A DNA stretch of 64,000 bases from Caballeronia concitans (GTDB taxonomy: Bacteria > Pseudomonadota > Gammaproteobacteria > Burkholderiales > Burkholderiaceae): positions 165,359 to 229,358 of the forward strand of contig NZ_FCNV02000011.1 in the NCBI RefSeq assembly GCF_001544615.1, read 5' to 3'. The notes under the pieces are model-generated. The model saw only the letters and a list, made by a program, of their open reading frames with translations, ran no database searches and was not told the origin of the DNA. The position numbers and the translations under genes were made by a program. How positions within the stretch are numbered: position 1 is the first letter of the stretch; every line of letters begins with the position of its first letter. Of the stretch, positions 1-64,000 are shown piece after piece.

Positions 1-709
1 AAGGCATTGTCGACGGATTCGCGCCGTTCGCGGGCGCCCATTCATCCGATGCCGCGCGCGGCGCCGATGCTGCCTGCGCGCCGGAAGCCGCGCCCGCGGC
101 GCGTTTCTTCGGAGGCGGCGGCGTGATGATGTTCTGAATGCCCGCGAAGCGCTGGCGCGTGAGCGGGCTCGTCGAGCCGAGCGATTGCGCGCGCCGGTAC
201 GATTCGCTCGCGAGCCGCAGGTACAGGTCGCCGAGATTGTCGTAGGCGAGCGCATAGCCGGGGTTCGCCTTCACGGCCGTCTCCAGCGCGACCCGCGCGT
301 CTTCGTAGCGGCCCTTCTTCGCATAGAGCGCGGCGAGGTTGTTGTACGGTTCGGGCAGCTCGGGGTACGCCTGCGTCAACTCGGTGAACGCGTTGATGGC
401 TTCGTCGTCGCGATTCAGGCGCGCGAGCACGGTCGCGCGCTTGAACTTCGCCTGCACGTCGCGCGGGTTCGCGGCGATGCGCGCATCGAGTTGCGTCAAC
501 GCGCCGTTCCAGTCCTTGTTGGCGATGGACGCATCGATCTGCGGCGTGCCGTCCGCCGTCGCTGCCGCTACCTGCGCGAGCGCCGCCGTCGATGCGCCGA
601 AGCATGCAGCCACGCCGATGACGGCGACAGCGGCGGCGCGCGAAAGCGTCGCGTGAACGGCGTTGCGGGAACGGACGATGGCCGGCAGGCGGAGAACTTG
701 CGAAGGCAT
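1..709 (-). CDS. Secreted tetratricopeptide-repeat protein, C-terminus cut by the window edge
   Basis: The minus-strand frame opens at ATG 709 and stays open to the left edge. It begins MPSQVLRLPAIVRSRN, followed by a hydrophobic Ala/Val stretch and an AxA-like site (about residues 20-45), so a signal peptide and a periplasmic location are likely. After that come alpha-helical TPR-like repeats with the NNLAALYAKKGRY and DNLGDLYLRLA signatures. The last visible part is Ala/Pro/Lys-rich. TPR proteins are protein-interaction scaffolds, and no specific partner can be read here. The gene diverges from cysS, an arrangement common in Burkholderia. The frame was translated by hand, and the stop codon lies outside the window. 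Confidence 0.8.
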   Translation of the reverse strand, partial: MPSQVLRLPAIVRSRNAVHATLSRAAAVAVIGVAACFGASTAALAQVAAATADGTPQIDASIANKDWNGALTQLDARIAANPRDVQAKFKRATVLARLNRDDEAINAFTELTQAYPELPEPYNNLAALYAKKGRYEDARVALETAVKANPGYALAYDNLGDLYLRLASESYRRAQSLGSTSPLTRQRFAGIQNIITPPPPKKRAAGAASGAQAASAPRAASDEWAPANGANPSTMP

Positions 710-1152
710 GCGCGCTTGAGCGTGAGTCACTTGGAATCGGGTCAAGGAATGGTGCGGGAAGAGAGTTGGAGCGAAGCGCGGGAAGCGCAACGAGCGCAAC
801 GCGGAACGCGAGAGACGATGAACGGCAGGGGCTTCAGCCTGGCTCGCAGCATGACCGGCAACGCCCGTCGTGCGGCCGCTTGGAGATTTCATAGGCTCAA
901 GTCCGAGTGTTATACTCCGACCCATTCTAACAAAAGGTCCGCCCGTTCCGCGCACGCGCCTTGCACACCATGTTTGCCCGTGGTCACGCGCTGCCGAAGC
1001 CGGACTCTCTTTTGCCACTCGTGGCCGTCTCCGTCCTGGTCGACTGACCGTCGTGTTCGCGCTCGCGTGTGCGTCTCATCCGTTCCCGCCAGCATCGAGC
1101 ATGTCACTCCGTCGACAACGCACGGTTGTTTCCGGCACACGCACTGTCCTCT
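710..1152. other. Divergent intergenic region between the TPR gene and cysS
   Basis: This 443-bp gap holds the cysS promoter candidate at 888-916 and a leader of about 230 nt. Open frames here overlap one another on both strands, have no convincing start signals and look like GC-rich shadows. No RNA gene, riboswitch or repeat was recognised. Confidence 0.5.
888..916 (+). promoter_or_regulatory. Putative sigma70 promoter of cysS
   Basis: The -35-like TTCATA (888-893), a 17-bp spacer and TATACT (911-916) fit a sigma70 promoter. A TG dinucleotide one base upstream of the -10 (908-909) makes it an extended -10. It would give a leader of about 230 nt before the cysS ATG at 1153. The -35 is weak, so the call rests mainly on the extended -10. 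Confidence 0.5.
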
Positions 1153-2550
1153 ATGAATTCGCTGCGCATCTACAACACGCTCGCGCGTGACAAGCAACCC
1201 TTCACGCCGCTTCGCCCCGGCGAGGTACGCATGTACGTCTGCGGAATGACCGTCTATGACTACTGTCACATCGGTCATGCACGCGTGATGGTCGTGTTCG
1301 ATGTCGTTCAGCGATGGCTGCGCACGATCGGCTACAAGGTCACGTACGTGCAGAACATCACGGACGTCGACGACAAGATCATTCGCCGCGCCGTCGAGAA
1401 CAACGAGCCGATCAAGGCGCTCACAGGGCGCTTCATCCAGGCGATGCACGAAGACGCCGATGCGCTCGGCATCCAGCGCCCCGACCTCGAGCCGCGCGCG
1501 ACCGACTTCATCCCGCAGATGCTCGGCATGATCGATGCATTGCAGGCGAACGGCTATGCGTATCACGCGAAGGACGGCGACGTGAACTACGCGGTGCGCA
1601 AGTTCGCGGGCTACGGGAAGCTCTCGGGCAAGTCGCTCGAAGACCTGCGCGCGGGCGAGCGCGTGGCCGCCAACGATGCCAAGGAAGATCCGCTCGACTT
1701 CGTGCTGTGGAAGCATTCGAAGGAAGGCGAGCCGGCGGATTCCGGCTGGGACTCGAAGTGGGGACGCGGCCGCCCGGGATGGCATATCGAATGTTCGGCA
1801 ATGGCCTGCAGTTTGCTCGGCGAACAGTTCGACATTCACGGCGGCGGTCAGGACCTGCAGTTCCCGCATCACGAGAACGAGATCGCGCAGAGCGAAGGCG
1901 CGACGGGCAAGACCTTCGTGAACTACTGGATGCACAACGGCTTCGTGCAGATCGACAGTGAAAAGATGTCGAAGTCGCTCGGCAACTTCTTCACGATCCG
2001 CGAAGTGCTGCAAAAATTCGATGCGGAAGTCGTGCGCTTCTTTATCGTACGGGCACACTATCGTTCGCCGCTGAACTACAGCGACGTGCATATCGACGAT
2101 GCAAGAAACGCGTTGACTCGCCTATATACGGCGTTGAAAGATGTCGAGCCGGACAATCAGCAACTTGACTGGAATGAGGCGAACGCGCAGCGTTTCCAGT
2201 CTGCGATGAACGACGACTTCAATACGCCGGTGGCCGTGTCCGTGCTGTTCGATCTCGCAAGCGAAGTGAACCGCACGCGCGAGCCCGCGCTCGCTCGCCA
2301 GCTCAAAGGTCTCGCGGGCGTGCTCGGGCTTCTCGGGCGCGAGCCGCGCGTGTTCCTGCAGCAGGCAGCGGGCACGGCCGCGGCGGACGGACTGTCGCCG
2401 CAGGAGATCGAAGCGAAGATCGCCGAACGCATCGCCGCCAAGCAGGCGAAGAACTATGCCGAAGCAGACCGGATTCGCGCCGCATTGCTCGAAGCCGGAA
2501 TTGCGCTTGAAGACAAACCGGGTGGGTCGACCGAATGGCGCCGCGTTTGA
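1153..2550 (+). CDS. cysS: Cysteine--tRNA ligase
   Basis: This class I aminoacyl-tRNA synthetase charges tRNA-Cys with cysteine in the cytosol. The protein is 465 aa, the usual length. It shows the HIGH motif at residues 39-42 (YDYCHIGH), the KMSKS loop at 271-275 and Cys30 as part of the zinc site that selects cysteine. The [10 protein letters not shown] stretch, typical of CysRS, is also present. The frame is open upstream to 1069, but the start chosen is ATG 1153 ([10 protein letters not shown]), which matches the family N-terminus. It is transcribed from the upstream promoter and followed after 47 nt by the glycosylase gene. Confidence 0.97.
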
Positions 2551-2597
2551 TCGCGAACCTTCGAACCCTCTGATCGACTCGCCAGGCAGGAGGCAAG

Positions 2598-3653
2598 ATG
2601 GCAACGGCCAGGAAGACGCCGGTCAAGCGACCCGCGTCAGGAAGCGCCGCGTCGCTCGCAACGAAGCGTGCGCGCGGGGCACAAGCGGAACCGACGACGC
2701 AGAAGACCAATGGTGGAACTCAGACGACGGCACGCAAGACCGCGCTCAAACGCGCGAACGCCACGCGGGCGGCTCAGAAGCGGACCGCGGGCGACGGCCT
2801 GAGCGGCGCGCGTCGCGGCAACGGGGAAGATGTGCCCGCTCGCGCATCGAAGGCGCGCACCGTGGAAGCGGAAGCGTTGCCGGCGAAGGGCAACGGCCGC
2901 GCCACCGCGGGCGATGCGGCGAACGCGCAGGCGCTCGTCGCCGATAAAGAGCACGGCGAAGTGGTGCGCAAGTCGCGCGTCGTCACTGCCGATGCCGAGG
3001 TGTCCGTGCAGGTCGGCGGTCTCACGCGCGAAGCCGTGCGTCCTGATTACTGGGACAAGGCGTGCGCGGATCTGATGAAGCGCGACCGCATCCTCAAGAA
3101 GCTGATCCCGAAATTCGGACAGATTCATCTCGCTAATCTCGGCGATCCGTTCTCGACGCTCGCGCGCTCCGTCGCCGGCCAGCAGATTTCGGTGAAGGCC
3201 GCGCAAGCCATCTGGGAACGCGTGAAGACCGCGTGTCCGGAAGTCGTGCCCGCGCACTTCATCAAGCTCGGGCCCGAGAAGCTGCAGGCGTGCGGATTGT
3301 CGAAGCGCAAGACCGAATACATTCTCGATCTCGCGCAGCATTTCGTATCCGGCGCGCTGCATGTGGATACCTGGGCATCGATGGACGACGAAGCCGTCAT
3401 CGCCGAACTCACGCAGATTCGCGGCATCGGCCGATGGACGGCAGAGATGTTCCTCATCTTCAATCTGTCGCGCCCGGACGTTCTGCCGCTCGACGACCTC
3501 GGGCTGATCCAGGCCATCAGCGTGAATTACTTCAGCGGCGAGCCGGTCACGCGCAGCGAGGCGCGTGAAGTCGCGGCGAACTGGGAACCGTGGCGCACGG
3601 TCGCGACGTGGTACATGTGGCGCAGCCTGAACCCCATTCCCGCAGACCACTGA
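2598..3653 (+). CDS. DNA-3-methyladenine glycosylase II (AlkA/HhH-GPD family)
   Basis: This base-excision repair enzyme removes alkylated purines from DNA. The catalytic HhH-GPD domain spans about residues 150-345. It has the helix-hairpin-helix IRGIGRWTAEMF (274-285) and the acidic LPLDD segment, in which Asp300 aligns with the AlkA catalytic aspartate. The first ~125 residues are unusual: Lys/Arg/Ala/Thr-rich low complexity resembling histone H1, with no predicted fold, probably a DNA-tethering tail. The start is supported by AGGAGG at 2588-2593, 4 nt before ATG 2598. It probably shares a transcript with cysS. The fold assignment is firm; the exact substrate range is inferred. Confidence 0.9.
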   Translation: MATARKTPVKRPASGSAASLATKRARGAQAEPTTQKTNGGTQTTARKTALKRANATRAAQKRTAGDGLSGARRGNGEDVPARASKARTVEAEALPAKGNGRATAGDAANAQALVADKEHGEVVRKSRVVTADAEVSVQVGGLTREAVRPDYWDKACADLMKRDRILKKLIPKFGQIHLANLGDPFSTLARSVAGQQISVKAAQAIWERVKTACPEVVPAHFIKLGPEKLQACGLSKRKTEYILDLAQHFVSGALHVDTWASMDDEAVIAELTQIRGIGRWTAEMFLIFNLSRPDVLPLDDLGLIQAISVNYFSGEPVTRSEAREVAANWEPWRTVATWYMWRSLNPIPADH

Positions 3654-3673
3654 TTTCGCACAACAATTGCCGG

Positions 3674-3737
3674 GCTATCGTTGATTTATAATCGATAGCT
3701 TCCGCGCGTATTTATCAGGGACGGACGCGGTTAGAAT
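3674..3737 (+). promoter_or_regulatory. Putative accA promoter region with inverted repeat
   Basis: A perfect 7-bp inverted repeat (GCTATCG 3674-3680, CGATAGC 3693-3699) flanks a consensus TATAAT at 3687-3692. A second -10-like TAGAAT sits at 3732-3737. Neither has a good -35 at the right distance. The repeat has no T-run, so it is not a typical terminator for the upstream glycosylase gene. It could be an operator overlapping the -10. Confidence 0.35.
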
Positions 3738-3779
3738 AAACGCCCCTGCGCCCCGCCCGTTGTTCTAGGACTCGAACAC

Positions 3780-4751
3780 ATGAAGACCACGTTTCTGGAT
3801 TTCGAGCAGCCGATCGCTGAACTCGAAGCGAAGATCGAAGAACTCCGCTTCGTTCAGGACGATTCCGCTGTCGATATCTCGGAAGAAATCGAGCGGCTGT
3901 CGAAGAAAAGCCAGCAGCTCACGAAGGATCTGTACGCAAACCTGTCGCCGTGGCAGGTTTCGCAAATCGCGCGGCATCCGCAGCGTCCGTACACGCTCGA
4001 CTACGTGAGCGAGCTGTTCACCGACTTCCACGAACTGCATGGTGACCGCGCTTATGCGGATGACCTCGCGATCGTCGGCGGCTTCGCGCGTTTCAACGGC
4101 CAGCCGTGCATGGTCATCGGCCATCAGAAGGGGCGCGATACCAAGGAACGCGCGCTGCGCAACTTCGGCATGCCGCGTCCGGAAGGCTATCGCAAGGCCG
4201 AGCGGCTCATGCGACTCGCCGAGAAGTTCGGCATGCCCATCTTCACGTTCGTCGATACGCCGGGCGCGTATCCGGGCATCGGCGCGGAGGAGCGCGGCCA
4301 GTCGGAAGCCATCGGGCGCAATCTCTACGTGATGGCCGAGTTGAAGACGCCGATCATCACGACGATCATCGGCGAAGGCGGTTCGGGCGGCGCGCTGGCA
4401 ATCGCCGTCGCCGATACGGTCATGATGCTGCAATTTTCCACGTACTCCGTGATCTCGCCGGAAGGCTGCGCGTCGATTCTGTGGAAGAGCGCGGCGAAGG
4501 CGCCGGAAGCGGCCGAAGCGCTCGGTCTGACGGCGCATCGCCTGAAGGCGCTGGGACTCATCGACAAGATCGTGAACGAGCCACTCGGCGGCGCGCATCG
4601 CGATCCGAAGGGCATGGCCGCCATGCTGCGCCGTGCGCTCGCGGACTCGCTGCGTCAGTTCCAGGGCCTGAGCGTGCAGGAACTGCGCGATCGCCGCTTC
4701 GACAAGCTGATGGCCTACGGCAAGTTCAAGGAATCGCTGCCCGGCGCTTGA
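3780..4751 (+). CDS. accA: Acetyl-CoA carboxylase carboxyltransferase subunit alpha
   Basis: AccA forms the carboxyltransferase with AccD and moves the carboxyl group from biotin (on AccB) to acetyl-CoA, giving malonyl-CoA for fatty acid synthesis. The protein is 323 aa, full length. An N-terminal helical segment ([20 protein letters not shown]) is followed by the crotonase-like carboxyltransferase domain, with the [18 protein letters not shown] and [15 protein letters not shown] signatures, the latter lining the CoA and oxyanion site. It lies directly upstream of tilS with a 31-nt gap. In many proteobacteria accA and tilS are neighbours, which supports both calls. Confidence 0.97.
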
Positions 4752-4782
4752 GCGGGCTTTCTCTCCTTCACGATTTCTCGTG

Positions 4783-6204
4783 ATGTCCGATACCGAAACC
4801 CCGGCCAGCCGCCTCGTGCTCGAGGCGGTGCGCGCCTCGGTTTCGGACGCCGCGCTCGCATCCGACGCGCGCTTTGCCGTCGCGTTGAGCGGCGGTCTCG
4901 ATTCCACCGTTCTGCTCGATGCCGCCGTGCGCTGTCTCGGCGCGGCGCGCGTCGTCGCGCTGCATGTGCACCACGGGCTGAGTCCGAACGCCGATGCGTG
5001 GGCTGCGCATTGCGCGGCGTTCGCGGCATCGCTCGCCGTGCAGTACGCGTCGCGCCATGTGGATGTGACGCGCGCGGGCGGCGAAAGCCTCGAAGCCGCC
5101 GCACGCGATGCGCGTTATCGCGCGCTCGACGAGATGTGCGACGAGCACGGCGCGGCCGCGCTGCTGATCGCGCATCACGCCGACGATCAGGCCGAGACGG
5201 TGCTGCTGCAGTTGCTGCGCGGGGCTGGCGTCGCGGGCCTGGCGGCGATGGCGCCGCAGCGCATCGATAGCGCCACGCCGCGCCTCCGTCCGCTGCTGCG
5301 GCTCTTGCGCGCGCAACTCGAGCAATACGCGCACGAGCGCGACCTGACCTGGATCGACGACGAATCCAACGCCGATACGCGCTATGCGCGCAACGCGCTG
5401 CGGCATGACGTCCTGCCGGTGCTCGCGGTGCATTTCCCCGGCTTTCGCGATGCGCTCGCGCGCACGGCGTCGCACGCGGCGTCGGCTCAAAGGCTGCTCG
5501 ACGAACTCGCCAAGCTCGACCTGGAAACGGCGTGCGGCGACCAAGCGGGCGCGCTCGCGCTCGATGCGTTGCTCGCACTCGACGACGAACGCGCCATCAA
5601 CCTGTTGCGCTACTGGATGCGCACGTGCGGCCTGCCGGCGGCATCGAGCGCGCGGATCGCGGACATGCTGCGTCAGCTTCGGCACGCGGCGCGCGCACGC
5701 GATGGTCACGCGTTGCGCGTCGATCATGCGGGGCAGTGCTTGCGCGTGTATCGCAATGCGCTGTTCTGGGAGCACGGCGATAGCGCCGATGCGCCCGATC
5801 TCGACGACGGCGCGGCCATCGCCCGCGCGCCGAGCGAATTGCGCTGGCAAGGCGATGAGGTCTGGCGGCTGCCGCAGTGGCGCGGATCGTTCGTGTTCGA
5901 ACCCGTCGATGCACCCGGCGCGGATGTGATCGCCGAAGGCTTGTTGCGCGCGGCGCCGCTCGTCGCGCGATCGCGTGGCGGCGGCGAGCGCATGCGGCTT
6001 GCCACCGATGCGCCGAGCCGCACGCTGAAGAACCTCTTTCAGGAGCGCGGCGTGCCGGCGTGGAAGCGCGACGTGCCGCTGCTCTTCATGCGCGATGCGC
6101 TGCTGTTCGTGCCGCTCATCGGCGTGAACCGCGATGTCGCGCCGGATACCGCGCATGCTCCGTTACGCCGCATCGTGTGGCGGCCGGATTTGCTGCTCGC
6201 CTGA
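4783..6204 (+). CDS. tilS: tRNA(Ile)-lysidine synthetase
   Basis: TilS uses ATP to attach lysine to C34 of tRNA-Ile(CAU), which changes its specificity from AUG to AUA. It is cytosolic and essential. The PP-loop ATP pyrophosphatase motif SGGLDS is at residues 36-41. ARDARYRALDE and LLIAHHADDQAETVLLQLLRG follow, as in the N-terminal catalytic domain of the family. The C-terminal part, with ERGVPAWKRDVPLLF, matches the TilS tRNA-binding domain. The frame offers GTG 4780 or ATG 4783; the ATG is preferred. No clear Shine-Dalgarno sequence is visible, so translation may depend on accA coupling. The size (473 aa) is normal for beta-proteobacteria. Confidence 0.94.
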   Translation: MSDTETPASRLVLEAVRASVSDAALASDARFAVALSGGLDSTVLLDAAVRCLGAARVVALHVHHGLSPNADAWAAHCAAFAASLAVQYASRHVDVTRAGGESLEAAARDARYRALDEMCDEHGAAALLIAHHADDQAETVLLQLLRGAGVAGLAAMAPQRIDSATPRLRPLLRLLRAQLEQYAHERDLTWIDDESNADTRYARNALRHDVLPVLAVHFPGFRDALARTASHAASAQRLLDELAKLDLETACGDQAGALALDALLALDDERAINLLRYWMRTCGLPAASSARIADMLRQLRHAARARDGHALRVDHAGQCLRVYRNALFWEHGDSADAPDLDDGAAIARAPSELRWQGDEVWRLPQWRGSFVFEPVDAPGADVIAEGLLRAAPLVARSRGGGERMRLATDAPSRTLKNLFQERGVPAWKRDVPLLFMRDALLFVPLIGVNRDVAPDTAHAPLRRIVWRPDLLLA

Positions 6205-6537
6205 CGCGGCACCGTTGCGTCCAAGCCGGTAAAATTACGTCTGCAAGCGCACAATCTTGTAATTTCGGCCTCGATCGGGTACCGTAGCCTGCTTGCCCGC
6301 TACGCGCTTTTGCGCGGCATCTCCGTTCAAAAGACGCGAATTTCGCCTGCAAACGCGCGCCATTGCCCTTGACGTACCTCTTGAGCACACTTGCGTGAGT
6401 TTCGACCGCAAGGCGGGCATGCGGCGGCATCCCGCGTATCGTTGCTGGCTTCATCCATCCCCGAAGCCGTCGAGCGCAACGCACAGCATCTTGCATTGAG
6501 CGCGTCAGCGCGGTTTTCCCTTCTGTTCAAAACGACA
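6205..6537. other. lysC upstream region
   Basis: This 333-bp gap contains a perfect 7-bp inverted repeat, AAATTAC (6232-6238) and GTAATTT (6259-6265), 20 bp apart. Possible promoter elements (TTGTAA 6257-6262, weak TACCGT 6280-6285) are poor. No lysine riboswitch-like architecture was seen. The lysC frame reads open upstream to 6391 without start support. Confidence 0.4.
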
Positions 6538-7788
6538 ATGGCACTCATCGTACACAAATACGGCGGCACTTCGATGGGCTCGGTCGAGCGCATCAAGAAC
6601 GTCGCCAAGCGCGTCGCCAAATGGCACAAGGCCGGCCACAAGATGGTCGTCGTGCCGTCGGCGATGTCCGGCGAAACCAACCGCCTGCTCGGTCTCGCGA
6701 AAGACATCACGGCGAACCCGGACCCGCGCGAACTCGACATGATTGCCTCCACGGGCGAGCAGGTCAGCGTGGGGCTGCTCGCCATCGCGCTGCACGCCGA
6801 AGGCCTCGACGCCGTGAGTTATGCCGGCTGGCAAGTGCCGATCAAGACGGACAGCGCGTTCACGAAGGCGCGCATCAGCGAAATCGACGGCGAGCGCGTG
6901 CTGAACGATCTCGACGCGGGCAAGGTCGTGGTCATCACGGGCTTTCAGGGCGTCGATCCGGACGGCCATATCGCCACGCTCGGACGCGGCGGCTCGGACA
7001 CGTCGGCGGTCGCGATCGCGGCGGCGCTGAAGGCGGACGAATGCCTGATCTACACGGACGTCGATGGCGTCTACACGACCGATCCGCGCGTCGTCGACGA
7101 TGCGCGCCGGCTCGATCGCGTGACTTTCGAGGAAATGCTGGAAATGGCGAGCCTGGGCTCGAAGGTTCTGCAGATCCGCTCGGTGGAGTTTGCCGGCAAG
7201 TATCAGGTGAAGACGCGCGTGCTCTCCAGCCTGACCGACCCGCTGATGGCACTCGACGAAGAGATGCACTCGGGCACCCTGATTACTTTTGAAGAAGACG
7301 AGAACATGGAAAAAGCAGTGATTTCTGGCATCGCGTTCCAGCGCGACGAAGCGCGCATCGCGGTCATGGGCGTGCCCGACAAGCCGGGCGTCGCGTATCA
7401 GATTCTCGGGCCGGTGGCCGATGCGAACATCGACATCGACATGATCATTCAGAACCAGAGCGTGAACGGCAAAACCGATTTCACGTTCACGGTCGGCCGC
7501 GGCGATTATCAGCGTGCGCTGGAAATTCTGAACGGCCAAGTGAAGGGCCACGTTCAGGCGGAAACCGTGCTGGGCGATCCGAAGGTGTCGAAGGTTTCGG
7601 TGGTGGGCGTGGGCATGCGTTCGCACGTGGGCATCGCGAGCACCATGTTCCGCACGTTGTCGGAAGAGGGCATCAACATCCAGATGATCTCGACGTCCGA
7701 AATCAAGATTTCCGTGCTGATCGACGAGAAATACACCGAGCTGGCCGTGCGCGCGCTGCACAAGGCGTTCGAGCTGGATCGCGCTTGA
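6538..7788 (+). CDS. lysC: Aspartate kinase
   Basis: This enzyme phosphorylates L-aspartate, the first step to lysine, threonine, methionine and diaminopimelate. The protein is 416 aa. The amino-acid-kinase domain starts with the VHKYGGTS motif (residues 5-12) and includes SAMSGETNRLL and GRGGSDTSAVAIAAAL. Two C-terminal ACT domains (about 265-416, with KPGVAYQILGPVADANIDI) bind feedback effectors. An in-frame ATG at 7306 (MEKAVISGIAF) lies just before the ACT region, where some bacterial lysC genes initiate a separate beta subunit. There is no strong Shine-Dalgarno sequence there, so that is only a possibility. ATG 6538 fits the family N-terminus. Confidence 0.96.
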   Translation: MALIVHKYGGTSMGSVERIKNVAKRVAKWHKAGHKMVVVPSAMSGETNRLLGLAKDITANPDPRELDMIASTGEQVSVGLLAIALHAEGLDAVSYAGWQVPIKTDSAFTKARISEIDGERVLNDLDAGKVVVITGFQGVDPDGHIATLGRGGSDTSAVAIAAALKADECLIYTDVDGVYTTDPRVVDDARRLDRVTFEEMLEMASLGSKVLQIRSVEFAGKYQVKTRVLSSLTDPLMALDEEMHSGTLITFEEDENMEKAVISGIAFQRDEARIAVMGVPDKPGVAYQILGPVADANIDIDMIIQNQSVNGKTDFTFTVGRGDYQRALEILNGQVKGHVQAETVLGDPKVSKVSVVGVGMRSHVGIASTMFRTLSEEGINIQMISTSEIKISVLIDEKYTELAVRALHKAFELDRA

Positions 7789-7861
7789 TTGCGTTTGATT
7801 GCGCTCACTGGCGGCGGGGACAATCGAAGTCGATCGATTGGAAAAAAATCGTCATGTGAAT

Positions 7862-7890
7862 TTGACCGCTGCCGGCGAACACGCTATTAT
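7862..7890 (+). promoter_or_regulatory. tRNA-Ser promoter
   Basis: TTGACC (7862-7867), a spacer of exactly 17 bp and TATTAT (7885-7890) form a strong sigma70 promoter. The predicted start, near 7897, is about 37 nt upstream of the mature tRNA 5' end. Confidence 0.75.
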
Positions 7891-7933
7891 CTCGATCTCG
7901 TTGCACTGCACTCCCGGTGCAACGAAAAGTTTG

Positions 7934-8026
7934 GGAGACGTGGCCGAGAGGTCGAAGGCACTCCCCTGCTAAGGGAGCATCTGGCTAAAAACTGGATCGA
8001 GGGTTCGAATCCCTCCGTCTCCGCCA
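7934..8026 (+). tRNA. tRNA-Ser (anticodon GCU)
   Basis: The sequence folds as a class II tRNA. The acceptor stem is GGAGACG/CGTCTCC, the anticodon stem CTCCC/GGGAG with loop anticodon GCT (reads AGC/AGU), and there is a long variable arm. The T-arm is GAGGG-TTCGAAT-CCCTC, with discriminator G and an encoded CCA at 8024-8026. Its 3' end is the integration site of the islet that follows, and the repeat begins inside the T-stem at 8013. Confidence 0.97.
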
Positions 8027-8072
8027 GTGGTAGGAAGAGAGCCCCGCAAGTCGAAAGACTTGCGGGGCTTTT
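8013..8072. repeat. Left attachment repeat (tRNA 3' end plus terminator)
   Basis: This is the first copy of the 60-bp direct repeat. It covers the last 14 nt of tRNA-Ser, a short linker and the whole terminator stem. It matches 11016-11075 at 59 of 60 positions. Confidence 0.9.
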
Positions 8073-8078
8073 GCTTTT
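8041..8078 (+). terminator. Rho-independent terminator of tRNA-Ser
   Basis: A 12-bp perfect stem (GCCCCGCAAGTC 8041-8052, GACTTGCGGGGC 8057-8068) closes a GAAA tetraloop and is followed by TTTTGCTTTT. It is duplicated at 11044-11076 by the integration event. Confidence 0.92.
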
Positions 8079-8427
8079 CTGGCCCATCATTTAGCCCATC
8101 AGCGGGCACCGTTCAGACTAGTTCTGTTGTCCTTACGACGGGAAGTCGACTGTTGGTGAAACGCTACGGCGGAATGTTCTGGCTGACTCTAGCCGGTTCT
8201 GAATTGCGTGATCCTTTACGGGCGCTTATAGGACCACTCCCATTCTGATAGCACGGCCCCGGTAGGGGAGCGCCATTGCGGACGGTCAAAAGCTTGACCT
8301 TCTTTTGCAAATCTGGCCGCGAATGCGGGGTACGCTGAGACCCCGAAAAAGGGCGGGTAGTCCGCAACATGGAGTAGAACACTCGGCGTACTGCCCGGAT
8401 TATGACCACAAACCAGACGGAGATGAC
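8079..8427. other. Left end of islet, upstream of the toxin gene
   Basis: This stretch of about 350 bp has no convincing gene. The toxin frame is open back to ATG 8305 but has no ribosome-binding site there. TTGACC occurs at 8294-8299 without a good -10 at the right distance. The toxin promoter must lie here or be absent; none could be identified with confidence. Confidence 0.4.
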
Positions 8428-9423
8428 ATGTCGTTTCCAGAATGGGGGCATTCGTACAATGCTCTCTATGTGCCGCTGACGAGCGACTGGCAATGCTCGC
8501 TCGTGCCTGCCCGTGACGTGCAGGACGTTGATCGCGGCTGGACACTCTCCTATGAGGAGCGTCAGAAAGCGCGCAAGGGTCGCGAAGAACAGATTGAGCA
8601 GGACCGGGGAGACTTCGACCGGCTTTTCCGGGTTGACACGAGCCGCCGCGCGGCGCGCGCCTGTAGTGACTTCAGCGCCTATGCCGCGTTTATCAGCGAA
8701 CATCTGCGTATCTCGCGCCTGGCCGCGCCGGTCGATGGGGAAGGCGTGACGCGCATCCTTCGCGGCGCGGTGCGCGATGGCTCGCTCATTCCCGCTATTA
8801 ACCGGGCGTGGCGGGGTAGTCGGCGGGTGAGCCGGGCCTACGCGCCGCAAAGCTGGCCGAAGCGAGCGCCGGACCCGAAGCCGACCGTCTACGGGGTCGG
8901 TAACGGCTACTTCGTACCACTTGATGCGAGCGGATACTTTATCGACCGCACGCCCTATGTTCCGGTTGCCGCGAGCGCGAGCAATGCCGCCGGTTCAAAC
9001 GGCGGGGCTGATTGGCTTGGCGCGGTCGAGGCGGCGGCGGGAGGGTTGCTTGGTGGGGGTGACGATGACTCGGACGTCAGCGACGATACGCCGGACCTTG
9101 CCGAGAGCATGGCTGACGATTCAGCCGATGGCGATGTGTCGGACGATTCAACCCCGCTTGGCGATGCTCAGCCGTTCGACTATCAGCCTGATATGCCGGA
9201 CGGCGATGAGGAACAAGTCGCGGCGCGGGGAGTTCGTATGACGGGAAACGAGCCGGGGGGCTTCGCCATTAACCCCAATGGCCAAGACGTGGATTACTTC
9301 GATTCAGACGGCAATCTTTCGGCGCAATATCATGGAAGCCACGGCGAACCGCACGGACACAATTTTTCTGACGGTGTGCGGGACAACACGCATCTTCCGA
9401 TGTCACCGATCAACTTTGACTAG
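8428..9423 (+). CDS. Putative polymorphic toxin with short His-rich C-terminal domain
   Basis: I do not recognise the whole protein (331 aa from ATG 8428, which has GGAG six nt upstream; the frame is open to 8305). It has three visible parts. Residues 1-180 form a charged, tryptophan/tyrosine-containing N-terminal region. Residues 185-262 are a Gly/Ala then strongly Asp/Ser-rich acidic linker. Residues 270-331 are a compact C-terminal tip with GFAINPNGQDVDYFDSDGN, then YHGSHGEPHGHNF and THLPMSPI. This plan of linker plus short His-containing tip, followed directly by an immunity-like gene, is typical of polymorphic toxins. No signal peptide, Rhs repeats or VgrG/PAAR domain is visible. The catalytic family is not assigned, and toxin function is an inference from architecture and neighbour. 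Confidence 0.6.
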   Translation: MSFPEWGHSYNALYVPLTSDWQCSLVPARDVQDVDRGWTLSYEERQKARKGREEQIEQDRGDFDRLFRVDTSRRAARACSDFSAYAAFISEHLRISRLAAPVDGEGVTRILRGAVRDGSLIPAINRAWRGSRRVSRAYAPQSWPKRAPDPKPTVYGVGNGYFVPLDASGYFIDRTPYVPVAASASNAAGSNGGADWLGAVEAAAGGLLGGGDDDSDVSDDTPDLAESMADDSADGDVSDDSTPLGDAQPFDYQPDMPDGDEEQVAARGVRMTGNEPGGFAINPNGQDVDYFDSDGNLSAQYHGSHGEPHGHNFSDGVRDNTHLPMSPINFD

Positions 9424-9447
9424 GCGCGTGCAGAATAAAGGACCCTT

Positions 9448-9912
9448 ATGAGCAACGCAAACAAGACATGGGGCTGGCATCTTGCCAAGGGTGGTAATTG
9501 GCTTGAATTGGTCCTTGGTGGATATTCTTCTTTTCACGATTCCGCCGTACGCTCACTCTGTTTGCAGAGAATCCGGCGAACTCATGAAGGGGTGAGCGGC
9601 CTTCCGTTGCCGGGAAATCGCACACGCGAATTGCTGGACCTTCGGCTGGAGGTGTTTCACAACCGGTATGGTGCACCGCCCGTTTCGGGTCATCCGGATT
9701 ACATAGCGGTACTAGATTTTCTGGATATTCAAGTGTCGGATATCGACGTGAACGGTATGGTGGAAGAAGCAACGATTATGGAAATGACGCTTGCAAAAAC
9801 GCCGGAAGGTTTGATCCAACTTGACCTTACTCCAAATGTTGGCCTTGATATACGGCTAATGTGTAAGGAAGCTGTTGTTGTCGATTTGCGCCCTTACACG
9901 CGCGACGTCTAG
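9448..9912 (+). CDS. Imm50-like immunity protein
   Basis: This 154-aa protein starts 24 nt after the toxin gene, with AAGGA at 9438-9442, so the two are probably cotranscribed. GYSSFHDSAVRSLCLQR (about residues 25-41) closely resembles the conserved GYWPSFHDAEV-type signature of Imm50 immunity proteins. The C-terminal half has the expected beta-strand pattern ending in a Cys-containing strand (IRLMCKEAVVVDLRPY). Such proteins bind and neutralise the partner toxin in the cytosol. Base composition is lower in GC than the flanking host genes, a sign of transfer. The family match is from memory of the motif, not from a search. Confidence 0.65.
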   Translation: MSNANKTWGWHLAKGGNWLELVLGGYSSFHDSAVRSLCLQRIRRTHEGVSGLPLPGNRTRELLDLRLEVFHNRYGAPPVSGHPDYIAVLDFLDIQVSDIDVNGMVEEATIMEMTLAKTPEGLIQLDLTPNVGLDIRLMCKEAVVVDLRPYTRDV

Positions 9913-9935
9913 TTGCTTTCCGGCAGCAAAATTCA

Positions 9936-10877
9936 TCAATAGGCGGCTTTTTTGTGGACGGCCACCGAGTCAACCTGCCAGCCCAAATACATGCGCCGCC
10001 CTTTCTTGACGAGCGCGAGCGCCGCCGTCGAGAGCGGAACGCGGTGCGGCTCTTTTGCCTTCATCCGCTCGCACGGTACGGTCCAGATACCCGCTTTAAG
10101 GTCGAATCCGCCCCACGTCGCGCCACGTTCGCCGCCGCGCGCCGCCGTCAGACTCAGAAACATCAGGGCGGCGCGCGTGGCTTCGGCTTGCTGGAATTCA
10201 GCGACATGCTTCTTCACGAATGTGCGCACGTCGCGCACGGCATCGCGGGCTGACGTTCCTTCTTGCCCGTCTGCTTGGGCAGGATGTGATCGACCACGCT
10301 AACGGGATTCGCTGCAATGTGGCCAAGCGCCCCAAGCCCATTGCATGACCGCGTGCACTCATTGGCGCGTGCGGGAGGCGGTTTCTTGTTTTTCGAGCCA
10401 GATGAGACGCAGCACGTCCGCGCAATCGGCGGGCTTAATCGCGTTCAGCTTCTTCGCGCCGATCTTCGGAAAGACGTACGTCTGTAGCGTGTTGATCCAC
10501 TGATCGGCGTGTTTCGCGTTCTTCCAGCCCGGTTTCAGTTCCTCGTACAGTTCGCGCGCTGCCTTCTCAAAGCTGAGCGCAGCGGCGGCAGCAGCGGCGA
10601 CCTCGCGTTCGCGGTTGCGCTGCTCGATAGGATCGTCCCCAGAATCGAGAATCTTGCACATGGCGAGCGCCTTCTCGCGGGAGTCCGCGATCGATGTGTT
10701 TGGATATGTGCCGAGGCCTGCATCGCGACGCTTTCCCGTTATCGGGCTGGTGAAGCGGAACGTCCACTTATTGCCGGTCTTGGTCGGTGTGAGGAAGAGC
10801 CTCGTTACCTTGCCATCGAATACCGATTTATCGTCCGGTCGTAACGCTTTCGCTTGTTTGTCCGTCGATGCGATTTT
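9936..10877 (-). pseudogene. Decayed P4-family tyrosine integrase
   Basis: Read leftwards from about 10877, the frame gives an Arm-DNA-binding domain of the P4 type (TFRFTSPITGKRRDAGLGTY, then SIADSREKALAM) and an SAM-like core-binding domain (LSFEKAARELYEELKPGWK). It then meets an in-frame TGA at 10359-10361, where TRQ is followed by a stop in place of an expected Arg. Continuing past it requires removing one G from a run at 10330-10333, giving HIAANPVSVVDHILPKQTGK. A second shift near 10236-10240, consistent with one missing base in MPW-RDVRTF, restores the catalytic domain (LTAARGGERGATW with the first catalytic Arg). The protein then ends at VAVHKKAAY without the HxxR box or the nucleophilic Tyr. 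The normal start codon is also lost (TGA at 10878-10880). It is non-functional. Confidence 0.85.
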
Positions 10878-11015
10878 TCAGCCGATCAGCCCTCGGCGAA
10901 CGGCGGACAGTGCTGCAATAATGCAGACTCAAACGGACAAATGCGAAAGGTAAGTTATTAAGTCAAAGGGAGATTGCGGAATTTTCCGGAACATGCTGGA
11001 CCTTGTTATGTCGGT

Positions 11016-11075
11016 CTCCGTCTCCGCCAGTGGTAGGAAGAAAGCCCCGCAAGTCGAAAGACTTGCGGGGCTTTT
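11016..11075. repeat. Right attachment repeat with duplicated terminator
   Basis: This is the second copy of the 60-bp direct repeat: tRNA-Ser 3' end remnant, linker and terminator stem (11044-11071) with a T5 tail. No other tRNA part precedes it. The 145 bp from here to the next gene (11222) show no gene or clear signal, and neither do the 138 bp between the integrase remnant and the repeat. Confidence 0.9.
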
Positions 11076-11221
11076 TGTTCATGGGCAAAACAGAAACGAT
11101 TCGTTCTGCTTTCTTTTCGACGTGCATGCGTGAACCGCGATCTAGAAGCACGAGTAACCACCGCCCGCGCCATCGACAACCGGCGGCATGGCAGCCGCCG
11201 GCCGTACCGCCGATACCGCGC

Positions 11222-11992
11222 TTACTTGCTCGAAGCAATCCGCTCTTCGATATGCTTCGCGCGCGAAGGCGACGACGGATGCGAGCTGAGCATGCTCGAC
11301 TTGCCGCCATCCAGCGCCGCCAGCTTCTGGAACGCCGTCACGAGACCGGCCGGGTTGTAGCCCTTCTTCTTCTGCTGGTCGAACGAGTAATCGTCCGCGG
11401 CGCTTTCCTGCGACTGCGAGAACTGCGCGTTGATGAACTTCTCCGACAGATCGCCGAGTTGCGAAGACGACAGGCTGCCGACCACGCCGCCAGCCTGCGA
11501 CGCCACCGAGCGCGCCGCCGACGTCGCATAGGCGAGCTGCATCGCCTTCTTCGTGTGGCCGAGCGCCACGTGGCCCATCTCGTGACCGACGACGCCGCGC
11601 ACTTCGTCGTCGTTCATCATGTCCATCAGGCCGCTGTAGACGCGCACGCAGCCGTTCGCCATCGCCCACGCATTGACGTCCTTCGTGATGTAGACCTTGT
11701 AGTTGACCGGCACGCCGTTGATGTTGTCGCCCAGTTGCTTCGAGATGCGGTTCAGGCGCTGCGCGTACTGGCTCGATGCCGGCGCGATCTTGCTTTCGGC
11801 GTCCATCTGCGCGCAGGACTTGTCGGAGAGCGCGCGGACGTCGCTGTCGCTGAGCGAGAACGCCTGAGTGGCCATCTGGCCCGATTGGAGCAGCGCGTCG
11901 GGATTCATATTGGCGACGCTGCCGCACGATGCGAGCGTCACCACGGCCGCTGCGATAGCGGAAGCGCCCAATGCCAAGCGAGAGAATTTCAT
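11222..11992 (-). CDS. M48-family metalloprotease lipoprotein (LoiP/YggG-like)
   Basis: This 256-aa protein has a lipoprotein signal peptide with lipobox LASC (Cys23), so it is probably anchored in the outer or inner membrane facing the periplasm. The zinc site is HEMGH at 137-141, with the third ligand region ESAAD at 196-200, the gluzincin arrangement of M48 peptidases. The length and the NAWAMANGCVRVYSGLMD segment match the LoiP/YggG group, which acts in outer-membrane protein quality control. It is a single-gene unit divergent from the next gene. Substrates are unknown here. It reads towards the islet and ends 146 bp from the right repeat, so the islet did not disrupt it. Confidence 0.9.
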   Translation of the reverse strand: MKFSRLALGASAIAAAVVTLASCGSVANMNPDALLQSGQMATQAFSLSDSDVRALSDKSCAQMDAESKIAPASSQYAQRLNRISKQLGDNINGVPVNYKVYITKDVNAWAMANGCVRVYSGLMDMMNDDEVRGVVGHEMGHVALGHTKKAMQLAYATSAARSVASQAGGVVGSLSSSQLGDLSEKFINAQFSQSQESAADDYSFDQQKKKGYNPAGLVTAFQKLAALDGGKSSMLSSHPSSPSRAKHIEERIASSK

Positions 11993-12332
11993 GGTCTACC
12001 TTTGTGATCTGTTGTGATTGTCGGTCCGCAAGCGTTCGCGGACGGGCGCAATCCTCAATGGGCGCCGCGCCGTAAGCTATCCGAAAATTCCTATTCTGCA
12101 GACGAAGGTAGATAGAAAGCCAGTCGTGATGTGAATCAGTGGCGCGTGCGAGGCGAATCAGGCGGTCGGGGGAAATTAGAAGCGGGGCGAGCTTAGCGAC
12201 TTTCGGATAAATCCTTGCGTTTTCGTAAGTTCCGAGCCGGTAATAGGACGTTACCAAGTCAAACACTCGCCGCGCCATTCTTCGCTATAGTCGGTCCGAC
12301 ACAACAAACAACCCATCGAGGTAAGGCATCAC
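11993..12332. other. Divergent intergenic region
   Basis: This 340-bp region serves the M48 gene (leftward) and the Pro/His-rich gene (rightward). The nonamer TTTCGGATA occurs once in each direction, on the minus strand at 12078-12086 and on the plus strand at 12201-12209, facing each gene. A -10-like TATAGT is at 12286-12291 without a good -35. No RNA gene was recognised. Confidence 0.4.
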
Positions 12333-12692
12333 ATGAACAAGGTTTCGAAGGCTTCCGTGGCCTACGCGCTCGTCATCGGCGGTCTGACGCTGTCGGGTGC
12401 GGCGATGGCGGGAGTTTCCGTGGGCGTGAACATCGGGGTTCCCGCGCCTGTGTATGTCGCGCCGGCGCCTGTGTACGCGCCGCCTCCGCCGCCCGTCGTG
12501 TATGCGCCCGCGCCGATGTACGCGCAACCGGCCGTCGTGATCGGCTGGCACGGCGATCATTACTGGGACGGCCGCCGTTATTGGGATCGCGACGACTGGT
12601 ATCGTCACAACGGACGCGGTCACGCGTACGGGCACGAGGAACATGGGGATCACGGGGATCACGGGGATCACGGGCGCCACGGCTGGCACTGA
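12333..12692 (+). CDS. Small secreted Pro/His-rich protein, copy 1
   Basis: This 119-aa protein has a signal peptide (about residues 1-26, ending SGAAMAG). Next come a VPAPVYVAPAPVYAPPPPPV proline/tyrosine stretch and the motif GWHGDHYWDGRRYWDRDDW. The C-terminus is His/Gly/Asp-rich with a repeated HGD unit (repeat DNA unit ggggatcac around 12646-12674). I know no function for the family; the His-rich tail suggests metal binding or a cell-surface role. It is paralogous to the next gene, 238 bp downstream. Its own terminator follows, so the two are probably separate units. Confidence 0.85.
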   Translation: MNKVSKASVAYALVIGGLTLSGAAMAGVSVGVNIGVPAPVYVAPAPVYAPPPPPVVYAPAPMYAQPAVVIGWHGDHYWDGRRYWDRDDWYRHNGRGHAYGHEEHGDHGDHGDHGRHGWH

Positions 12693-12716
12693 GCCGCGAA
12701 CGCTCCGGTCAATGAG

Positions 12717-12746
12717 AAAAAACCACCCGCGAGGGTGGTTTTTTCG
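12717..12746. terminator. Terminator between the two paralogues
   Basis: The stem AACCACCC/GGGTGGTT (12721-12728 and 12733-12740) with loop GCGA is flanked by A4 on the left and T6 on the right. It could act in both directions and ends copy 1. Confidence 0.88.
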
Positions 12747-12929
12747 TTTCCGGCCGCCGATTACCGCGCGTCACCCTGTTGGCCTGTGGCGACAGAATGT
12801 AACAAAAGGTAAGCTTTCCTCTGACATTACGTTCGGCGGCAAAGCAACTTACAAAGCTGAAATATCGCGTTGAAAGCTTGCCGTTATATTTTGTCGTACG
12901 CGAACAACCAGAACACGAGGACAAAACGT

Positions 12930-13298
12930 ATGAAAGCCAAACTGACGGGGCGAATCTTCACGAGCGTATCGATTGTCACGGCATGCGCCACGACGGCCGG
13001 CCTGGCCAATGCCGCCGATGTCCACGTGGGCGTCAATATCGGCACGCCTGCGCCGGTGTATGTCGCGCCGACGCCGGTGTACGCGCCGCCTCCGCCGCCT
13101 GTCGTGTATGCGCCGCGGCCCGCGCCGATGTATGCGCAACCGGCCATCGTGATCGGTTGGCACGGCGACCGTTACTGGGACGGCCGGCGCTACTGGAGCC
13201 GCGGCGACTGGGATCGGCATCACGGTTACGGGCGCGGCCACGACAAACACGGTCACGGCCATGGAAACGGTCACGGCAACGGCCACGGACACCACTGA
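12930..13298 (+). CDS. Small secreted Pro/His-rich protein, copy 2
   Basis: This 122-aa protein has a signal peptide (MKAKLTGRIFTSVSIVTACA, cleavage near NAAD). It has the same plan as its upstream neighbour: a VHVGVNIGTPAPVYVAPTPV opening, a proline-rich stretch, GWHGDRYWDGRRYWSRGDW and a Gly/His-only tail of about 25 residues. The start was set at ATG 12930, where the match to copy 1 begins and GAGG lies upstream; the frame is open back to 12870. The pair is a tandem duplication with conserved core and divergent tails. Function is unknown, and the His/Gly tail is a plausible metal ligand. Confidence 0.85.
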   Translation: MKAKLTGRIFTSVSIVTACATTAGLANAADVHVGVNIGTPAPVYVAPTPVYAPPPPPVVYAPRPAPMYAQPAIVIGWHGDRYWDGRRYWSRGDWDRHHGYGRGHDKHGHGHGNGHGNGHGHH

Positions 13299-13301
13299 AC
13301 G

Positions 13302-13339
13302 GCAAAAGGGCCGCTTCCGAACGAAAGCAGCCCTTTTGC
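13302..13339. terminator. Terminator between convergent copy 2 and fabI
   Basis: The perfect 10-bp arms GCAAAAGGGC (13302-13311) and GCCCTTTTGC (13330-13339) enclose an 18-nt loop that can extend the stem. It sits between two genes that face each other and can serve both. Confidence 0.75.
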
Positions 13340-13372
13340 ATGAACCGGACAGTGCGGCAAATGCCGCGGGCC

Positions 13373-14164
13373 TTACTCGCCGATGCCCGCCATTCCGCCG
13401 ACGACCGCGTGGAAGCCGGAATCGACGTGCACGATTTCCGCGCTCACGCCGCTCGCCAGTTCTGACAGCAGGAACGCCGCGACGTTGCCCACTTGCTCGA
13501 TCGTCACGTTGCGCTTGAGCGGCGCGTTGTCTTCGACGAAATCGAGAATCTTGCCGAAGCTCTTGATGCCGCTTGCCGCGAGCGTCTTGATCGGGCCGGC
13601 CGAAATGCCGTTCACGCGCACGCCCTTGCTTCCGAGCGATGCCGCGAGATAGCGCACGCTCGCTTCGAGCGATGCCTTCGCGAGACCCATCGTGTTGTAG
13701 TTCGGAATCGCGCGCTCGGCGCCGAGATAGCTGAGCGTGAGGAGCGACGCATTGTCGGACAGCATCGACTGCGCGGCCTTGGCGAGCGCCGGGAAGCTGT
13801 ACGCGGAGATGTCATGGGCGATGCGGAAGTTCTCGCGCGTCATGCCTTCGAGGAAGTCGCCCGCGATCGCTTCGCGCGGCGCGAAGCCGATGGAATGCAC
13901 GATGCCGTCGAGCGTGCCCCAGCGTTCCTTCAGCGCGGCGAAGAGGGCGTCGATTTCCGCGTCGCTGCCCACGTCGCACGGGTAGATCATGTCGCTGCCG
14001 AACTCCGTCGCGAATTCGGTGATGCGGTCTTTGAAGCGCTCGCCGACATACGTGAACGCCAGTTCCGCGCCTTCGCGCTTGCAGGCCTGCGCGATGCCGT
14101 ATGCGATCGAGCGGTTCGACAGCAAGCCCGTCAGCAGAATTCGTTTTCCAGCGAGAAAGCCCAT
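13373..14164 (-). CDS. fabI: Enoyl-[acyl-carrier-protein] reductase (NADH)
   Basis: FabI reduces trans-2-enoyl-ACP in the last step of each round of fatty acid elongation and is the target of triclosan. The protein is 263 aa from ATG 14164, which has AAGGA upstream (14170-14175). It is a short-chain dehydrogenase fold with an N-terminal nucleotide site ([16 protein letters not shown]) and the FabI active site Tyr146, Tyr156 and Lys163 ([10 protein letters not shown]). The numbering coincides with the E. coli enzyme. The frame is open upstream to 14278, but that extension has no family match. Confidence 0.96.
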
Positions 14165-14429
14165 GAATGCTCCTTGAGTGTCAATGTCACGCGAGGCGCG
14201 CGGCGGGTCGCCGTTCATTGCGAGTGCGCGCTTCGCGTCGGGTGCAGGGCGCATCGGTTCGGCGGGGCGGGCAGGCATCGTGCTAAGGGGCCAGCCATGC
14301 GCCGAAACCGGATGGCGTTTTGATTGGGTAGAATTCTCTCACATCGACACTGCGGTCCGGCCTGTCTCACGGCTTCGCACGCTGCGTTATTCATCGCGCC
14401 GGGGCCATCATTTATCTCGCAAGGAGCCT

Positions 14430-16313
14430 ATGACCGGGCTGACGACGACCGCCACGCCGATCCCATCATCGCCCGCATGGGGCAAGTGCATGGCGCTCGC
14501 GCTCGCGGCATGGATCGCGTCGAGTTCGGGCAGTCCGGCGCACGCGGCGCACGCCATCGCGCAGTACGGCGAGCCGAAATATCCGCCTGGCTTCAGGCAC
14601 TTCGACTACGTCAATCCCGACGCCCCGCGCGACGGCACGCTCGTGCTCGCGAATCCGAACCGTCTGACGAGCTTCGACAAGTTCAATCCGTTCACGCTGC
14701 GCGGCAATCCCGCGCCGGGTCTCGGGCTGATGTTCGAAAGCCTGACGACGGGCAGTTCCGACGAAGTGGCGAGCGCGTATTGCCTGCTTGCCGACGACAT
14801 CGCCGTCGCACCCGATGGCCTTTCGGCGACCTTCCACATCAATCCGAAAGCGCGCTTCACCAATGGCGATCCCGTCACGGCCGAGGACGTCAAGTTCTCG
14901 TTCGAGACGCTGAAAAGTCCGAAGGCCGCGCCGCAGTTTTCCGTGTACTTCGGGCAGATCGCGCGCGCGGTCGTCGTGGACCGGCTGACGATCCGCTTCG
15001 AATTCAAGGTCGCAACGCGCGAAATGCCGCTGCTCGCGGGCGGCATGCCGGTGTTCTCGCGCAAGTGGGGCATGCGGGCGGACGGCACGCGCGTTCCGTT
15101 CGATCAGCTCGCGTTCGAGAAGCCGATCGCGAGCGGCGATTACGTCATCGACAGCTTCGACAACGGCCGCACGATCACCTACAAGCGCGATCCGAACTAC
15201 TGGGGCAGGTCGCTGCCGGTGCGAATCGGCACGCACAACTTCGCGCGCATCGACTACAAGCTGTACTCGGACGCCACCGCGCGGCTCGAAGCGTTCAAGG
15301 CAGGCGAGTACGACGTGCTCGTCGAGAATGTCGCGCGAAGCTGGGTGCGGCGGGACATCGGCAAGCGCTTCGACAGCGGCGAACTCATCAAGCGCGAGTT
15401 TCCGCATCACAACGGCACCGGCATGCAGGGCTTCTTCATGAACCTGCGCAGGCCGCTCTTCAAGGACGTGCGCGTGCGGCAGGCGCTGGATCTCGCGCTC
15501 GACTTCGAGTGGCTCAACCGCCAGTTGTTCTTCAATCAGTACAAGCGCACGGACAGTTTCTTCGTCAATACGGATCTGCAGGCGAAAGGCACGCCGAGCG
15601 AAGGCGAACTCGCCATTCTCGAGCCGCTGCGCAAGAAGCTGGATCCCGCCGTGTTCGGCGAAATGCCGAAGCAGCCGGACACCGATCCGCCCGGTTCGCT
15701 GCGCGCCAATCTGATCAAGGCGCGCGAGTTGCTGGCGCAAGCCGGATGGACGTATCGCGATGGCGCGCTGCGTAACGCGAAGGGTCAGCCGTTCGTCTTC
15801 GAGATACTGGACGATACGGGCGGCGGGGCGTCGATGGAGCCGGTCGCCGCCGCGTTCGGGCGCAATCTGCAGAAGCTCGGCATCACGATGAACTTTCGCA
15901 CCGTCGATTACGCGCTGATCCAGAAGCGCCTCGACGCGTTCGACTTCGACATGACGAGCGTGCGTCTGCCCGACGTGCAGGTGCCCGGCACGGAGCAGGT
16001 ATCGCGCTTCGCCAGCCGATACGCCGACGAGCAGGGCTCGGACAACCTCGCGGGCGTGAAGTCGCCGGCTATCGATGCGATCCTGCAAAAGGTCGTCGGC
16101 GCGCAGACGCGCGAGCAGCTCGTGGACGCGACACACGCGCTCGATCGCGTGCTGATGCACGGTTACTACGTGGTGCCGCACTGGTACTCGGCGACGCATC
16201 GCATTGCTTATCGCAACACGCTTGGCTATCCCGCGACGCTGCCGCTCTACTACACAGCGGACGAATGGGTGCTGTCGACGTGGTGGAAGCAGCCCGCCGG
16301 CGCTTCGAAATAA
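14430..16313 (+). CDS. yejA: ABC transporter peptide-binding protein (YejA-like)
   Basis: This is a periplasmic family-5 solute-binding protein of an oligopeptide ABC importer, 627 aa. The signal peptide runs to about residue 40 (ALALAAWIASSSGSPAHA-A). FHINPKARFTNGDPVTAEDV is the usual family-5 signature, and the late GNYWGR-like and TRE-type segments fit the YejA subgroup. ATG 14430 has a strong AAGGAG at 14421-14426; the frame is open to 14178. The following yejB, yejE and yejF genes complete the system, which in E. coli takes up peptides including microcin C. The ligand here is not known. Confidence 0.88.
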   Translation: MTGLTTTATPIPSSPAWGKCMALALAAWIASSSGSPAHAAHAIAQYGEPKYPPGFRHFDYVNPDAPRDGTLVLANPNRLTSFDKFNPFTLRGNPAPGLGLMFESLTTGSSDEVASAYCLLADDIAVAPDGLSATFHINPKARFTNGDPVTAEDVKFSFETLKSPKAAPQFSVYFGQIARAVVVDRLTIRFEFKVATREMPLLAGGMPVFSRKWGMRADGTRVPFDQLAFEKPIASGDYVIDSFDNGRTITYKRDPNYWGRSLPVRIGTHNFARIDYKLYSDATARLEAFKAGEYDVLVENVARSWVRRDIGKRFDSGELIKREFPHHNGTGMQGFFMNLRRPLFKDVRVRQALDLALDFEWLNRQLFFNQYKRTDSFFVNTDLQAKGTPSEGELAILEPLRKKLDPAVFGEMPKQPDTDPPGSLRANLIKARELLAQAGWTYRDGALRNAKGQPFVFEILDDTGGGASMEPVAAAFGRNLQKLGITMNFRTVDYALIQKRLDAFDFDMTSVRLPDVQVPGTEQVSRFASRYADEQGSDNLAGVKSPAIDAILQKVVGAQTREQLVDATHALDRVLMHGYYVVPHWYSATHRIAYRNTLGYPATLPLYYTADEWVLSTWWKQPAGASK

Positions 16314-16323
16314 AGGACGAGCC

Positions 16324-17373
16324 ATGTGGAGCTACATCGCCAAACGCATTCTCTTGATGATCCCGACGCTCATCGGCGTGCTCACGCTCACGTTCGTCGT
16401 GATCCAGTTCGTGCCGGGCGGCCCAGTCGAGCAGGCCGTGCACGACTTGCGGCGCGGCAACGCGGAAGGGGGCGGGGGCGGCGCGGGCTTCGGGATGCGC
16501 GCGCATACCGGCGTCGATGCGCAGCAGATCGCGCAACTCAAGGCGCTCTACGGCTTCGACAAGCCGCCGCTCGAACGCTATCTCTCCATGCTCGGCAAGT
16601 TCGCGCGCTTCGATCTCGGCGACAGCTACTTCCGGCATCAGAGCGTGTGGTCGCTGATCGTGTCGAAGCTGCCGGTGTCGATCAGCATCGGCTTATGGAC
16701 GTTCTTCATCACGTATCTGATATCGGTGCCGCTCGGCATCGCGAAGGCGGTGAAAAACGGCTCGCGTTTTGATGTCGCCACGAGTCTCATCGTGCTCATC
16801 GGTTTCGCGATTCCCGGCTTCGTGCTGGGCGTGCTTTTGCTCGTGCTGCTCGGCGGCGGATCGTTCCTGCAGCTTTTCCCGCTGCGCAACCTGACTTCCG
16901 ATAACTGGGCGACGCTCTCGCTCGGCGGAAAGGTCGTCGATTACCTTTGGCACATCACGTTGCCCGTGGTGGCGTCGGTGGTGGGCAGCTTCGCCATCGT
17001 CACGATGCTCACGAAGAACGCATTTCTCGATGAAATTCGCAAGCAGTACGTGCTGACCGCGCGCGCCAAAGGGCTTTCCGAGCGGCGCGTGCTGTGGAAG
17101 CACGTGTTCCGCAACGCGCTTTTGCCGCTGATCGTCGGCTTTCCGGCGGCATTCATCGGCGCGTTCTTCACGGGCAGCCTGCTGATCGAAACGCTCTTTT
17201 CGCTCGACGGGCTCGGCTTGCTTTCCTATGAATCCGTGGTGCGGCGCGACTATCCGGTCGTGCTCGGCACGCTGTATCTCTTCACGCTGATCGGGCTCGC
17301 GACGAAGCTCATCTCGGACCTCTGTTATGTCTGGGTCGATCCGCGCATTCAATTCGAGCAACTGGAGCGCTGA
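16324..17373 (+). CDS. yejB: ABC transporter permease (YejB-like)
   Basis: This inner-membrane permease (349 aa) has about six transmembrane helices, starting MWSYIAKRILLMIPTLIGVL. The family EAA loop is at ARAKGLSERRVLWKHVFRNA, the contact for the ATPase. A Gly-rich periplasmic insert (GNAEGGGGGAGFGMRAHTG) follows the first helix, as seen in YejB proteins. It starts 10 nt after yejA and is part of the yejABEF operon. The frame reads open upstream to 16204, but the start at ATG 16324 fits the first membrane helix. Confidence 0.92.
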   Translation: MWSYIAKRILLMIPTLIGVLTLTFVVIQFVPGGPVEQAVHDLRRGNAEGGGGGAGFGMRAHTGVDAQQIAQLKALYGFDKPPLERYLSMLGKFARFDLGDSYFRHQSVWSLIVSKLPVSISIGLWTFFITYLISVPLGIAKAVKNGSRFDVATSLIVLIGFAIPGFVLGVLLLVLLGGGSFLQLFPLRNLTSDNWATLSLGGKVVDYLWHITLPVVASVVGSFAIVTMLTKNAFLDEIRKQYVLTARAKGLSERRVLWKHVFRNALLPLIVGFPAAFIGAFFTGSLLIETLFSLDGLGLLSYESVVRRDYPVVLGTLYLFTLIGLATKLISDLCYVWVDPRIQFEQLER

Positions 17374-17375
17374 CC

Positions 17376-18488
17376 TTGAATCGAGCCGCATCGCCGCGCC
17401 GCGCCGCGACCGCCAGCGACGCCCAGCCGCTTTCGAGCGAAGTCTCGATGACGCCCGGGCGGCGCGTGTGGCTGCGCTTCAGGCGCAATCGGCTGGGCTA
17501 CTGGAGTCTCGTCGTGTTCGTCGCGGCGTTCGTCCTGAGTCTCGCGGGACCGCTGTGGTCGAACGACAAGCCGCTCGTCGTGCGGTATCAGGGGCAGCTC
17601 TATTTTCCGCTCGTGAAGACGTACGCCGAGACGACGTTCGGCGGCGACTTCCCGACGCCCGCCGATTATCTCGATCCCTTCGTGCGCGACCGCTTCAACG
17701 CGCCGGGCAACTTCGCGGTGTATCCGCCGAATCACTACTACTACGACACGCTCAACTATTTCTCGAAGGGCTCGAATCCCGCGCCGCCATCGCGCGAAAA
17801 CTGGCTCGGCACCGACGATCGCGGCCGCGACGTCTTCGCTCGGCTGCTTTACGGGTTTCGCGTGTCGGTGCTCTTCGCGCTGGTGCTGACCGCCATCGGC
17901 ACGGTGCTCGGCGTGGTGGCGGGCGCGGTGCAGGGCTACTTCGGCGGAAGGACGGATATCGTCGGGCAGCGGCTCATCGAAATCTGGAGCGCGTTGCCGG
18001 AGCTTTATCTGCTCATCATCTTCGCGTCGATTTTCGAGCCGAGTCTCGTGCTGCTGATCGTGCTGTTGTCGCTGTTCGGCTGGATCGGCCTGTCGGACTA
18101 CGTGCGTGCGGAATTCCTGCGCAATCGCACGCAGGACTACGTGCGCGCCGCCCGCGCGATGGGGCTCTCCAATTGGCAGATCATCTGGCGCCACGTGTTG
18201 CCCAATAGCCTGACGCCTGTGATCACGTTCCTGCCGTTTCGCATGAGCGGCGCGATTCTCGCGCTCACGAGCCTCGATTTTCTCGGTCTGGGCGTGCCGT
18301 CGCCGACGCCATCGCTCGGCGAACTGCTCGCGCAGGGCAAGGCCAATCTCGACGCGTGGTGGATCTCGCTATCGACCTTCGGCGTGCTCGTCGCGACGCT
18401 GCTGTTGCTCACGTTCATGGGCGACGCGTTGCGCAACGCGCTCGACACGCGCATCGCGGATGCGGTGAAAGCGGGAGGCGGGCAGTGA
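17376..18488 (+). CDS. yejE: ABC transporter permease (YejE-like)
   Basis: This is the second permease of the peptide importer, 370 aa. The N-terminal helix (GYWSLVVFVAAFVLSLAG) is followed by a periplasmic domain with YFPLVKTYAETTFGGDFPTP, typical of YejE, then NWLGTDDRGRDVFARLLYGF and the EAA loop ARAMGLSNWQIIWRHVLPN. The start is uncertain. TTG 17376 lies 2 nt after the yejB stop and has GGAG eight nt upstream. ATG 17448 (MTPGRRVW) has no comparable site. The TTG is preferred. Confidence 0.9.
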   Translation: MNRAASPRRAATASDAQPLSSEVSMTPGRRVWLRFRRNRLGYWSLVVFVAAFVLSLAGPLWSNDKPLVVRYQGQLYFPLVKTYAETTFGGDFPTPADYLDPFVRDRFNAPGNFAVYPPNHYYYDTLNYFSKGSNPAPPSRENWLGTDDRGRDVFARLLYGFRVSVLFALVLTAIGTVLGVVAGAVQGYFGGRTDIVGQRLIEIWSALPELYLLIIFASIFEPSLVLLIVLLSLFGWIGLSDYVRAEFLRNRTQDYVRAARAMGLSNWQIIWRHVLPNSLTPVITFLPFRMSGAILALTSLDFLGLGVPSPTPSLGELLAQGKANLDAWWISLSTFGVLVATLLLLTFMGDALRNALDTRIADAVKAGGGQ

Positions 18489-20083
18489 GCGAAGCCTTGT
18501 TGTCCATCGACAATCTGCGCGTGCGCTTCGGCGACACGCTCGCCGTCGACGGCGTGAGCCTCGACATCCGCGCGGGCGAACGTGTCGCGCTCGTCGGCGA
18601 ATCCGGTTCGGGCAAGAGCGTGACGGCGCTGTCGATCCTGCGCCTCGTCCGCGACGCCGAAGTGACCGGCTCGATCCGTTTCGCCGGCGAGGAGTTGCTC
18701 ACGAAAAGCGAACACGCGATGCGCGGCCTGCGCGGCTCCGACATCGCGATGATCTTCCAGGAGCCGATGACGGCGCTCAATCCGCTCTACACGGTGGGCG
18801 ATCAGATCGGCGAAACGATCCAGCTTCACGACGGCGCGACGCCTCGCGAGGCGCGTGTGCGGGCGATCGCGCTGCTGGCTCGCACGGGCATCACCGAGCC
18901 GGAGCGGCGCGTGGACAGTTATCCGCATCAGCTTTCGGGCGGGCAGCGTCAGCGCGTGATGATCGCGATGGCGCTCGCGTGCCGCCCGCGTCTCCTGCTC
19001 GCTGACGAACCGACGACCGCGCTCGACGTGACCATCCGCGCGCAGATCGTCGAATTGCTGCTGGAGTTGCAGCGCGATGAAGCCGAGAAGCGCGGCATGG
19101 CGGTGCTGCTCATCACGCACGATCTGAATCTCGTGCGGCGCTTCGCCGAGCGCGTCGCGGTGATGGAAAAAGGCGTGCTCGTCGAGAGCGGCGCGGTGGA
19201 CGCGCTCTTCGAGGCGCCGCAGCATCCGTACACGCAGCGCCTCTTGCAGAGCCGGCCGAAGCGCAGCGTGCTGCCGGTGCTGCCGATCGCGCCCGTGCTG
19301 CTCGATGCGAAAGACGTCCGCGTGGAATATCCGACGCGGCTTCCGGGCGTCGCTGGATGGTTCAAGCGCGGCCGCTTCAAGGCGGTCGACGACGTCACGC
19401 TGTCGGTGCGTCAGGGCGAAACGCTCGGGATCGTCGGGGAATCGGGTTCGGGCAAGTCGACGCTCGCGATGGCGCTGCTCGGCCTGCAGCGCATTTCGCA
19501 CGGCAGCGTCGAATTTCAGGGCAAGCCGCTCGACGATTTTCGCGGACGCGAAAAAACCGTGCTGCGCTCGAATTTGCAAGTCGTGTTTCAGGACCCGTTC
19601 AGCTCGCTGTCGCCGAGGCAGACCGTGGAGCGGATCGTCGGGGAAGGGCTCGCGCTGCATCGGCCGGAACTGGATGCCGCCGCCCGGCGCGCGAAAGTCA
19701 TCGCCGTGTTGCGCGAAGTGGGCCTCGATCGAACCGCGCTCACGCGCTATCCGCACGAGTTCTCCGGCGGGCAGCGCCAGCGCATTGCCATCGCGCGTGC
19801 GCTCGTGCTCGAGCCGAGTATTTTGATTCTCGACGAACCGACGAGCGCACTCGATGTCTCAATCCAGACTCAAGTTCTGGCGCTGCTCGCCGATATACAG
19901 CGAAAGCACAACCTTGGGTACGTGTTCATTAGCCACGATCTGAAGGTGATCGGCGCCATGGCGCACCGGGTGGCGGTGATGAGAGATGGAAATGTCGTGG
20001 AAGCGGGTGACGTAGAGAAGATTTTTGCGAAACCATCCGACGAATACACACGAAAGCTGCTGGCGGCAGCCCTGAATTCCTAA
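18485..20083 (+). CDS. yejF: ABC transporter ATP-binding protein, two NBDs (YejF-like)
   Basis: This 532-aa ATPase powers the peptide importer. Two nucleotide-binding domains are fused. The first has Walker A GESGSGKS at 38-45 and the signature LSGGQRQR; the second has Walker A GESGSGKS at 318-325 and the signature FSGGQRQR. Each has an LADEP or LDEP Walker B. The start is GTG 18485, overlapping the yejE stop by 4 nt (GTGA), so translation is coupled. The double-NBD form is characteristic of YejF. No terminator hairpin is visible directly after the gene. Confidence 0.94.
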
Positions 20084-20139
20084 AAATCTTTCTTTTTCGT
20101 CAATTGCGTGTGCGTGTCCATTGTATTTTTCTATTTCTT

Positions 20140-20168
20140 TTGACAGTTAAATACTTTGTGGCTAGTAT
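20140..20168 (+). promoter_or_regulatory. Promoter of the NlpC/P60 gene
   Basis: A consensus TTGACA (20140-20145), a spacer of 17 bp and TAGTAT (20163-20168) form a strong sigma70 promoter in an AT-rich stretch. Transcription should start near 20175, about 55 nt before the gene. Confidence 0.8.
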
Positions 20169-20230
20169 GCGTTCAACTTTTCGCATATCTCACTGATTTT
20201 TCAGTCTTTAATTGTAAATTCTACCGACCG

Positions 20231-20893
20231 ATGCAGCCACTAACGTTGACTCAGACATGCGCGCGCGCGGCCGCCGGCATGTTGATCGGCCTTCTGATGA
20301 CCACCACTTCCGTCGCGTTCGCCGACGAAGTCAGCAGTAACAGCCAGAATGCCGGCAACGGCAGTTTCACCTCTTCCAAAGCCATCGATGTCGCAGCCAC
20401 GCCGGACACGGCGAGCGCGCCCGGCGGCGCGAAGGCGTTTCTTTCCGGCATGGCGAGCAAGGCGGGCGACGTCGTCGTCGGCGCGCTCAACATGATCGGC
20501 GTGCGTTATCGTTGGGGCGGCAACACGCCGGACTCCGGTCTCGATTGCAGCGGCTTCGTGCGTTACGTCTTCCAGGACACGCTCGGGATGACGCTGCCGC
20601 GCCGCGCCGAGGAAATGAGCCGCGTCGGCGAAAAGGTTCGCGTGTCGGACCTGAAGCCGGGCGACCTCGTCTTCTTCAACACCATGCGCCGCTCGTTCTC
20701 GCACGTGGGCATCTATATCGGGGACAACAAATTCGTGCATTCGCCGTCGACGGGCAGCACCATCCGCGTCGACGACATGGAAAGCGGCTACTGGGAACAG
20801 CGTTTCCAGGGCGCGCGCCGTATCGAGAATGCGCAGATCGGCGACGGCAGCGAATTGCGTCAGCGCGTGAGCGCAACGCTCGGCGGATACTGA
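20231..20893 (+). CDS. Secreted NlpC/P60 peptidoglycan endopeptidase
   Basis: This 220-aa protein has a signal peptide (about residues 1-31, TTTSVAFA-D). A low-complexity linker to residue ~75 is followed by an NlpC/P60 cysteine peptidase domain. The catalytic Cys106 is in GLDCSGFV and the catalytic His158 in SHVGIYIG; His170 in KFVHSP is the likely third residue. Such enzymes cut gamma-D-Glu-diaminopimelate bonds in cell-wall peptides. It is monocistronic, with its own promoter and terminator. The start was placed at ATG 20231, which lies downstream of the mapped promoter; the open frame back to 20156 overlaps the promoter. Confidence 0.92.
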   Translation: MQPLTLTQTCARAAAGMLIGLLMTTTSVAFADEVSSNSQNAGNGSFTSSKAIDVAATPDTASAPGGAKAFLSGMASKAGDVVVGALNMIGVRYRWGGNTPDSGLDCSGFVRYVFQDTLGMTLPRRAEEMSRVGEKVRVSDLKPGDLVFFNTMRRSFSHVGIYIGDNKFVHSPSTGSTIRVDDMESGYWEQRFQGARRIENAQIGDGSELRQRVSATLGGY

Positions 20894-20912
20894 TCGCCGC
20901 TCGCGTCGGATC

Positions 20913-20951
20913 AAAAAAGCCCTGCTTCCTCGTGAACGCAGGCTTTTTTTT
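20913..20951 (+). terminator. Terminator of the NlpC/P60 gene
   Basis: AAAAAAGCC-c-TGC pairs with GCAGGCTTTTTT around a 12-nt loop, with one bulged C, and runs into a T8 tract. Confidence 0.9.
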
Positions 20952-21021
20952 CGCGCATGCATTTTGTCCCAAGCGCGTTTGGCGCAAGCGCGCCGCCTAT
21001 GGACGCCATCGGAAAGCCTCA

Positions 21022-21050
21022 TTGCACGCGCTACTAAAAGCCGTTATAGT
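21022..21050 (+). promoter_or_regulatory. Promoter of the leuA transcript
   Basis: TTGCAC (21022-21027), a spacer of exactly 17 bp and TATAGT (21045-21050) fit sigma70 well. The expected start is 21056-21059, which coincides with the ATG of the leader peptide at 21057. Confidence 0.7.
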
Positions 21051-21056
21051 TTTCGA

Positions 21057-21143
21057 ATGAACTTTTCTTCGTTCCCCCTCTCGTCTTTCCTGGCTGGTGC
21101 GTCGCTACGCGCACTATCGCTACTAGCGCCGCTCGCGCGCTGA
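21057..21143 (+). CDS. Leucine-rich leader peptide upstream of leuA (candidate attenuator peptide)
   Basis: This 28-codon open frame from ATG 21057 to TGA 21141-21143 ends LRALSLLAPLAR and contains seven Leu codons. Five of them lie in the last 12 codons. Four of the seven are CTA, a rare codon in this GC-rich genome (CTA CGC GCA CTA TCG CTA CTA). This is the pattern expected of a leu-operon leader peptide, where ribosome stalling at Leu codons senses charged tRNA-Leu. It has no visible Shine-Dalgarno sequence and sits at the predicted transcription start, so it may be read from a leaderless mRNA. It is about 130 nt upstream of leuA. It could be a chance frame, but the codon clustering argues against that. 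Confidence 0.65.
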   Translation: MNFSSFPLSSFLAGASLRALSLLAPLAR

Positions 21144-21195
21144 TTCTTCTCGCCTCCCGTCTGCTCGTTCAAGGTTTTCGACGCCAGCGGTGGCG
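21125..21195 (+). promoter_or_regulatory. Possible alternative RNA hairpins in the leuA leader
   Basis: Hairpin 1 is AGCGC (21125-21129) with GCGCT (21137-21141), inside the end of the leader frame. Hairpin 2 is CGCCA (21182-21186) with TGGCG (21191-21195). The segment CGCCGCT (21127-21133) can instead pair with AGCGGTG (21186-21192), joining parts of both. Mutually exclusive pairings fit attenuation. However, hairpin 2 is short and has no T-run right after it, so the terminating element is not clear. Confidence 0.35.
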
Positions 21196-21271
21196 CGAAC
21201 ACCCGGATTCCGTTTTGTCGTTTCATCCCGATACTCCCGACAATCAATAAATCTCCCCACAGGAGCCGAAC

Positions 21272-22816
21272 ATGGCAGCAGACAAGTTGATCATCTTCGA
21301 TACGACCTTGCGCGACGGCGAGCAGTCCCCCGGCGCTTCGATGACGAAGGACGAAAAGATCCGCATCGCGAAGCAGCTTGAGCGCATGAAGGTCGACGTG
21401 ATCGAAGCGGGTTTCGCCGCCAGCTCGAACGGCGACTTCGACGCGATCCACACGATCGCATCGCTCGTGAAGGACAGCACGGTTTGCTCGCTCGCGCGCG
21501 CCAACGACAAGGACATCCAGCGCGCCGCCGATGCGCTCAAGCCCGCCAACCAGTTCCGCATCCATACGTTCATCGCCACTTCGCCGCTGCATATGGAGAA
21601 GAAGCTGCGCATGTCGCCGGAGCAGGTGTACGAACAGGCGCGGCTCGCTGTGCGTTTCGCGCGCAAGTTCACCGACGACGTCGAGTTCTCGCCGGAAGAC
21701 GGCAGCCGCTCGGATATCGACTTTCTGTGCCGCGTGCTCGAAGCGGTCATCGACGAAGGCGCGCGCACGATCAACATCGCCGATACCGTGGGTTACGGCG
21801 TGCCGGAACTCTACGGCAACCTCGTGAAGACGCTGCGCGAGCGCATTCCGAATTCCGACAAGGCGATCTTCTCCGTCCACTGCCACGACGACCTCGGCAT
21901 GGCCGTGGCCAACTCGCTCGCGGGCGTGCAGATCGGCGGCGCGCGTCAGGTGGAATGCACGATCAACGGCCTCGGCGAGCGCGCGGGCAATACGTCGCTC
22001 GAAGAAATCGTGATGGCGGTGAAGACGCGCAAGGATTACTTCGGTCTCGATGTCGGCATCGATACGACGCAGATCGTGCCGACTTCGAAGCTCGTGTCGC
22101 AGATCACCGGCTTCGTGGTGCAGCCGAACAAGGCGGTGGTCGGCGCGAATGCGTTCGCGCACGCGTCGGGCATCCATCAGGACGGCGTCCTGAAGGCGCG
22201 CGACACCTACGAAATCATGCGCGCGGAAGACGTGGGCTGGAGCGCGAACAAGATCGTGCTCGGCAAGCTGTCCGGCCGCAATGCGTTCAAGCAGCGTCTG
22301 GAAGAACTCGGCGTGGCGCTCGAATCCGAAGCCGACGTGAACGCCGCGTTCGCACGCTTCAAGGATCTCGCCGACCGCAAGGCCGAAATTTTCGACGAAG
22401 ACATCATGCAGATCGTCTCCGAGGAATCGGCGGAAGCGCAGGCCAAGGAACATTTCCGCTTCGTTTCGATGAAGCAGCATTCGGAAACCGGCGAGCAGCC
22501 GCAAGCGAAGGTCGTGTTCGCGGTCGAAGGCACGGAAGTGACCGGCGAGGCGCGCGGCAACGGTCCGGTCGATGCGACGCTGCACGCGATCGAATCGAAG
22601 GTGGATAGCGGCGCCGAACTCGTGCTGTACTCGGTCAACGCGATCACCACCGGCACGCAGGCGCAGGGTGAAGTGACGGTGCGTCTGTCGAAGAGCGGGC
22701 GGATCGTGAACGGCGTCGGCACCGATCCGGATATCGTCGCTGCGTCCGCGAAGGCGTATATCGCGGCGCTCAACAAGCTGCACTCGAAGGTCGAGAAGCT
22801 GAATCCGCAGCTTTGA
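21272..22816 (+). CDS. leuA: 2-isopropylmalate synthase
   Basis: LeuA condenses 2-ketoisovalerate with acetyl-CoA, the first committed step of leucine synthesis. The protein is 514 aa. The catalytic HMGL-like TIM barrel starts with [14 protein letters not shown] (residues 8-21, metal and substrate contacts). [18 protein letters not shown] provides the His/Asp metal ligands, and [18 protein letters not shown] is also typical. The C-terminal LeuA regulatory domain (about 390-514) binds leucine for feedback inhibition. A Shine-Dalgarno GGAG precedes ATG 21272. The leader peptide upstream suggests transcription or translation control by leucine as well. It is monocistronic, with a strong terminator. 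Confidence 0.97.
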
Positions 22817-22839
22817 TGCGCGAGCGTCCGGTCTGAAGC

Positions 22840-22868
22840 AAAAAGCCCTCTGAACGAGGGCTTTTTTG
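22840..22868. terminator. Terminator between leuA and the convergent lipoprotein gene
   Basis: The stem AAAAGCCCTC/GAGGGCTTTT with loop TGAAC is followed by a T6 tract on the plus strand and is A-flanked for the minus strand. It probably works in both directions. Confidence 0.9.
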
Positions 22869-22882
22869 CGTTTCGGGCGATG

Positions 22883-23398
22883 TCAGAAGAGACTGCGCCG
22901 GTCGGGATCGTGCAGCGGGTCGGGCGTTTTTTGCGTGAGCCGCAAGATGCCCTGGTCGTCGAAATAGAAGCTGTACATCATGTACCAGAAGTTCGCCTCC
23001 ATATACCGATACGTCCAGACTTCGCGCTTCATCAGCGGAAAGTACGACGTCTCCACGGGCCGGCCGAAGTTCACGAGCACGTCGTCCTTAGTCCACGTGC
23101 CGATCTGCGCCTTGTAGAACTCGCTGTCGTCGAGCACCTGACGCACGCTGACGATTCTGCCGGCGGCATCGACATCGGCGGCGGTCGTGAATTCGCCGAG
23201 CGGCTGCGTCGGCCACATCAGACGCTTGCCGCCGTTGGGCAGATCGTAGATTTCGCGCGGCGGGCCGAGGCGCGCGGTGATCGTCGATGCATCCGCGCCC
23301 TGCTGATAGTTCTGCCACGGCTGCGCGCAAGCCGACAGCAGCAGCGCCGCGCCCGCGCCCAAAAGCGCGCCGCGCAGGCGGTTGAATGAGTGCAGCAT
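22883..23398 (-). CDS. Lipoprotein with two BamE-like repeats
   Basis: This 171-aa protein has a lipobox LLSAC (mature N-terminal Cys near residue 24). Two similar segments follow, each with a GxP turn and a later aromatic: LGPPREIYDLPNGGKRLMW, then FGRPVETSYFPLMKREVW. This resembles the SmpA/BamE-OmlA fold, which occurs in small outer-membrane lipoproteins. I infer an envelope location; no function is known. The start ATG 23398 has GGAGG five nt upstream, better than the GTG at 23410. Confidence 0.75.
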   Translation of the reverse strand: MLHSFNRLRGALLGAGAALLLSACAQPWQNYQQGADASTITARLGPPREIYDLPNGGKRLMWPTQPLGEFTTAADVDAAGRIVSVRQVLDDSEFYKAQIGTWTKDDVLVNFGRPVETSYFPLMKREVWTYRYMEANFWYMMYSFYFDDQGILRLTQKTPDPLHDPDRRSLF

Positions 23399-23550
23399 GG
23401 CAGCCTCCACGTGCTGGTTCCTCGCGACGGCGAAGATTGTTCATGTTTTCCCGTGATTTTGACACGCGACACGCGAACCATGCGCCGTGCGCCTTGCATC
23501 GCGGACGCGCGTCGGCCTATGATCCGCGCTTTCTTCTCCCGGAAAGACCG

Positions 23551-24831
23551 ATGGCAAGCGTTCAATTCAAAACGGCCTTGCGATGGCTCGCCGCATGCGT
23601 CGCGTCGATCTGCGTGCAGGCGAGCGCCGCCGATCTGCCGCCGATCAAGCTCGCGATGATCGAAGGCATGTCCGGCCCGTTCGCGAACGCGGGCGCGGCG
23701 GTCGAGCGCAATCTGCGCTTCGGCGTCGAGCGCGTGAATGCGAAGGGCGGCGTCCGGCTCGCCGATGGCATGCATCCGCTGCAGCTCGTCGTGCTCGACG
23801 GCAAGGGCAGCAGCGAAGCGAGTCTCGTGCAGTTGCGCGCGGCGATCGACGACAAGATCGGCTTCGTCATGCAGGGCAACAGCTCGGCGGTGGCGGCGGC
23901 GCTCGTCGCGGCCATCGACAAGCAGAACGCGCGCGAGCCGGATCACCGCGTCTTGTTCCTCAACTATTCCGCCGACGATCCCGCGCTCACCAACGACGCC
24001 TGCAGCTTCTGGCATTTCCGCTTCGACGCGCACGCCGGCATGCGCATGGACGCGCTCGCCGATGCGCTCGCCCGCGACCGCGCCGTGAAGAAGGTCTATC
24101 TGCTGAACCAGGACTACAGCTTCGGTCACGACGTCAGCCGCGAGGCGCGGCGCGCGTTGCAGGAGAAGCGGCCGGACGTCGCGATTACAGGCGACGAGTT
24201 TCATCCGATCGGGCGCGTGAAGGACTTCGCGCCGTACATCGCGAAGATTCGCGCGAGCGGGGCGGACGCGGTCATCACCGGGAACTGGGGCAACGACCTG
24301 ACGCTGCTCGTGAAGGCGGCGCGCGAGCAGGGGCTCGACACGAAGTTCTACACGTTCTACGGCAACAGTCTCGGCGCGCCCGCCGCGCTGGGCGATGCCG
24401 GCGTGAAGCGCGTGATCGCCGTCGCCGACTGGCATCCGAACGCGGGCGGCGCGGCGTCCGACGCGTACTATCGGGCGTTCCGCGCGCGCTTTCCGGCTGC
24501 ATCGGACGATTACCTCGTGCTGCGCATGCCGCTCATGATCGACATGCTCGCCACCGCCATGACACGCGCCGGCAGCGCCGACCCGCTCCTCGTTGCGCGC
24601 GCGCTCGAAGGCATGCGCTTCGATGGCTACGGCTTCCATCCGTCGACGATGCGCGCGTCGGATCATCAGCTCATCCAGCCCCTTTATGTGATGGAGATGG
24701 ACAAGGCGGGCGCGCCGGGCGTGCAGTTCGACAATGAAGGCTCCGGCTACGGCTTTCGCACGCTGCTCGCCGTTCCCGCGGACGCGACCGCGCCGGCGAC
24801 TACGTGCAAAATGGCGCGGCCGTCGCGATAG
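23551..24831 (+). CDS. Periplasmic amino-acid-type ABC substrate-binding protein (orphan)
   Basis: This 426-aa protein has a signal peptide (about residues 1-26, ICVQASA-AD). It is a type I periplasmic-binding fold of the LivJ/receptor-ligand-binding class: IKLAMIEGMSGPFANAG opens the first lobe, and VKKVYLLNQDYSFGHDV and AVITGNWGNDLTLLVKAA follow. Such proteins usually feed branched-chain amino acid or amide importers. No permease or ATPase gene lies beside it, so it is an orphan. The open frame upstream to 23386 lacks start signals; GGAAAG precedes ATG 23551. Confidence 0.86.
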   Translation: MASVQFKTALRWLAACVASICVQASAADLPPIKLAMIEGMSGPFANAGAAVERNLRFGVERVNAKGGVRLADGMHPLQLVVLDGKGSSEASLVQLRAAIDDKIGFVMQGNSSAVAAALVAAIDKQNAREPDHRVLFLNYSADDPALTNDACSFWHFRFDAHAGMRMDALADALARDRAVKKVYLLNQDYSFGHDVSREARRALQEKRPDVAITGDEFHPIGRVKDFAPYIAKIRASGADAVITGNWGNDLTLLVKAAREQGLDTKFYTFYGNSLGAPAALGDAGVKRVIAVADWHPNAGGAASDAYYRAFRARFPAASDDYLVLRMPLMIDMLATAMTRAGSADPLLVARALEGMRFDGYGFHPSTMRASDHQLIQPLYVMEMDKAGAPGVQFDNEGSGYGFRTLLAVPADATAPATTCKMARPSR

Positions 24832-24864
24832 GCGCCGGAACCGTCCGCGTGACGGGGCGCGCTG

Positions 24865-24873
24865 TGCTATACT
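24865..24873 (+). promoter_or_regulatory. Extended -10 promoter of rpsO
   Basis: TGC-TATACT (24865-24873) is an extended -10 element; no good -35 lies upstream. It gives a leader of about 135 nt before rpsO. Confidence 0.6.
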
Positions 24874-24931
24874 CTGCGCTTCGTTTTTGGCTCACCGAGC
24901 GCTTCATGCGCCAGGAGCGAATCCGAAAGGA

Positions 24932-24953
24932 GACGGGCTCAGTCGAGTCCGTC
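24932..24953 (+). promoter_or_regulatory. Hairpin in the rpsO leader
   Basis: GACGGGCTC (24932-24940) pairs with GAGTCCGTC (24945-24953) over 9 bp, including one G-U, around a 4-nt loop AGTC. It has no T-run, so it is not a terminator. S15 binds its own leader in several bacteria, which makes this a candidate autoregulatory element. Confidence 0.45.
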
Positions 24954-25014
24954 GATGCAACCCACGGCACGGCCTTTCTTCCGTGACCGCCTGTCTGTTT
25001 CAAAGGAAAAGCAA

Positions 25015-25284
25015 ATGTCCGTAGCAGAAATCAAGAAGTCCGACGTCGTCGCTGAGTACGCGCGCGGCGCCAACGATACCGGCTCCCCCGAAGTGCAAGT
25101 CGCACTGCTCACGAGCCGCATCAACGAACTGACCGTCCACTTCAAGGCCCACACGAAGGATCACCACAGCCGCCGCGGTCTGCTGCGCATGGTGAGCCGC
25201 CGTCGCAAGCTGCTCGACTATCTGAAGGGCAAGGATGCGGATCGTTATCGCTCGCTGATCGAAAAGCTGGGTCTGCGCAAGTAA
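25015..25284 (+). CDS. rpsO: 30S ribosomal protein S15
   Basis: S15 binds 16S rRNA early in 30S assembly. The protein is 89 aa, the normal length. [40 protein letters not shown] and [12 protein letters not shown] are family signatures. The start ATG 25015 has AAGGA 8 nt upstream. It lies upstream of pnp, as in most proteobacteria, with a strong terminator in between. Confidence 0.98.
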
Positions 25285-25323
25285 TTGGCCCATAACGTGG
25301 CTTCGCGGCCAGCGTTCTAACGA

Positions 25324-25362
25324 AGTGCCTGTGTCAGTTCGCTGATGCAGGCATTTTGTTTT
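25324..25362 (+). terminator. Terminator after rpsO
   Basis: AGTGCCTG pairs with CAGGCATT (one G-U) outside a TG/TG internal loop, and an inner TCAG-TTCG-CTGA stem carries a UUCG tetraloop. TTTTGTTTTT follows. Some read-through to pnp is likely, as in other bacteria. Confidence 0.88.
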
Positions 25363-25444
25363 TGCGCGATCCGCTCGCGAAGTGGTGCCCGATCGCAGAT
25401 CTATCGTCGGCACGCGCAGTTTGCTTTGGCAGTTTTCGCTTTAC

Positions 25445-25461
25445 CCGGATGAGTCATCCGG
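25445..25461. repeat. 17-bp perfect palindrome upstream of pnp
   Basis: CCGGATGA-G-TCATCCGG is symmetric over 8 bp on each side of a central G. It lies 83 nt after the rpsO terminator and 187 nt before pnp. It could be a protein-binding operator or a small RNA stem; no family was recognised. Confidence 0.5.
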
Positions 25462-25495
25462 TTCGATACCCGGTCCAGCCTCGCGGCAGAGCTTT

Positions 25496-25555
25496 GTGTC
25501 ATTCCAGCGCGGCACCGCGCCGCTTTTCGCGCGTCGCGCTGGAATGGCATAACAC
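25496..25555 (+). promoter_or_regulatory. Long hairpin in the pnp leader (RNase III-type processing site)
   Basis: CATTCCAGCGCG (25500-25511) pairs perfectly with CGCGCTGGAATG (25535-25546), a 12-bp stem. It can be lengthened by GTGT/ACAC at the base and by GC-rich pairing in the 23-nt loop. In E. coli, a leader stem of pnp mRNA is cut by RNase III and the product is then degraded by PNPase itself, giving autoregulation. The position ~100 nt before pnp makes the same role likely here. Confidence 0.65.
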
Positions 25556-25648
25556 ACCTCTCAAGCGTGGCTCGGGGCCGCCCAGCCCAGCGCCGCTTGA
25601 GCCTCATGCGCTCGATCGAAGGCGCGGCGCAACATAGAAGGAGTCGCA

Positions 25649-27784
25649 ATGTTCAATAAGATCGTCAAAGAATTTAAGTGGGGACAACACAACGTCCGCC
25701 TCGAAACCGGTGAAATCGCGCGTCAGGCGAGCGGTGCGGTCATCGTCGACGTGGAAGACACCGTCGTGCTGGCGACCGTCGTCGGCGCGAAGACGGCTAA
25801 GCCGGGTCAGGACTTCTTCCCGCTGACCGTCGACTATCTCGAAAAGACCTACGCAGCAGGCAAGATCCCCGGCGGCTTCTTCCGTCGCGAAGGCCGTCCG
25901 TCGGAAGGCGAAACGCTCATCTCGCGCCTGATCGACCGTCCGCTGCGTCCGCTGTTTCCGGAAGGCTTCTATAACGAAGTGCAGGTCGTGATTCACGTCC
26001 TGTCGCTGAATCCGGAAATCCCGGCCGACGTTCCCGCGCTGATCGGCGCGTCCGCCGCGCTCGCCGTGTCCGGCCTGCCGTTCAACGGCCCGGTCGGCGC
26101 CGCGCGCGTCGCGTACATCAACAACGAATACGTGCTCAACCCGACGCGCGCGCAGATGAAGGAATCGGCGCTGGATCTCGTCGTCGCGGGTACGGAGCGC
26201 GCGGTGCTGATGGTCGAATCCGAAGCGCAGCAACTGTCGGAAGAAGTCATGCTCGGCGCGGTGGTGTTCGGCCACGACCAGATGCAGACCGCCATCGACG
26301 CGATCCACGAGCTCGTGCGTGACGGCGGCAAGCCGGAATGGGACTGGCAGCCGGCCCCGAAGAACGAAGCGCTGATCGCGCGCGTGACGGAAATCGCGAA
26401 GCCGGAACTCGAAGCCGCTTACCAGCTGCGCAACAAGACGGCGCGCTCGACCAAGCTGAAGGAAGTCTACGCAGCGACGTCGGCGAAGCTGGAAGAAGAA
26501 GCCGCTGCGAGCGGCACGGCCGCCGCCGACAAGGCGACCGTCGGCAACGTGCTGTTCGACATCGAAGCGAAGATCGTCCGCACGCAGATTTTGAACGGCG
26601 AGCCGCGCATTGACGGCCGCGACACGCGCACGGTTCGTCCGATCGAAATCCGCACCGGCGTGCTGCCGCGTACGCACGGTTCGGCGCTCTTCACGCGCGG
26701 CGAGACGCAGGCGCTGGTGGTTGCCACGCTCGGCACGAAGGGCGACGAGCAAAGCATCGACGCACTCGAAGGCGAATACCGCGAGCGCTTCATGCTCCAC
26801 TACAACATGCCCCCGTTCGCGACGGGCGAAACCGGCCGCGTCGGTTCGCCGAAGCGCCGTGAGATCGGCCACGGGCGTCTCGCCAAGCGCGCGCTGGTCG
26901 CGTGCCTGCCGAGCGCCGATGAATTCGGCTACTCGATCCGCGTCGTCTCGGAAATCACCGAGTCGAACGGTTCGTCGTCGATGGCTTCGGTCTGCGGCGG
27001 CTGTCTCGCGCTGATGGACGCCGGCGTGCCGATGAAGGCGCACGTCGCGGGCATCGCGATGGGCCTGATCCTCGAAGGCAACAAGTTCGCGGTTCTGACC
27101 GACATCCTCGGCGACGAAGATCACCTGGGCGACATGGACTTCAAGGTGGCCGGCACCGCGCAAGGCGTGACCGCGCTGCAGATGGACATCAAGATCCAGG
27201 GCATCACGAAGGAAATCATGCAGGTCGCGCTCGCGCAGGCGAAGGAAGGCCGCATGCACATCCTCGGCAAGATGACGACCGCCGTGCCGGGCACGAACAC
27301 GGAACTGTCCGACTACGCGCCGCGCATGATCACCATCAAGATCAATCCGGAGAAGATCCGCGACGTGATCGGCAAGGGCGGTTCGGTGATCCGCGCGCTG
27401 ACCGAAGAAACCAACACGACCATCGACATTTCGGACGACGGCGTGGTGACGATCGCGAGCACGAGCGCCGAAGGCATGGCCGAGGCGAAGAAGCGCATCG
27501 AGAACATCACGGCTGAAGTGGAAGTGGGTCAGGTCTATGAAGGTCCGGTGCTGAAGCTGCTGGATTTCGGTGCGATCGTGAACATCCTGCCGGGCAAGGA
27601 CGGTCTGCTGCATATCTCGGAAATCGTCAACGAGCGCGTGAAGGACATCAACGACTATCTGAAGGAAGGCCAGATCGTGAAGGTCAAGGTCATCCAGACG
27701 GACGAGAAGGGCCGCGTGCGCTTGTCGGCCAAGGCGTTGCTGAACGAAGCCGCGCAGGCAGAGCCGACGCAGCCGCAGCAGTAA
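25649..27784 (+). CDS. pnp: Polyribonucleotide nucleotidyltransferase (PNPase)
   Basis: PNPase degrades RNA 3'-to-5' by phosphorolysis, as a homotrimer and in the degradosome. The protein is 711 aa, full length. Two RNase PH-like domains are present (the second with [17 protein letters not shown] and [18 protein letters not shown]). They are followed by a KH domain ([20 protein letters not shown]) and an S1 RNA-binding domain ([30 protein letters not shown]). AGGAG precedes ATG 25649. The C-terminus ends in a short Gln/Pro-rich tail. It has its own terminator, and the leader hairpin upstream points to autoregulation. Confidence 0.98.
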
Positions 27785-27799
27785 TGCGGTAAGGTGTCG

Positions 27800-27833
27800 A
27801 CGGCCGGCTCGCTGCTGCGAGCCGGCCGTTTTC
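27800..27833 (+). terminator. Terminator of pnp
   Basis: A 13-bp perfect stem ACGGCCGGCTCGC/GCGAGCCGGCCGT with a TGCT loop is followed by a short T-tract. Confidence 0.88.
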
Positions 27834-27992
27834 ATGTACGAGGGCGATCGGGCTATGCATTGTCCGATGCGTCATCGGACTCGATGGCAGTGTGGAGCGC
27901 GGATTGCTATTCGCGTGCGCACCGCCATCCGGTTCGAGCCGTTTCCATCGCCGTTTTCATCGATCAACTTGCCACGCATTCAGGGGAAAGCT

Positions 27993-29009
27993 ATGAAGGC
28001 CATCGAAATCACTGAGTTCGGCGCACCCGAAGTGCTGAAACCGGGCGAGCGGCCGATGCCCGAAGCAGGCGAGTGCGAGGTGCTGATCAAGGTGTCGGCT
28101 TCGGGCGTGAACCGGCCGGACGTCTTTCAGCGCAAGGGCGCGTACGCGCCGCCTCCGGGCGCGTCCGATCTCCCGGGGCTGGAAGTGGCGGGCGAGATCG
28201 TCGATGGCGACTTCGATCCTAAGCACAACCCGTTCGGTCTCAAGAAGGGCGATCGCGTGTGCGCTCTGCTCGCGGGCGGCGGTTACGCGGAGTACGCGGT
28301 TGCGCCGCTCGAACAATGTCTGCCGGTGCCGGCGGGCCTTTCCGATGTGGAAGCCGCGTCGTTGCCCGAGACGTTCTTCACCGTGTGGAGCAACGTGTTC
28401 GAGCGCGCGCATCTGGGCGCCGGCGAGAACGGCGAGGAAGAGACGCTGCTCGTGCAGGGCGGATCGAGCGGCATCGGCGTGACGGCGATCCAGATTGCGC
28501 GCGCGCTCGGCTTTCGCGTGTTCGCCACCGCCGGCAGCGACGAAAAGTGCCGCGCGTGCGAGGCGCTCGGCGCGGAACGCGCGATCAATTACAAGACGGA
28601 AGATTTCGTCGAAGTGGTGAAGTCGCTGACGAACGATCGCGGCGTCGACGTCATTCTCGACATGGTCGCCGGCGACTATCTGCCGCGCGAGCTGAAGGCA
28701 CTGGCCGACGGTGGGCGCATCTGCGTGATCGCGCTGCTTGGCGGTGCGAAGGCCGAAATCAATCTCAACGACATCCTGCGCCGCCGGCTCGTCATCACCG
28801 GCTCGACGCTGCGTCCGCGTCCTGTCGCGTTCAAGGCGAAGATCGCGGCGAAGCTGAAAGAGCGCGTGTGGCCGGAGATCGAAGCCGGGCGCATCAAGCC
28901 GGTGATCCACCAGGTTTTCCCGGCGAGCGAAGCAGCCGCTGCGCACGCACTGATGGAAAGCAGCACGCATGTCGGCAAGATCGTGCTCGACTGGCGCGAG
29001 GATGCGTAG
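27993..29009 (+). CDS. NAD(P)H-quinone oxidoreductase (PIG3-type, zinc-free MDR)
   Basis: This medium-chain dehydrogenase/reductase (338 aa) is cytosolic and NADPH-dependent. The N-terminal catalytic domain opens MKAIEITEFGAPEVLKPGER. The Rossmann part has VQGGSSGIGVTAIQIARALG and lacks the zinc-binding Cys set, so it belongs to the quinone-reductase branch, closest in pattern to PIG3/TP53I3. The downstream NYKTEDFVEVV and GRICVIALLGGAKAEINL segments agree. The start ATG 27993 has GGGGAAAG upstream; the frame is open to 27834 without support. Its place between pnp and tpiA is typical for Burkholderia. Confidence 0.88.
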   Translation: MKAIEITEFGAPEVLKPGERPMPEAGECEVLIKVSASGVNRPDVFQRKGAYAPPPGASDLPGLEVAGEIVDGDFDPKHNPFGLKKGDRVCALLAGGGYAEYAVAPLEQCLPVPAGLSDVEAASLPETFFTVWSNVFERAHLGAGENGEEETLLVQGGSSGIGVTAIQIARALGFRVFATAGSDEKCRACEALGAERAINYKTEDFVEVVKSLTNDRGVDVILDMVAGDYLPRELKALADGGRICVIALLGGAKAEINLNDILRRRLVITGSTLRPRPVAFKAKIAAKLKERVWPEIEAGRIKPVIHQVFPASEAAAAHALMESSTHVGKIVLDWREDA

Positions 29010-29042
29010 CGGAGCATGCGCGAAGCCGACGGTTTTGGCGGT

Positions 29043-29072
29043 TTGACCGGTTTCGCCGTATCACAGTAAAAT
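29043..29072 (+). promoter_or_regulatory. Promoter of tpiA (possibly with secG)
   Basis: TTGACC (29043-29048), an 18-bp spacer and TAAAAT (29067-29072) fit sigma70. The start near 29079 would give a leader of about 118 nt. Confidence 0.6.
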
Positions 29073-29196
29073 CGCCTGTTTTGTGAGCAGTTTGCAGTTC
29101 GTAGCGCTTCATTCCAATAACAAGGCGGCCAAGCGGCAAACAGGCCGTCTGATCGATAACAGGGGCGGCTCTCGCAAGCCGTCGAGCGACGAGACA

Positions 29197-29970
29197 ATGT
29201 CCAGAGAACGAGCAAAACTGGTGGTGGGCAACTGGAAGATGCATGGTCGCATCAAGGACAACGCGGCCCTGCTGACCGAAGTCGCCGCGGGCGCATCGGC
29301 TTTGCAGAATGAAGTGAGCGTCGGCGTGTGCGTGCCGTGTCCGTATCTCGCGCAATCGCAGGCGCTTCTCGCAGGTTCGGTGGTGCGGTGGGGCGTGCAG
29401 GACGTGTCGGCGCATGCGCAAGGCGCGTACACCGGAGAGGTCGCCGCGGAAATGGCGGCCGATTTCGGCGTGACGTATGCGATCGTCGGGCATTCGGAGC
29501 GGCGTGCGTATCATCGCGAGTCGCCCGAGCTCGTCGCGGCGAAGGCGCGTCGCGCGCTGGATGCGGGTCTCACGCCCATCGTGTGTATCGGCGAAACGCT
29601 CGACGAGCGCGAATCCGATGCGACGGAGCAGGTGATCGGCGGGCAGCTCGATGCCGTGCTTCTCGTGTTGAGCGAGGAAGAAGCGGCGCGCATCGTCATC
29701 GCCTACGAACCGGTGTGGGCGATCGGCACGGGCAAGAGCGCAACCGCCGAGCAGGCGCAGAGCGTTCATGCGTTCGTGCGGGCGAAGCTGGTCGAGAAGG
29801 GTGCGGCTGTGGCGAGCGTGCCGGTGTTGTATGGCGGCAGCGTGAAGCCCGAGAACGCGCAGGAATTGTTCGGGCAACGGGACATCGACGGCGGGCTGAT
29901 TGGCGGCGCGTCGCTGAAGTCGAAAGATTTTCTCGCGATCTGCCAGGCGGCGCGAACCGCGTTGCAGTGA
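29197..29970 (+). CDS. tpiA: Triosephosphate isomerase
   Basis: This enzyme interconverts dihydroxyacetone phosphate and glyceraldehyde 3-phosphate in glycolysis and gluconeogenesis. The protein is 257 aa. It has the substrate Lys in VVGNWKMHG (about residue 14), the catalytic His in IVGHSERR and the catalytic Glu in AYEPVWAIGTGKSA, plus the phosphate-binding LYGGSVKPEN. The frame is open upstream to 29083, but the family N-terminus and spacing favour ATG 29197. The secG gene follows at 80 nt. Confidence 0.97.
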   Translation: MSRERAKLVVGNWKMHGRIKDNAALLTEVAAGASALQNEVSVGVCVPCPYLAQSQALLAGSVVRWGVQDVSAHAQGAYTGEVAAEMAADFGVTYAIVGHSERRAYHRESPELVAAKARRALDAGLTPIVCIGETLDERESDATEQVIGGQLDAVLLVLSEEEAARIVIAYEPVWAIGTGKSATAEQAQSVHAFVRAKLVEKGAAVASVPVLYGGSVKPENAQELFGQRDIDGGLIGGASLKSKDFLAICQAARTALQ

Positions 29971-30050
29971 GCGGTCGAGTGCAGGGCAGTGAAAAGAGTA
30001 CGTCGCGGCACGTGAGTGTCACGGAAACATCAAGATCCAGGTGAGTTGAA

Positions 30051-30419
30051 ATGCTGTATTTGAAGACATTGATTATCGTCGTCCAGTTGCTGTCGGCGCT
30101 TGGCGTAATCGGGCTCGTGCTGTTGCAACACGGCAAGGGCGCGGACATGGGCGCGGCGTTCGGCAGCGGCGCATCGGGCAGTCTGTTCGGCGCGACCGGA
30201 TCGGCGAACTTTCTTTCGCGCACTACCGCCGTTCTCGCAGCGATCTTCTTCATCACGACGCTCGCGCTGACGTACCTCGGTAGCTACAAGCCGCAGGCGT
30301 CGGCTGGCGTGCTCGGCGGCGCGGCTCCGGTGCCCGCATCGGCTCCTGCAGCGGGCGCCTCGGCTCCGGCGGCATCGGCGCCTGTTGCGTCCGCGCCGGG
30401 CGCTGACGTGCCGAAATAA
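30051..30419 (+). CDS. secG: Preprotein translocase subunit SecG
   Basis: SecG is the small membrane partner of SecYE that helps preproteins cross the inner membrane. The protein is 122 aa with two transmembrane helices (about residues 3-23 and 55-75). Between them is the cytosolic loop LLQHGKGADMGAAFGSGASG, diagnostic for SecG. A long Ala/Pro/Ser-rich C-terminal tail, common in beta-proteobacteria, follows. It lies between tpiA and tRNA-Leu, the widespread tpiA-secG-tRNA-Leu-nuo order. Confidence 0.95.
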   Translation: MLYLKTLIIVVQLLSALGVIGLVLLQHGKGADMGAAFGSGASGSLFGATGSANFLSRTTAVLAAIFFITTLALTYLGSYKPQASAGVLGGAAPVPASAPAAGASAPAASAPVASAPGADVPK

Positions 30420-30458
30420 CGTCCGGAACATTTTTTCGCGAATTTCGTGTTTTATGCG

Positions 30459-30487
30459 TTGAACAATTCTTGAGGCCTAGTTATAAT
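30459..30487 (+). promoter_or_regulatory. tRNA-Leu promoter
   Basis: TTGAAC (30459-30464), a spacer of 17 bp and a perfect TATAAT (30482-30487) form a strong sigma70 promoter. The start near 30494 lies about 53 nt before the tRNA. Confidence 0.8.
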
Positions 30488-30546
30488 TCAAGTCTTGAAG
30501 CGATTCGCGGCAATTAAGAAGTTGTTTTCCCGGATTGCAGTACAGT

Positions 30547-30631
30547 GCCGACGTGGTGAAATTGGTAGACACGCTATCTTGAGGGGGTAGTGGCGAAAGC
30601 TGTGCGAGTTCGAGTCTCGCCGTCGGCACCA
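30547..30631 (+). tRNA. tRNA-Leu (anticodon GAG)
   Basis: This is a class II tRNA with acceptor stem GCCGACG/CGTCGGC, anticodon stem CTATC/GGTAG with loop TTGAGGG (anticodon GAG, reads CUC/CUU), a short extra arm and T-arm GCGAG-TTCGAGT-CTCGC. The discriminator is A and CCA is encoded (30629-30631). Confidence 0.96.
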
Positions 30632-30640
30632 AAAGTTATC

Positions 30641-30676
30641 CAATGCCAGCCGCTTGCATCGCTTCGGCTGGCATTG
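30641..30676 (+). terminator. Hairpin after tRNA-Leu
   Basis: The 12-bp perfect arms CAATGCCAGCCG (30641-30652) and CGGCTGGCATTG (30665-30676) enclose a 12-nt loop. No T-run follows, so it may be a weak terminator or a 3' processing stem. Read-through into nuo is possible. Confidence 0.6.
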
Positions 30677-30807
30677 TCACTTCTGGAGTACGCTTACGTT
30701 ATCGCGTGTATCGTGAGCGGTCCCAAGTGAATCCCACCGCCGGGTGGTCCGTCCCGGCAGACGTATCCAATCATCGACTGACCGAATCAACCAATCTGAG
30801 GATAGCC

Positions 30808-31167
30808 TTGAACCTCGCACCCTATTACCCCGTCTTCTTGTTTCTTCTGGTGGGCCTTGGTTTAGGTATAGCGTTGGTGAGCATTGGAAAGATTCTCGGT
30901 CCCAACAAGCCCGATACCGAAAAGAACGCGCCTTACGAGTGCGGCTTCGAAGCATTCGAAGACGCGCGTATGAAGTTCGATGTGCGTTACTATCTCGTCG
31001 CAATTCTCTTCATCATTTTCGACCTTGAGACGGCGTTCCTGTTCCCGTGGGGCGTAGCGCTGCGCGACATCGGCTGGCCCGGCTTCATGGCCATGATGAT
31101 CTTTCTGCTCGAATTCCTGCTCGGCTTCGCCTACATCTGGAGAAAAGGCGGGCTGGACTGGGAGTAA
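30808..31167 (+). CDS. nuoA: NADH-quinone oxidoreductase subunit A
   Basis: This is a membrane subunit of complex I at the junction with the peripheral arm, 119 aa, three transmembrane helices. [21 protein letters not shown] is the family core loop containing the conserved Cys, and [13 protein letters not shown] follows. The start is TTG 30808 with GAGGAT upstream; the plus-strand frame has no usable ATG at the right place. It is the first gene of the 14-gene nuo operon. Confidence 0.95.
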
Positions 31168-31228
31168 CGGGTAGATCACCGGATTCATGGGCGGCTTTGG
31201 CTGGCTGCTCATCTGGAGTGGAAATCAA

Positions 31229-31708
31229 ATGAGTATCGAAGGGGTCTTGAAGGAAGGCTTTGTCACCACCACGGCTGACAAGCTGATCAACTGGACGCGC
31301 ACCGGCTCGCTGTGGCCGATGACGTTCGGTCTCGCGTGCTGCGCGGTCGAGATGATGCATGCGGGCGCCGCCCGCTACGACCTGGACCGCTTCGGCGTGG
31401 TGTTTCGCCCGAGTCCGCGTCAGTCGGACGTCATGATCGTGGCCGGCACGCTGTGCAATAAGATGGCGCCCGCGCTTCGTAAGGTGTACGACCAGATGGC
31501 CGAGCCGCGCTGGGTCATCTCCATGGGTTCGTGCGCGAACGGTGGTGGCTACTACCACTATTCGTACTCCGTCGTGCGCGGCTGCGACCGGATCGTTCCG
31601 GTCGACGTCTACGTTCCCGGCTGTCCCCCGACGGCCGAAGCGCTGGTCTACGGCGTGATCCAGTTGCAGGCGAAGATTCGTCGCACCAACACCATCGCCC
31701 GTCAATAA
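31229..31708 (+). CDS. nuoB: NADH-quinone oxidoreductase subunit B
   Basis: This 159-aa peripheral-arm subunit binds the last iron-sulfur cluster N2, which passes electrons to quinone. The four ligands are in GLACCAVEM (two adjacent Cys), MGSCANGGG and [11 protein letters not shown]. It is cytoplasmic and contacts NuoD. The start ATG 31229 is the family N-terminus ([10 protein letters not shown]). Confidence 0.97.
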
Positions 31709-31728
31709 AGGCCCAAGCCTCCCCAATT

Positions 31729-32331
31729 ATGGCAAGCAAACTCGAGACCCTGAAGGCGAACCTCGAGGCGGCATTTGGCGGCCGTCTCCAGAGCATCACC
31801 GAGTCGCTGGGTCAGTTGACGGTCGTCGTCAAGGCGGCCGATTACCTCGAAGTCGCAACGAAGCTGCGTGACGACCGCTCGCTCGGCTTCGAGCAACTCA
31901 TGGACCTCGCCGGCATCGACTATTCGACGTATGGCGACGGCGCTTACGAAGGCCCGCGCTTCGCGGCCGTTCTGCATCTTCTTTCCGTTTCGAACAACTG
32001 GCGTGTGCGCGTGCGCGTGTTCGCACCGGACGACGACGTGCCCATCGTCCCGTCGGTGGTCGACGTATGGTCGTCGGCGAACTGGTACGAGCGCGAAGCG
32101 TTCGACCTCTACGGCATCGTGTTCGAAGGCCATCCGGATCTGCGCCGCATTCTCACGGACTATGGCTTCATCGGCCATCCGTTCCGCAAGGACTTCCCGG
32201 TGACCGGCTTCGTCGAAATGCGCTACGACCCGGAAGAGAAGCGCGTCGTGTATCAGCCCGTTACGATCGAGCCGCGCGAAATCACGCCGCGCGTGATCCG
32301 CGAAGATCGCTACGGTGGCCTGAAACATTAA
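31729..32331 (+). CDS. nuoC: NADH-quinone oxidoreductase subunit C
   Basis: This 200-aa 30-kDa-type subunit belongs to the connecting module. The signature [22 protein letters not shown], followed by [14 protein letters not shown], is characteristic. It is separate from nuoD here, unlike the fused NuoCD of E. coli. It starts 20 nt after nuoB and is followed by nuoD after 9 nt. Confidence 0.96.
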
Positions 32332-32340
32332 GAGAGCGTC

Positions 32341-33594
32341 ATGGCAGAGATCAAGAACTACACGCTTAATTTTGGCCCGCAGCACCCTGCCGCGCACGGC
32401 GTGTTGCGCCTCGTGCTGGAACTCGACGGCGAAGTCATTCAGCGGGCGGACCCGCATATCGGCCTGCTGCATCGCGCGACCGAAAAGCTCGCGGAGAGCA
32501 AGACCTTCCTCCAGTCCGTGCCGTACATGGACCGTCTCGACTATGTGTCGATGATGTGTAACGAGCACGCTTACGTGCTCGCCATCGAAAAGCTGCTCGG
32601 CATCGATGTGCCGGTTCGCGCGAAGTACATCCGCGTGCTGTTCGACGAAATCACGCGCGTCCTGAACCACCTGATGTGGATCGGTTCGCACGCGCTCGAC
32701 GTCGGCGCGATGGCGGTGTTCCTCTACGCGTTCCGTGAGCGCGAAGACCTGATGGACGTCTACGAGGCGGTGTCGGGCGCGCGCATGCACGCGGCTTACT
32801 ATCGTCCGGGCGGCGTGTATCGCGATCTGCCGGATGCGATGCCGCAATACAAGGTCTCGAAGATTCGCAACGCGAAGGCGCTCGAGAAGATGAACGAGAA
32901 CCGCCAGGGTTCGCTGCTCGACTTCATCGACGACTTCTTCACGCGTTTCCCGGGTTATGTCGACGAGTATGAAACGCTGCTCACCGACAACCGTATCTGG
33001 AAGCAGCGTCTCGTGGGTATCGGCGTGGTGAGTCCGGAGCGTGCGTTGCAGCTTGGCATGAGCGGCGCGATGCTGCGCGGCTCGGGCATCGAGTGGGATC
33101 TGCGCAAGAAGCAGCCGTACGAAGTCTATGACCAACTGGACTTCGACATTCCGGTCGGCGTGAACGGCGACTGCTACGACCGCTATCTGGTGCGTGTCGA
33201 GGAAATGCGGCAATCCACGCGCATCGCCAAACAGTGCATTGCCTGGCTGCGTGCGAATCCCGGCCCTGTGATGATCGATAATCACAAGGTTGCGCCGCCG
33301 TCGCGCGTCGGCATGAAGAGCAACATGGAAGAGCTGATTCACCATTTCAAGCTCTTCACCGAAGGCTTCCACGTGCCGGAAGGCGAGACGTACGCCACGA
33401 TCGAGCATCCGAAGGGCGAGTTCGGCATCTATCTGGTTTCGGACGGCGCGAACAAGCCGTATCGCCTGAAGATCCGCGCGCCCGGTTATGCGCACCTCGC
33501 CTCGCTCGACGAGATGGCGCGAGGCCACATGATCGCCGACGCCGTGACGATCATCGGTACGCAGGACATCGTGTTCGGCGAGATCGATCGCTGA
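32341..33594 (+). CDS. nuoD: NADH-quinone oxidoreductase subunit D
   Basis: This 417-aa 49-kDa-type subunit forms the quinone-binding pocket with NuoB. It begins with [19 protein letters not shown], whose His residues line the quinone site, and has [13 protein letters not shown] and [15 protein letters not shown]. The protein is homologous to the large subunit of NiFe hydrogenases but lacks their metal ligands, as expected. Confidence 0.97.
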
Positions 33595-33761
33595 TCCATC
33601 GCCCGCTGGCAGCACGGCGCGCTCGTCGGGCCGCCGTCGCCGGAAGTCGAAGCGGGAAGCGTAGAAGCAATTACAGGAAACCGCAGGACGCCAGGTCTGC
33701 CGCAATACGATGCTCGCGGCAGGTTTTCGTTCGGTAGGAATTGAAAGAGTCGTGTCTGAAA

Positions 33762-34247
33762 ATGATCTCAGCTGAAGGCCTGAAAGAAATCGATCGTGCG
33801 ATCGCCAAGTATCCCGCCGAGCAAAAGCAGTCGGCGGTGATGGCGGCGCTCGCTGTCGCTCAGGAGGAACACGGATGGCTGTCGCCGGAACTGATGAAGT
33901 TCGTCGCCGACTATCTGAGCATGCCGCCTGTCGCCGTGCAGGAAGTCGCCACGTTCTACACGATGTACGAGCTCGCGCCGGTCGGTAAGCACAAGATCAC
34001 GCTCTGCACGAACCTGCCTTGCCAGCTGGGTCCGGACGGCGGTTCCGACAGCGCGGCGGAGTATCTGAAGCAGAAGCTCGGCATCGACTTCGGCGAGACC
34101 ACGCCCGACGGCAAATTCACGCTGAAAGAAGGCGAGTGTTTCGGTTCGTGCGGCGATGCGCCCGTGATGCTGGTGAACAATCACCGCATGTGCAGCTTCA
34201 TGAGCCGCGAGAAGATCGACCAGCTGATCGAGGAACTTTCGAAATGA
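33762..34247 (+). CDS. nuoE: NADH-quinone oxidoreductase subunit E
   Basis: This 161-aa 24-kDa-type subunit has a thioredoxin-like fold with a [2Fe-2S] cluster (N1a). The four ligands are in CTNLPCQL and [11 protein letters not shown]. The start ATG 33762 ([11 protein letters not shown]) is preferred over the in-frame TTG at 33741. A 167-nt gap separates it from nuoD and contains no gene. Its stop overlaps the nuoF start (ATGA). Confidence 0.96.
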
Positions 34248-35566
34248 CGTCACTCCACGATCGTCACATCAAGCCGCTGATCCTCGCCGGCCTCAACGGC
34301 GAGAACTGGCATCTCGAAGATTACGTCGCGCGCGGCGGCTACAAGCAACTGCGCCGCATTCTCGAAGAAAAGATTCCGCCTGAGCAGGTGATCGCCGACG
34401 TCAAGGCGTCGGGTCTGCGCGGCCGTGGCGGTGCGGGCTTCCCGACCGGGCTGAAGTGGAGCTTCATGCCGCGTCAGTTCCCCGGGCAGAAGTATCTCGT
34501 CTGCAACTCGGACGAGGGCGAGCCGGGCACGTTCAAGGACCGCGACATCCTGCGCTGGAATCCGCACGCGCTGATCGAAGGCATGGCCATCGGCGCGTAC
34601 GCGATGGGCATCACCGTCGGCTACAACTACATCCACGGCGAGATTTTCGAGGTCTATCGCGTGTTCGAAGCCGCGCTGGAAGAGGCGCGGGCGGCCGGTT
34701 ATCTTGGCGCGAACATCCTCGGCTCCGGCTTCTCGTTCGAGCTCTACGCGCACCACGGTTACGGCGCGTACATTTGCGGCGAAGAAACGGCGCTGCTCGA
34801 ATCGCTCGAAGGCAAGAAGGGCCAGCCGCGCTTCAAGCCGCCGTTCCCGGCGAGCTTCGGCGTGTACGGCAAGCCGACCACGATCAACAACACCGAAACG
34901 TTCGCGGCCGTGCCGTTCCTGCTGGAAATCGGCCCGCAGAATTACCTGGAAATCGGCAAGCCGAACAATGGCGGCACGAAGATTTTCTCCGTATCGGGCG
35001 ACGTGAATCTTCCGGGCAACTACGAAGTTCCGCTCGGCACGCCGTTTTCGACGCTGCTGGAACTGGCGGGCGGCGTGCGCGGCGAATCGGTGAAGGCGGT
35101 GATTCCGGGCGGATCGTCCGCGCCGGTCGTGCCGGGCGCAGCGATGCTCGCCACCGACATGGACTACGATTCGATCGCCAAGCAGGGCTCGATGCTCGGC
35201 TCGGGCGCGGTCATCGTCATGAACGAGACGCGCTGCATGGTGCGCTCGCTGCTGCGCCTGTCGTACTTCTATTACGAAGAGTCGTGCGGTCAGTGCACGC
35301 CTTGCCGTGAGGGCACGGGCTGGCTGTATCGCGTGGTGCATCGCATCGAGCATGGTCTGGGGCGCAAGGAAGACCTGGATCTGCTGAACTCGGTCGCCGA
35401 AAACATCATGGGCCGCACGATTTGCGCGCTCGGCGATGCGGCGGCCATGCCCGTGCGCGGCATGCTGAAGCACTTCTGGAACGAATTCGAATATCACGTC
35501 GAGCACAAGCAGTGTCTCGTCGGCGGGCACGCGCATCATGCGGCGTCCGAAGCGCTTACCGCGTAA
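34244..35566 (+). CDS. nuoF: NADH-quinone oxidoreductase subunit F
   Basis: This 440-aa 51-kDa-type subunit is the NADH entry point. [13 protein letters not shown] forms the FMN/NADH site, and cluster N3 ligands are in [13 protein letters not shown]. The start at ATG 34244 overlaps the nuoE stop by 4 nt, so the two are translationally coupled. They also work together in the NADH dehydrogenase module. Confidence 0.97.
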
Positions 35567-35615
35567 TCAGGCGCACAGTCAGTTGCGCGAAAGAGGTTGA
35601 GGACCATTCCCCATC

Positions 35616-37952
35616 ATGGTTGAACTAGAAATTGACGGCAAGACGGTCGAGGTGCCTGAAGGCAGCATGGTGATCCAGGCTGCGCATAAGGTCGATACGT
35701 ACATCCCTCACTTCTGCTATCACAAGAAGCTGTCGATCGCGGCGAACTGCCGGATGTGCCTCGTCGAAGTCGAGAAGATGCCGAAGGCCGTCCCCGCGTG
35801 CGCGACGCCCGTTTCGGCGGGCATGGTCGTGCGCACCACGTCCGACAAGGCCGTGAAGGCCCAGCAGTCGGTGATGGAATTCCTGCTGATCAACCACCCG
35901 CTGGATTGCCCGATCTGCGATCAGGGCGGCGAGTGCCAGCTGCAGGACCTGGCCGTCGGTTACGGCAAGTCGCAGTCGCGCTATAGCGAAGAAAAGCGCG
36001 TGGTGTTCCACAAGAACGTCGGTCCGCTCATCTCTATGGAAGAGATGACGCGCTGCATCCACTGCACGCGCTGCGTGCGCTTCGGCCAGGAAGTCGCCGG
36101 CGTGATGGAGCTCGGCATGCTGGGTCGCGGCGAGCATTCGGAAATCACGTCGTTCGTCGGCAAGACGGTGGATTCGGAACTGTCGGGCAACATGATCGAC
36201 CTGTGCCCGGTCGGCGCGCTCACGAGCAAGCCGTTCCGCTACAGCGCGCGGACGTGGGAGCTGTCGCGCCGCAAGTCGGTGAGCCCGCACGATTCCGTCG
36301 GCGCGAACCTGGTCGTTCAGGTCAAGAACAACCGCGTGATGCGCGTTCTGCCGATGGAAAACGAAGCCATCAACGAATGCTGGATCTCGGACAAGGACCG
36401 CTTCTCGTACGAAGGCCTGAACAGCGACGAGCGTCTCACCACGCCGATGCTGAAGCAGGGCGGCAACTGGATCGAAACCGACTGGCAGACCGCGCTCGAA
36501 TACGTGGCGAAGGGCATCAAGGGCATCAAGGCGGATCATGGCGCGAACGCCATCGCCGCGCTCGCCACGCCGCACAGCACGGTCGAAGAACTGCATCTGC
36601 TGAAGGCGCTGGCTGAAGGCGTCGGCACGCCGAACGTCGATTTCCGTCTGCGCCAGAGCGACTTCTCCGCGCCGGTCGGTGCGGGCGCGCCGTGGCTCGG
36701 CGTGAAGATCGCGGACCTGTCGAACATCGACACGGCGTTCGTGATCGGCTCTTTCCTGCGTCGCGATCATCCGCTGTTTGCCGCGCGTCTGCGCCAGGCC
36801 GCGAAGAACGGTGCGAAGCTCACGTTCCTGAACGCAAGCAACGACGACTCGCTGATCCCGACCGCGCATCGCCTGGTGGCGGCGCCGTCGGCGTGGCTCG
36901 ACCAGCTGGCCGGCATTGCGGCGGCGGTATCGGAAGCGCGCGGCGTCGCGGTGCCCGAGGCGTTCGCGGGCCGCGAAGCATCGGCGGCGGCGAAGGATGT
37001 CGCGGCCTCGCTGTCGGCGGGCGACAAGCGCGTCGTGCTGCTCGGCAACGTCGCGGTTCAGCATCCGGACTTCGCGCAGATTCAGGCGGCAGCGCAATGG
37101 ATCGCCGATAACACCGGCGCGACGCTCGGCTTCCTCACGGAAGGCGCGAACTCGGTCGGCGCGTATCTCGTCGATGCACTGCCGGGCGAAGGCGGTCTCG
37201 ACGCACGCCAGGTGTTCGAACAGCCGCGCAAGGGCTACGTGCTGCTGAACGCGGAGCCGGAATTCGACACGGCGAATCCGGCGCAAGCCATCGCCGCGCT
37301 GAAGGCGGCGGAAATGGTCGTCGTGATGTCGCCGTTCAAGCACGGCATGGACTATGCGGACGTGCTGCTGCCCATCGCGCCGTTCACGGAAACATCGGGC
37401 ACGTTCGTCAACGCGGAGGGCACCGCGCAGTCGTTCAACGGCGTGGTGCGCGGTCTGGGCGATACGCGCCCGGGCTGGAAGGTCCTGCGCGTGCTCGGCA
37501 CGATGCTCGGCCTGCAGGGCTTCGAGTTCGATACCGCCGAAGAAGTGCGCATCGCGGCGCTCGGCACGGGTGATCTCACCGCGCGTCTGTCGAACACGAC
37601 GACGGTCGCGGCGAAGCGCGCGGCGTCGAACGTCGCGGTCAACGGCGGCTTCGAGCGTCTTGCCGATGTGCCGATCTATCACGCCGACGCGCTCGTGCGC
37701 CGCGCACCGTCGCTGCATCTGACCGCAGCGGCGCGCGAGGCCAACGTCGCGGGCCTGCCGACGACGCTCTTCGACAAGCTCGGCCTGAAGGACGGCGACG
37801 CGGTGCGCATCAAGCAAGGCAATCTGTCGGTGGTGGTGCCTGCGGTCCGTGACGCCAATCTGGCGGAATCGGTGGTCCGCGTGCCGTCGGCCACCACGGC
37901 TGGCGCCGCACTCGGCGGCCTGTTCGGTGAACTGGTAGTGGAGAAGGCGTAA
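35616..37952 (+). CDS. nuoG: NADH-quinone oxidoreductase subunit G
   Basis: This 778-aa 75-kDa-type subunit carries the iron-sulfur wire. An N-terminal ferredoxin-like domain (ligands in [15 protein letters not shown] and ACATPV) is followed by [18 protein letters not shown] and a [4Fe-4S] set ([18 protein letters not shown]). The rest is a molybdopterin-oxidoreductase-like domain without cofactor function in complex I. It starts 49 nt after nuoF and overlaps nuoH by one base. Confidence 0.96.
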
Positions 37953-39016
37953 TGGGCTTGTTCGATACGATCAACGCAGGCGGCACGCAGCTTCTGGGCG
38001 TTGCATGGCCGACCGTGTGGGCGCTCGTGCGCATCCTCGTGGTCGCGGTGGTGATCCTGCTGTGCGTCGCTTACCTGATTCTCTGGGAGCGCAAGCTCAT
38101 CGGCTGGATGCACGTGCGTATCGGGCCGAATCGCGTCGGCCCGGCGGGTCTGCTGCAGCCGATCGCGGACGTGCTGAAGCTGCTGCTGAAGGAAGTCATT
38201 CAGCCGACGCAGGCCAGCAAGTGGATCTACGTCATCGCGCCGATCATGACCGTGGTGCCGGCGTTCGCCGTGTGGGCGGTCATTCCGTTCCAGGCGAAGG
38301 CGGTGCTCGGCAACATCAACGCGGGCCTGCTGTACATCATGGCGATCTCGTCGATCGGCGTGTACGGCGTGATTCTCGCGGGCTGGGCGTCGAACTCGAA
38401 GTACGCGTTCCTCGGCGCCATGCGCGCAGCGGCGCAGATGGTGTCCTACGAAATCTCGATGGGCTTCGCGCTCGTCGTCGTGCTGATGGTCGCGGGCACG
38501 CTGAACATGTCGGACATCGTCGCTTCGCAGCAGCGCGGCATCTTCGCGAGCTTCGGCGTCAATATCCTGTCGTGGAACTGGCTGCCGCTGTTGCCGATGT
38601 TCGTCGTGTACTTCATCTCGGGCATCGCTGAAACGAACCGTCACCCGTTCGACGTGGTGGAAGGCGAATCGGAAATCGTCGCGGGTCACATGATCGATTA
38701 CTCGGGCATGGCGTTCGCGCTGTTCTTCCTCGCCGAGTACATCAACATGATCGTGATCTCGGCGATCGCGGCGACGCTGTTCCTGGGCGGCTGGGATGCA
38801 CCGCTCGGCTTCCTGTCGTTCATCCCGGGCGTCTTCTGGTTCGTGCTGAAAGTCTTCTTCCTGCTGTCGATCTTCATCTGGGCGCGCGCGACTTTCCCGC
38901 GTTACCGCTATGACCAGATCATGCGTCTCGGCTGGAAGGTGTTTCTGCCGGTGTCGGTCGTGTGGGTGGTCGTGGTCGGCTTCTGGATCATGTCGCCGCT
39001 CAACATCTGGAAGTAA
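37952..39016 (+). CDS. nuoH: NADH-quinone oxidoreductase subunit H
   Basis: This 354-aa membrane subunit, with about eight helices, connects the quinone site to the proton channels. [20 protein letters not shown] and [17 protein letters not shown] are hallmark loops at the quinone cavity. The start codon shares its A with the nuoG stop (TAATG). Confidence 0.97.
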
Positions 39017-39042
39017 CGGCGAAAGAGCGGACGAAAACCATC

Positions 39043-39531
39043 ATGAATGCAATTCAGAACTTCTTTAAGACTTTCTTCCTGACCGAGCTACTGAAGGGTC
39101 TGGCGCTGACGGGCCGTTACACGTTCCAGCGCAAGATCACCGTGCAGTTCCCGGAAGAAAAAACGCCGGTTTCGCCGCGCTTCCGCGGCCTGCATGCGCT
39201 GCGCCGCTACGAGAACGGCGAAGAGCGCTGCATCGCGTGCAAGCTGTGCGAAGCGGTGTGTCCGGCGCTCGCGATCACCATCGAGTCGGAAACGCGCGCG
39301 GACAATACGCGCCGCACGACGCGCTATGACATCGACCTGACCAAGTGCATCTTCTGCGGTTTCTGCGAAGAAAGCTGCCCAGTCGATTCGATCGTCGAGA
39401 CGCACATTCTCGAGTATCACGGCGAAAAGCGCGGCGATCTGTATTTCACGAAGGACATGCTGCTTGCAGTGGGCGATCGTTACGAGAAGGAAATCGCCAC
39501 ATCGAAGGCGGCCGACGCTCCTTACCGTTGA
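39043..39531 (+). CDS. nuoI: NADH-quinone oxidoreductase subunit I
   Basis: This 162-aa subunit has two [4Fe-4S] clusters (N6a, N6b), with ligand motifs [12 protein letters not shown] and [12 protein letters not shown]. It is amphipathic at the N-terminus ([14 protein letters not shown]), which anchors it at the membrane. A 207-bp gap with no recognised gene separates it from nuoJ. Confidence 0.97.
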
Positions 39532-39738
39532 TACGACTCCGATGCCCGCGCCGCGCCGAGAACGAGAAATCACGTTTCGCGCGAGCCGGTATCGGAATCG
39601 ATGCGATTTTGCTGTTGCTGTTCGGCAAACCGTGGCGCACGCGAAGGGCAGTGAGTGCTGCCCGAGAAAGTGAAACAGGACGCGCCGCGCGCCGACACAC
39701 ACCATGCCTGATGATGGGCTAACGATGAACCGGTAATC

Positions 39739-40437
39739 ATGGAATTCACAACCGTACTGTTCTATATCTTCGCGCTGCTGCTGACCGTGTCCGCGCTGAA
39801 GGTGATCACCTCGCGCAACCCGGTGTCGTCCGCGCTCTTTCTCGTGCTCGCGTTCTTCAACGCGGCCGCGATCTGGATGCTGCTGCAAGCCGAATTCCTC
39901 GCGATCCTTCTGGTTCTCGTGTATGTCGGCGCCGTGATGGTGCTGTTCCTCTTCGTCGTGATGATGCTGGACATCAACATCGACGTGCTGCGGCGCGACT
40001 TCCGCCGCTTCGTGCCGCTCGCGACCATCGTAGGCGCGATCATCGTCATCGAAACGGCGCTGATCTTGTGGCACGGCTACGGCGCGACCGTCACGCCGCT
40101 GCGCGATGCCGGCACGGCAGCCGCGGGCGCGGGCGTCAGCGGCGCGGCGCTCATGCCGAACACGCAGCTGATCGGCAAGGTCATCTACACCGATTACATC
40201 TTCGCGTTCGAAATCGCGGGTCTCGTGCTGCTGGTCGCCATCATTGCGGCGATCTCGCTGACCATCCGCGACAAGAAGGACAAGAAGACGCAAACCGTCA
40301 GCAAGCAGGTCAAGGTGCGCCGCGAAGATCGCGTGCGCCTCGTGAAGATGCAGGCCGAGACGCAGGCGCCGGACGCGGCCGTGGAACCCGCCGTGACGGG
40401 CAACGTCGGCGCGGGCACGGTCGACAACAAAGGCTGA
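39739..40437 (+). CDS. nuoJ: NADH-quinone oxidoreductase subunit J
   Basis: This 232-aa membrane subunit has five helices. The third contains the conserved VYVGAVMVLFLFVVMML segment, where a pi-bulge takes part in coupling. The cytosolic C-terminal tail (KKDKKTQTVSKQVKVRREDR and an Ala/Val-rich end) is longer than in E. coli, a common feature in this group. Confidence 0.95.
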   Translation: MEFTTVLFYIFALLLTVSALKVITSRNPVSSALFLVLAFFNAAAIWMLLQAEFLAILLVLVYVGAVMVLFLFVVMMLDINIDVLRRDFRRFVPLATIVGAIIVIETALILWHGYGATVTPLRDAGTAAAGAGVSGAALMPNTQLIGKVIYTDYIFAFEIAGLVLLVAIIAAISLTIRDKKDKKTQTVSKQVKVRREDRVRLVKMQAETQAPDAAVEPAVTGNVGAGTVDNKG

Positions 40438-40458
40438 GCAGAGAGGAGAAATCAAAAC

Positions 40459-40764
40459 ATGTTGAGTCTTGCCCATTACCTCGTGCTCGGCGCGATCCTG
40501 TTCGCGATCAGCATCGTGGGGATCTTCCTGAACCGCCGCAACGTCATCATCATCCTGATGGCGATCGAGCTGATGCTGCTCGCGGTGAATACCAATTTCG
40601 TCGCGTTCTCGCACTATCTGGGCGACGTGCACGGCCAGATTTTCGTGTTCTTCGTCCTGACCGTGGCCGCTGCCGAAGCCGCGATCGGTCTCGCGATTCT
40701 CGTGACCCTGTTCCGTAGCCTCGACACGATCAACGTCGAGGATCTCGATCAGCTCAAAGGTTAA
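40459..40764 (+). CDS. nuoK: NADH-quinone oxidoreductase subunit K
   Basis: This 101-aa subunit has three transmembrane helices. The buried Glu residues of [16 protein letters not shown] and of the [14 protein letters not shown] helix belong to the proton path. It begins 21 nt after nuoJ, behind GAGAGGAG. Confidence 0.97.
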
Positions 40765-40781
40765 TTTCAGGCTAGGCTGTT

Positions 40782-42851
<2,070 letters not shown>

Positions 42852-42864
42852 GGCGAGGGATCCT

Positions 42865-44355
42865 ATGCACTCTTTTCCGATTCTCAGTGTCGCGATCTGG
42901 TTGCCGATCGTCTTCGGTCTCCTGGTTCTCGCTGTAGGCAATGACCGCAACCCGGCGCCCGCGCGCTGGGTCGCGCTGATCGGCTCCGTTCTCGGCCTTA
43001 TCGTCACCATTCCGCTGATCACGGGCTTCGACTCGTCGACCGCCGCGCTGCAGTTCGTCGAACAGTCGAACTGGATCGAGCGCTTCAACATCACGTACCA
43101 CCTGGGCGTGGACGGCATCTCGATGTGGTTCGTCGTGCTGACCGCGCTGATCACGGTCATCGTCGTGATCGCCGGCTGGGAAGTGATTACCGAGCGCGTG
43201 TCGCAGTACTTCGCTGCGTTCCTGATCCTCTCGGGCATCATGATCGGCGTGTTCTCGACGGCCGACGGCATGCTGTTCTACGTGTTCTTCGAAGCCACGC
43301 TCATTCCGATGTACATCATCATCGGCGTGTGGGGCGGCCCGAACCGTGTGTACGCGGCGTTCAAGTTCTTCCTGTACACGCTCGCCGGCTCGCTCCTGAT
43401 GCTGGTCGCACTGCTGTACCTGTACACGCAGACGCACACGTTCGATCTCGCCACGTGGCAGGCCGCGAAGATCGGCATGACGCCGCAGGTGCTGCTGTTC
43501 ATCGCGTTCTTCCTCGCGTTCGCCGTGAAGGTGCCGATGTGGCCGGTCCACACGTGGCTGCCGGACGCGCACGTGGAAGCGCCGACGGGCGGCTCCGTCG
43601 TGCTGGCGGCGATCATGCTGAAGCTCGGCGCATACGGTTTCCTGCGCTTCTCGCTGCCGATCGCGCCGGACGCAAGCCATTTCCTCGCGCCGGTCGTCAT
43701 CACGCTGTCGCTGATCGCGGTCATCTACATCGGCCTCGTGGCGATGGTGCAGGCGGACATGAAGAAGCTCGTCGCGTATTCGTCGATCGCGCACATGGGC
43801 TTCGTCACGCTCGGCTTTTTCATCTTTAGCCAATTGGGCGTGGAAGGCGCGATCATCCAGATGATCTCGCACGGCTTCGTCTCCGGCGCGATGTTCCTTT
43901 CCATCGGCGTGCTGTATGACCGCGTCCACTCGCGTCAGATCGCGGATTACGGCGGCGTCGTCAACACCATGCCGAAGTTCGCGGCGTTCTCGATGCTCTT
44001 CGCCATGGCCAACTGCGGCCTGCCGGGCACCTCGGGTTTCGTCGGCGAGTTCATGGTGATTCTGGCTGCCGTGAAGTTCAACTTCTGGATCGGCTTCCTC
44101 GCCACGTTCACGCTGATTCTCGGCGCGGCGTACACGCTGTGGATGTACAAGCGCGTGTACTTCGGCGCGGTCGCGAACGACCACGTCGCGAAACTGGCGG
44201 ACATCAACAAGCGTGAGATGTTCATGCTCGTCGTGCTCGCGCTGTTCACGCTTTACATGGGCCTGCATCCGAAGCCCTTCACCGACGTGATGCACGAGTC
44301 GGTGGCAAACCTGCTCTCCCACGTCGCGCAGTCCAAGCTGCCGCTGGATCAGTAA
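42865..44355 (+). CDS. nuoM: NADH-quinone oxidoreductase subunit M
   Basis: This 496-aa antiporter-like subunit has 14 helices. FEATLIPMYIIIGVWGG has the essential Glu, and VKVPMWPVHTWLPDAHVEAP and VAYSSIAHMGFVTLG are also family motifs. It starts 13 nt after nuoL. Confidence 0.97.
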   Translation: MHSFPILSVAIWLPIVFGLLVLAVGNDRNPAPARWVALIGSVLGLIVTIPLITGFDSSTAALQFVEQSNWIERFNITYHLGVDGISMWFVVLTALITVIVVIAGWEVITERVSQYFAAFLILSGIMIGVFSTADGMLFYVFFEATLIPMYIIIGVWGGPNRVYAAFKFFLYTLAGSLLMLVALLYLYTQTHTFDLATWQAAKIGMTPQVLLFIAFFLAFAVKVPMWPVHTWLPDAHVEAPTGGSVVLAAIMLKLGAYGFLRFSLPIAPDASHFLAPVVITLSLIAVIYIGLVAMVQADMKKLVAYSSIAHMGFVTLGFFIFSQLGVEGAIIQMISHGFVSGAMFLSIGVLYDRVHSRQIADYGGVVNTMPKFAAFSMLFAMANCGLPGTSGFVGEFMVILAAVKFNFWIGFLATFTLILGAAYTLWMYKRVYFGAVANDHVAKLADINKREMFMLVVLALFTLYMGLHPKPFTDVMHESVANLLSHVAQSKLPLDQ

Positions 44356-44380
44356 CGCCGTGCGGAGGAACTAAAAGATC

Positions 44381-45853
44381 ATGCAAAACGCCCCTATGAG
44401 TGTGCTGTTGCCCGACGCGATCCTGATGGCCGCGGTCGTCGTGGCCTGGTTGAACGACACGATGTTCGGCCCGTCGAGCCGTCGCGTCACGTACCTGATC
44501 TCGCTCGTGTCGACGATCGTCGTCGGCGTGTGGTTCGCCTTTACCGCGCTCGATCCGACACCGCATTACTTCTTCTCGCGCATGTATATCGTCGATCCGT
44601 TCGCGAGCGCGATGAAGGCCGTCGTGACGCTCGGCTTCGCGGTGTCGATCATCTATTCGCGCCAGTATCTGGAAGACCGCGATCTGTTCCGCGGCGACTT
44701 CTTCCTGCTCGGCCTGTTCTCGCTGCTCGGCCAGTGCGTGATGATCTCGGGCAACAACTTCCTGACGCTGTATCTCGGTCTGGAACTGATGTCGCTGTCG
44801 CTATACGCGGTCATCGCGCTGCGCAAGGATTCGCCGCAGTCGAACGAATCGGCGATGAAGTACTACGTGCTCGGCGCGCTCGCGTCCGGTTTCCTGCTCT
44901 ACGGCATCTCGATGCTGTACGGCGCGACCGGCTCGCTGGAACTGAACGAAGTGCTGAAGGCGGTGGCGTCGGGCCGCATCAACGACGCCGTGCTGCTCTT
45001 CGGCGTGATCTTCATTGTCGCGGGCGTGGCGTTCAAGATGGGCGCGGTGCCGTTCCATATGTGGGTGCCCGACGTCTATCAAGGCGCGCCGACCGCCATG
45101 ACGCTGCTCACCGGCGGCGGACCGAAGGTCGCGGCATTCGCGTGGGGCTTGCGCTTCCTGGTGATGGGCTTGTTGCCGTTCGCGGTGGACTGGCAGGAAA
45201 TGCTGGTGATCATGGCGGCGCTGTCGCTGATCGTCGGCAATATCACGGGTATCGTGCAGCGGAACATCAAGCGGATGCTGGCTTACTCGGCCATCTCCAA
45301 CATGGGCTTCGTGCTGCTGGGCCTGCTGGCGGGCGTCGTGGACGGCAAGGTGACGGGCGCGGCGGGCGCGTACAGCTCGGCGATGTTCTACAGCATCATC
45401 TATCTCGTGACGACGCTCGGCACGTTCGGCGTGGTGATGTTGCTGGCGCGCCGCGACTTCGAAGCCGAAATGATCGACGACTTCAAGGGCCTGAATCAGC
45501 GTAGCCCGGTCTTCGCCTTCGTGATGATGGTAATGATGTTCTCGCTCGCCGGCATTCCGCCGACGGTCGGCTTCTACGCGAAGCTCGCCGTGCTCGAAGC
45601 GACGATGAACGCCGGCCTCACGTGGCTCGCGGTGCTGGCCGTCCTGACCTCGCTGGTCGGTGCGTTCTACTACCTGCGTATCGTGAAGCTGATGTACTTC
45701 GACGCGCCGCAAGACGCATCGCCGATCGTGGCCGGTGGCCTCAATCGTTCGCTGCTCGCGTTCAACGGTCTGGCTGTGCTCGTGCTCGGCCTCGTGCCGG
45801 GTCCGCTGATGTCGGCGTGCCTGCAAGCCATCTCGCATACGCTGCCGCTGTAA
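44381..45853 (+). CDS. nuoN: NADH-quinone oxidoreductase subunit N
   Basis: This 490-aa antiporter-like subunit is the last gene of the complex I set. LGLELMSLSLYAVIAL and FKMGAVPFHMWVPDVYQGAP are signatures. The frame starts at ATG 44381; a second ATG at 44396 is also possible. The stop codon overlaps the DUF2818 start (TAATG). Confidence 0.97.
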   Translation: MQNAPMSVLLPDAILMAAVVVAWLNDTMFGPSSRRVTYLISLVSTIVVGVWFAFTALDPTPHYFFSRMYIVDPFASAMKAVVTLGFAVSIIYSRQYLEDRDLFRGDFFLLGLFSLLGQCVMISGNNFLTLYLGLELMSLSLYAVIALRKDSPQSNESAMKYYVLGALASGFLLYGISMLYGATGSLELNEVLKAVASGRINDAVLLFGVIFIVAGVAFKMGAVPFHMWVPDVYQGAPTAMTLLTGGGPKVAAFAWGLRFLVMGLLPFAVDWQEMLVIMAALSLIVGNITGIVQRNIKRMLAYSAISNMGFVLLGLLAGVVDGKVTGAAGAYSSAMFYSIIYLVTTLGTFGVVMLLARRDFEAEMIDDFKGLNQRSPVFAFVMMVMMFSLAGIPPTVGFYAKLAVLEATMNAGLTWLAVLAVLTSLVGAFYYLRIVKLMYFDAPQDASPIVAGGLNRSLLAFNGLAVLVLGLVPGPLMSACLQAISHTLPL

Positions 45854-46173
45854 TGTCGGTTGCGGGCTGGTTCATCGTGCTGTTGGCGCTCGTGGGCGCC
45901 AACATCCCGTTCCTGAATCAGCGGCTCTTCGCCGTCGTGCCGTTGCGGCTTCCCGCGCCGACGGGACGCAAGGCGGCGAAGAAGAGCGCGTGGATCAGGA
46001 TCGGCGAGTTGATCGTTCTTTATTTCGTCGTCGGCACGCTCGGCTTCATGCTCGAAGCGCAGGCCGGCAACCGCTTCGAACAGGGATGGCAGTTCTACGC
46101 CATTACCTTCAGTCTCTTCGTGGTGCTCGCGTTTCCGGGCTTCACGTATCAATATCTCGTCAAACGCCGCTGA
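45853..46173 (+). CDS. DUF2818 family small membrane protein
   Basis: This 106-aa protein has three hydrophobic segments (about residues 4-24, 52-68, 82-98) and the ANIPFLNQRLFAVVP segment, typical of the DUF2818 family that follows nuoN in beta-proteobacteria. It shares one base with the nuoN stop and is therefore part of the nuo operon. An accessory role in complex I has not been established. Confidence 0.85.
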   Translation: MSVAGWFIVLLALVGANIPFLNQRLFAVVPLRLPAPTGRKAAKKSAWIRIGELIVLYFVVGTLGFMLEAQAGNRFEQGWQFYAITFSLFVVLAFPGFTYQYLVKRR

Positions 46174-46219
46174 CGGTTCCGCCGTCGGCGGCTTGTTTGC
46201 TTCCAACTCAGGGCTCAGC

Positions 46220-46813
46220 ATGGCAGATCTCACGTCCGTTCCCGATAGCGACGACGGCCTCATCGAGAAGAAGGTGGAAAGCGTCACGCTGCACGAAGGC
46301 AAATTTCTGACGCTCAAGCGCGATACCGTCGCGTTGCCCGATGGCAAGCACGCGACGCGCGAGTTCGTGCTGCATCCCGGCGCGGTAATGATCCTGCCGG
46401 TGTTCGACGATGGCCGCGTGCTGCTCGAGCGCCAGTTCCGTTATCCGGTCGGCCGCGTGCTGCTCGAATTTCCGGCGGGCAAGATCGATCCGAACGAGGA
46501 CGAGCTCACGTGCGCCAAGCGGGAGTTGCAGGAAGAGACGGGCTACAGCGCACGCGAGTGGACGTTTTTGACGCGCGTTCATCCGGTGATTTCGTATTCG
46601 ACCGAATTCATCGATCTGTACCTCGCGAAAGGCCTCACTGCCGGCGATGCGAAGCTCGACGAAGGCGAGTTCCTCGAAACGTTCATCGTCGATCACGAGC
46701 AGCTCATGGCGTGGGTGAAGGACGGAACGATCAGCGACGTGAAGACGATCATCGGCGCGTTCTGGCTGGAAAAGATCCGCTCCGGCGAGTGGCAGCCGGG
46801 CGAGCCCGTCTGA
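46220..46813 (+). CDS. Nudix hydrolase, ADP-ribose pyrophosphatase type
   Basis: This 197-aa protein has a full Nudix box at residues 87-109 (G-x5-E-x7-RELQEETGY). It probably hydrolyses ADP-ribose to AMP and ribose 5-phosphate in the cytosol. The segment LERQFRYPVGRVLLEFPAG before the box is typical of the NudF/ADPR-ase group. The start ATG 46220 was chosen over an upstream TTG at 46193. It follows the DUF2818 gene by 46 nt. Confidence 0.88.
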   Translation: MADLTSVPDSDDGLIEKKVESVTLHEGKFLTLKRDTVALPDGKHATREFVLHPGAVMILPVFDDGRVLLERQFRYPVGRVLLEFPAGKIDPNEDELTCAKRELQEETGYSAREWTFLTRVHPVISYSTEFIDLYLAKGLTAGDAKLDEGEFLETFIVDHEQLMAWVKDGTISDVKTIIGAFWLEKIRSGEWQPGEPV

Positions 46814-46843
46814 ACGCGAGCCACTACGCGACGCGTTTCTTGG

Positions 46844-46873
46844 AAGCGGCCACATGGCCGCTTTTGTCGTTTT
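46844..46873 (+). terminator. Terminator after the Nudix gene
   Basis: AAGCGGCC (46844-46851) and GGCCGCTT (46856-46863) form an 8-bp stem with loop ACAT, followed by TTTTGTCGTTTT. It is the probable end of the nuo transcript. Confidence 0.8.
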
Positions 46874-46936
46874 GATGCAGCGTTACGTTAAGCGTCGCAT
46901 GTGGCGAACGGCTAGAATCAAAAGACCGTTCCGCGA

Positions 46937-46972
46937 TCGTTCGATATCGTCATATGTAACGAACGACCGTTC
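46937..46972. promoter_or_regulatory. Inverted repeat upstream of the DUF1178 gene
   Basis: TCGTTCG (46937-46943) and CGAACGA (46960-46966) are a perfect 7-bp inverted repeat 16 bp apart. A third half-site CGTTC follows at 46968-46972. A -10-like TAGAAT at 46913-46918 lies just upstream. It may be an operator; no regulator was identified. Confidence 0.4.
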
Positions 46973-47017
46973 ACAATTCGCGATTGCGAGATTAAACTAC
47001 AACGAAGCCCCATCAGC

Positions 47018-47467
47018 ATGAAGGTCCTCGATTTAAAGTGCGCGCACGAACATCGGTTCGAAGGCTGGTTCGCCTCGGCCGACGAGTTCGAGTCGCAATT
47101 GGCGCGCAAGCTGGTCGCGTGTCCCGTGTGTTCTGCGACGGATGTCAGCCGCATGCCTTCCGCGCCTCGGCTGAATCTGTCGTCGGCGCGCGGCGATGCG
47201 CCCGCGCCCGCGCAGCCGCCGCACGCCGCGCCCGAAGCCGCCGCGCTTCAGGCCCGCGCGCTGCAGTTCATGCGTGAGTTGATCGAGAAGACCGAGAACG
47301 TGGGCGAGCGTTTTGCGGAAGAGGCGCGGCGCATTCACTACAACGAAGCGCCGGCGCGCAACATTCGCGGCGTCACCACGCCCGAAGACGCGCACGCCTT
47401 GCTCGAAGAAGGCATCGAAGTGATGCAGTTGCCCGTACCGGCCTCACTGAAGGAGCCGCTGCAGTAA
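47018..47467 (+). CDS. DUF1178 family zinc-ribbon protein
   Basis: This 149-aa cytosolic protein opens MKVLDLKCAHEHRFEGWF with Cys8, His10 and His12, and has a second CPVC knuckle at Cys35/Cys38, a likely zinc site. The C-terminal half is helical, with YNEAPARNIRGVTTPEDAHA, which matches the DUF1178 family. Function is unknown. In many genomes it neighbours amino-acid or Nudix genes. The gene stands 52 nt before the acyl-CoA dehydrogenase gene. Confidence 0.85.
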   Translation: MKVLDLKCAHEHRFEGWFASADEFESQLARKLVACPVCSATDVSRMPSAPRLNLSSARGDAPAPAQPPHAAPEAAALQARALQFMRELIEKTENVGERFAEEARRIHYNEAPARNIRGVTTPEDAHALLEEGIEVMQLPVPASLKEPLQ

Positions 47468-47519
47468 AGCGCGAGCGCGGCGTCTCCGGTGGCTTCGGCA
47501 CAAAAAGGAGACACCGCGC

Positions 47520-48716
47520 ATGGACATCAATTATTCCCCTGCCGACGACGCCTTCCGGGCCGACGTCCGCGCCTGGCTCGAAGCCAATCTGCCGCGCGTT
47601 CTGCGCGACAAAGTTCTCCATCACAAACGCCTGAATGGCGAAGACTACGCCAATTGGCACAAGCTGCTCGGCTCGCGCAGCTGGTCGGCGGTCGCATGGC
47701 CGCGTGAATACGGCGGTCCGGGCTGGGACGCGACGCAGCGCCACATCTGGGACGAGGAATGCGCGCGCGCCGGCGCGCCGATCGTGCTGCCGTTCGGTGT
47801 ATCGATGGTCGCGCCCGTGCTGATGAAATACGGCAGCGAGGCGCAGAAGTCCTACTTCCTGCCGCGCATTCTCGATGGCTCCGACTGGTGGTGCCAGGGC
47901 TATTCCGAACCCGGCTCCGGCTCCGATCTGGCATCGCTGCGCACACGCGCCGATCGGCAGGGCGATCACTACATCGTCAACGGACAAAAGACCTGGACGA
48001 CGCTCGGGCAGCACGCCGACATGATGTTCTGCCTCGTGCGCACCGACCCGCAAGCCAAGAAGCAGGAGGGCATCTCGTTCCTGCTCATCGACATGAAGAC
48101 GCCGGGCATCACCGTGCGTCCGATCATCACGCTCGACGAAGATCACGAAGTCAACGAAGTGTTCTTCGAGGACGTGAAGGTGCCGGTCGCCAATCTCGTC
48201 GGCGAGGAAAATCGCGGATGGACCTACGCGAAGTTCCTGCTCGGCCACGAGCGCACGGGCATCGCGCGTGTGGGGCAATCGAAGCGTGAGCTGGCGTTTC
48301 TCAAGCGCCTCGCACTCGACCGGAACAAGCAGGGCAAGCCGCTGCTGCACGATCCGCTTTTCGCCGCCAAAGTCGCGGCGCTCGAAATCGAATTGATGGC
48401 GCTCGAAGTGACGGTGCTGCGCGTCGTCGCGAGCGAGGCGGGCGGGAAGGGGCCGGGCCCGGAAGCGTCGATGCTCAAGATCAAGGGCACCGAAGTGCAG
48501 CAGGCGTTGACCGAGCTGATGTTCGAGGCAATCGGCCCGCAGGCCGCCGCTTTCGATCCCGCGTTTCTCGAAGGCGAGCGCGAAACCAGCATCACGGGCG
48601 ACGATGACGCCGCGCCGCTCGCCGCGTACTACTTCAACTTCCGCAAGACATCGATTTACGGCGGATCGAACGAGATTCAAAAGAACATCATCGCGCAGAT
48701 GATTCTGGGACTTTGA
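47520..48716 (+). CDS. Acyl-CoA dehydrogenase family protein (FadE-like, pimeloyl-CoA DH large-subunit type)
   Basis: This 398-aa FAD enzyme introduces a trans-2 double bond into an acyl-CoA. GYSEPGSGSDLASLRTRA is the FAD-contacting loop, and the C-terminal YGGSNEIQKNIIAQM, with GxxE, is typical. It and the next gene (378 aa) form a neighbouring pair like the large and small subunits of pimeloyl-CoA dehydrogenase. The substrate is unknown. It is followed after 10 nt by the second dehydrogenase, so they are cotranscribed. Confidence 0.88.
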   Translation: MDINYSPADDAFRADVRAWLEANLPRVLRDKVLHHKRLNGEDYANWHKLLGSRSWSAVAWPREYGGPGWDATQRHIWDEECARAGAPIVLPFGVSMVAPVLMKYGSEAQKSYFLPRILDGSDWWCQGYSEPGSGSDLASLRTRADRQGDHYIVNGQKTWTTLGQHADMMFCLVRTDPQAKKQEGISFLLIDMKTPGITVRPIITLDEDHEVNEVFFEDVKVPVANLVGEENRGWTYAKFLLGHERTGIARVGQSKRELAFLKRLALDRNKQGKPLLHDPLFAAKVAALEIELMALEVTVLRVVASEAGGKGPGPEASMLKIKGTEVQQALTELMFEAIGPQAAAFDPAFLEGERETSITGDDDAAPLAAYYFNFRKTSIYGGSNEIQKNIIAQMILGL

Positions 48717-48726
48717 GGAGCGGCGC

Positions 48727-49863
48727 ATGAATTTCGACTTCAGCGATGAACAGCAGCAGTTTCGCGATGCGCTGCGCCGCTATCTCGACAACGAATACGG
48801 CTTCGATGCGCGGCAGAAAATCGTGGCGTCGGATGCCGGCATCGATGACGCGCATTGGCGCGCCTTCGCCGAACTCGGCGTGCTCGCGCTGCCGGTGCCC
48901 GAAGCGCAGGGCGGTTTCGACGGCGGTCCCGTCGATATGCTCGTGGTCATGCAGGAGCTTGGGCGTGCGCTCGTCGTCGAGCCGGTGTGGGCGACGGTGG
49001 TCGGCATCGAAGCGTTGCGGCTGGTGGCATCGAAGGAAAGCGCGATCGCGAGCGCCTTGCTCGAACGCGCGGCGCGAGGGGACATTCGGCTGTCCGTCGC
49101 GTTCGACGAACCGCACGCGCGTTACGACCTCTTCGATCTGCGCACGACGGCCACGGCCAGTGCCAATTCCGGCGACTACACGATTGCCGGCGTGAAATCG
49201 GTCGTGCGGCACGGCGCGCAGGCCGACTACTGGATCGTGCCCGCGCGCATCGAAGGCGAAATCGCGCTATTCGTCGTGGCGCGCGACGCCGCGAACGCCG
49301 ACATCACCGAATATCGCACGATCGACGGTCAGCGCGCCGCGACGCTCGCCTTCCACGCGACCCCCGCCACGCGCCTCGACGGCCGTGGGACCGGCGCGGC
49401 GACGCTCGAAGGTATCGCCGATTACGCGACGTTCCTGCTATGCGCCGAAGCGCTCGGCGCGCTCGATGCGCTCAATCGCGCGACCGTCGAATACACGAAG
49501 GAACGCCAGCAATTCGGCGTGCCGATCGCGCGCTTTCAGGCGTTGCAGCATCGCATGGTCGACATGCTCATTCACACCGAGCAGGCGCGCTCGATCACGT
49601 ATCTCGCCGCCGCGCGCTACGCAAGCGCGGACGCCGTCGCCCGCGCGCAGGCCGTATCGGCGGCGAAGGCGCGCGTCGGGCAGGCCGCGCGCTTCGTCGG
49701 CCAACAGGCGGTGCAGTTGCACGGCGGCATGGGCGTGACGAACGAATTGCCCGTCGCGCACTGGTTCAAGCGGCTTTCCATCATCGAGACGACGCTCGGC
49801 GACGTGGATCATCACCTCGCGCGCTTTGCTGCGTCGCCCGCGTTTTCTCTCACCGACGTTTGA
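48727..49863 (+). CDS. Acyl-CoA dehydrogenase family protein (small-subunit type)
   Basis: This 378-aa protein opens MNFDFSDEQQQFRDALRRYL. Its middle region is weaker in the FAD loop than its partner. The C-terminal part contains FVGQQAVQLHGGMGVTNELP and HWFKRLS. The partner large-subunit-type gene is immediately upstream, and a heteromeric dehydrogenase is likely. The gene is part of a three-gene plus-strand unit with the MaoC gene, which begins 19 nt after it. Confidence 0.86.
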   Translation: MNFDFSDEQQQFRDALRRYLDNEYGFDARQKIVASDAGIDDAHWRAFAELGVLALPVPEAQGGFDGGPVDMLVVMQELGRALVVEPVWATVVGIEALRLVASKESAIASALLERAARGDIRLSVAFDEPHARYDLFDLRTTATASANSGDYTIAGVKSVVRHGAQADYWIVPARIEGEIALFVVARDAANADITEYRTIDGQRAATLAFHATPATRLDGRGTGAATLEGIADYATFLLCAEALGALDALNRATVEYTKERQQFGVPIARFQALQHRMVDMLIHTEQARSITYLAAARYASADAVARAQAVSAAKARVGQAARFVGQQAVQLHGGMGVTNELPVAHWFKRLSIIETTLGDVDHHLARFAASPAFSLTDV

Positions 49864-49882
49864 CGTTCACGAGGACCTTTGC

Positions 49883-50344
49883 ATGACCTACAGCTTTGAA
49901 GACTTCGAAGCAGGCGCGGCAGTGACGCTCGGCGCGCATACCTTTTCGCGCGAGGAGATCGTGGAATTCGCGAGCCGTTACGATCCGCAGCCGTTTCACC
50001 TTTCCGACGAAGCGGGCAGGGCGTCGCATTTCGGCGGACTGGTGGCGAGCGGCTGGAACACGTGCTCGGCGATGATGGGCATTCTCGTGCGCGACATGCT
50101 CGCCGGTTCGACATCGATGGGATCGCCCGGGCTCGACAACATCCGCTGGCTGAAGCCGGTGCGCGTCGGCGATTCGGTACGCCTGACCGTGCGCGTGCTC
50201 GACAAGCGCGTGTCGAAGAGCAAGCCGGATCGCGGCATCGTGTCGACGCGCTGGGAAGCGCACAATCAGGATGGCGAACTGGTTTTGACGGTCGATTCCG
50301 CCGCGCTCTTCGGTCTGCGCGATTCGAGCGCGTCAGCTTCCTGA
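49883..50344 (+). CDS. MaoC-family (R)-specific enoyl-CoA hydratase-like protein
   Basis: This 153-aa hot-dog fold protein has the hydratase motif [18 protein letters not shown], where Asp and His hydrate trans-2-enoyl-CoA, followed by [12 protein letters not shown]. It opens [11 protein letters not shown] at ATG 49883. It would act directly after the two dehydrogenases of the same unit. Its last 12 nt overlap the end of the convergent dehydrogenase gene. Confidence 0.88.
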
Positions 50345-51556
50345 AACGTATTTCGCCAGTTCCAGCTTGGCGATCGCGTTGCGGTGAACTTCGTCGGGTC
50401 CGTCGGCGAGACGCAGCGCCCGCGCCGACGCGTACGCATACGCGAGCGGAAAGTCGTCGCTGACGCCGCCCGCGCCGTGCGCCTGAATCGCCCAGTCGAT
50501 GACCTGACACGCGACGTTCGGCGCGACGACCTTGATCATCGCGATCTCGCCGCGCGCGCCCTTGTTGCCGACGGTATCCATCATGTACGCGGCCTTAAGC
50601 GTCAGAAGCCGCGCCTGTTCGATCATGATCCGCGCTTGTGCGATGCGTTCCTGCGTCACGCCATGCTGCGCGATCGGCTTGCCGAATGCGACGCGCGCGA
50701 GCGTGCGCTTCGTCATCAGTTCGAGCGCGCGTTCGGCGAGGCCAATCAAACGCATGCAATGGTGAATGCGCCCCGGCCCGAGCCGCCCTTGCGCGATCTC
50801 GAAGCCGCGTCCAACGCCTAGTAGCAGATTCGCGGCGGGCACGCGCACGCCGTCGAGCGTGATGTCCATGTGACCGTGCGGCGCGTCGTCGTAACCGAAC
50901 ACATTGAGCGGACGATGCACCGTGATGCCCGGCGCATCGGCGGGGACGAGAATCATCGATTGTTGCGCGTGCTTCGGCGCATCGGGGTCCGTCTTGCCCA
51001 TCACGATGAACACCTTGCAGCGCGGATCGCCCGCACCGGACGACCACCACTTGTGGCCGTCGATGACGTAGCCGTCGCCGTCGCGCACGATGCTGCATCG
51101 GATATTCGTCGCATCCGACGATGCGACTTCCGGCTCCGTCATCAGAAACGCCGAACGGATCTCGCCGCGCAAGAGCGGCTCGAGCCATTGCGCCTTCTGC
51201 GCATCCGTACCGTAACGCTCGATCGTTTCCATGTTGCCGGTATCGGGTGCGCTGCAATTGAAGACTTCGGGCGCCCACGGCACGCGCCCCATGATTTCGC
51301 AGAGCGGCGCGTATTCGAGATTCGTCAGGCCCGCGCCTCGCTCCGACGCGGGCAAAAAGAGATTCCACAAGCCTTCGCTTCGCGCCTGCTCCTTGAGATC
51401 TTCGATGAGGCGCGTCGGTATCCACGCGTTGCCGGCCGCGCGATTGGCCGCGATTTCATCGACGAACGCGCGCTCGTTCGGATAGATGTGCGCGTCGAAG
51501 AACGCGAGCAGCTTCTCGCGCAACGCGTTCACCTTGGGCGTGTAATCGAAGTTCAT
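50333..51556 (-). CDS. Acyl-CoA dehydrogenase, ACAD10/ACAD11 type
   Basis: This 407-aa protein has the pattern of the C-terminal domain of mammalian ACAD10/11 rather than of classical fatty-acid dehydrogenases: [30 protein letters not shown] and [20 protein letters not shown]. Proteins of this type act on 4-phospho-acyl-CoA in the ACAD10/11 and LvaC pathways. Directly upstream in transcription (22 nt) is an APH-type kinase gene, the other half of the fused mammalian enzymes. The start ATG 51556 ([12 protein letters not shown]) was chosen; the frame is open further. It is the last gene of a five-gene minus-strand operon. Confidence 0.9.
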
Positions 51557-51578
51557 GCCGGTGTCTCCTCGTTCGTCG

Positions 51579-52676
51579 TTATCGTCCGACTTTCTGCGCG
51601 TATTGCCACGCAAGTTCGGCCATGGGGCGCGCGCGGCGTCCCGCGTCGATGGCTTGCGCGCTCGCGGCGGTGCCATCGGTGACGCGCTTCATGATGCCTT
51701 GCAGGATCGCCGCGATGCGGAACATGTTGTACGCGAGATAGAAGTTCCAGTCGCCTTCGATCGCGAGGCCCGTGCGTTCGCAATATCGCGCGACGTATGC
51801 GGCTTCGTCGGGGATGCCGAGCGCCGCCCAGTCGAGGCCCGCGATGCCGCGAAACTGCGACGGATCGACATGCCACGCCATGCAGTGATAGGCGAAGTCG
51901 GCGAGCGGGTCGCCGAGCGTCGAGAGTTCCCAGTCGAGCACCGCAAGCACGCGCGGCTCGTCGCGATGAAAGATCAGGTTGTCGAGCCGGAAGTCGCCGT
52001 GCACCACGCTCGCCTTTCTGTCGGACGCCGGCGGAATGCGCTGCGGCAGCCAGTCGATGAGCCGGTCCATCGCATCGATCTTCTCCGTCTGCGACGCGAC
52101 GTATTGCTTGCTCCAGCGCCCGATCTGCCGCTCGAAGTAATTGCCCGGCTTGCCGTAATCGGCGAGTCCGGCGGCTTCGGCATCGACCGTATGGAGCGCG
52201 GCGATCACGCGGTTCGTTTCGTCGTAGATCGCGGCGCGTTCCGCCTGCGTCATGCCGGGCAGCGACGGGTCCCACAGCACGCGGCCTTCGACGAACTCCA
52301 TCACGTAGAACGCGCGGCCGATCACGCTTTCGTCCTCGCAAAGCGCGAGCATGCGCGCGACGGGCACGTCGGTGGCGGCGAGCGCGTCCATCACGCGATA
52401 CTCGCGTTCGATCGCATGCGCCGATGGCAACAACTTCGCGGCGGGGCCGGGCTTCGCGCGCATCACATAGCTGCGCGACGGCGTGACGAGCTTGAACGTC
52501 GGGTTCGACTGGCCGCCCGCGAACTGCTCGACGGCGAGCGGTCCCGCGAAACCATCGACGTGCGATGCGAGCCACGCGGCGAGCGCATCGGTATCGAAGC
52601 GCTGGCGCTCGTTCACCGGGCGCGTGCCTTCGAATGCTGAAAAATCGGAGTGCTTGTTCGTGTCGTTGTCAGGCAT
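51579..52676 (-). CDS. APH-family phosphotransferase (putative hydroxyacyl-CoA kinase, LvaA/ACAD10-11 kinase type)
   Basis: This 365-aa protein kinase-like fold has [10 protein letters not shown] (catalytic Asp228 and Asn233 at residues 226-233) and the metal Asp248 in [23 protein letters not shown] forms the nucleotide loop, and the Lys region is [11 protein letters not shown] proteins of this subgroup are fused to ACAD domains in animals and adjacent to them in bacteria. In the lva pathway of Pseudomonas putida such a kinase phosphorylates the 4-hydroxyl of 4-hydroxyvaleryl-CoA. That role is inferred here from the neighbour. GGAGGAG precedes ATG 52676. Confidence 0.85.
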
Positions 52677-52705
52677 CGTCTCCTCCGTTTTGTGGTGAAG
52701 CGTCG

Positions 52706-53431
52706 TCAGTTCATGTCGCTCGCCTTGAACCGGACGAATTGCGCGTAGAGCAGTTCCATCGTCGTGTTGCGCACGTCGGCGTGCAGCGGCGAGGGCGGCG
52801 AATGATTGATCGCATGCACGACCCAGTCGCCGGGTTTGTCGCCGACATCGAGTGCGTTGATGCAGCCCGTCGCCTGCGACAGATGCCCGTAGAACGCGCG
52901 TCCGCCCGCTGTGATCGCATGCGACAGCAACGCGCGATTCACGCCGCCGTGCAGCACGAGCAGCACGGTGTCCCACGCGGCGTCGGCGCGCAGTTTGGTC
53001 ATCGCGGGCAGCGCGCGGTCGAGCAGTTGCCCGATGGTTTCGCCGCCAAGAAACTGCGTTTCTTCGGGCACGACGCCGTCGAACACCGAGAGAAACGCGC
53101 GCTCGATATCGCTCGTCGACAGATTCGTGAGCCGTCCGCCGCGTATCTCCTGCCACTCGGGCCAGATTTCGATTTCCGCCGATTGCCCCGTTTCCGCGAG
53201 CACGCGCTGCGCCGTTTCGACCGTGCGCGGCAAGCCGCTCGCGATCACGCGGTCGAAGCGAATCTTCTGCGCCGCGAACTCGCGGCCCGCCGCGCTCGCT
53301 TCCTCGCGGCCGCGTTCGTTGAGCGGCACGCTCTCGGGATCGATCGCGCGACCGGTGTCGTCGAAATACGTGACGTCGCCGTGTCGCATCAGGAAGATGC
53401 GCCGCCGCTTCGGCAATTCGTATTGAGTCAT
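52706..53431 (-). CDS. Histidine phosphatase superfamily protein
   Basis: This 241-aa protein has the RHG motif FLMRHGD (phospho-accepting His) near residue 16 and the second His in LLVLHGGVNRALLSHA. The conserved Arg is in IASGLPRTVETAQ, and the acid residue is in EWQEIRGG. The family removes phosphate from small molecules or phosphoproteins. In this operon it sits between a crotonase-family gene and the kinase gene. The substrate may be a phosphorylated acyl intermediate, but that is speculation. It begins 3 nt after the crotonase stop. Confidence 0.85.
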   Translation of the reverse strand: MTQYELPKRRRIFLMRHGDVTYFDDTGRAIDPESVPLNERGREEASAAGREFAAQKIRFDRVIASGLPRTVETAQRVLAETGQSAEIEIWPEWQEIRGGRLTNLSTSDIERAFLSVFDGVVPEETQFLGGETIGQLLDRALPAMTKLRADAAWDTVLLVLHGGVNRALLSHAITAGGRAFYGHLSQATGCINALDVGDKPGDWVVHAINHSPPSPLHADVRNTTMELLYAQFVRFKASDMN

Positions 53432-53434
53432 GGC

Positions 53435-54223
53435 TTAGCGATAGTTCGGCTGACGCTTTTCGAGGAACGCGGTGATGCCTTCGAGCGCATCGCCGTGATG
53501 AAGGGCATCGACGAAAGAATCGCGCTCCATGTCGAGGTGCGCGGCGAGCGGCTGCACGTCCGCCGCGTTGATCAGCGACTTGATGCGCGCGAGCGCTTTC
53601 GGCGACACGCTGCCGAGATCGTCGGCCCAGGCGATGGCGGCATCGAGCGCAATGCCTTTCTTCGTCAGCCGGTTCACGACGCCGACTTCATGCAGACGCA
53701 CCGCGCCGATCGGCTTGGCTTCGAGCAGCACTTCGCTCGCGAGCGTGCGCGGCAACGCGCGGGACAGGAACCACGAAGCGCCGCCATCGGGCGTGAGGCC
53801 GACGCGCGCGTACGACATGACGAACTTCGCGTCGTCGGCGGCGACGATCAGATCGCACGCGAGCGCGAGCGAAAAGCCCGCGCCGGCCGCTGCGCCTTCG
53901 ACGGCCGCGATCACCGGTTTCGTCGATGCGCGCAACGCGCTGATCCATTCCGCGAGCAGGTCGATGCTTTCTGCCTGCACCGACGGCTCCTTCGCGCGAT
54001 TCTCCAGCAGCCGGTTCAGATTGCCGCCCGCGCAGAAGAAGTTGTCGGCGCCCGTCAGCACGATCGCGCGCACGGAGTTGTCGCGTTCGGCCGTTGAAAG
54101 CGCCTCGATGCCCGCCGCGTACATGTCCGGATGCAGCGCGTTGCGCACGCCCGGATTCGAGAGCTTCAGCACGAGCGTGGTGTCGCTGCCGGCGGGGCGG
54201 TGTGTCAGGAGTTCGGCGCTCAT
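53435..54223 (-). CDS. Crotonase-family enoyl-CoA hydratase/isomerase
   Basis: This 262-aa protein has the oxyanion-hole motif FFCAGGNLNRL (residues 62-72) and EGAAAGAGFSLALACDL. The two catalytic Glu of classical enoyl-CoA hydratase are absent: Ser118 and Ala139 occupy their places. An Asp (Asp146, TPDGG) stands where isomerases of the PaaG/oxepin type have their catalytic aspartate. It may therefore be an isomerase or a hydrolase-type member rather than a hydratase. The start ATG 54223 overlaps the upstream stop codon by 4 nt (ATGA). Confidence 0.85.
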   Translation of the reverse strand: MSAELLTHRPAGSDTTLVLKLSNPGVRNALHPDMYAAGIEALSTAERDNSVRAIVLTGADNFFCAGGNLNRLLENRAKEPSVQAESIDLLAEWISALRASTKPVIAAVEGAAAGAGFSLALACDLIVAADDAKFVMSYARVGLTPDGGASWFLSRALPRTLASEVLLEAKPIGAVRLHEVGVVNRLTKKGIALDAAIAWADDLGSVSPKALARIKSLINAADVQPLAAHLDMERDSFVDALHHGDALEGITAFLEKRQPNYR

Positions 54224-55761
54224 CGAAGTTCCTCGGTGTGGGTGAGCGAAAGGCCGAGCTGCGCGCGGCGCGTGAGCCACGGAGAAGGGCGGTAGCGCGG
54301 ATCGCCGAGCACGCTCTGGATGTTGCGCAGAATCGTGAGGATGGTCGCCGCGCCGAGCGAATCGCCGAGCGCGAGCGGGCCGCGCGGATAGCCGAGTCCG
54401 AGCGTCACGGCGAGGTCGATGTCCGCAGGCGTCGCGATGCCCTGTTGCGCGATATCGCAGCCGATGTTGACGATCGTCGCCACGACGCGCTGCGCGACGA
54501 AGCCGGTCGAATCGCGGATGACGGTGACCGGCACGCCGTCGGCGGCGAAGAGCGCGTGGGCGGCGTCGCGCATGGCGGGCGTGGTCGCGGGCGTCGTCAT
54601 GATCGTGCGGCGCGCGACGGTATCGAGCGGAAAGAGCGTATCGACGGCGACGACGCGCGTGGCGTCGAGATGCTCGGCGACGGCGGTCGTGGTTGCATCG
54701 AAACCGAGCGGCGTGACGATGATCAGCGAATCCGGCTCGGGCGTGTTGCCGCAATCGATGTGAACATTCGCGTCGTGCTTCGCGATGACCTTCAGCACTT
54801 GCTCGCGCGCCGCGTGCGATGCGCGGCTGATCCACACGCGCGCCGGCAGTTGCGTGGGCGCGGGCGCTTCTTCGGGCACGTGCTGCTTGCCATCGACATA
54901 ACGATAAAAGCCTTCGCCCGCCTTGCGCCCGATCAGCCCGCCCGCGAGCCGCGTGCCGGTGATCGGCGACGGCGTGAAGCGCGGTTCTTCGTAGAACTGA
55001 TGATAGATGGATTCCATCACCGGATGCGAGACATCGAGCGCGGTCAAGTCCAGCAGTTCGAACGGCCCGAGCCGGAAGCCGGCCTGCTCGCGCATGATGC
55101 GGTCGATGTCCGCGAAACTCGCGACGCCTTCGCTCGCCACGCGCAAGCCTTCGGTGTTCATGCCGCGCCCGGCATGATTGACGATGAAGCCCGGCATGTC
55201 CTTCGCGCGCACCGGCGTGTGACCGATGCGGCGCGCGAGCTCCATCAGCGCGTCGCCGGCGTGCGGGTCGCCGCGCAGGCCGTCGATGACTTCCACCACG
55301 CGCATCAGCGGCACGGGGTTGAAGAAGTGAAAGCCCGCGACGCGCTCAGGCCGGGAACAGCCCGCCGCGATCGCGGTGATCGAAAGCGACGAAGTATTCG
55401 ACGCCAGAATGCACGACTCGGCGACGACGCTTTCCAGTTCGCGAAAGACTTTGCGCTTGATCTCGATGTTCTCGACGATCGCCTCGACGACCGCGCCGCA
55501 ATCGGCCAGCTCGCTGACGTTCCGCGCATCGTGGACGCGGGCGAGCGCGGCGTGCGCGTCGGCTTCCTTGATCTTGCCTTTGGCCGCGAGCTTGTCGAAC
55601 GTCTCGGATAGATACGCGCGGGCGGCGTCGAGCGCGGCCGGGTTCGAATCGTGGAGACGCACGGTCAGGCCGGCGAGCGCGGCGATCTGCGCGATGCCGC
55701 GCCCCATCGCGCCGCTGCCGACAATGCCGAGCGTCTCGATCTCGTATTCCTGCGGACTCAT
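54220..55761 (-). CDS. 3-hydroxyacyl-CoA dehydrogenase
   Basis: This 513-aa NAD enzyme oxidises 3-hydroxyacyl-CoA to 3-ketoacyl-CoA. The Rossmann start is GIVGSGAMGRGIAQIAALAG (about residues 12-31), and the catalytic His is in VAGFHFFNPVPLMRVVEVI. There are two C-terminal dimerisation domains, giving the longer PaaC-like form instead of the ~280-aa single-domain form. The second part (LLDLTALDVSHPVMESIYHQ onward) is followed by a second copy-like helical domain near residues 380-513. It is the first gene of the operon with the crotonase-family enzyme, phosphatase, kinase and ACAD. Confidence 0.9.
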   Translation of the reverse strand: MSPQEYEIETLGIVGSGAMGRGIAQIAALAGLTVRLHDSNPAALDAARAYLSETFDKLAAKGKIKEADAHAALARVHDARNVSELADCGAVVEAIVENIEIKRKVFRELESVVAESCILASNTSSLSITAIAAGCSRPERVAGFHFFNPVPLMRVVEVIDGLRGDPHAGDALMELARRIGHTPVRAKDMPGFIVNHAGRGMNTEGLRVASEGVASFADIDRIMREQAGFRLGPFELLDLTALDVSHPVMESIYHQFYEEPRFTPSPITGTRLAGGLIGRKAGEGFYRYVDGKQHVPEEAPAPTQLPARVWISRASHAAREQVLKVIAKHDANVHIDCGNTPEPDSLIIVTPLGFDATTTAVAEHLDATRVVAVDTLFPLDTVARRTIMTTPATTPAMRDAAHALFAADGVPVTVIRDSTGFVAQRVVATIVNIGCDIAQQGIATPADIDLAVTLGLGYPRGPLALGDSLGAATILTILRNIQSVLGDPRYRPSPWLTRRAQLGLSLTHTEELR

Positions 55762-55822
55762 GATGCTTTCTGTCTCCTCGATGTGCTCTGTCTGATCTGG
55801 ATGTCCGGCAGCGAGTCGCGCG

Positions 55823-57004
55823 CTAGAGCTTGCTGAGCCGCTCCAGCGCGAGCGCGAGCGTTTCTTCCTTCTTCGCGAAGCAGAAACGCACGACGCCCGA
55901 TTCGTGGCTCTCGTGATAGAACGCCGACACCGGAATCGCCGCCACGCCGATCTCGCTCGTGAGCCATTGCGAGAAATCGGCTTCGGGCATGTCGCTGATC
56001 GCCGAATAATCGACGCACTGGAAATACGTGCCGTCGCAAGGCAGCAGCGAGAATCGCGTGTTCGCCAGGCCCGCTCGGAAGAAGTCGCGCTTTTTCTGAT
56101 AGAACGCGGGAAGCTCGAGATACGGCTTCGGGTCTTCGAGGTAATGCGCAAGACCGATCTGCATCGGCGTGTTCACGGTGAACACGTTGAACTGATGCAC
56201 CTTGCGGAATTCAGCGGTCAGCGCGACAGGCGCGGCCACATAGCCGATCTTCCAGCCGGTCACATGAAACGTCTTGCCGAAGCTCGACACCACGAAGCTG
56301 CGCTGCGCGAGTTCCGGATAGCGCGAGACGCTTTCGTGCGGCGCGCCGTCGTAGACCATGTGTTCGTAGACTTCATCGGAGACGATCAGCACGTTGGTGC
56401 CGCGCACGATGTCTTCGAGCTTGCGCATGTCCGCTTCGCGCCAGACGCGGCCGGTCGGATTGTGCGGCGTGTTGATCATGAGAAGGCGCGTCTTCGGCGT
56501 GATCGCGGCGGCGATCTTGTCGAAGGGCAGCGCGTAGTCCGGCGCTTCAAGCGACACGAACACCGGCTTGCCGCCCGCGAGTTCGATCGCGGGCACGTAG
56601 CTGTCGTACATCGGTTCGATCACGACGACTTCATCGCCCGGATGCACGCAGCACAGCACGGCGGTGAGCAGCGCCTGCGTCGCGCCGGCGGTGACGGTGA
56701 TCTCGCGGTCGGCGTCATAGGCGCGGCCGTAGAGCGCCTCGATCTTGCGCGCGATGGCCTGACGCAGCGGCGCGGCGCCGGCCATCGGCGGATACTGGTT
56801 GTGGCCGTCGCGCATCGCGGCCGAGACGGCATCGACGATGCGCGCATCGCAATCGAAATCGGGGAAGCCCTGGCCGAGATTCACCGCGCCTTTTTGCGCG
56901 GCGAGCGCACTCATCACGGTGAAAATGGTCGTGCCGACGTTCGGCAGGCGCGAAGGAAAGGACAGCTCGGGTGACGCTTCAGGCATTTCGTGCATGGCGT
57001 TCAT
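55823..57004 (-). CDS. PLP-dependent aminotransferase (methionine/aromatic type)
   Basis: This 393-aa class I/II aminotransferase has the PLP Lys in SFGKTFHVTGWKIGY, the PLP phosphate contacts in TAGATQALLTAV, and NTPHNPTGRVW. The pattern matches the YbdL-type methionine aminotransferase and kynurenine transaminase group. The keto-acid partner cannot be read. It lies 61 nt before the beta-oxidation operon on the same strand and might be the first gene of the same transcript, though its role there is unclear. Confidence 0.88.
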   Translation of the reverse strand: MNAMHEMPEASPELSFPSRLPNVGTTIFTVMSALAAQKGAVNLGQGFPDFDCDARIVDAVSAAMRDGHNQYPPMAGAAPLRQAIARKIEALYGRAYDADREITVTAGATQALLTAVLCCVHPGDEVVVIEPMYDSYVPAIELAGGKPVFVSLEAPDYALPFDKIAAAITPKTRLLMINTPHNPTGRVWREADMRKLEDIVRGTNVLIVSDEVYEHMVYDGAPHESVSRYPELAQRSFVVSSFGKTFHVTGWKIGYVAAPVALTAEFRKVHQFNVFTVNTPMQIGLAHYLEDPKPYLELPAFYQKKRDFFRAGLANTRFSLLPCDGTYFQCVDYSAISDMPEADFSQWLTSEIGVAAIPVSAFYHESHESGVVRFCFAKKEETLALALERLSKL

Positions 57005-57079
57005 GGTGATTGTTGGACGTGTGCTGTGCTTGTTGGGCTTTGCGTTTCGGCTATGCGTTTCGACTATTCACGCGCGCGA

Positions 57080-57565
57080 TCAGGCGACTTCGGCGGTGCG
57101 CGCCTCGGCTTCGAGCGCCGCGACGAACGGCTTCGGCTCCGCGATGCGAAACGCGAAGTCCCGCGCGACGCGCCGCGCGAGCTTCAGCACCGCGCGATCC
57201 TTCGATACGAGCCAGTCCGCATTCGATGCATGCGCGAGTTCGAGAAACTTCTGGTCGTCGCGGTCGCGGCACTTCGGCAACGGACGCTCGTCCGCCGATG
57301 CTTCCGGCGCGACGAGCCGCGACAGCAGCCCGAGCGTATCGAGCGCTGCCGCCTTGTCGATCCCCAGCCGCACGAATTGCGGATAGTCGAGCACGTGCGT
57401 GAGTTCGGCGAGGCAGCGGGCGTCGATGAGCGCATCGAGCGTGCGCGCTTCGAGCGCGGCGCGGATCGGCCGGGTGACGGGATCGTCGAACACGAGGATG
57501 TCGATCCACACGTTCGAATCGAGCACGACGCGCGGTTTTTGCGGTGACGCGGCGGAATTATCCAT
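57080..57565 (-). CDS. PIN-domain ribonuclease-like protein
   Basis: This 161-aa protein is of the PIN fold used by VapC-type toxin nucleases. [14 protein letters not shown] provides the first acidic residue, the Asp/Glu cluster continues with [13 protein letters not shown], and [12 protein letters not shown] supplies the third acidic position. The family (putative toxin component, PIN) often lacks an annotated antitoxin. No antitoxin gene is seen beside it, because the upstream neighbour is the divergent yaaA. The start ATG 57565 was chosen over an upstream TTG. Confidence 0.78.
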
Positions 57566-57621
57566 TCGATACAATCAGGGGTTTATGCCTATCTTCGTCG
57601 GCGAGGCGCCGGCGAGCCTCC

Positions 57622-58401
57622 ATGATAATCGTTCTCTCGCCCGCCAAATCGCTCGACTACGAGACGCCCGCACACATCCGGAAACACACGCTCCCCGAAT
57701 TCGTCGATGACGCCGCCGAACTCATCCAGGGCTTGCGCCAGCTTTCGCCGCAACAGATCGGCGGGATGATGGGCATTTCGGATCAGCTCGCGGTGCTCAA
57801 CTTCCAGCGCTATGCCGAATGGTCGAAGACTTTCGACGCGAACAATTCCAAGCAGGCGGTGCTCGCGTTCAACGGCGACGTGTACGAAGGCTTCGCGGCG
57901 AAGACGCTGAGTTCCGCCGATCTCGACTTCGCGCAGAACCACGTGCGCGTGCTGTCGGGGCTTTATGGGCTGCTGCGGCCGCTGGATCTGCTGCAGCCGT
58001 ATCGGCTGGAAATGGGCACGAAGCTGCAGAACGCGCGCGGCAAGGATCTCTACGCGTTCTGGGGCGAGCGCATCACGGCGGCGCTCAACGAGCAGTTCAG
58101 GCGGCAGCGCGGCGCGCGGGTGCTCGTGAATTGCGCATCGGAGGAGTATTTCAAGTCAGTCAAGCCGAAGCTGCTCGACGTGCCGGTGGTGTCGCCCGTG
58201 TTCGAGGACTGGAAGGGCGGCCGCTACAAGATCATCAGCTTTCACGCGAAGCGCGCGCGCGGATTGATGGCGCGCTACGCGGTGCAGAACCGGATCGACC
58301 AGCCCGAGGCGCTGAAGGGCTTCGACAGCGAAGGCTACCAGTTCGATCAGGCAGCATCGAACGATACGACTTACGTGTTTCGCCGCCGCGTCGCGGAGTG
58401 A
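57622..58401 (+). CDS. yaaA: Peroxide stress protein YaaA
   Basis: YaaA lowers intracellular iron and limits Fenton damage under peroxide stress in E. coli. The protein is 259 aa, full length. It opens [16 protein letters not shown], has the core [20 protein letters not shown], and ends in [19 protein letters not shown]. It is divergent from the PIN gene across 56 bp. A -10-like TACAAT (57569-57574) lies in that gap, although no good -35 was seen. Confidence 0.93.
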
Positions 58402-58438
58402 CATTCACGCGTTCCGACGCGGCACAAAGGACATCGAC

Positions 58439-59617
58439 ATGAGCATTTCCATCACCAGCAACTTCGACGCGGGCGCAATCGAGATCATCGACGCCAGCAA
58501 TCCGGCGGACATTCGCCTTCGCGTGCGTCCGGATACGCACGCGGACTTCGCGCAGTGGTTCTACTTTCGCGTATCGGGCGCGCGGGGCGAGCGCCTCGCG
58601 ATGACGTTCGAGAACGCGTCGAAGTGCGCGTTCCCCGAGGGCTGGCGCGATTATCAGGCGGTCGCGAGCTACGACCGCGTGAACTGGTTCCGCGTGCCGA
58701 CGCGCTATGACGGCGCGGTGCTGACCATCGATCATACGCCGGACTTCGATCGCATTTATTACGCGTACTTCGAGCCGTACAGCGAGGAGCGTCATTCGGA
58801 ATTTCTCGGCGCGCTTCAGCAGATGCCGCACGCGACGCTGACGGAACTCGGCCGCACGGTCGAGAATCGGCCGATGTCGGTGCTCACGCTGGGCTTAACG
58901 GGCGACGCGAACGACGCAGGTGCGCAAGCCAAGAAGAACGTGTGGATCATCGCGCGCCAGCATCCGGGCGAGGCGATGGCGGAATGGTTCGTCGAAGGAC
59001 TCGTGAAGCGCCTGGCGGGCTGGGGCGACTGGTCGGGCGATCCGGTCGCGCGGGCGCTTTTCGATCGCGCGGTGTTTCATATCGTGCCGAACATGAATCC
59101 GGATGGCAGCGTGCTCGGCAATCTGCGTACGAACGCGGCGGGCGCGAACCTGAATCGCGAATGGATGGAGCCGAGCGCCGAGCGCAGCCCCGAAGTGCTG
59201 CTCGTGCGCGATGCGATCCGCGCGACGGGCTGCGACATGTTCTTCGATATTCACGGCGACGAAGGCCTGCCGTATGTGTTCGTCGCGGGGTCGGAGATGC
59301 TGCCTGGGTTCACTGAGCAGCAGCTCAAGGAGCAGAAGACGTTCGTCGATTTCTTCAAGCAGGCGAGCCCGGATTTCCAGGACGTCTACGGCTACGAAGC
59401 GAGCCGGTATCAGACGGACGCGTTGAAGCTCGCGTCGAAGTACATCGGCAACGAATACAAATGTCTGTCGCTGACGCTCGAGATGCCGTTCAAGGACAAC
59501 GCGAATCTGCCCGACGAGCGCGTAGGCTGGAGCGGAGAACGGAGCGCGGCGCTGGGCGCGTCGATGCTGCAAGCGATCCTTTGGCACTTGCAGGCGTTTG
59601 CCGACGACGCTGCGTAA
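58439..59617 (+). CDS. M14 family cytosolic carboxypeptidase
   Basis: This 392-aa zinc metallopeptidase resembles the AGBL/CCP-type group. An N-terminal beta-sandwich domain (about 1-130) precedes the peptidase domain. Zinc ligands are His175 and Glu178 (RQHPGEAMAEWF) and His272 (FFDIHGDEG); the catalytic Glu348 is in LSLTLEMPFKDN. It has no signal peptide, so it is cytosolic. It cuts C-terminal residues; the physiological substrate is unknown. It starts 37 nt after yaaA and may be cotranscribed with it. Confidence 0.88.
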   Translation: MSISITSNFDAGAIEIIDASNPADIRLRVRPDTHADFAQWFYFRVSGARGERLAMTFENASKCAFPEGWRDYQAVASYDRVNWFRVPTRYDGAVLTIDHTPDFDRIYYAYFEPYSEERHSEFLGALQQMPHATLTELGRTVENRPMSVLTLGLTGDANDAGAQAKKNVWIIARQHPGEAMAEWFVEGLVKRLAGWGDWSGDPVARALFDRAVFHIVPNMNPDGSVLGNLRTNAAGANLNREWMEPSAERSPEVLLVRDAIRATGCDMFFDIHGDEGLPYVFVAGSEMLPGFTEQQLKEQKTFVDFFKQASPDFQDVYGYEASRYQTDALKLASKYIGNEYKCLSLTLEMPFKDNANLPDERVGWSGERSAALGASMLQAILWHLQAFADDAA

Positions 59618-59630
59618 GCTGATCGAGTCG

Positions 59631-59650
59631 CGTCACGTCACGTCACGTCA
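59631..59650. repeat. Four tandem CGTCA units
   Basis: CGTCA repeated four times directly precedes the terminator hairpin after the carboxypeptidase gene. It lies outside coding sequence, so copy number changes would have no coding effect. Confidence 0.8.
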
Positions 59651-59655
59651 TGCAA

Positions 59656-59697
59656 AAAGGGCGTGGTCATCGTCCGATGGCCACGCCCTTTCGTTTT
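59656..59697. terminator. Terminator between the carboxypeptidase and BspC-like genes
   Basis: AAAGGGCGTGG-T-CATC pairs with GATG-G-CCACGCCCTTT, a 16-bp stem with one G-U and loop GTCC. It is followed by TCGTTTT and flanked by A5 on the other side, so it probably works for both convergent genes. Confidence 0.85.
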
Positions 59698-59715
59698 ACC
59701 GCGCCTCTTTGAAGC

Positions 59716-60342
59716 TCAGTGTTTCTTCGATGACTTCTTCGGGCTGGACGCTTTGCCCGATTTGGCGGACGACTTGGTCGTGCTCTTCGCCTTGCCCGAC
59801 GAGGCCGACTTGGTCTTCGCGCCGTGCTTGCCTGTCGCTTTGTGCCCGGTTCCCCGCGACGCGCCTCGCGCGGCGGGTGCTTCGGCGTGCCCACGCAAAG
59901 GCGGCACGGGATCGTTCCAGCCGAACGCCAGCATCTGGCTGCCGACATATCCGCAGCGGAATTTGAGCGGCGTGGGCTCGCGCTCGCCGCTCTTCGGCAT
60001 GCCCTCGCCCTCGACGGTCACGACGTTATCGACCTTGATGCGCTGCTTCTTCTCATCGAACGAGTCGTTCCACGGCTCGATGGTGGAATGCGACGAATCG
60101 AACGAGGAGGGCGGGAATTCGACATGATCGAACGCCGTCGATGTGCCGGCGATGAAGTTGCCGTGCGCGGCGCAATCCGCCACGAGCGGGTTGGCGTTGT
60201 AATCGATGACGAAGTGGTGAATCAGTTCGTTGCGCTCGTCGAGCGTATCGGCAAAGGCGGACACCGCGCATGCAAGCCATGCGCATACCGCGAACCGGCC
60301 GACGAGCCGCATGAGCCGGCGCGGTGCGTAGTTACTTTCCAT
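59716..60342 (-). CDS. Secreted BspC-like protein with histone-H1-like tail
   Basis: This 208-aa protein has a signal peptide (about residues 1-32, ACAVSAFA-D). The central domain has ERNELIHHFVIDYNANPLVA, PWNDSFDEKKQRIKVDNVV and FRCGYVGSQMLAFGWNDP, which I recall as the BspC-domain family of Burkholderia; confidence in that name is moderate. The last ~55 residues are Lys/Ser/Ala/Gly-rich (KATGKHGAKTKSASSGKAKS), unordered and basic, similar to histone H1 tails. A periplasmic DNA- or wall-binding role is possible. The start ATG 60342 replaces an upstream TTG. Confidence 0.72.
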   Translation of the reverse strand: MESNYAPRRLMRLVGRFAVCAWLACAVSAFADTLDERNELIHHFVIDYNANPLVADCAAHGNFIAGTSTAFDHVEFPPSSFDSSHSTIEPWNDSFDEKKQRIKVDNVVTVEGEGMPKSGEREPTPLKFRCGYVGSQMLAFGWNDPVPPLRGHAEAPAARGASRGTGHKATGKHGAKTKSASSGKAKSTTKSSAKSGKASSPKKSSKKH

Positions 60343-60480
60343 CAATTTGGCGCTAAGAAGACACGGGCAAGTAAGATGCCTCGTGTGGGGAAGGAGTTCA
60401 ATCTTATCGTACTTTGTGCGCGCTCCGAACCGCGCGCAGTCCCGGACGGTGCTACGGAAGCGAGCGAGAAATCGCTCCGT

Positions 60481-61164
60481 TCAGACGCGCGGGCCGCGAT
60501 CGAGCCGATAACGGCGCACGTCGTAAGTGGTGATCCACGCAGGCTTGTACACCGTGATCAGAATGGTGAGCAAGCCGGTGAAAAGCGCCTCGCCCGCGCC
60601 GAGCAGCAGCGAGCCGCGCGTGAAAGCCGCAGGAACGTTGACCGGGCCGCCGGCGAGCGCTGTTTCGAGCAGTATCGTCGCGCCGCACGCGGCGGCGACC
60701 GCCGCAGCCGATGCAACGAACCCGTGGCCCACGATGAACGTGAAAAGATTTCGAGGCAGCCACGCGTTGGAGAGCCGTTGCAGAAGCGTCGACACGCCAA
60801 CGGGGAGCGCACCGAAAAGCAGGTACGTGGTTGCAACCGAGAGCCATGACGCATCGAGCACCACGGCCGCCAGCCCCGTGCTGGCGGCCGTGCCGAGGAG
60901 CGCAAGCCGCCAGTCGAAGAGCGTGACCATTAGCGTCGCGCCCAGCAGGTGAATGACGGGTCCGTCGTCGAACCATGCATTGCATGCCCATAGCACCGTT
61001 ACCGACACGATGACACCCAGCCACACGTGCTGGAGCGTCGCGTCCTGCAGGCGGCTGAACGGCCGCTGCACGAGCACGAGTGCGAGCAGCCCCACGGCGG
61101 CAATCCAACTGCCGGCGGTCAGCCAAAGCGGTAGCGGTGTATAGAAGAACCCCATGCCTTGCAT
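60481..61164 (-). CDS. Energy-coupling factor ABC transporter permease (CbiM-like)
   Basis: This is a 227-aa, strongly hydrophobic protein with about six transmembrane helices and short charged loops. The pattern resembles the CbiM-family component of ECF-type metal importers: FDDGPVIHLLGATLMVTLFD with a His and Asp, LLFGALPVGVSTLL, and HGFVASAAAVAAACG with a conserved His. No ATPase or T component gene is adjacent. The family is inferred from hydropathy and remembered motifs. The start could be ATG 61164 or 61155. Confidence 0.62.
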   Translation of the reverse strand: MQGMGFFYTPLPLWLTAGSWIAAVGLLALVLVQRPFSRLQDATLQHVWLGVIVSVTVLWACNAWFDDGPVIHLLGATLMVTLFDWRLALLGTAASTGLAAVVLDASWLSVATTYLLFGALPVGVSTLLQRLSNAWLPRNLFTFIVGHGFVASAAAVAAACGATILLETALAGGPVNVPAAFTRGSLLLGAGEALFTGLLTILITVYKPAWITTYDVRRYRLDRGPRV

Positions 61165-61223
61165 ATTACTCGTTGCGTGTGAAACGTGTGCGCAATCCAC
61201 GAACCCGCTTCCGGCGATTGTTG

Positions 61224-62033
61224 CTAGAACGGCGCCTCGGGCTCCGCGGCCATCGGCAGGGACACCGCCCCGCCGCCCGCGAGCGACGGATACTTGGTCC
61301 GCCGCTGACGAAGCGGAATCACGTTGGACGCGCCGGGCGTCGGCCGGGGCGCCCGTTGCCGCTCGATGCGCAGAATCTCGAGGTGCGAATTCTGCACACC
61401 GTTGTAGATCGCGACCGCAGCTGCGCGATTTGTCGCGCCGAGTTGCTGGAAGATGCTCGCAAGGTGGATTTTCACCGTGCCCTCGCTGATGCCGAGGGTC
61501 TTCGCGATCATCTTGTTCGTGCTTCCCATGTGCACGCAGCGCATGATCTGCTGCTGACGCGGCGACAAGGTCGTATGCATCGGCGCGCTGGGCGGAAGTG
61601 CAGCAGCGGTTTGAAAGCGGCGAAGCGGAAGAAGACGCAGCGGCTCGAGATCGATGACATCGGGCGGAATATAGTGCCCGCCAACGAGCACCATTTCGAA
61701 CGCACGGAGGATCAAGATAGGCTCGAGAGTCCTCGGAATCACGCCCATGGCGCCCGCTCCCAACAGCATATAGACCTGCGCAGCCCCACAGCGGTCCACC
61801 ATGATCGCGGCAGGCACCCCCGGCGCATGGTCGAGCAGCGTCTCCAGCTCGCTCGCGCGCGAAGTTTCAGTCCAGTCGACGACGATCATGCTGGCCTGAC
61901 AGCGCTTCATGACCGACGCGGCTTGCCGCCAGTCTTTCGCTTCGGTGAACTGTGCTTGACGCGCGACACGGCGTAGCAATGTTTTCAGGCCCGCACGGCG
62001 CTCCGCGTCCGAACCCATGATGATAATTTTCAT
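61224..62033 (-). CDS. NarL/LuxR-family response regulator
   Basis: This 269-aa DNA-binding regulator has an N-terminal receiver-like domain (1-120) with Asp53 in ASMIVVDWTET as the probable phosphoacceptor. A linker and a C-terminal LuxR-type HTH (about 155-215) with TLSPRQQQIMRCVHMGSTNK and TLGISEGTVKIHLASIFQQL follow. The tail of about 45 residues is Pro/Arg-rich and low in order. The acidic pocket of the receiver is only partly conserved, so regulation may not depend on phosphorylation. No sensor kinase gene is adjacent. Confidence 0.85.
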   Translation of the reverse strand: MKIIIMGSDAERRAGLKTLLRRVARQAQFTEAKDWRQAASVMKRCQASMIVVDWTETSRASELETLLDHAPGVPAAIMVDRCGAAQVYMLLGAGAMGVIPRTLEPILILRAFEMVLVGGHYIPPDVIDLEPLRLLPLRRFQTAAALPPSAPMHTTLSPRQQQIMRCVHMGSTNKMIAKTLGISEGTVKIHLASIFQQLGATNRAAAVAIYNGVQNSHLEILRIERQRAPRPTPGASNVIPLRQRRTKYPSLAGGGAVSLPMAAEPEAPF

Positions 62034-62170
62034 GCTTTACCTCATTTCAATACGTCCGACGCCAATTCGCGACGGGTCTCGGCACCAACGACTGTGTCGG
62101 CACCAGCGTCATATTGACAAACTTCCGGCGTCTGCGCGCCTCGTCCGAATGGCATAGGCAAAATGGACAA

Positions 62171-62192
62171 AACCCCGCACGAGGGCGGGGTT
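62171..62192 (-). terminator. Terminator of the DUF2863 gene
   Basis: An 8-bp stem AACCCCGC/GCGGGGTT with a 6-nt loop has a T4 tract following it in the minus direction. It lies about 33 nt after the DUF2863 stop. Confidence 0.7.
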
Positions 62193-62224
62193 GGGTCTTT
62201 GCCGCGAGGCGAACCGCGATGCGG

Positions 62225-63436
62225 TCAATGGAAGTGAGGTTGCGCCGGCTCGGCGTCTTCGGGCATTTCCGCATGAACGATTTCGCCTAGCGGATCGGCA
62301 TAGAGCGGTACGCCGCAGTCGTCGCAGAACTCCGGCTCGAAGCGCCCGGCGTGGCGGCGCACGTCCGTGATGCCAGCCTTGCGCAGCAGTTCGACTATTT
62401 CTTCGACGGGGCCGTCCGCGCCTTCGATCTCAGCTTCGTCTTCCATGCCGACGTCCGCGTTCTCGCGGCCATACAGCGGCCAGACGACGCCGTAGATCAC
62501 ATCGTTGCTGCCCCGGCGCGTGAAGCCGATACGATATTCGTCAATGCGCCGCTCTCCGAAACCCGCAATGACCGCCCGCAATTCCTGCGGCGCGGTGCCG
62601 AGCGTATCGAACAGATAACGGACCGCGGTACGAACCGTGTGCGGACGAACCTGCTCGTCGGCATCACGACAGGCGGAATAGTAGGCATCCGGCAGCAAAC
62701 ATTCGAACTCGCAGCCGGGCAGGATGGTCGCGAAGGTCGCTCCGCCTTGAGCATTCCATTGTTCGAGACATTGGCTGCGCTCGATCCGCGTTTTGTTTTC
62801 ATCCTCTTGCCAGCGGAAGAAGGCCGCGCCCGCAGGCACGATAGCAACCGCGAGCAGAAAGCGCGGGTCGGCCAGAATCGGCGAAGTCTCCGGCAGGTCG
62901 GACAGGTTCAGGCGAGCGGTGGCGCCGCCGAGCGCCGCCTGCATCAATTGCTGCGCGAGACGCGCGGTGTCGACGTGATGCCGCGGCAACTGGTCGATGC
63001 TATAGAAATACGGAGCAATGGCGACGCGCGCGCCCGCCGCCAGGACGTGCGCCTGCAATTGCGTGCGCAGGGCGTCGACCGTGTCGCTCTTCAATGTGCC
63101 CGAAGGGATGGCGTAACGCGTCCATGCAAGCACCGGCGCCGCGATCAACAGCGCTTCGTGCGGCGAGCCATCGATGTCGATGCGGAACGACTCGCTATGC
63201 GTTTCGGCCATGTCGGCCAGTGCGCCATACGCATCGGGATGGTTTTGCTGAAGGTGATCGAGCGCGGCGTCGAGCGTCGTCTGGTTGCCGTTGCGCACGA
63301 GTTTGGCGATCAGCGTGTCGAGGCGGCTTTCCCAAAAGCGATCTTCGACGCGACTGCCCGAGGCGAAGAGCGCGAGGGAGAGACTGACGAGTTTGTCCGC
63401 GTCTGGGGGAATACGTTTTGCGGTTCGCGTGCGCAT
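62225..63436 (-). CDS. DUF2863 family protein
   Basis: This is a 403-aa cytosolic protein of a family I recall as DUF2863, confined mainly to beta-proteobacteria. It has no signal peptide and is rich in Ala/Asp/Glu. Visible landmarks are LSLSLALFASGSRVEDRFWE near the N-terminus, FATILPGCEFECLLPDAYY in the middle and a C-terminal zinc-ribbon-like FCDDCGVPLYADPLGE. No function is known. It is the only gene between the LuxR-type regulator and the rrn leader, transcribed away from the rRNA operon. Confidence 0.75.
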   Translation of the reverse strand: MRTRTAKRIPPDADKLVSLSLALFASGSRVEDRFWESRLDTLIAKLVRNGNQTTLDAALDHLQQNHPDAYGALADMAETHSESFRIDIDGSPHEALLIAAPVLAWTRYAIPSGTLKSDTVDALRTQLQAHVLAAGARVAIAPYFYSIDQLPRHHVDTARLAQQLMQAALGGATARLNLSDLPETSPILADPRFLLAVAIVPAGAAFFRWQEDENKTRIERSQCLEQWNAQGGATFATILPGCEFECLLPDAYYSACRDADEQVRPHTVRTAVRYLFDTLGTAPQELRAVIAGFGERRIDEYRIGFTRRGSNDVIYGVVWPLYGRENADVGMEDEAEIEGADGPVEEIVELLRKAGITDVRRHAGRFEPEFCDDCGVPLYADPLGEIVHAEMPEDAEPAQPHFH

Positions 63437-63606
63437 ATCGATACGAGTTATTGGGGCGGGTAACCTTTTATTGTAGTCGCTCGGGCGGATGTTTTACCGG
63501 CGCGTTCGCCGGCTGAGTCCATAAGTGACGAAGCGGACATCTGGACCTCTCGCAGAGTGCAATCGGCATGCAGCAATCGCTATCAAAAAATTTGTGCTGG
63601 AAGGCC

Positions 63607-63635
63607 TTGCATATCGCACATCGACTCACTAGAAT
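63607..63635 (+). promoter_or_regulatory. rrn promoter P1
   Basis: TTGCAT (63607-63612), a spacer of 17 bp and TAGAAT (63630-63635) fit sigma70. The AT-rich AAAAAATTT near 63586-63594 just upstream could be an UP element. Confidence 0.65.
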
Positions 63636-63758
63636 TCCGTTCCTTCGCGATTCACTGAACGCGAAGGAGGCGGGAGTAAGCAGTTTCGTGGGTGCGTGTG
63701 AGAGCGATGCAAAGGTTTCTCAAACGCAATCAGCAAGTAAAGCGGTTCAAAAAACTTG

Positions 63759-63787
63759 TTGACAGACTCCGAGGCGATGTTCATAAT
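63759..63787 (+). promoter_or_regulatory. rrn promoter P2
   Basis: A consensus TTGACA (63759-63764), a spacer of exactly 17 bp and CATAAT (63782-63787) make a strong sigma70 promoter. The start is expected near 63794. Confidence 0.8.
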
Positions 63788-63877
63788 CTCGTTTCTCTGC
63801 TGCTGATGCAGCAACGCCAGACGGAAGCGGCGCTGAGCAAGACGCTCGGTGCGGTGAAGTGGATGAGTCAGGCGATG

Positions 63878-63890
63878 TGCTCTTTAAAAA
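63878..63890 (+). promoter_or_regulatory. boxA antitermination site
   Basis: TGCTCTTTAAAAA matches the rrn boxA consensus, the NusB/NusE binding site in leader RNA that prevents early Rho termination. Confidence 0.88.
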
Positions 63891-64000
63891 CTAACAGCCG
63901 ATAAGTGTGGGCGCTTGATGGCAAGTGCGGCCGGTTCTTCGGAATCGGCAATAGCAAAAGTAATCAAGAGTCTCACACGAAGTATTAAGAGGAAGGTTTA

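Follow-up and report, generated by a model that had tools for sequence, protein, structure and literature searches.

On the forward strand of the window (the whole 64,000-nucleotide stretch of Caballeronia concitans DNA analysed here), a short leucine-rich frame precedes leuA, with 128 nt between its stop and the leuA start at 21272. The features of this locus are collected in Table 1. Read from its ATG, the frame at 21057-21143 (+) translates as MNFSSFPLSSFLAGASLRALSLLAPLAR followed by a stop. A first-pass annotation made from the sequence had described 28 codons with seven Leu codons, five of them among the last 12 codons and four of them CTA. We confirmed this description, and the run CTA CGC GCA CTA TCG CTA CTA is present in the frame as it was quoted. 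CTA had also been called rare, and it accounts for 30 of 1503 Leu codons (2%) within 38 long window ORFs picked mechanically by length, not by annotation. At least four CTA codons within 12 codons occur in just two stretches across six frames of the 64 kb, one being the leader frame. The second CTA run, at 17735, looks like a mere shadow frame of consecutive TAC codons.

Judged from its surroundings, leuA looks monocistronic; hairpins with long T-runs are visible by eye before the unit (~20913-20951) and after leuA (~22840-22867). The window frame at 24955-25284, downstream of leuA, is presumably rpsO, and the leuA-rpsO neighbourhood may be kept across relatives. Two relatives have sub-threshold Rfam S15 leader matches downstream of leuA (L018 3189-3311, L016 3201-3307). 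Among the 11 long ones of the 55 tRNA matches in the genome, nine fetched from elsewhere and two inside the window, the tRNA-Leu genes tag, taa, caa, cag and gag each turned up once. The gag gene lies inside the window, at 30547-30631, and the other four lie elsewhere in the genome. We count the existence of a tRNA-Leu(tag) gene in favour of a leucine-sensing leader.

The region of the predicted promoter 5' of the frame is among the most conserved blocks of the genus alignment. A simple consensus promoter scan found no sites, and so did not list the TTGCAC/TATAGT pair. In the 147 loci where the layout was detected (see below), the -10 box is separated from the ATG by 7 nt (78 loci), 6 nt (63), 8 nt (five) or 5 nt (one); the gap is thus 6 or 7 nt in 141/147, with a detector window of 5-8 nt. 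Given this spacing the frame is probably leaderless, with transcription predicted to start at or beside the A of the ATG; such a start would make a Shine-Dalgarno sequence 5' of the frame impossible. The first reading had missed this probably leaderless start.

Table 1. Features of the leuA leader locus, in window coordinates
Feature	Position	Strand	Remark
Predicted -35 box TTGCAC, 17 nt from the -10 box	21022..21027	+	Largely conserved in genus alignment
Predicted -10 box TATAGT, 6 nt 5' of ATG	21045..21050	+	Spacing recurs in detected loci
Leader peptide frame, 28 codons and stop	21057..21143	+	Translation in text; recurs in relatives
Leu codons	CTC 21078, CTG 21090, CTA 21105, CTA 21114, CTA 21120, CTA 21123, CTC 21132	+	
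Control codons CTA	21105..21125 (at 21105, 21114, 21120, 21123)	+	CTA conserved at these positions in relatives
Hairpin S1 (GUGCG / CGCAC), around the first CTA codon	21097..21114	+	Five pairs, paired in 61 to 65 of 65
Hairpin S2 (AGCGC / GCGCU), overlapping the frame end, then a U-rich stretch	21125..21141	+	Six pairs
Stretch X, pyrimidine-rich, directly 3' of the stop codon	21144..21170	+	Predicted competitor for the S3 3' arm
Hairpin S3, nearly invariant in the genus, without an adjoining U-tract	21173..21203	+	Paired in 58 to 65 of 65
leuA Shine-Dalgarno AGGAG	21261..21265	+	Conserved in genus alignment
leuA, 2-isopropylmalate synthase, regulated gene of the proposal	21272..22816	+	LeuA 97% identical to Caballeronia hypogeia LeuA

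Distribution and codon choice of the leader frame

We collected the 450 nt 5' of leuA (shorter at contig ends) from 239 loci, and 230 were left after nine duplicates (L001, L111-L118) were removed. The sample comprises the window, 29 loci found through the peptide (L082-L110) and loci found through LeuA. The latter are 80 loci from named genomes, 80 from the family (80 of 129 genomes with a match) and 40 from other families of the order (40 of 136 genomes with a match, hand-chosen for family spread). Some species are represented twice by identical upstream sequence (e.g. L002/L097, L009/L180), which leaves fewer than 230 distinct loci. Genera carrying g-numbers and groups named '-like' were assigned by likeness to named loci. 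A locus was scored positive if it had a -10 box, 5-8 nt, and an ATG opening a frame of 12-45 codons with at least four Leu or at least three CTA codons within a 12-codon stretch.

This detector was positive in 147/230 loci, compared with 5/690 dinucleotide shuffles, a spread across the order that was absent from the first reading. Among the 200 loci found through LeuA only, 118 were positive (46/80 named, 56/80 family and 16/40 other families), and six genera sampled in this way were positive throughout (42/42: g25 11, g11 10, g13 3, g3 8, g24 4, g12 6). When the promoter rule was dropped, a Leu-rich frame was found in 161 real loci and 78 shuffles; the rule was satisfied by 147/161 of these real frames and by 5/78 of the shuffled ones. 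The presence of this layout before leuA in many Burkholderiales loci is not due to chance. In the other families many frames terminate in LLLRLAR or LLLRPAR directly before the stop, and among their 115 Leu codons CTG accounts for 66 and CTA for eight. By a rough measure that omits two short loci, the nearest upstream open frame is closer when the leader is absent (median 53 nt, 81 loci) than when it is present (118 nt, 147 loci). Seen from this arrangement, leuA in loci lacking the leader appears as if transcribed within an operon.

In the relatives closest to the window, TATA[GT]T is followed after 6 nt (32 loci) or 7 nt (35 loci) by an ATG and 20-35 codons with at least two CTA in 67 of 73 Burkholderia-type loci; these 73 exclude three named Paraburkholderia, none of which carries the frame. 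The codon choice within the 67 peptides depends on position. Counting from the stop, Leu codons at -12, -11, -9 and -8 are CTA in 130/131 cases, whereas at positions -17 to -20 of the same peptides CTA is used in 18/115. Elsewhere the CTA share is 52/61 at -6, 19/26 at -16 and 32/65 at -3, with positions that hold Leu in less than a quarter of the loci left out of these counts. This contrast within the same peptides indicates that the codon, rather than the residue alone, has been selected, and it is the best evidence of codon selection that we have. The amino acids are weakly constrained (pN/pS 0.70 in 29 own-genus leaders); therefore the peptide itself matters little. Distinct indels are a multiple of three in 5/5 cases inside the frame and in 14/56 cases 3' of the stop, which is weak support for the frame because the alignment held intact frames only. 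L090, which was left out of that alignment, has a one-base gap inside the frame.

L090 is also the single negative among 32 g1 loci. Otherwise the detector was negative in 5/13 g20, 4/5 g8 and 6/8 g10 loci and in all three named Paraburkholderia (L005-L007). The first-pass annotation had proposed aligning relatives and had named loss of the frame among close ones as evidence against a leader; such loss is found in part of them (5/13 g20, 3/3 named Paraburkholderia). Otherwise the frame, the CTA codons and the hairpins recur in relatives while neighbouring positions vary, and for this reason a leucine leader peptide is the best reading of the locus. Several Paraburkholderia-type loci retain, by eye, the promoter and parts of the downstream hairpin. 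The TATAGT promoter is kept and the frame lost in L005, L006, L007, L142, L147, L148, L151 and L152.

Leader hairpins and terminators across lineages

Three hairpins recur in the leader RNA of the window's lineage. In S1 one pair varies between U-G (34), U-A (26) and C-G (5) and is paired throughout, and the pairs of S2 are intact in 60 to 64 of 64-65 loci, one of them occurring as A-U and G-U as well as G-C. S3 has a predicted stability of -15.6 kcal/mol and ends 57 nt before the leuA Shine-Dalgarno. The fold of the whole leader is no better than that of shuffles (z -0.43).

We folded 65 distinct, related leaders in an equilibrium model with a ribosome-sized mask. The competition between S3 and pairing with X was scored by summed pairing, which replaced a fixed S3 register that ran low outside its own genus. 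With the mask at the stop codon, S3 wins over X pairing in 63/65 leaders; with the mask at the first or last CTA it wins in 13/65 and 11/65, respectively, and without a ribosome in 13/65. Leaving the ribosome out of the model gives a picture like that of stalling. When the mask was lengthened by 4 nt, S3 had the advantage in 64/65 (stop), 13/65 (first CTA) and 25/65 (last CTA). The gain from the stalled to the stop position exceeds four pairs in 54/65 real leaders, versus 21% of 390 in which X had been shuffled letter by letter. With this shuffling as its control, the models support the hypothesis that the position of the ribosome may set which of two mutually exclusive helices forms. In the modelled stalled state of g11 the S3 arm pairs partly with the frame end instead of X. 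We set aside a candidate antiterminator, R2:Y, formed by the frame end and the S3 loop and 3' arm; L145 breaks its pairing by eye and, except in g11, it is minor in folding. When a looser hairpin-switch test was applied to all lineages, the stop position exceeded the first by 0.3 in 15 of the 130 loci that had a hairpin. The test gave little stall-dependent change outside g20 and often picked hairpins other than the terminator or S3.

To the question of the output step, the lineages of the order give different answers. We called a terminator canonical when at least five perfect pairs followed by TTTT lay between the frame and leuA, a rule used without a shuffle control. Such a terminator follows the frame in 33/33 Comamonadaceae-like, 14/14 Cupriavidus/Ralstonia-like and 8/8 Polynucleobacter loci (55/55), and in 0/6 Oxalobacteraceae-like, 1/16 other-family and 0/3 remaining loci. 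In Burkholderia s.l., the lineage of the window, it was found between frame and leuA in 0/67. The first-pass annotation had read the leader as a counterpart of the attenuators of leucine operons. Of that reading the leucine leader peptide stands, whereas classical termination attenuation is unsupported for the window's lineage, because no canonical terminator was found there.

The 5' arm of the terminator is complementary to the frame end over at least 6 nt in 27/33 Comamonadaceae-like (shuffled tails 0.217), 13/14 Cupriavidus/Ralstonia-like (shuffled tails 0.256) and 8/8 Polynucleobacter loci (shuffled tails 0.083). At a threshold of at least 5 nt the Comamonadaceae-like count is 33/33, with arms cut by a pattern chosen on sight; an earlier count, with the arm badly cut, had been 18/33. 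The complementary letters differ by lineage (ACGGGC, GTCGGG, TTGGGGC or CTGGGGT). In these three sister lineages the complementary segment is, as predicted from sequence, a classical antiterminator lying between the control codons and the stop. Since three sister lineages have both a terminator and a complementary frame end, the attenuation reading is strong for the family as a whole.

A scheme that would cover the whole order is conceivable, although we regard it as speculative. Its sensing half, a leaderless start with Leu codons near the stop, would be old and kept, and its output half would have been exchanged between lineages. In the Comamonadaceae-, Cupriavidus/Ralstonia- and Polynucleobacter-like lineages the output would be an intrinsic terminator together with an antiterminator of its own. 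Burkholderia/Caballeronia and the other sampled families would use a terminator-less and probably Rho-dependent helix switch, 15 of the 16 detected loci of those other families having no canonical terminator. Under such an exchange the CTA control codons would be a later refinement, because the other sampled families use mostly CTG. Five loci from distant families (L211, L219, L225, L227, L228) have, by eye, a C- or pyrimidine-rich stretch 3' of the leader stop and after it a hairpin of unrelated sequence without a U-tract.

Proposed mechanism and rival output steps

We consider it likely that a leucine-sensing leader peptide controls leuA through the position of the ribosome on the leader, which probably lets the cell sense a shortage of leucine. 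RNA polymerase would begin at or beside the AUG, as the promoter suggests, and the frame would be read as a leaderless message. With ample leucyl-tRNA, the ribosome would reach the stop codon and cover the start of X, so that S3 could form and leuA would be turned down. Under a shortage of charged tRNA-Leu, the ribosome would wait at the CTA codons, leaving X free to pair with the 3' arm of S3; S3 would then be absent and leuA expressed. Our results cover the frame, its recurrence, its codon choice, the spacing to the promoter and the mutual exclusion of the two RNA forms in the folding models; to these the scheme joins steps that we infer, namely translation of the frame, the response to leucine, the sign of control and the last step.

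For that last step our first choice, held tentatively, is Rho, because formation of S3 leaves X mostly bare and because many sampled families have C-rich stretches 3' of the stop. After a finished peptide S3 would hold its own 3' arm, leaving X, as a C-rich and G-poor stretch, bare for Rho to load and stop transcription before leuA, and stalling would hide X in a helix. In the window model the unpaired fraction of X is 0.88 when the ribosome stands at the stop, where the mask itself covers part of X, and 0.43 when it stands at the first CTA. The near lack of canonical terminators in three groups (0/67 Burkholderia s.l., 0/6 Oxalobacteraceae-like, 1/16 other-family) points the same way, as do the C-rich stretches, which were judged by eye. 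Passages of PMC1262725 also weakly predict Rho for actinobacterial cys leaders that lack terminators. The base composition of X is less favourable to Rho. In Burkholderia s.l. the excess of C over G in X does not surpass that of its shuffled spacer (1/67 at the 5% level), and the enrichment found in 4/6 Oxalobacteraceae-like and 4/16 other-family loci is also present in 8/8 Polynucleobacter, which bear terminators. A weak intrinsic terminator, either S2, which overlaps the stop codon and has a U-rich tail, or S3 with a distant U-run, is a more doubtful output. S2 is well paired among relatives and was listed as terminator-like at 21124-21142, with the tail ATTCTTCTCG, by a loose scan that gave two sites on both strands of 401 bases versus 0.5 expected. 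In the model it is blocked by a mask at the last CTA or at the stop and not by one at the first CTA. This tail is nevertheless a poor U-tract, and the canonical-terminator test covered only the region after the stop codon, which excludes S2. S3 is stable and hardly varies within the genus, and in the window UUUU lies 9 nt 3' of it, but this U-run is separate from the hairpin, and by eye g11 loci keep S3 without a TTTT after it. Terminators with long T-runs flank leuA in the same genome.

Action on the translation of leuA, by opening or closing its ribosome-binding site rather than through transcription, is a third and somewhat less probable candidate. It would fit the lack of a canonical terminator in the window's lineage (0/67) and the distance of 57 nt from the end of S3 to the leuA Shine-Dalgarno, and actinobacterial leuA leaders have been proposed to pair with the Shine-Dalgarno (passages of PMC1262725). 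However, no conserved pairing of the Shine-Dalgarno was seen, and a CTCC/GGAG pairing present in Caballeronia is, by eye, not kept in g25 and g11. That the conserved element is the RNA itself, as an sRNA or a protein site, with the frame incidental, we regard as very improbable. Part of Paraburkholderia, lacking the frame, does retain the promoter along with some of the downstream RNA, and action in trans is described for the attenuator RNA and peptide of Sinorhizobium trpL (passages of PMC7298713). Conservation at the leuA leader is, on the other hand, specific to the codon CTA, and Leu-rich frames of otherwise different sequence occupy the same place in many lineages. Overall, the best reading of the window leader is an attenuation-type leucine sensor, with Rho as the tentative output.

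Comparison with known systems

The Rfam family of the enterobacterial leucine leader (RF00512, Leu_leader) has no match at the gathering threshold in the window, and 14 relatives yielded none with E up to 0.1; between 20700 and 21700 a scan reaching E of 1 gave only two unrelated sub-threshold families and no hit to RF00512. A DNA search of plasmids gave no match. A survey of proteobacterial attenuators is said to have been published by Vitreschak in 2004. Vitreschak 2004 is cited in PMC6123439, and the Rfam Leu leader is used in PMC3766115, according to passages of these papers. Leaderless transcripts are known in Burkholderia cenocepacia (PMC4603805) and Cupriavidus metallidurans (PMC7563307), in passages of main texts that do not name leuA; neither leucine nor leuA is mentioned in passages of the main text of PMC2965389. 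A literature search in which subscription journals were thinly covered found no description of a leaderless leuA leader, and an earlier description is possible.

Attenuation by leucine is a textbook case in enterobacteria. As in the enterobacterial leu attenuator (leuL), the window has a short peptide before leuA with rare CUA control codons, and the proposed control has the same sign, stalling leading to expression. The E. coli leuL leader has 28 amino acids (passages of PMC6123439) and four consecutive CUA codons, associated with pausing (passages of PMC8384417), and in the Salmonella leu leader a change of CUA to CUG lowers sensitivity (PMC1183508, in a passage citing Carter 1986). Rare CTA is therefore not distinctive of the window leader, since passages of PMC1183508 and PMC8384417 describe rare CUA in the enterobacterial leader as well. 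Several features set the window leader apart from the enterobacterial one: a probably leaderless start, a solitary leuA, CTA codons that are spaced out instead of consecutive, the lack of a canonical terminator after the frame in its lineage, and the lack of an Rfam match.

The actinobacterial LEU element likewise has a leader peptide with a run of leucines before leuA, but is reported to form a pseudoknot, in whose base stem the Leu codons pair with the leuA Shine-Dalgarno, a comparison made by description (passages of PMC1262725). The mycobacterial cys leaders in the same paper resemble the window leader in having their codons near the stop, no conserved terminator hairpin and a weak prediction of Rho; they differ in sensing cysteine, and the passages describing them contain no competing helices. 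A leaderless precedent is offered by Sinorhizobium meliloti trpL, where the 5' end of the leader RNA is the ATG of the leader frame, although that leader belongs to an alpha-proteobacterium, senses tryptophan through a 14-aa peptide and has a described transcription terminator (passages of PMC7298713). Set beside these systems, the locus brings together the enterobacterial sensing idea and a probably leaderless start across an order, with a terminator gained or lost between close lineages, and it poses two testable questions. One is how, in an attenuator, a ribosome loaded directly onto an AUG can stay in step with RNA polymerase; the other is by what means attenuation proceeds when a canonical intrinsic terminator is missing.
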